17,123 nucleotides of DNA, taken from assembly GCA_027482985.1 (NCBI GenBank), contig JAIXVO010000795.1, forward strand, positions 1 to 17,123, in the 5' to 3' direction. The notes beneath the pieces are model-generated. The model searched no databases and had not been told where the DNA came from. It saw nothing but the letters and a program-made list of their open reading frames with translations. This stretch comes from Cyanobacteriota bacterium. GTDB lineage: Bacteria > Cyanobacteriota > Cyanobacteriia > Leptolyngbyales > Leptolyngbyaceae. Positions 1 through 17,123 of the stretch are shown here, piece by piece (position 1 is the stretch's first letter; the number at the start of each line of letters is the position of its first letter). A program made the translations under genes and the position numbers.

Positions 1-747
1 ATAGGAAAAATCAAGTTCCAAAACTTCTTCGAAATGCATGCGATACTTGCGCCGATTGATTTGCCACAGTCCAGTAATTCCAGGCTTGACGACCAATCGT
101 TGCCAGTCACTGCGGGAATAAAGGTTAACTTCATCCAGCGTGGGGGGGCGGGTTCCCACTAAACTCATCGCTCCCATCAAGACATTAAAAAACTGCGGGA
201 GTTCATCTAGGTAAAGCCGCCGGAGCAGTTTGCCAACCACCGTCAAACCAGGTTCTAAGGTGGGATCGAAGAGTTTATTGGTTTGTTGTTTAGCCACTCG
301 TAAGCGTAATTTTTCGGCATCGGGGGTGGTAGTCCGAAAGCGCCAGAGGAGGAAGTGTTGTCCGCGTAAGCCAACCCGCGGTTGGGCAACGAGAATCGGG
401 CCAGGGGAATTGAAGAAAATCGCGATCGCAATCAGGGGCAAGAGGATGACCATGACGGTCAATCCCGCGATCGCACCCATAATATCCCCAAATCGCTTGA
501 GTAAACTTTGGGTCGATGGGTGAGGCGAGACATGAAAAAACTCCAGATCATAAAGTCTTGCTTGTCTTTCCAGCGCCCCCTGGAGATCGGCTGAGGTAAT
601 TAACCCAGACTCAATTAAGAGTTCTCCTAGCAGTTGCCAGCCATTGGTTTCCAGCTGTTGAGACTGTTGCTCTAAAGCTGCAGTTAACTGGCTTTCAGTC
701 ACCAGCCCTTCGTGTACAAGTATTGAGCCTAAGGAATACCTAGCCAT
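1..747 (-). CDS. Phosphoglycosyl (sugar) transferase with duplicated N-terminal module, partial
   Basis: The reading frame is open from an ATG at 747 to the window edge: 249 codons seen, C-terminus missing. The start has a good RBS (AGGAG, two bases before ATG-proximal AC). The family moves a sugar-1-phosphate from a nucleotide sugar onto undecaprenyl phosphate, the first membrane step of polysaccharide assembly. Visible family marks are a membrane helix at about residues 88-112, the QPRVGLRGQ...WRFRT stretch at 122-139, the catalytic Asp-Glu pair in LYLDELPQFFNVL (D181-E182), SLVGTRPP (195-201) and KPGITGLWQI (221-230). Residues 1-70 are unusual: two repeats, SLGSILVHEGLVTESQL and LLGELLIESGLITSADL, resemble the N-terminal module of type II secretion/pilus ATPases (MshEN/T2SSE_N type). 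The glycosyltransferase just upstream on the same strand suggests an exopolysaccharide locus. The family is secure; sugar and product are unknown. Confidence 0.9.
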   Translation of the reverse strand, partial: MARYSLGSILVHEGLVTESQLTAALEQQSQQLETNGWQLLGELLIESGLITSADLQGALERQARLYDLEFFHVSPHPSTQSLLKRFGDIMGAIAGLTVMVILLPLIAIAIFFNSPGPILVAQPRVGLRGQHFLLWRFRTTTPDAEKLRLRVAKQQTNKLFDPTLEPGLTVVGKLLRRLYLDELPQFFNVLMGAMSLVGTRPPTLDEVNLYSRSDWQRLVVKPGITGLWQINRRKYRMHFEEVLELDFSY

Positions 748-1049
748 GTCTCCTGGATGATTAGTGACAATTTCGCATTGAGAAGTTTCCTTCGCCTTCG
801 CCTAGGATGCCCAAGAATTTGAATAAACGTTCAGCGTGAGGGTTCAAGTCGCTGACCCAGGCGGAGGTCGTCACTTACAACAGTGAGTTGGAAGGCCGTC
901 CAAGCGGTGGCATGAACGCCTGCTGGTTGATCGGGCGATAAGTAACTCCGAGAATATCCTAAGCATTCTCGAAATTCTTCGTTAAAGCTTTACGAAAAAA
1001 TCACTGAAGTCTCTTGGCACATAAAGCTGTGAGCTAACTGAGGGCAGTT
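748..1049. other. Intergenic stretch with weak inverted repeats
   Basis: No gene is supported in these 302 bases between two minus-strand genes. Two weak foldable spots are visible: CGAGAAT (949-955) against ATTCTCG (965-971), and CAGGCG (858-863) against CGCCTG (917-922) enclosing TCACT/AGTGA (871-875/882-886). Neither has a T-tract on the minus strand, so no terminator is called. The stretch may hold the 5' leader of the sugar transferase gene. It matches no riboswitch that I recognise. Confidence 0.4.
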
Positions 1050-2054
1050 CTAATGGCTGGCAGGTGCAGGTGTGTTGTATTCAATTAAGCGCGAGGGGCG
1101 TTTGAACCATTGACCCCAGTAAAATCGGAATTGCCCTTGAGCTTGTGGGAATTTGGCCAGCATGCACGCTCCAGCAAATAAGCGGGCAGCAGCAGGCGAT
1201 CGCCCGGAACGACGAGCGTATTGATAAATCCGGTAAGCCATCAGCGGGTAACCAACCAGCAGCACCAAACTCCAGCCTGATGTCGGGACTGCCCCCAAGA
1301 TAATCACCGCCGGGATTATGAACCCCCATAAGCGAATGCTGCGAGTTTCTTTAACCCAATGCCGCTCTGGTGGGGCACCATGTAAAGCGGCTCCTTCGGC
1401 ATAGGCATAGCCTGCCCGCAGCGATCGCTGCCACCATTGCTGAAACCGCGTCATTTGCGCATCATGCAGTGTCATTTCGGCATCGATCCGCAGAATCTTG
1501 CCCCCATTTTGGCGTAAGCGGACACAGAGTTCCGGTTCTTCTCCCGCAATCAACGTCGGATTGTAACCGTTGACGGCTTGCAGGGCCGTCAGGCGCATCA
1601 TGGCATCGCCCCCACAGGCTTTGGCTTCCCCTACTGGCGTATCCCATTCCAGATCACAGAGGCGGTTGTAAACAGTGGCATTCGGAAACCGTTCACGCCG
1701 TCTACCACAGACGACCACCACCTCCGGGTGCGTCTCCAGGATTTGCTGGGCTTGTTCCAGCCAGCCCGCCACGACTTCACAATCGCCATCCACAAATTGC
1801 ACATAATCCAAATCAGGATGCAGTTCCAGCAGTCTGGCAAACCCGGCATTCCGGGCGCGGGCAGCCGTAAAGGGGAAGGTCAAATCCAGTTCGACCACTT
1901 CTACGCCCAGCGATCGCGCCATCGCCACACTTTGATCCGTGGAACCAGAATCCACATACACGACTTGGGCTACCCGCTGGACGACCGATTCCAGGCAGCG
2001 ACGCAAGCGATCGCCTTCATTCCGCCCAATGGCAACTAAACCAATACGACTCAA
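1050..2054 (-). CDS. Family 2 glycosyltransferase with C-terminal membrane segment
   Basis: A 334-residue GT-A fold glycosyltransferase, expected to transfer a sugar from a nucleotide donor in cell-surface polysaccharide synthesis. From the chosen start: a Rossmann-like N-terminus with GRNEGDRLRRCLES (10-23), VDSGSTD (34-40), the metal-binding D-x-D in FVDGD (D89/D91), a GGDAMM loop (148-153), GEEPELCVRLRQNG (171-184) and WWQRSLRAGYAYAEG (207-221) near the acceptor side. Hydrophobic segments at about 243-278 suggest membrane attachment. I chose TTG at 2054 because GAGGAGGT lies 4-5 bases upstream and the protein then begins SRIGLVAIGRNEG, as the family usually does; extending to 2090 would add twelve Cys-rich residues with no RBS. 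It lies 302 bases upstream of the sugar transferase on the same strand and may share its pathway. Donor and acceptor are unknown. Confidence 0.88.
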   Translation of the reverse strand: MSRIGLVAIGRNEGDRLRRCLESVVQRVAQVVYVDSGSTDQSVAMARSLGVEVVELDLTFPFTAARARNAGFARLLELHPDLDYVQFVDGDCEVVAGWLEQAQQILETHPEVVVVCGRRRERFPNATVYNRLCDLEWDTPVGEAKACGGDAMMRLTALQAVNGYNPTLIAGEEPELCVRLRQNGGKILRIDAEMTLHDAQMTRFQQWWQRSLRAGYAYAEGAALHGAPPERHWVKETRSIRLWGFIIPAVIILGAVPTSGWSLVLLVGYPLMAYRIYQYARRSGRSPAAARLFAGACMLAKFPQAQGQFRFYWGQWFKRPSRLIEYNTPAPASH

Positions 2055-2206
2055 GCACACCTCCTCGCTGGGACAGCAAATGGACAACAATCAGGTTAAA
2101 CCCTTTGGCATTAGTGTTCCCCTGCTTTTAAGTACAACACAAGCGTCCCCTAAATCTGGTTTTGCCAGCATGTAGACGGATAAAGTTTAGACCAAGAAAG
2201 CCCATT

Positions 2207-2233
2207 AAAAAGGAGGGCACGATCGCGCCCTCC
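2207..2233 (-). terminator. Intrinsic terminator of the DUF1517 gene
   Basis: Read on the minus strand, GGAGGGC (2233-2227) pairs with GCCCTCC (2218-2212) around an 8-base loop and is followed at once by five T (2211-2207). It lies 26 bases after the stop codon of the DUF1517 gene. The loop contains a HIP1-like core. This is the clearest intrinsic terminator in the window. Confidence 0.88.
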
Positions 2234-2259
2234 AGTCTCAAAGTATTTGCTGTGCTGAT

Positions 2260-3237
2260 TTAGATCAGCTTCAGGTTGGGATATTCAGCGATCAAGTCAT
2301 CGCGAGTCAGAACATCGCCATCGGCTTGAGGCGTCCAGAGAATTTCCAGAGCTAGCAGGCGATCGCCCGAAACCCCGCCCAAAATTCCTAATGCCTGCCG
2401 CAAATCCTCTGTAGAGTTAACTTTGGGCAAGGGCAATTGACCCTGAGTTGCCGCCAGTAAGGTGACTACAATGTATTCACCGGGATCAGCGATCGGTGAA
2501 TTCGTCAATGCACTTTCGCCATCCGAACCCACAAGCACGGCATCGATCGGCGCTTGGCGGAGTTGGCTATTCACATTCGACAAGGTTTCGCGGCTAAACT
2601 TACTGCGTTCGGCCAACACCAAACGATTGAACTCAGCTTCCGCACTGGCTAACCGCGCCTGCTCCACGCCCACACTGGCTTGGGTCCAGTATTCAGGATG
2701 GCGCAACAAGGCCAATGTCGTTTCTTGCAACACCTGAGACAAGCCCGCAGGCGTACTGGTGTCTGCACTCAACGCCAACTTGTTCAAGTCAGCCTGTAAT
2801 TCACGCGCATCGGCTAGCAAGCCCACTTGCACCTTCGCCACACTCAAGGTGGGATTACTGACGGCATCGTAGCCACCCAGTTCGCCCGACTCCCGCGTCC
2901 GCCGGAAGGCTTGCACCAGGAAGCTCGCCACGGCAAAGAAGATCAACACGGTGAATAAGCTGCCACCGCCGCCCCAGAGAAAGAAAGGCGGAAAGACAAA
3001 CGGCAACCCAATGCCACCGCCGCCTGGATAGTAACCACCACCAGGCGCATAGGTGCGCGGCGCGGAGTAAGTCCGGCTGGGCATGGGTGCTCGGAAGGAG
3101 CCACCACCAATCCGCCCCCCACCAGCCCGGGCAGCGAGGGCATCCGGGGCATGACCCAGCGTTAATGAGAAAATCAGTGCTACTGCAATCAACGGCATCA
3201 GTAGCGGTTTGATATACGAAATCAGCTTTTTATGCAT
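2260..3237 (-). CDS. DUF1517 family membrane protein (FLAP1-like)
   Basis: A 325-residue protein of the DUF1517 family. The plant member FLAP1 acts in chloroplast membranes in acclimation to fluctuating light; bacterial members are uncharacterised. Residues 1-36 form a signal peptide or signal anchor ending in ALAA. Residues 38-93 are rich in Gly, Pro, Arg and Tyr (GGGRIGGGSFRAP, then PGGGYYPGGGG). A membrane helix follows at about 94-110 and then a soluble C-terminal domain including VAKVQVGLLADARELQADLN, RHPEYWTQASVGVEQA and GEYIVVTLLAATQG. I chose ATG at 3237 because it gives a compact signal peptide; a TTG at 3264 would add nine residues, and neither has a strong RBS at ideal spacing. It diverges from the high-light-inducible protein gene, so light-linked co-expression is possible. 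The family is fairly sure; the function is not known. Confidence 0.82.
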   Translation of the reverse strand: MHKKLISYIKPLLMPLIAVALIFSLTLGHAPDALAARAGGGRIGGGSFRAPMPSRTYSAPRTYAPGGGYYPGGGGIGLPFVFPPFFLWGGGGSLFTVLIFFAVASFLVQAFRRTRESGELGGYDAVSNPTLSVAKVQVGLLADARELQADLNKLALSADTSTPAGLSQVLQETTLALLRHPEYWTQASVGVEQARLASAEAEFNRLVLAERSKFSRETLSNVNSQLRQAPIDAVLVGSDGESALTNSPIADPGEYIVVTLLAATQGQLPLPKVNSTEDLRQALGILGGVSGDRLLALEILWTPQADGDVLTRDDLIAEYPNLKLI

Positions 3238-3455
3238 AAGACAGTGCCTACCCAGACGGTTCAACTTCCTCTGTAGCTTTCTACTCTACAGGTTGGAGTC
3301 GAGTGTTCCGAAGTCATTAACCCTTTATTAAGAGTTATAAATCTTGACTTCTCTATTAATCTATCGCCTCTGGTAAGGCTTGAGCGCTGCCAAGAGACTG
3401 AATTTTGGTCAGGATGTCCGTACTCCAACGGGCGGCACTCCACCGCTGATCAGCA

Positions 3456-3483
3456 TTGACGGAACCCCAATTCTGCCTACAAT
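3456..3483 (+). promoter_or_regulatory. Sigma70-type promoter for the Hlip gene
   Basis: TTGACG (3456-3461) and TACAAT (3478-3483) are separated by 16 bases, close to the housekeeping consensus. Transcription would start near 3490 and leave a leader of about 115 bases before the ATG at 3606. No experimental support is available. Confidence 0.6.
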
Positions 3484-3512
3484 AAGAGCAAGATAAAGAA
3501 ATGTAACAGGGC

Positions 3513-3538
3513 GCGATCGCTGCGCTCACGGCGATCGC
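3513..3538 (+). repeat. Two HIP1 octamers forming a potential hairpin in the Hlip leader
   Basis: GCGATCGC at 3513-3520 and again at 3531-3538 are exactly ten bases apart. Because the octamer is its own reverse complement, the two copies can pair as an 8-bp stem with a 10-base loop, inside the predicted 5' leader of the Hlip transcript. HIP1 is very common in cyanobacteria, so the pairing may be chance. Confidence 0.6.
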
Positions 3539-3605
3539 CCCAGGTTTCAACTTAATCTTGAATTGTTTGCACCCACTCATCCTTCGCATCCAGCAGGTGA
3601 AAGAA

Positions 3606-3776
3606 ATGACTCAACAGCAACCCACTGTTTCCCCCAAAGTGTCTGACCCTAAGTTTGGCTTCAACGAGTATGCCGAGCGGTTAAATGGGCGGGCGGCCAT
3701 GATTGGCTTTGCACTGGCACTGGCGATCGAATATGTTTCAGGTCAAGGTCTGTTGGCTTGGTTGGGACTGAATTAA
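3606..3776 (+). CDS. High-light-inducible protein (Hlip / one-helix CAB-like protein)
   Basis: A 56-residue protein with a polar N-terminus (residues 1-16) followed by the chlorophyll-binding one-helix motif: FGFNEYAERLNGRAAMIGFA, in which ERLNGRAAMIGF contains the Glu, Asn and Arg residues that bind chlorophyll in the CAB/ELIP/Hlip superfamily. The helix continues to YVSGQGLLAWLG. Hlips sit in thylakoid membranes, bind chlorophyll and carotenoid, and protect photosystem II assembly intermediates and chlorophyll synthesis in strong light. I chose the ATG at 3606 (AGGTGAAAGAA just upstream) because the family starts with a short polar tail; the longer frame from 3558 adds an unconvincing 16 residues. 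Which paralogue (hliA-D) it is cannot be told. Confidence 0.94.
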   Translation: MTQQQPTVSPKVSDPKFGFNEYAERLNGRAAMIGFALALAIEYVSGQGLLAWLGLN

Positions 3777-3784
3777 GGTAAATC

Positions 3785-3818
3785 AGCAGCAGGATCGGCT
3801 CCTAGCTATTCTGCTGCT
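3785..3818. terminator. Hairpin between convergent Hlip and GAF-protein genes
   Basis: AGCAGCAG (3785-3792) pairs with CTGCTGCT (3811-3818), an 8-bp stem with an 18-base loop. It spans the 29-base gap between two convergent genes and covers the stop codon of the minus-strand gene. T-tracts are poor on both strands (GATTTACC on the minus side), so it may be only a weak bidirectional terminator. Confidence 0.4.
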
Positions 3819-6085
3819 TGCGCCCGCACCCGGACACGGATAAATTTGAGCCCGGTCACACCTTGAAGGGGTTCGACGGTACCGCGATCGCAGTCAGTCT
3901 CAATCAACCCTTCCCGCATTAAGTAGTGCAAATATTGCTGATATTCCTCTAACTCTTCACCGGTGGAATAAACTAGCGTCACCATGCCCGGTTGCGTAAT
4001 GCGAGTTTGGGTTTGTTCATCGATCGCCTTATCAATTCGCTTTTTCACAATTTCGTAGCGGGTATCGCGGCTGCCGCGCACATCAAATAATTTTTCGGTG
4101 GTTTCGTCGTGAAAAATATCGATGGTTGCATCCTGGACTAAAACTAAGTGCGTCACCTGCATCGGACTGAGCGTTTCAGCTTGAAACTTTAACGCTACCC
4201 GCGCGCAATCACACACAGCCCGCAGTTGTTCATAACGCAAACTCCGCAGTTGAAATTTGCTGAACTTGGGATCAATGGATTGTCCCGCATAGATCATGTG
4301 ATCAATGCCGTCGGTGGTTTCGATGTCGCAGTAGTGGGGCGTGATCTGCTGCATCCGTTGTTGCCAGGCTTCCCAGGTTTCTCGTAGGAGCGTGTTAATT
4401 TGCCCGATCGCCTGGTCATAAGCGGCTCTGGCCTTGTAAACACAATTCTGGGGCTGTTGACAGGCGGCACGATAGGCGGCGATCTCGGCGATCGCCCCGG
4501 CACCGCATTGGCCAAAGTAGTCAAAATAAGCTTCGACATGATTCCGGAGATACCGCAACTCTGTGACTTCGGCATCAACGGTGATTTTTTCCCGCAAATT
4601 TGCCATCCGTTCCAGCAAATCCAGGTGCAATTGGTGAGTTAAAGCACTCTCCTGCGCCTCACAGACGGCTTGCACAACTCCCACTGCGAGTTGAAATTGG
4701 GCTAACAAGTCCGCTTGAATCGCCTGATTACGGGCTTCCGAGGAACCCCGAATATCGGAAATGCCGTAGAGCGGGTACACCTGATTAAACACAATGGGCG
4801 CGGCGGGAAAGCCCAAACTACGGCGTTCGGCCTCTTGCAAAAAGCGCCACTCCACAGCGGGATGAATGTTGTTGATAAAGCGCTGGTGGGTGAGTTGGCG
4901 TTGGGCTGAGGTGAGGGCTCGGGTAAAGGCGGGAATCAGTTGTTGCGCATGACAACAATCCAGCCCATCGAAGTGATTGGGGCGATCGCTGAGTAATCCG
5001 ACTAACCCGATCATTTGCGGTCGTCGGCCAGATGCCGTCCCGGTGGGGTGGGATAAACCAGGCAGTTGCGTCACGAGGGGGAGGAGTAAGAGCGATCGCA
5101 CGCCTTGTTGCGCCAGTTGTTGACCCAGTTCAGTCCGACTATCGCGGCTCAAGTCCTGAATCACCTGCACCTGATTCGCCTGTAACGCCTGCATTACGTG
5201 GGAATCTTGCAGCAGCTCTAACGGATAGGTGGTGGCATTAAGATCCTGTTGCCCACTGCCCATAAATACGCGAATCTGCTCCTGTTCCAGCGTTAGGACA
5301 ATCGTGTTACCCGTCCGAAATAGCGATCGCAACTGTTGGCTGACCTGCCGAAACTTTTGGGGACGCAAGATGGAATCGCGATCAATCAAAAGTTGGGTAA
5401 TTCGGTGAATCGTTTCTCGCACCGTCACATCTAACCCTTCCAGCAGCACTTGTCCAGTGATTTGATAATGAGCCAGACAAAAGCGATCTTCGATCTCCTG
5501 CAATTGCTGGGGATCGGTGAGGGTTTGTTCCCACTCCATCGGCGAAAGCGTTGTCAAATGCAGGTCTGCAAATTCGTCCGGAGTGTCTTCCAGGCGAGTG
5601 ATTTGCAGGTGTTCAGACCGCAGCCAAAATTCGATGTAGCGGGGTTCGGCCTGATCAGGACTGGGTAACGACACCATGGCGGGTGTTTCCAGCCAGCGGC
5701 AATAACTCAAATCCACCTGGTAGAGCGATCGCAAAACGTAGTGCAGCAGATGGCGGCGATAGAGTTTCAACACTTCGGCATAATCACCTGGGGTCAATCG
5801 CTGTTGCAGGATGTCGCGCAGTGGTTGCACTGTCATGGGCGCAGCGGGATCAGGCTGCGGGGGCAACCCTAACAAGCGGCACCCAGTATAGTTGGCATAA
5901 TGCAGGGTCAAATTCAGGGGGTTGATCACCGCAATCAGGAGTTGACTGGTGTGATGCAACGTTGCTAACCAATCCAGTGACGTGGGTGGGGCAGGCGGGG
6001 TGACGGTAGGAAGATCCATGAATGACGACGAGGCGGTAGAGGGTTGGCGATCGGGAAACTGATGAGGCAGTAGAGTGACACCCAT
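3806..6085 (-). CDS. Large GAF-domain protein, putative sensory/regulatory, function unknown
   Basis: A 759-residue cytoplasmic protein without signal peptide or clear membrane helix. After a Pro-rich N-terminus (1-36), residues 38-75 (LDWLATLHHTSQLLIAVIN...YANYTGCRLLGL) look like a PAS fold. Residues about 220-395 look like a GAF domain (VRETIHRITQLLIDRDSIL, NTIVLTLEQEQIRVFMG, VRSLLLLPLV, IGLVGLLSD). The remaining ~360 residues are mainly helical and soluble and I recognise no enzymatic motif: no histidine kinase H-box/N-box, no GGDEF, EAL or phosphatase signature. It resembles cyanobacterial proteins annotated only as GAF domain-containing. The ATG at 6085 has GAGGA 12 bases upstream; an in-frame Met 23 is an alternative. 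It diverges from ffh across 375 bases. A ligand-sensing role is inferred from the fold only. Confidence 0.72.
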   Translation of the reverse strand: MGVTLLPHQFPDRQPSTASSSFMDLPTVTPPAPPTSLDWLATLHHTSQLLIAVINPLNLTLHYANYTGCRLLGLPPQPDPAAPMTVQPLRDILQQRLTPGDYAEVLKLYRRHLLHYVLRSLYQVDLSYCRWLETPAMVSLPSPDQAEPRYIEFWLRSEHLQITRLEDTPDEFADLHLTTLSPMEWEQTLTDPQQLQEIEDRFCLAHYQITGQVLLEGLDVTVRETIHRITQLLIDRDSILRPQKFRQVSQQLRSLFRTGNTIVLTLEQEQIRVFMGSGQQDLNATTYPLELLQDSHVMQALQANQVQVIQDLSRDSRTELGQQLAQQGVRSLLLLPLVTQLPGLSHPTGTASGRRPQMIGLVGLLSDRPNHFDGLDCCHAQQLIPAFTRALTSAQRQLTHQRFINNIHPAVEWRFLQEAERRSLGFPAAPIVFNQVYPLYGISDIRGSSEARNQAIQADLLAQFQLAVGVVQAVCEAQESALTHQLHLDLLERMANLREKITVDAEVTELRYLRNHVEAYFDYFGQCGAGAIAEIAAYRAACQQPQNCVYKARAAYDQAIGQINTLLRETWEAWQQRMQQITPHYCDIETTDGIDHMIYAGQSIDPKFSKFQLRSLRYEQLRAVCDCARVALKFQAETLSPMQVTHLVLVQDATIDIFHDETTEKLFDVRGSRDTRYEIVKKRIDKAIDEQTQTRITQPGMVTLVYSTGEELEEYQQYLHYLMREGLIETDCDRGTVEPLQGVTGLKFIRVRVRAQAAE

Positions 6086-6460
6086 GACTTATTGTTCCTC
6101 GTAAAACGACTGAAATTAACGTCAAGTCATGGGTGAAATCACGCTTATGTTCATCAGCTTCGGACAAAATCAGAGGAAATTACTCACAGCAGGGCGTAAT
6201 CGTGACGGATGTCATCTCCATCCCAATGGCAAATGTCACAGGTCAAATTTACGGAGGACAAATCACCATTTGCCCTGACCCAATTTGCCGCGATCGCCCT
6301 TCAATGCCGTTCCCGGCTCCATCTGGGGGTAAATTTCGGCGGTTGAGCAGAGGGACACGTTACTGTGAGAGTGAAGTGATTGTAGACTTGTAAGTTACAG
6401 TCTGTTGGATCTCATCCCGACAGGCTCACCCCATTTCCCCAACATCCTACTGAGTTCACT
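6086..6460. other. Divergent intergenic region between the GAF gene and ffh
   Basis: No gene is supported here. It should hold promoters for both flanking genes, but I see no convincing -35/-10 pair. One inverted repeat stands out: GGCAAATG (6228-6235) and CATTTGCC (6267-6274), with a related AATTTGCC a few bases further on. It could be an operator, or chance. Confidence 0.4.
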
Positions 6461-7924
6461 ATGTTTGAAGCCCTTTCTGACCGTTTAGAGTCAGCCTGGA
6501 AAACCCTACGAGGTCAGGACAAAATCTCCGAGACCAATGTTAAAGAAGCAGTGCGAGAAGTGCGGCGAGCCTTATTGGAAGCCGATGTCAATCTGCAAGT
6601 GGTGAAAGACTTTGTGGCTGGCGTGGAAACGAAGGCCCAGGGCGCAGAAGTGATTAAAGGGGTACGCCCAGACCAGCAATTCATCGAGATTGTCTACAAC
6701 GAACTGGTGCAAATCATGGGAGATACGAATGCTCCCCTGGCGGAAGTAGAAACTGCGCCCACGATTGTTTTGATGGCTGGGTTACAGGGTACCGGGAAAA
6801 CGACGGCGACCGCCAAGCTCGCGTTGCACTTGCGCAAAGAAAATCGCAGCACGATGTTGGTGGCGACGGATGTGTATCGACCAGCGGCGATCGATCAGTT
6901 GATGACGCTGGGTAAGCAAATTAATGTCCCCGTGTTTGAGTTGGGGAAAGATGCGAATCCGGTGGAAATTGCGCGCCAAGGGGTAGCCCAGGCGAAAGCT
7001 GAGGGGATCAACACCGTCATCATTGACACGGCGGGGCGGTTGCAAATTGACCAGGACATGATGGCGGAACTGGCGCAAATTAAGGATGTCGTGCAGCCCC
7101 ATGAAGTCTTGCTGGTGGTGGATGCCATGACGGGGCAAGAAGCCGCCAACCTGACACGCACCTTCCACGAGCAAATTGGGATTACGGGAGCCATTCTCAC
7201 CAAGATGGATGGCGATACGCGCGGGGGGGCAGCGCTGTCGGTGCGGCAAATTTCTGGCCAACCGATTAAGTTTATTGGGACGGGCGAAAAAGTCGAAGCG
7301 CTGCAACCCTTTTACCCCGATCGCATGGCTTCCCGCATTCTGGGCATGGGCGACGTATTAACGCTGGTGGAAAAAGCCCGCGAAGAAGTCGATCTGCTGG
7401 AAGCAGAGAAGATGCAGGAGAAAATTCTCACGGCTCAGTTTGACTTTACCGATTTTCTGAAACAAACGCGCTTGCTCAAAACGATGGGATCGCTGGGGGG
7501 CATCATGAAGATGATCCCAGGGATGAATAAAATCAGTAGCGATCAGTTGGAAAAGGGCGAGTCGGAATTGAAAAAGGCTGAGTCCATGATCAATTCCATG
7601 ACGGTCGAAGAACGCAAAAATCCTGATTTACTATCCAGTTCTCCCAGTCGGCGGCGGCGCATTGCAAAAGGGGCAGGCTTTAGTGAGGCCGATGTCAGCG
7701 ATCTGATCAGCAAGTTCCAAAAAATGCGCAGCATGATGCAGATGATGGGCCAGGGGCAATTTCCGGGGATGCCAGGAATGCCGGGGATGGCAGGCATGGG
7801 AGGCGGCATGAATCCGATGGGAAATCCCTATGGCGGTGGGCAACCGGGCTGGCGGGGACAACCAGGCGGCACCCCGAAGAAGAAGAAAAAAGAGAAAAAG
7901 AAAAAGGGCTTTGGGACGTTATAA
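6461..7924 (+). CDS. ffh: Signal recognition particle GTPase Ffh (SRP54)
   Basis: This 487-residue protein binds signal peptides of nascent membrane proteins and SRP RNA, and pairs with FtsY to deliver ribosomes to the membrane (thylakoid and plasma membrane in cyanobacteria). Domains in order: N domain (1-95), G domain with P-loop GLQGTGKT (107-114), DTAGR (189-193), TKMDGDTRGG (247-256) and TGEKVEALQPFYPDRMASR (274-292), then the Met-rich M domain with GSLGGIMKMIPGM (343-355) and the RNA-binding SPSRRRRIAKGAG (394-406). The start MFEALSDRLESAW is typical of the family although the RBS is weak. The C-terminal tail is extended: a Gly/Met/Pro-rich run (about 430-470) followed by a Lys-rich end (473-482). 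No partner gene lies directly next to it. Confidence 0.98.
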   Translation: MFEALSDRLESAWKTLRGQDKISETNVKEAVREVRRALLEADVNLQVVKDFVAGVETKAQGAEVIKGVRPDQQFIEIVYNELVQIMGDTNAPLAEVETAPTIVLMAGLQGTGKTTATAKLALHLRKENRSTMLVATDVYRPAAIDQLMTLGKQINVPVFELGKDANPVEIARQGVAQAKAEGINTVIIDTAGRLQIDQDMMAELAQIKDVVQPHEVLLVVDAMTGQEAANLTRTFHEQIGITGAILTKMDGDTRGGAALSVRQISGQPIKFIGTGEKVEALQPFYPDRMASRILGMGDVLTLVEKAREEVDLLEAEKMQEKILTAQFDFTDFLKQTRLLKTMGSLGGIMKMIPGMNKISSDQLEKGESELKKAESMINSMTVEERKNPDLLSSSPSRRRRIAKGAGFSEADVSDLISKFQKMRSMMQMMGQGQFPGMPGMPGMAGMGGGMNPMGNPYGGGQPGWRGQPGGTPKKKKKEKKKKGFGTL

Positions 7925-7955
7925 GGCTAGCCATGTAGTCAATTGAGCAATGAGT

Positions 7956-8015
7956 GGGGTGCGTGAGGGGTTAGAACCGCGATCGCATCCTTTTTAATGC
8001 GGCGACACACACCCC
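7956..8015. terminator. Large inverted repeat between convergent genes
   Basis: GGGGTGCGTG (7956-7965) pairs with CACACACCCC (8006-8015) at nine of ten positions. Inside it CCGC (7977-7980) faces GCGG (7999-8002) around a T-rich stretch. It fills the gap between the ends of ffh and the minus-strand basic protein and may act as a bidirectional terminator, but it lacks a clean U-tract. Confidence 0.35.
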
Positions 8016-8047
8016 TAAAACGCAACTCAATCACATCGACCTCAACC

Positions 8048-8608
8048 CTAATTTGCCTTTCTCCGACCTCGAGTGGTCGCTGGTTTCGCGGTGGCAGTAG
8101 TCGCGCGACGACGCTTCGCTACGGGTTCCTTAATCGTGGCTTCACTGGTGCTTTGAGCTTTGGCAGCAGTCGTTGATTTGGCGCGTCCACGTGGGGCTTT
8201 CGGGGGCTTCGGTGTGTCTTCCACAACCTTCGCCGCCGCGCCATTGGTCGCGACCACGTCTTTGCTAGGGGCAACTTCCGCCGCTGCGGTCTTGCGGGTG
8301 CGTCGTTGCACAGGTTTCGCCGCAGGTTGTTCCTTTAAACTCCGACGACGACCTGAAGGTACGTAATTTTTCAGGGTGAACGCACTAATGCGAATTCCCT
8401 GATCAGTGAGCATCGCCGCTAATTCCTGATAAGTATAACCTTTCGCCAGAGCACCTCGAACCGAGTCCCGCATCAGTTCAACTGCTTCCCTCAAGGACAA
8501 GTCTTCCTTGGGTTTTTCGGGCAAGGATTCCAAGAAGGCATTCGTATCTTTGATTGATGCTTGTTTGACTGCTGAAGCTTTGGAACGCTTGGTCGTTACT
8601 GCCGCCAT
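8048..8608 (-). CDS. Small basic protein: HTH-like N-terminus with Lys/Arg/Ala-rich tail
   Basis: I do not recognise a named family. From the ATG at 8608 (AAGGTG nine bases upstream) it has 186 residues. Residues 30-56 are helical and charged (SLREAVELMRDSVRGALAKG). Residues 57-83 (GYTYQELAAMLTDQGIRIS, then AFTLKNYVP) have the shape of a helix-turn-helix seen in small plasmid or chromosomal DNA-binding proteins, 'S/T-x-x-E-L-A-x-x-L-x-x-x-G-I-x-I-S'. From about 85 to the end the protein is disordered and rich in Lys, Arg, Ala, Thr and Pro, with basic clusters (SGRRRS, QRRTRK, AKRRRAT, RGRRKAN) recalling histone-H1-like tails. A DNA-binding, perhaps nucleoid-associated, role is inferred. The frame runs further upstream to 8728, but those 40 residues have no support. 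A LexA-like palindrome lies about 190 bases upstream. Confidence 0.7.
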   Translation of the reverse strand: MAAVTTKRSKASAVKQASIKDTNAFLESLPEKPKEDLSLREAVELMRDSVRGALAKGYTYQELAAMLTDQGIRISAFTLKNYVPSGRRRSLKEQPAAKPVQRRTRKTAAAEVAPSKDVVATNGAAAKVVEDTPKPPKAPRGRAKSTTAAKAQSTSEATIKEPVAKRRRATTATAKPATTRGRRKAN

Positions 8609-9187
8609 TTTTTTAGTCACCTTAGTAGTGAATTGTATGTCAATAATTTTATGCTTAAATTCTTGACTTGGATACAACTTTCTAACGCATTGACACCAAA
8701 GATACAAAATCAAATCTTGGAGACTCATTGAAGCAAGCCGCTGACTGAATAAAAGCCTGGTTTGAACCTGATTAAGACTGACTTAAATCTCAGCTTTTAA
8801 GTACAATTGTACTTAAGGCGATTCAAGTTTCAGGTTATCCCCAGGCTGACTCTCTGGTGCTGCTTGGGGACTTACTCTGACAAATGTTTGACTGAATCAG
8901 GTAAGCCACTCAGCGATAAACCGATCGCAGTTTGGGTGGCAGCGTTCAGATCAGTGCTTGAGGCGTGGTTCCCTTCGACCTCAGTTCAGCGATCGTCATC
9001 CGAATTAGTGCAATTTAATTTCTGAGGAAACTTTCATTTAGGCTGAATTAGGCTCTGTGCTTGTTTGATTGTCTCACAGCGATCGCCCGCTCCCCCCTTT
9101 TGCAGCTCAAGCATGGATGGGACTAAGAACAAAGCCGCGAAGCTTGCTATCCTGAGAAAGCTGCGATTCGCTTTCACGTTATTTCTG
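8609..9187. other. Long non-coding region upstream of rsmB
   Basis: No convincing gene is seen here. It contains the LexA-box-like palindrome (8797-8816) and a weak inverted repeat TCCCCA (8838-8843) / TGGGGA (8865-8870). A frame open on the plus strand from 8807 (TTG) to 9025 lacks an RBS and gives a peptide with no recognisable features. Depending on the true start of rsmB, the last 75 bases may be coding. Confidence 0.5.
8797..8816. promoter_or_regulatory. Perfect 20-bp palindrome fitting the cyanobacterial LexA box
   Basis: TTAAGTACAATTGTACTTAA reads the same on both strands. Its core AGTACAATTGTACT fits the published cyanobacterial LexA consensus RGTACNNNDGTWCB at every defined position. 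It lies about 190 bases before the minus-strand basic protein and about 300-370 before rsmB, so either, or neither, could be the target. Binding of LexA or another dimeric regulator is inferred. Confidence 0.6.
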
Positions 9188-10561
9188 GTGTCACTCTCTC
9201 CCCGTCAATTAGCCTTGCAGACACTGCGTGCTGTTCAGCATGGCGCATTTGCAGATGTTGCTTTGGATCAAGTCATCCGGCAGCAGGCTGTATCCGCCCT
9301 GGACAAACGCCTGTTGACTGAGTTGGTCTATGGCAGCATTCGCCGGCAACGCACCTTGGATGGGCTGATTGATCAGCTCGGCAAGAAAAAGAGTCATCAG
9401 CAACCACCCGATTTGCGATTAATTCTGCACCTGGGTTTGTATCAACTCCGGTATCTGAGCCAGATTCCAGTTTCAGCCGCCGTCAATACTACGGTCGAAC
9501 TCGCGAAACAAAATGGCTTTACCAATTTGGCGGGAGTCGTGAATGGGATGCTCCGGCAATATGTGCGACTCACGTCAGCATCCATGCCAACCGATGTAGC
9601 AGCAGAATTAGAGCCAATTTCGCCACTGATTTTGCCACCGGAGCTGCAGCCCCGGTTAGGCCTACTCCATAGTTATCCCGATTGGATTGTCGCGAACTGG
9701 CTGGATCAATTGGGCGAGGTGGAAACCGCACAGCTTTGTCACTGGATGAACCAGCCTCCCACGATCGATATTCGGGTGAATCCCTTACGCACCACCCTGG
9801 AGCAAGTCGAAATAGCCTTTCATGCGGCGGGCGTAACCACACAACGCCTGCCCGCCCTCCCCCAAGCCTTACGGTTACTGACATCACCTGGCAACATTCA
9901 AGCTCTGCCTGGGTTTCAGGAGGGCTGGTGGGTGGTGCAGGATGGCAGTGCGCAACTGGTGAGTTATTGTGTCGATCCGCAACCGGGTGAAACGGTGATT
10001 GATGCCTGTGCTGCACCGGGTGGTAAAACGACGCATTTAGCCGAGTTGATGGCGGATCAAGGCGTGGTGTGGGCTTGCGATAAAACGGCTTCCCGGTTGC
10101 AGAAGGTGGCACAAAATCGCGATCGCTTGCAGCTCCAGTCAATTCGCACGGTCACGGGAGATAGTCGCACCCTGACCCAATTTCACGAGCAGGGCGATCG
10201 TGTCTTGCTGGATGCGCCCTGTTCCGGTTTAGGCACTTTACATCGCCATGCCGATGCTCGCTGGCGACAAACACCTGACAGTGTGGCGCAGTTAGCTCAA
10301 TTGCAAACAGAATTGCTGGAAGCCGTTGCCACCTGGGTCAAACCGCAGGGCATTTTAGTGTATGCCACCTGCACGCTGCACCCAGCCGAAAACGAACAAC
10401 AAATCGATCGCTTTCTGCAAACCCATCCCGACTGGCAACTGTTGCCCCCGGAGCCCGATTCACCTGCCGCCTCTTTTGTGACTACTTCCGGCTGGTGCAA
10501 AGTCGTGCCGCATCAACATCACATGGATGGCTTTTTCATGGCGCGCTTGCAGAAGCCTTAG
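9188..10561 (+). CDS. rsmB: 16S rRNA (cytosine-C5)-methyltransferase RsmB (Sun/Fmu)
   Basis: This enzyme methylates C967 of 16S rRNA using S-adenosylmethionine. From the GTG at 9188 it has 457 residues: an N-terminal NusB-like domain (SPRQLALQTLRAVQHGAFADVALDQVI), then a Rossmann methyltransferase domain with SAM-binding DACAAPGGKTTHLAEL (from residue 272), motif IV DAPCSGLGTL (C345) and motif VI ATCTLHPAENE (C395, the predicted nucleophile). The start is uncertain: GTG at 9188 matches where the family normally begins (SPRQLA), while ATG at 9113 or TTG at 9065 would add 25-41 residues without homology or a better RBS. The gene stands alone after a long non-coding region. Confidence 0.93.
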   Translation: MSLSPRQLALQTLRAVQHGAFADVALDQVIRQQAVSALDKRLLTELVYGSIRRQRTLDGLIDQLGKKKSHQQPPDLRLILHLGLYQLRYLSQIPVSAAVNTTVELAKQNGFTNLAGVVNGMLRQYVRLTSASMPTDVAAELEPISPLILPPELQPRLGLLHSYPDWIVANWLDQLGEVETAQLCHWMNQPPTIDIRVNPLRTTLEQVEIAFHAAGVTTQRLPALPQALRLLTSPGNIQALPGFQEGWWVVQDGSAQLVSYCVDPQPGETVIDACAAPGGKTTHLAELMADQGVVWACDKTASRLQKVAQNRDRLQLQSIRTVTGDSRTLTQFHEQGDRVLLDAPCSGLGTLHRHADARWRQTPDSVAQLAQLQTELLEAVATWVKPQGILVYATCTLHPAENEQQIDRFLQTHPDWQLLPPEPDSPAASFVTTSGWCKVVPHQHHMDGFFMARLQKP

Positions 10562-10586
10562 CCATCGAGCCATCCACGGTTTCTGC

Positions 10587-10752
10587 CCAAATTTTGGGCG
10601 TTGCTGAATAGCGGTATGAATTGCCCTCATCCCTAACCCTTCTCCCCAGGGAGAAGGGAGCAAGAGATCTTGTCCCCTCTCCTTCTGGGAGAGGGCTAGG
10701 GTGAGGGTGGGTCGGATGGCTTCATTCCCGAATTCAGCAGCGCCAAATTTGG
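10587..10752. mobile_element. MITE-like palindromic element
   Basis: The 23 bases at 10587-10609 (CCAAATTTTGGGCGTTGCTG...) and the 21 bases at 10732-10752 are imperfect inverted repeats: apart from a two-base gap, 20 of 21 positions match. Homology continues inward: GGTATGAA faces a GGAATGAA complement, and the CCCTCATCCCTAACCC arm (from 10624) faces GGGCTAGGGTGAGGG (to 10707). The whole ~166 bp could fold into one long hairpin. No ORF inside encodes a transposase. The CCCTAACCC/GGGAGAGGG core resembles palindromic repeats common in cyanobacteria. It lies just after rsmB, so it may also serve as its terminator. Confidence 0.65.
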
Positions 10753-10858
10753 AGTTGGAGCGCCCCAATCCCTAAAACTTATGTCGTTTTTTCTCGTTTA
10801 GGAAGAGTCTGACTTACTGTTAACGGTAACCACGTGTTGAAATGCAGAGGGTGACACG

Positions 10859-11284
10859 ATGACCACAGCCAGTACAGAAACCAAAACATTGGTCAAGATT
10901 TTGATTGGAACCGCCTGGATTGATGGCAAAATTCAACCGGAAGAGCGGGAATATCTCCATCGCGTTGCGAAAGAGAAGGGGGTTGCCGATGAACCCGATG
11001 TCCAACCGTATTTGTATGAGTTTCGTCCAGTGCCGCCAGCGGAATGCTACGAGTGGGTCAAACAATATTTGGGCGATCGCCCGTCCGCCGAAGCCTGTCA
11101 GCAATTACTCGAAGCCATTAGTGGCTTAATTTACAGCGATGGCACTGTGGCGACGGAAGAAGCCAAACTGTTGACCGAAGTACAAATGCTCGATCCCACG
11201 AACGACAGTGGCGAACCTGCCAGCAATGCTGTCATGAAAGCTATCCGTGAACTGTATCAAAGTTGGATCGCCAAATTGGAATAA
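10859..11284 (+). CDS. TerB-like (tellurite resistance TerB fold) protein
   Basis: A 141-residue soluble, helical protein resembling the TerB/DjlA-N fold: KTLVKILIGTAWIDGKIQP, with EEREYLHRVAKEKG, in the first half and LLEAISGLIYSDGTVATEEA in the second. Both halves carry the Asp-Gly + Glu pattern ('aDGki...EE', residues 22-30 and again about 95-102) thought to bind metal in this family. ATG at 10859 follows GAGGGTG at good spacing. TerB-like proteins are linked to stress and membrane processes, but cyanobacterial members have no established role and tellurite resistance should not be assumed: no other ter gene is in the window. Convergent with psb35. Confidence 0.72.
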   Translation: MTTASTETKTLVKILIGTAWIDGKIQPEEREYLHRVAKEKGVADEPDVQPYLYEFRPVPPAECYEWVKQYLGDRPSAEACQQLLEAISGLIYSDGTVATEEAKLLTEVQMLDPTNDSGEPASNAVMKAIRELYQSWIAKLE

Positions 11285-11289
11285 ACCAA

Positions 11290-11330
11290 ATCAGGTGCAG
11301 GAGAACAACTTACCCCTCCCCGCACCTGAT
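11290..11330 (-). terminator. Terminator hairpin between TerB-like gene and psb35
   Basis: ATCAGGTGC (11290-11298) pairs perfectly with GCACCTGAT (11322-11330), and inside GGAG can pair with CTCC. On the minus strand it is followed by TTTGGTTTATT, so it best serves psb35. On the plus strand there is no T-tract, but the hairpin follows the TerB-like stop codon by six bases and may act both ways. Confidence 0.62.
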
Positions 11331-11359
11331 GGTAACGTTGGGCGATCGCTCGCTGGACT

Positions 11360-11575
11360 TTAAACCCCAGGATTTTCGGATTCTGGCACTTCGGGCACGA
11401 TATCCGGGCGCGAAGCATCTTCCCAACCCACCGGACGCTTCGAGTTATACCAGGCGATCGAGCCGATCGTCACAGCGGCCACAAATCCGGCAACATAGAC
11501 CGCAGTAAACCAGACAGGGAATTGCCCCCCTTGTTTGGCTGGAACTTCCATTAATAAATTGAATAGGGGATACAT
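11360..11575 (-). CDS. psb35: Probable photosystem II assembly protein Psb35
   Basis: A 71-residue single-helix membrane protein: short N-terminus (MYPLFNLLMEVPAKQGGQFP), one membrane helix (VWFTAVYVAGFVAAVTIG) and the motif SIAWYNSKRPVGWE, then an acidic-proline tail (IVPEVPESE). I recognise this as the Psb35 (Ssl2148) type, which in Synechocystis stabilises the CP47 assembly module together with high-light-inducible proteins. That matches the Hlip gene in the same window, though they are about 8 kb apart. I chose the ATG at 11575 because AAAGGAG lies eight bases upstream; the GTG two codons earlier would leave the RBS too close. Identification is by recall of the motif, not by search. Confidence 0.72.
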   Translation of the reverse strand: MYPLFNLLMEVPAKQGGQFPVWFTAVYVAGFVAAVTIGSIAWYNSKRPVGWEDASRPDIVPEVPESENPGV

Positions 11576-11703
11576 GAGCACAACTCCTTTGATCTTATCA
11601 ATTCCGTTGAATTCTTAATAGAATACAAACTTGAGTATACCAAGCTATCCCCTAAGAGTCTGATTGTTCTCTCTATCTGGAGAAAGGAAAGGGGGAGAAG
11701 GTA

Positions 11704-11724
11704 GGAGTCAGGAGTCAGGAGTCA
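11704..11724. repeat. Heptamer tandem repeat (GGAGTCA)x3
   Basis: Three exact copies of GGAGTCA run at 11704-11724, followed by the partial GGAGGA. Such short tandemly repeated heptamers (STRR type) are frequent in intergenic DNA of filamentous cyanobacteria. The purine-rich context continues to about 11770. Confidence 0.85.
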
Positions 11725-11779
11725 GGAGGAGAGGAAGCGGCATGAGAGGAAGGGAGAGGAAGGGACGGGAACGGTAGGC

Positions 11780-11868
11780 GCAGGTTTCGCCACAGTCTTA
11801 GGTAAAAATCAATGATGCTGTGCCTAAACCTGCCCTGCCAGAGACTTTCGGTTTCTAAAAATAGTCTC
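11780..11868. other. Foldable block, candidate structured RNA or dispersed repeat
   Basis: GCAGGTTT (11780-11787) pairs with AAACCTGC (11826-11833); three bases further in, CACAG (11791-11795) pairs with CTGTG (11818-11822), leaving a 22-base loop. Eight bases after this comes a second hairpin, GAGACT (11841-11846) with AGTCTC (11863-11868). No coding sequence is supported. It could be a small RNA, a mobile-element remnant or a repeat; the strand is undecided. Confidence 0.4.
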
Positions 11869-11920
11869 AATTGCCTGTGTTATCAATGTCCAACTGACTG
11901 GATCGGTAAAACTGACTTGG

Positions 11921-11949
11921 TTGACGGTTATCCTGGGTATCGCTAAGAT
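11921..11949 (+). promoter_or_regulatory. Strong sigma70-type promoter ahead of the Leu-rich mini-ORF
   Basis: TTGACG (11921-11926) and TAAGAT (11944-11949) are separated by exactly 17 bases, one of the best -35/-10 pairs in the window. The predicted start near 11956 lies about 20 bases before the GTG of the leucine-rich mini-ORF and about 600 before leuA. Confidence 0.65.
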
Positions 11950-11975
11950 AAAACCTAGTCATTCTGTGAGACATT

Positions 11976-12050
11976 GTGAGTCAACAGCTTTCACTTCAAT
12001 TTGTGACTAACTTGCGGCTAGAACTGCTGCTGCGCCTGGGGCGCAAATAA
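11976..12050 (+). CDS. Putative leucine-rich leader peptide (24 codons)
   Basis: GTG at 11976 opens a 24-residue frame ending at TAA (12048-12050). It encodes eight leucines, six of them in residues 13-21 (NLRLELLLRLGRK tail), including three CTG in a row. An in-frame stop at 11967 prevents a longer form. The RBS is weak (GAG about six bases upstream). It follows a good promoter closely and its last codons build a hairpin followed by T residues, the arrangement of amino-acid attenuator leaders such as enterobacterial leuL. The next annotated gene on this strand is leuA, about 500 bases on. Translation and regulation are inferred; no homologue is recognised. Confidence 0.5.
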   Translation: MSQQLSLQFVTNLRLELLLRLGRK

Positions 12051-12056
12051 TTTTTT
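12031..12056 (+). terminator. Attenuator-like hairpin at the end of the leader ORF
   Basis: TGCGCC (12031-12036) pairs with GGCGCA (12040-12045) around TGG; AATAA and six T (12051-12056) follow. The five-base spacer before the T run makes it a weaker terminator than usual. An alternative stem, TTGCG (12012-12016) with CGCAA (12042-12046), would compete with it, so ribosome position over the Leu codons could change the fold. Confidence 0.5.
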
Positions 12057-12090
12057 ATTCACTTTTATTGGGTTTTGGAAGGATGGCAGG

Positions 12091-12119
12091 TTGACGCAAG
12101 CTGTCAATATCATCCTAAT
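12091..12119 (+). promoter_or_regulatory. Second candidate promoter upstream of leuA
   Basis: TTGACG (12091-12096) and CCTAAT (12114-12119) are 17 bases apart. The -10 box matches only four of six consensus bases. If used, transcription would start after the hairpin at 12031-12056 and bypass the first leader. Confidence 0.35.
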
Positions 12120-12223
12120 GATTGCGTTTTGTCAAACACTGATGTTTGCGGATCTACTGCCTGATGGGGGCGATCGCGCAATGCCGTCAGAACCCCCAAT
12201 GACCTAACATCGCTCTACCGTAG

Positions 12224-12250
12224 GTTGGGTTGAACACCGTGAAACCCAAC
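12224..12250. repeat. Palindromic GTTGGGTT...AACCCAAC repeat
   Basis: GTTGGGTT (12224-12231) and AACCCAAC (12243-12250) form an 8-bp stem around an 11-base loop. Sequences of the type TAGGTTGGGTTGAAC...GTGAAACCCAAC are widely dispersed in cyanobacterial intergenic DNA, so this is probably an inserted short repeat. Confidence 0.65.
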
Positions 12251-12293
12251 ACCAATCAAGTTGTGTTGAGGTCGCCGATCGCTTATCCAACCG

Positions 12294-12326
12294 CTGACAG
12301 CATCGGCCTTTCAGCAGTGCTGTCAG
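12294..12326 (+). other. Perfect 9-bp hairpin in the leuA leader
   Basis: CTGACAGCA (12294-12302) pairs perfectly with TGCTGTCAG (12318-12326), leaving a 15-base loop. It lies 85 bases before the second leader ORF. There is no T-tract behind it, so it is a structural or regulatory candidate, not a terminator. Confidence 0.45.
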
Positions 12327-12410
12327 GCAATTAGGGCAACCCCTGGACAACTATCAAACTGATCCAGTTCTGACTGGGCATTCCACTTATTCCAATTCGA
12401 GGAACTTCTC

Positions 12411-12563
12411 ATGCACCTACAACTTCTGCCTGGGTCTGGACTGCGACTGTGGGGGGATTGTCAGGCTTGGTGCGGATGGCACCCTGGCAATCCCGCATCT
12501 GCAAACTGCGCTGCCGTCCCTGCCCACATTCATCGAACTCAAAGGAACTGTCGATCATGTTGA
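12411..12563 (+). CDS. Putative second leader ORF (50 codons) overlapping the leuA start
   Basis: ATG at 12411 has an excellent RBS (GAGGAA, six bases upstream). The frame runs 50 codons to a TGA at 12561-12563, and ATGTTGA shows that the leuA ATG (12557) overlaps the stop, the usual layout of translational coupling. The peptide begins [14 protein letters not shown], with five leucines in 13 residues, then continues with [17 protein letters not shown] and five cysteines in all. The early leucines suit a leucine-sensing leader; the longer Cys/Trp part has no known meaning. I recognise no named family. That it is translated is inferred from the RBS and the overlap. Confidence 0.55.
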
Positions 12564-14257
12564 AATTTCCAGCGACCAAATATCGTCCTGTGGCCCCGGT
12601 AGATTTACCCGATCGCACCTGGGTCAATCGTACCCTCACCCAACCCCCCCTCTGGCTCAGTACCGATTTACGCGATGGCAATCAAGCGCTGATTGAACCG
12701 ATGCGGATGGCCCAGAAGCTCCGCATGTTTCAAATGCTGGTGCAGATTGGGTTTAAAGAAATTGAAGTGGCATTTCCAGCGGCTTCGCAAACTGAATTTG
12801 ACTTTGTGCGCCAGTTGATTGAGCAGGATTTGATTCCGGCGGATGTGACGATCCAAGTCTTAACTCAGGCACGGGCAGATTTAATTCGGCGCACGTTTGA
12901 GTCGTTGCGGGGCGTGAGGCAGGCGATCGTGCATGTCTACAATGCTACGTCGCCCGTGTTTCGACGGGTGGTGTTTGGTCGCGATCGCCTGGGCACTATT
13001 GATCTCGCTGTGCAGGCGGCTACCTTAATGCAAACTCTGGCAGACGAGCAACCGGAAACGCAGTGGCGCTTTCAATACTCACCCGAAACCTTTACTGCCA
13101 CCGAATTAGACTTTGCCAAAGACATTTGTAATGCGGTGTTGGCTGTGTGGCAACCCACTCAAGCCGCGCCTGCAATCATCAATTTGCCCGCGACAGTGGA
13201 AGTCTCGACCCCCAATGTCTATGCTGATCAGGTGGAATGGATGCACCGCCATTTGGCCCAGCGCGATCGCTTGATTTTGAGTGTGCATCCGCATAACGAT
13301 CGCGGGTGTGGGATTGCGGCGGCGGAATTGGCGCAACTGGCAGGAGCCGATCGCGTGGAAGGCTGTTTGTTTGGCAACGGGGAACGGACGGGCAACGTAG
13401 ATTTAGTCACGCTGGCACTCAATTTATATACGCAGGGCATTCATCCGGGACTGGATTTTGCCCAGATCAACGACATTGCCAGAACGGTGGAAGATTGCAC
13501 CCAGTTGCCGATTCACCCGCGTCATCCCTATGTCGGCGATCTCGTCTTCACCGCGTTTTCCGGCTCTCACCAGGATGCGATCAAGAAAGGCTTCGCCGCT
13601 CAAGCTCCGGATGCGTTGTGGGAAGTTCCCTACTTGCCGTTAGATCCGTTGGATGTGGGACGATCCTATGCTTCCGTCGTGCGGGTGAATAGTCAGTCGG
13701 GCAAAGGGGGCATTGCTTTCTTGCTGGAGCAGGAGTGTGGGCTGGTGTTGCCACGTCGCTTACAGATTGAGTTCAGTCAAATTGTTCAGGAAGTGATGGA
13801 TGCGACGGGGGCGGAAATGACTGCGACTGAGTTGTGGCAGTTATTTACCCAAGCTTATTTACAGCCAGCAACGCCCTTGAAGTACGTGTCGCATCACAGT
13901 TCGGAGTTACCAGAGACCCAGGCGATCGCCGTCCAGTTGCAATTGTCCGACCAACTTATCACTTTGACTGGACACGGCAATGGCCCGATTGATGCCTTCA
14001 TCAATGCCTTGAATTGGGACTTGCGGATTCACCACTATGAGGAGCGATCGCTGAGCCAGGGCAGCACTGCGCAAGCCGTCGCCTGTCTGGAAATTGCCGC
14101 CGATTGGATGCCTACTGCCGGATATGGGGTCGGGATTCACACCAACATTGTCACCGCTTCTTTGTTGGCGATCTTGAGTGCCCTCAATCGTCACTGGTCA
14201 CAATTGGATGCAGCCACGGCCACCCGCTTACTGCAACGACTTGCAACAGTTGATTAA
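12557..14257 (+). CDS. leuA: 2-isopropylmalate synthase, long (type 2) form
   Basis: LeuA condenses acetyl-CoA with 2-oxoisovalerate, the first committed step of leucine synthesis. From ATG at 12557 (AAGGA ten bases upstream) it has 566 residues. The TIM-barrel catalytic part shows [11 protein letters not shown] (35-45, metal-binding Asp40), the metal ligands in HPHNDRG (244-250), the [10 protein letters not shown] loop (271-280) and [14 protein letters not shown] (333-346). The C-terminal domain (about 440-566) carries [12 protein letters not shown] (474-485), typical of the leucine-binding regulatory domain. The N-terminus ([19 protein letters not shown]) and the length match the Mycobacterium-like type 2, not the shorter E. 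coli type. Some cyanobacteria also carry a type 1 enzyme; whether this genome does is not visible. Two upstream Leu-rich ORFs suggest leucine-dependent control. Confidence 0.95.
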
Positions 14258-14265
14258 ATTCTGCG

Positions 14266-14298
14266 AGGAGGGTGGGAATGCCACGCTGCCCTCCTTTT
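14266..14298 (+). terminator. Intrinsic terminator after leuA
   Basis: AGGAGGG (14266-14272) pairs with CCCTCCT (14289-14295), with further GTGG/CCAC pairing inside, and the stem runs into TTTT (14295-14298). It begins nine bases after the leuA stop and should end that transcript before the next gene. Confidence 0.72.
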
Positions 14299-14332
14299 AT
14301 GATGGAACACACCGATTTCAGCCAATTGTGTC

Positions 14333-15421
14333 ATGTGGTTTCCCAATTTCTCTCCTCTGGGTCATGCGCGTTCCCGTCGCCGCTTTTTGCAGGGGAGTGT
14401 GGCGGCTGCCGTCCCGATCGCCCTCAGCGGTCAAAGTCTCGCCGCCGCCCAAACTCCTCGGACGCTAAAGCCGCCCGTGCTGCGTCCAGGTGATACGGTG
14501 GGGATGATCGCCCCGGCCAGCAATGTGTATGAACCGGAAGAAGTGCAGATTGCGAAGGAAACGATGGAGCAGTACGGCTTCAAAGTCGTCTTGAGCACCA
14601 ATATCAATGCTCAAAATGGCTATCTGGCGGGCAGCGATGCCCAACGAGCGGCAGATGTGAATGAGATGTTTCGCCGTCCGGAGATTCGTGGCCTTGTGAC
14701 TTTTTCCGGTGGGTATGGCTGTAGTCGGATTTTGCCATTTTTGGATTATGCCCAAATTCAGCGATCGCCCAAAGTCATCGTCGGGCATAGCGACATCACG
14801 GCACTGCTGATTGGGATTTATCAAAAAACGGGACTGATTACCTTTCACGGATCGTCTGGCTTAACGGGTGTCGGCGAGTATGCCATGTCCCATTTCCGGC
14901 GGGCGATCATGTCTACGGAGCGGATTGGGCAAATTGCCGATCCACCCAAACCGGGAGCAGGCACTATTGAACGTAATAACCGTCTGATTACGATCGCCCC
15001 CGGACGGGCGACGGGTGCCCTGATCGGCGGCAATCTCACCCTCGTCACCAACCTCATCGGCACGCCCTACGAACCCGATACCCGCGGCAAAATTTTGTTT
15101 CTGGAAGACATCGGCGAAGAACCCTACCGGATCGATCGCATGCTGACCCAACTGTGGCTAGCAGGCAAGCTGCAACAAGCGGCGGGGATTGCCCTGGGGC
15201 GCTTCGTCGATTGCATTCCCAGTGACTATAAATCGTCCTTTTTTCAAACCATCAGCCTGGAAAATGTGTTGCGCGATCGCTTTGCCGCCCTCGGCAAACC
15301 TGTCCTTTATAACCTGATGTTTGGGCATGTGCGAGACAATGCCGTGTTACCGATTGGCGCGATCGCGACGCTGGATGCCAGCAGCAAAACGTTGATCCTT
15401 CAGGAAAATGCCGTGGTCTAG
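14333..15421 (+). CDS. S66 family peptidase (LD-carboxypeptidase/MccF-like) with Tat signal
   Basis: A 362-residue serine peptidase of family S66, whose members cut the L,D bond in murein tetrapeptides (LdcA) or detoxify microcin C-type peptides (MccF). A twin-arginine signal is present: SRRRFLQ (14-20) followed by a hydrophobic stretch and ALSGQSLAAA, so it is probably exported folded. The mature part shows GDTVGMIAPAS (53-63), TFSGGYGCSRILPFLD (123-138), GHSDITAL with the nucleophile Ser153, FLEDIGEEPYRIDRML with Glu258, and FGHVRDN with His332, so the whole catalytic triad is intact. The ATG at 14333 has no obvious RBS but gives a complete Tat signal. It follows leuA after a terminator and is probably transcribed separately. 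Peptidoglycan recycling or turnover is the more likely role. Confidence 0.9.
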   Translation: MWFPNFSPLGHARSRRRFLQGSVAAAVPIALSGQSLAAAQTPRTLKPPVLRPGDTVGMIAPASNVYEPEEVQIAKETMEQYGFKVVLSTNINAQNGYLAGSDAQRAADVNEMFRRPEIRGLVTFSGGYGCSRILPFLDYAQIQRSPKVIVGHSDITALLIGIYQKTGLITFHGSSGLTGVGEYAMSHFRRAIMSTERIGQIADPPKPGAGTIERNNRLITIAPGRATGALIGGNLTLVTNLIGTPYEPDTRGKILFLEDIGEEPYRIDRMLTQLWLAGKLQQAAGIALGRFVDCIPSDYKSSFFQTISLENVLRDRFAALGKPVLYNLMFGHVRDNAVLPIGAIATLDASSKTLILQENAVV

Positions 15422-15430
15422 GGTGACCTC

Positions 15431-15450
15431 GGCGGGCAAGATGACCCGCC
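15431..15450. repeat. GC-rich hairpin repeat after the S66 peptidase gene
   Basis: GGCGGG (15431-15436) pairs with CCCGCC (15445-15450). The pattern GGCGGGCAAGATG...CCCGCC is a common dispersed cyanobacterial repeat. No T-tract follows on either strand. It may help end transcription of the gene that stops at 15421. Confidence 0.55.
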
Positions 15451-15572
15451 CACGATAGACAAATTCATGCCGTAGTCCACTCTTGCAGTAGGGTGGGCAC
15501 AACCTCACCCTTGTGGCAACCTCAAAGGGCTTAACAGTTGAGGTTTTGCCCTCTGCCCTCTACCTTACTCCA

Positions 15573-16061
15573 CTAGCGATTTCGGATTTGTTGTTGCAAG
15601 GTGGGGCTGGCATCGATCGCGGCTCCAATCTGGTTGAACCGCTCCACCGTCAACCCTTGCAAGGTGATAGCTCGATTCTGCTTGGGGGTGGCTTCTGCCT
15701 GAATCTTTTGAATTTTCGTGATCGCCTTATCAAAGCGTTCTTGTTCCGCCGGGGAGATTGGACCAGACAAGGGCGAGTCAGGATTGTTGCGGTAGCGCCC
15801 GATTTCTTGAAAACGTTCCGGCGACAAGCGCTCAGATTTAAGGGCATCCACAAGTTTTTCTTGCGTTTCCATCTGCACTTTCTGGAGCTGTTTCACCGCC
15901 TGAATAAACTGTTGCAGTTCCAGCGGACTGACCGTATTGCTGGCTCGGTTGGGTGAAAAAGCTTGAGCTAAGACAGGTGCCGAGAGGGATGGTGCCGCCA
16001 CGACACTGGGCGCGATCGCCACTAGAACCCCAACAAACCCGCTCACAAGTGATTTCAGCAT
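15573..16061 (-). CDS. DUF4168 family exported protein
   Basis: A 162-residue protein with a signal peptide (MLKSLVSGFVGVLVAIAPSV..., cleavage likely near residue 34, LAQA). The mature part is charged and helical and fits DUF4168: LQQFIQAVKQLQKVQMETQE, then LSPERFQEIGRY and ISPAEQERFDKAITKIQKIQ, then LTVERFNQIGAAI. This gives two copies of a helix plus 'L(S/T)xERFxxI' unit. The function is unknown. I chose ATG at 16061; a TTG at 16079 with a nearby GGAG would add six residues. It is co-oriented with the DUF4189 gene 190 bases upstream. Confidence 0.75.
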   Translation of the reverse strand: MLKSLVSGFVGVLVAIAPSVVAAPSLSAPVLAQAFSPNRASNTVSPLELQQFIQAVKQLQKVQMETQEKLVDALKSERLSPERFQEIGRYRNNPDSPLSGPISPAEQERFDKAITKIQKIQAEATPKQNRAITLQGLTVERFNQIGAAIDASPTLQQQIRNR

Positions 16062-16251
16062 GGTGTTTTGACCAACCAACTCCAGTAGTTTGCCTCCGGC
16101 ATCGCCGTTAGAGTCTCCAGCCAGCGCCAGTTTTGGCGGCTGGTAAGAGCTTCAACTGACTCGCCAAAGCTCTATTTTACTGGAGTCGGGGACGGATTGT
16201 AACTTTTTGTTAGGTGAGGGCTGTCCACTCTACAAAAAGGGTTACTCCCGG

Positions 16252-16632
16252 TTAGCGATCGGTGCAGGCCCACACTTCGATTTTGCAAGCTCCACTGCCA
16301 CAGGCGGAAAGGGCTTTGGCTTCGGCTTCAGCGCGGCTCTCAGACCACCCCCAGCCCACGGTCTTGCCGTCTTTGGCCACTGCGCCACAGGCATTGGCAA
16401 ACCACACATCCACCGCACATCCTTGTTCGCCACACTCCTGTAAGGCGGCGGCTTCGGCTTGGGCGCGAGTGGGATAGTTGTAGGCATAGCCCCAGGCACC
16501 CGTGGTATCGTTGGTCGCGATCGCCCCATACATATCCGCTGCGAAGGCTGCTCCGGCGGACACGAGATGAACTGCGATCGCCAGTCCGGTACCACCCGCG
16601 ATCGTTGCCAGTTTAGAAACCGTTTGCATCAT
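16252..16632 (-). CDS. DUF4189 family exported cysteine-rich protein
   Basis: A 126-residue protein with a signal peptide (about 1-31, ending GAAFA). The mature part is a DUF4189 domain: YGAIATNDTTGAWGYAYNYP, then TRAQAEAAALQECGEQGC and VDVWFANACGAVAKDGKTVG, then SRAEAEAKALSACG and KIEVWAC. There are six cysteines (67, 72, 82, 111, 116, 123), likely three disulfides outside the cytoplasm. ATG at 16632 follows AAGGA at nine bases. The domain is widespread in bacterial secreted proteins and of unknown function. Confidence 0.82.
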   Translation of the reverse strand: MMQTVSKLATIAGGTGLAIAVHLVSAGAAFAADMYGAIATNDTTGAWGYAYNYPTRAQAEAAALQECGEQGCAVDVWFANACGAVAKDGKTVGWGWSESRAEAEAKALSACGSGACKIEVWACTDR

Positions 16633-16820
16633 GTTGCACAGTCCTTAAATAACGAAGGATTGAATCAATCTGCTTCCTTTCAGACTGGTTTTGGCAGCGC
16701 CATCTGGACTCCGGCAGCGGATTGGTCCAAATCTCCATCAATTCCGTCTGATTTGTGCAGGTTTTACCCAGAATGCCCCAATTCTGAGCCAGTATGACAA
16801 TCCCGTGCTATCAAGTCTGA

Positions 16821-17123
16821 TCAGGTGATGGTAATCACGCCACGATCGAACACTTGCTGATCGGTGCCGATACCTTTAATCTCAATGCGATCGCGATAAA
16901 CCTCCACCGCCGAGAAGCCATACCGAGAAACCGCATAGGCCGTCCAGTCATGTTGTCCGACTGAGCGCAGACTGGCACCGCCATGCCCCGTGATCAAATA
17001 AGTGGTCCCCGCGATCGGGCGCGTGCGTTCGTAGTGGTGTTCGTGCCCATTGATATAGAGTTGCACGCCATATTTTTGGAACAGCGGCGTGAACGTGCGG
17101 ATAAACTCCGAATTGGGGCCATA
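16821..17123 (-). CDS. Metallophosphoesterase (purple acid phosphatase-like), C-terminal part
   Basis: The frame is open to the window edge: 100 residues of the C-terminus are visible, beginning YGPNSEFIRTFTPLFQKYGV. The motif LYINGHEHHYERTRP contains the GHEHxYER signature of calcineurin-like/purple acid phosphatase enzymes, whose histidines bind the dinuclear metal centre. TYLITGHGGASLR and YGFSAVEVYRDRIEIKGIG are the usual strand-rich end of the fold. The family hydrolyses phosphate esters, often outside the cytoplasm. The catalytic N-terminal motifs (DxH, GDxxD, NH) lie outside the window, so activity and localisation cannot be judged. Confidence 0.88.
   Translation of the reverse strand, partial: YGPNSEFIRTFTPLFQKYGVQLYINGHEHHYERTRPIAGTTYLITGHGGASLRSVGQHDWTAYAVSRYGFSAVEVYRDRIEIKGIGTDQQVFDRGVITIT

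Follow-up and report, generated by a model that had tools for sequence, protein, structure and literature searches.

The leuA2 locus and its leader region

The window, i.e. the whole stretch of 17,123 nucleotides of cyanobacterial DNA analysed in this study, harbors a gene for a "type-2" isopropylmalate synthase (leuA2), which is preceded by two short upstream open reading frames (uORF1 and uORF2), each with an inverted repeat inside it (hairpins 1 and 2). Two more LeuA genes, both of the ordinary bacterial type (TIGR00973 over cut-off), are located on other contigs of the same assembly (G000:C531:5468-6991 and C706:2660-4183), so that leuA2 is an extra copy. The features of the locus are as follows.

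11921 to 11949, plus strand: sigma-70-type promoter of the leader, TTGACG-N17-TAAGAT, read directly and found in relatives
11976 to 12050, plus strand: uORF1, Leu-rich leader peptide of 24 codons; GTG start at 11976, TAA stop at 12048-12050
12024 to 12032, plus strand: putative control codons CTG-CTG-CTG; Leu in 36, 34 and 33 of 36 dereplicated leaders
12031 to 12045, plus strand: hairpin 1, TGCGCC-TGG-GGCGCA, within uORF1; kept in relatives, synonymous resampling
12051 to 12056, plus strand: T tract of six T after AATAA; T enrichment in relatives
12411 to 12563 (12400 to 12563 with AGGA), plus strand: uORF2 with Leu-rich start; ATG at 12411, TGA at 12561-12563, AGGA at 12400-12403
12441 to 12449, plus strand: CTG-CGA-CTG, Leu-Arg-Leu of uORF2; CGACT in 27 of 27 hairpin-2 loci
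12455 to 12493, plus strand: hairpin 2, GGATTGTCAGG/CCTGGCAATCC, 11 bp, inside uORF2; covariation
12557 to 14257, plus strand: leuA2, 2-isopropylmalate synthase, 566 amino acids; NF002991 (865.9 bits) and TIGR00970 (775.2 bits), both over cut-off

The ATG of leuA2 at 12557 lies 506 nt beyond the stop codon of uORF1, in line with the distance of about 500 bp given in a preliminary description of this DNA. That description read the promoter, the leucine-rich mini-ORF and its hairpin as a classical amino-acid attenuator; the second leader module, directly before leuA2, was missing from it. The divergent neighbour gene encodes the photosystem II assembly protein Psb35 (11360-11575, minus strand; NF047378 over cut-off). 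Short direct repeats (AGGAGTC) are found in the intergenic region at 11704-11728, and contig C520 carries a 77% match to part of 11809-11869. A search with Rfam 15 gave no match in the window; the best score in 11880-12620 was 20.6 bits, for an unrelated family with a gathering score of 45.

Conservation of the first leader module

Between 11300 and 12700, on both strands, four promoters were counted versus 1.4 in shuffled sequence and two terminators versus 1.1, and since these counts are near the shuffled expectation, the single copy proves little. Its layout counts as real because it is conserved among relatives. A protein search identified LeuA2 in 36 of 243 relatives and, within the class, in 61 of 388 genomes, the source genome being counted in both. 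A rule-based scan for ORFs with six or more Leu and an in-frame stop, in which a stem lies at or after the third of three Leu codons, detected module 1 within 600 nt upstream of 27 of the 38 cyanobacterial leuA2 loci, where 0.07 were expected from shuffles. When the upstream regions were read, a Leu-rich mini-ORF arranged as in the window was found at 35 of the 38 loci, often ending in ...LLLGLGLLLRLGRN or ...RK. As for the three remaining loci, L006 duplicates L095, the leader of L113 was found by a covariance model, and L119, whose LeuA2 shows 55% identity, has none. The promoter elements of the window (-35 TTGACG at 11921-11926, a 17-nt spacer, -10 TAAGAT at 11944-11949; 9 of 12 letters) are located where the preliminary description had placed them, and a TTGAC-type -35 together with a -10 element is present 102-191 nt 5' of the leader stop at 32 of 35 leuA2 loci, no such promoter being found at L111, L116 and L120. 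Judged from these comparisons, the Leu-codon leader of leuA2 is real and conserved.

The covariance model (R1), built from 22 leaders and applied at E≤0.01 with rough E-values, matched 74 of the 388 genomes; 56 of these belong to the 61 leuA2 genomes and 18 to the 327 without a listed LeuA2. All matches above 30 bits are found in leuA2 genomes or before a broken leuA2 (G271), and the sole match in the source genome is the leader ahead of leuA2 in the window. In G124 and G294 the 5' part of leuA2 is on the contig of the match; the match on C89 of G274 lies on a small contig which ends before any gene. Five leuA2 genomes gave no R1 match: the leader was found by script in G107 and G227 and by model in G171, G270 has just 310 nt upstream of the gene on its contig, and in G053 no leader was found by R1 or the other scans. 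The same-genus genome G001 lacks both a LeuA2 match and an R1 match. Eight of the 18 other genomes were inspected, at nine places. A leuA2-like frame absent from the protein search results is located downstream of the match in G271 and G105, and no leuA-like frame was seen among the downstream frames inspected at the weak matches in G131, G260 (two places), G280, G117, G055 and one place of G238. The other weak matches are in G034, G060, G125, G143, G157, G208, G246, G251, G319 and G375 (all with E >0.001), at the second place in G238 and at a second place in G274 (C258). At L187 (G271:C11) the leader looks intact and leuA2 is split over several frames, which indicates either a decaying gene or an assembly error.

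From 63 leader rows, two (L139, L113) gave no hairpin by script; the remaining 61 were dereplicated at 85% identity to 42, and after removal of L140, L141, L146, L095 and L182 (wrong stop or other hairpin) and of L089 (stem starting earlier) 36 leaders were retained. Codon resampling was carried out without L147 (35 leaders), and L089 was kept in the tests of competing and downstream stems (37 leaders). The leader stop is shifted downstream in L068, L146 and L113, with Leu triplet and hairpin unchanged. RNAalifold on alignment A1 returned three pairs, none of them with double changes. The GRA-type hairpins had been misplaced by MAFFT, and tables anchored at the stop codon or the stem were used instead.

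By its codon pattern uORF1, the 24-codon frame with eight Leu and CTG-CTG-CTG of the preliminary description, looks translated. The last 17 codons are free of in-frame stops in all 36 dereplicated leaders (the other two frames have stops in 23 and 12), 59 of 76 upstream CAG triplets are in frame, and the closest possible start 12 or more codons upstream is ATG in 22, TTG in 12 and GTG in two of the 36, GTG being the one in this copy. The Leu peak at the triplet, which drops to 11 of 36 one codon earlier, is partly built in, as stem 1 begins with the TG of the last CTG. CTG accounts for 95 of 103 Leu codons in the triplet versus 47 of the 191 at other leader positions (Fisher p 4e-31); the contrast persists when the last triplet codon is excluded (59/67), and in the leuA2 genes themselves 485 of 1864 Leu codons are CTG (38 loci). 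Module 1 thus has a short, conserved ORF in which codons for the product amino acid form a run, as generally looked for in attenuators. The front of a ribosome lies 12 nt past the first letter of its A-site codon, and a stall at the Leu triplet would therefore cover the 5' arm of hairpin 1. Leu codons are also found farther upstream (81% at index -6, 50% at -14), where a stall would leave the hairpin free.

All 35 loci have a stem of at least 4 bp at the place of hairpin 1, located at the Leu triplet or directly after it. The variants TGCCC/GGGCA and TGCGC/GCGCA accompany other peptide ends, one stem position switching from G-C to C-G between these groups, and the hairpin is retained under ends as different as LRLGRN, LRLGRK, LRLARK, LRLAHT, LPVGH, LRGRA and LPSGQK. 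In comparison with synonymous resampling, hairpin 1 is near the best that its codons permit (p<0.05 in 28 of 35 leaders, 0.051-0.075 in the other seven), the 35 tests being interdependent as many leaders share the LRLGR end. Hairpin 1, on the strength of this resampling, is selected as RNA. The comparison with relatives that had been proposed as a check accordingly turned out in favor of the earlier reading: frame, Leu codons and hairpin are all kept as the peptide end changes. It is extremely improbable that the mini-ORFs encode small proteins with functions of their own; both frames are conserved, as this would require, but the end of the uORF1 peptide varies freely while hairpin 1 stays, neither Pfam nor NCBIfam has a family for the three uORF1 peptides tried, and strong model matches are confined to genomes with leuA2, whole or broken.

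The sequence TGCGCC/GGCGCA, AATAA and six T was read in the window as described before, and the terminator-like hairpin is conserved. In the 36 leaders, 126 of 180 letters at +7 to +11 after stem 1 are T versus 291 of 936 at +35 to +60 (p 1e-26 with letters treated as independent). TTTT occurs within +4 to +14 of the stem in 22 of the 36 and is lacking there in 14, and the T tract is set off from the stem by some 5-7 nt, mostly A and T. In the 20 nt behind hairpin 1, G makes up 38 of 720 letters versus 213 of 936 farther downstream. By these measures hairpin 1 is not a textbook terminator and is atypical as a terminator in most copies. No rho was found over cut-off in the source assembly (84% complete), with which factor-independent termination would fit.

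Hairpin-stabilised pauses occur at a distance of about 7-11 nt after the stem, where the T-rich letters are centred here. In the pyrBI attenuator of E. coli the leader ORF runs through the terminator hairpin, as uORF1 does, UTP is sensed, and control codons for one amino acid are not involved. A sensor of this kind, in which hairpin 1 would report the distance between ribosome and RNA polymerase, high translation would lead to read-through and leucine would only slow the ribosomes, is nevertheless improbable for leuA2: leucine shortage would switch the gene off, the opposite of what a biosynthetic gene needs, and the enrichment of Leu codons would be left unexplained.

In the enterobacterial leuL, ilvL and trpL leaders the ORF ends before the alternating segments 2, 3 and 4. 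Module 1 resembles them in the control codons of its leader ORF, its own promoter and its terminator-like hairpin, and to this extent the classical layout proposed earlier holds; it differs in having its hairpin within the ORF, and an alternating antiterminator stem did not pass the controls. The competing stem of the preliminary description has complementary arms (TTGCG at 12012-12016, CGCAA at 12042-12046) but is not predicted to win, the pairing probability of hairpin 1 being at least 0.97 in this copy (L085) at every upstream boundary tried. In many leaders the probability of hairpin 1 drops if the free RNA begins 15-24 nt upstream of the stem; as a sign of an upstream antiterminator this was rejected, since nearly the same was found in synonymous resamples (mean 0.41 in the leaders vs 0.49, lower in 23 of 36). 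A second terminator, formed by the 3' arm of hairpin 1 and followed by a downstream T tract, was likewise rejected (mean z +0.2, 37 leaders). A mutually exclusive antiterminator stem of the leuL/trpL type was thus not found in module 1 beyond the controls.

The second module at the leuA2 start

Module 2 was recognized through inspection of L126. Its ORF starts seven nt behind AGGA, and the stop codon overlaps the leuA2 start (ATGTTGA). The peptide pattern LLRLxxGCQ...[WR]QPDSP was found in 31 of 66 rows, two duplicates among them; 26 were detected by a motif search, which missed the copy of the window, and five more, including this copy, by eye. CGACT is always located 11 nt before hairpin 2 and makes the codon after CGA Leu at all 27 loci; the codon before it is Leu at 24 of the 27. 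In the leuA2 genes, CGA makes up 264 of 1902 Arg codons.

Across loci hairpin 2 is 8-13 bp long with one mismatch allowed. In alignment A3, which comprises 25 of 28 rows (L097, L120 and L124 were left out), 95.3% of the cells are paired and 5 of 11 pairs show double changes, a covariation reached in none of 500 shuffles; slid versions of the pairing are at most 55% paired. An overlapping alternative stem has at least six of seven pairs in 21 of the 25 rows, its covariation not being above shuffles. T makes up 52-59% of the letters at +4 to +7 after hairpin 2 across loci, this copy having no T run, and folding of the 110 nt around hairpin 2 in this copy was no better than in shuffles (z -0.47). 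A terminator scan from the leader to leuA2 with loops of at most 9 nt found few sites and missed hairpin 2 owing to the loop limit. Four loci (L094, L102, L133, L135) carry, 120-150 nt before leuA2, an inverted repeat of 12-14 bp of the GCAGGGTATAGGG type in place of hairpin 2.

A covariance model of module 2 (R2), in which the copy of the window is included, matched the window at 12419-12507 with 64.9 bits. It matched 29 of the 388 genomes at 30 places, all 29 being in the leuA2 list, and gave no match in 32 of the 61 leuA2 genomes, the same-genus G002 among them. G274 has two R2 places on different contigs, L188 (C89) and L124 (C400), one of them behind an R1 match in tandem.

Conserved letters beyond the pairs are present in module 2, CGACT in cyanobacteria and GGTTG and GTGGCA also in betaproteobacteria, in some of which the latter two stand in a different reading frame. 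Such letters would suit hairpins that serve as binding sites of a protein regulator, with the Leu codons secondary, as a passage in Seliverstov et al. (PMC1262725) proposes for the actinobacterial LEU element. This explanation is very improbable here, considering that module 1 keeps frame and Leu positions strictly, which a protein site would not need.

The position of module 2 bears on a post-transcriptional alternative, in which ribosomes stalled on either uORF would alter the decay or processing of leuA2 mRNA, or uORF2 would couple leuA2 translation at ATGTTGA, in both cases without premature termination. The overlap of stop and start codon is found in 25 of the 31 uORF2 rows (two row pairs are from the same genome), the A/U-rich, G-poor stretch after hairpin 1 is probably single-stranded, and the atypical form of hairpin 1 would also be in accordance. 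Against this, the overlap follows partly from the leuA start codons (ATG TTG A), a T tract at fixed distance exceeds the needs of a decay site, and in some betaproteobacteria uORF2 stops in the loop of hairpin 2, so that coupling is not general. Regulation of this kind is rather unlikely.

Among 77 proteobacterial leuA2 loci, R1 matched upstream of leuA2 at 10 and R2 at 13 (E≤0.02). Both occur in tandem at five loci, all of Zoogloeaceae; the others have one or none. Hairpin 1 can enclose the stop codon there (CTG CTG CTG CCC TGA CGGGCA), and the betaproteobacteria with a uORF2 stop inside the hairpin 2 loop belong to the Alcaligenaceae. As LeuA2 of the window is 57-66% identical (best segment) to the proteins of these loci, a transfer of leuA2 together with its leader between the phyla is possible.

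Leucine sensing by ribosomes and relation to known leaders

From the conserved codons and hairpins it is likely that the tandem Leu-codon leader system of leuA2 senses leucine through ribosomes. In the proposed mechanism, hairpin 1 and the T tract would end or hold transcription. With charged leucyl-tRNA scarce, the leading ribosome would dwell on the CTG triplet and cover the 5' arm of hairpin 1, which then could not form, and RNA polymerase would proceed to leuA2. With plentiful leucine there would be no dwelling at the triplet, hairpin 1 would form on more transcripts and fewer of them would reach leuA2. Module 2 would repeat the test at the leuA2 start, via termination or via leuA2 translation. 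We infer both the site of control and its sign, the latter from the role of the gene. For two tandem ribosome-sensed modules with occlusion as described, acting on a terminator in module 1 and as a repeat in module 2, the chances appear evenly balanced. A kinetic objection to the occlusion mechanism remains. Since uORF1 extends across hairpin 1, the hairpin would be masked at any leucine level by a ribosome that closely trails RNA polymerase, and left free by one that lags; the direction of the response to leucine limitation hence hinges on pausing and on the stalling codons. In favor of the mechanism, a passage in a review (PMC7858274) describes collided ribosome-polymerase complexes as incompatible with termination hairpins. 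The most complete reading can be offered tentatively, with somewhat less than an even chance of holding throughout: a tandem leucine sensor of two uORFs, whose Leu codons are set against ORF-embedded hairpins, would travel with leuA2 across Cyanobacteria and Betaproteobacteria, the first module acting by steric occlusion of a terminator without an antiterminator and the second as a bistable RNA at the gene start.

The nearest published description within the open-licence literature is, by the passages concerned, the actinobacterial LEU element, for which a leuA leader peptide, a pseudoknot and pairing of the Leu run with the leuA Shine-Dalgarno sequence are described (PMC1262725). Both systems have a leader peptide with a Leu run before leuA and no typical terminator; here, in contrast, two modules with local hairpins are found. 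The base stem of the LEU element includes the leuA ribosome site (as described in PMC1262725), while the distance between uORF1 and leuA2 varies from 135 to 839 nt, and pairing of the LEU type is therefore unlikely for module 1. The leuL1 peptide of S. lividans as given in PMC8079986 (LLLLSCRG) is close to LLLPIGCR of betaproteobacterial module 2, a mere resemblance. A leucine-rich attenuator peptide of branched-chain amino-acid synthesis in Staphylococcus aureus (PMC5794164) is similar in its Leu-rich leader, which there controls leucine synthesis genes; it belongs to another phylum and is likened here by its description only. No cyanobacterial attenuator for leucine or another amino acid was found in titles and abstracts of the open-licence literature (one topic, best 10 of 709).

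The design, two successive sets of control codons each placed against an ORF-internal hairpin, is simpler than attenuation of the textbook kind, and it may exist elsewhere unnoticed, given that the window has no Rfam match and the uORF1 peptides tried have no family in Pfam or NCBIfam. If the interpretation is true, the leader of leuA2 would be an amino-acid attenuator conserved among cyanobacteria. For such control the ribosome has to follow RNA polymerase closely, and the leader would make cyanobacterial coupling testable; a true tandem sensor would mean that tight transcription-translation coupling and amino-acid attenuation both occur in cyanobacteria.
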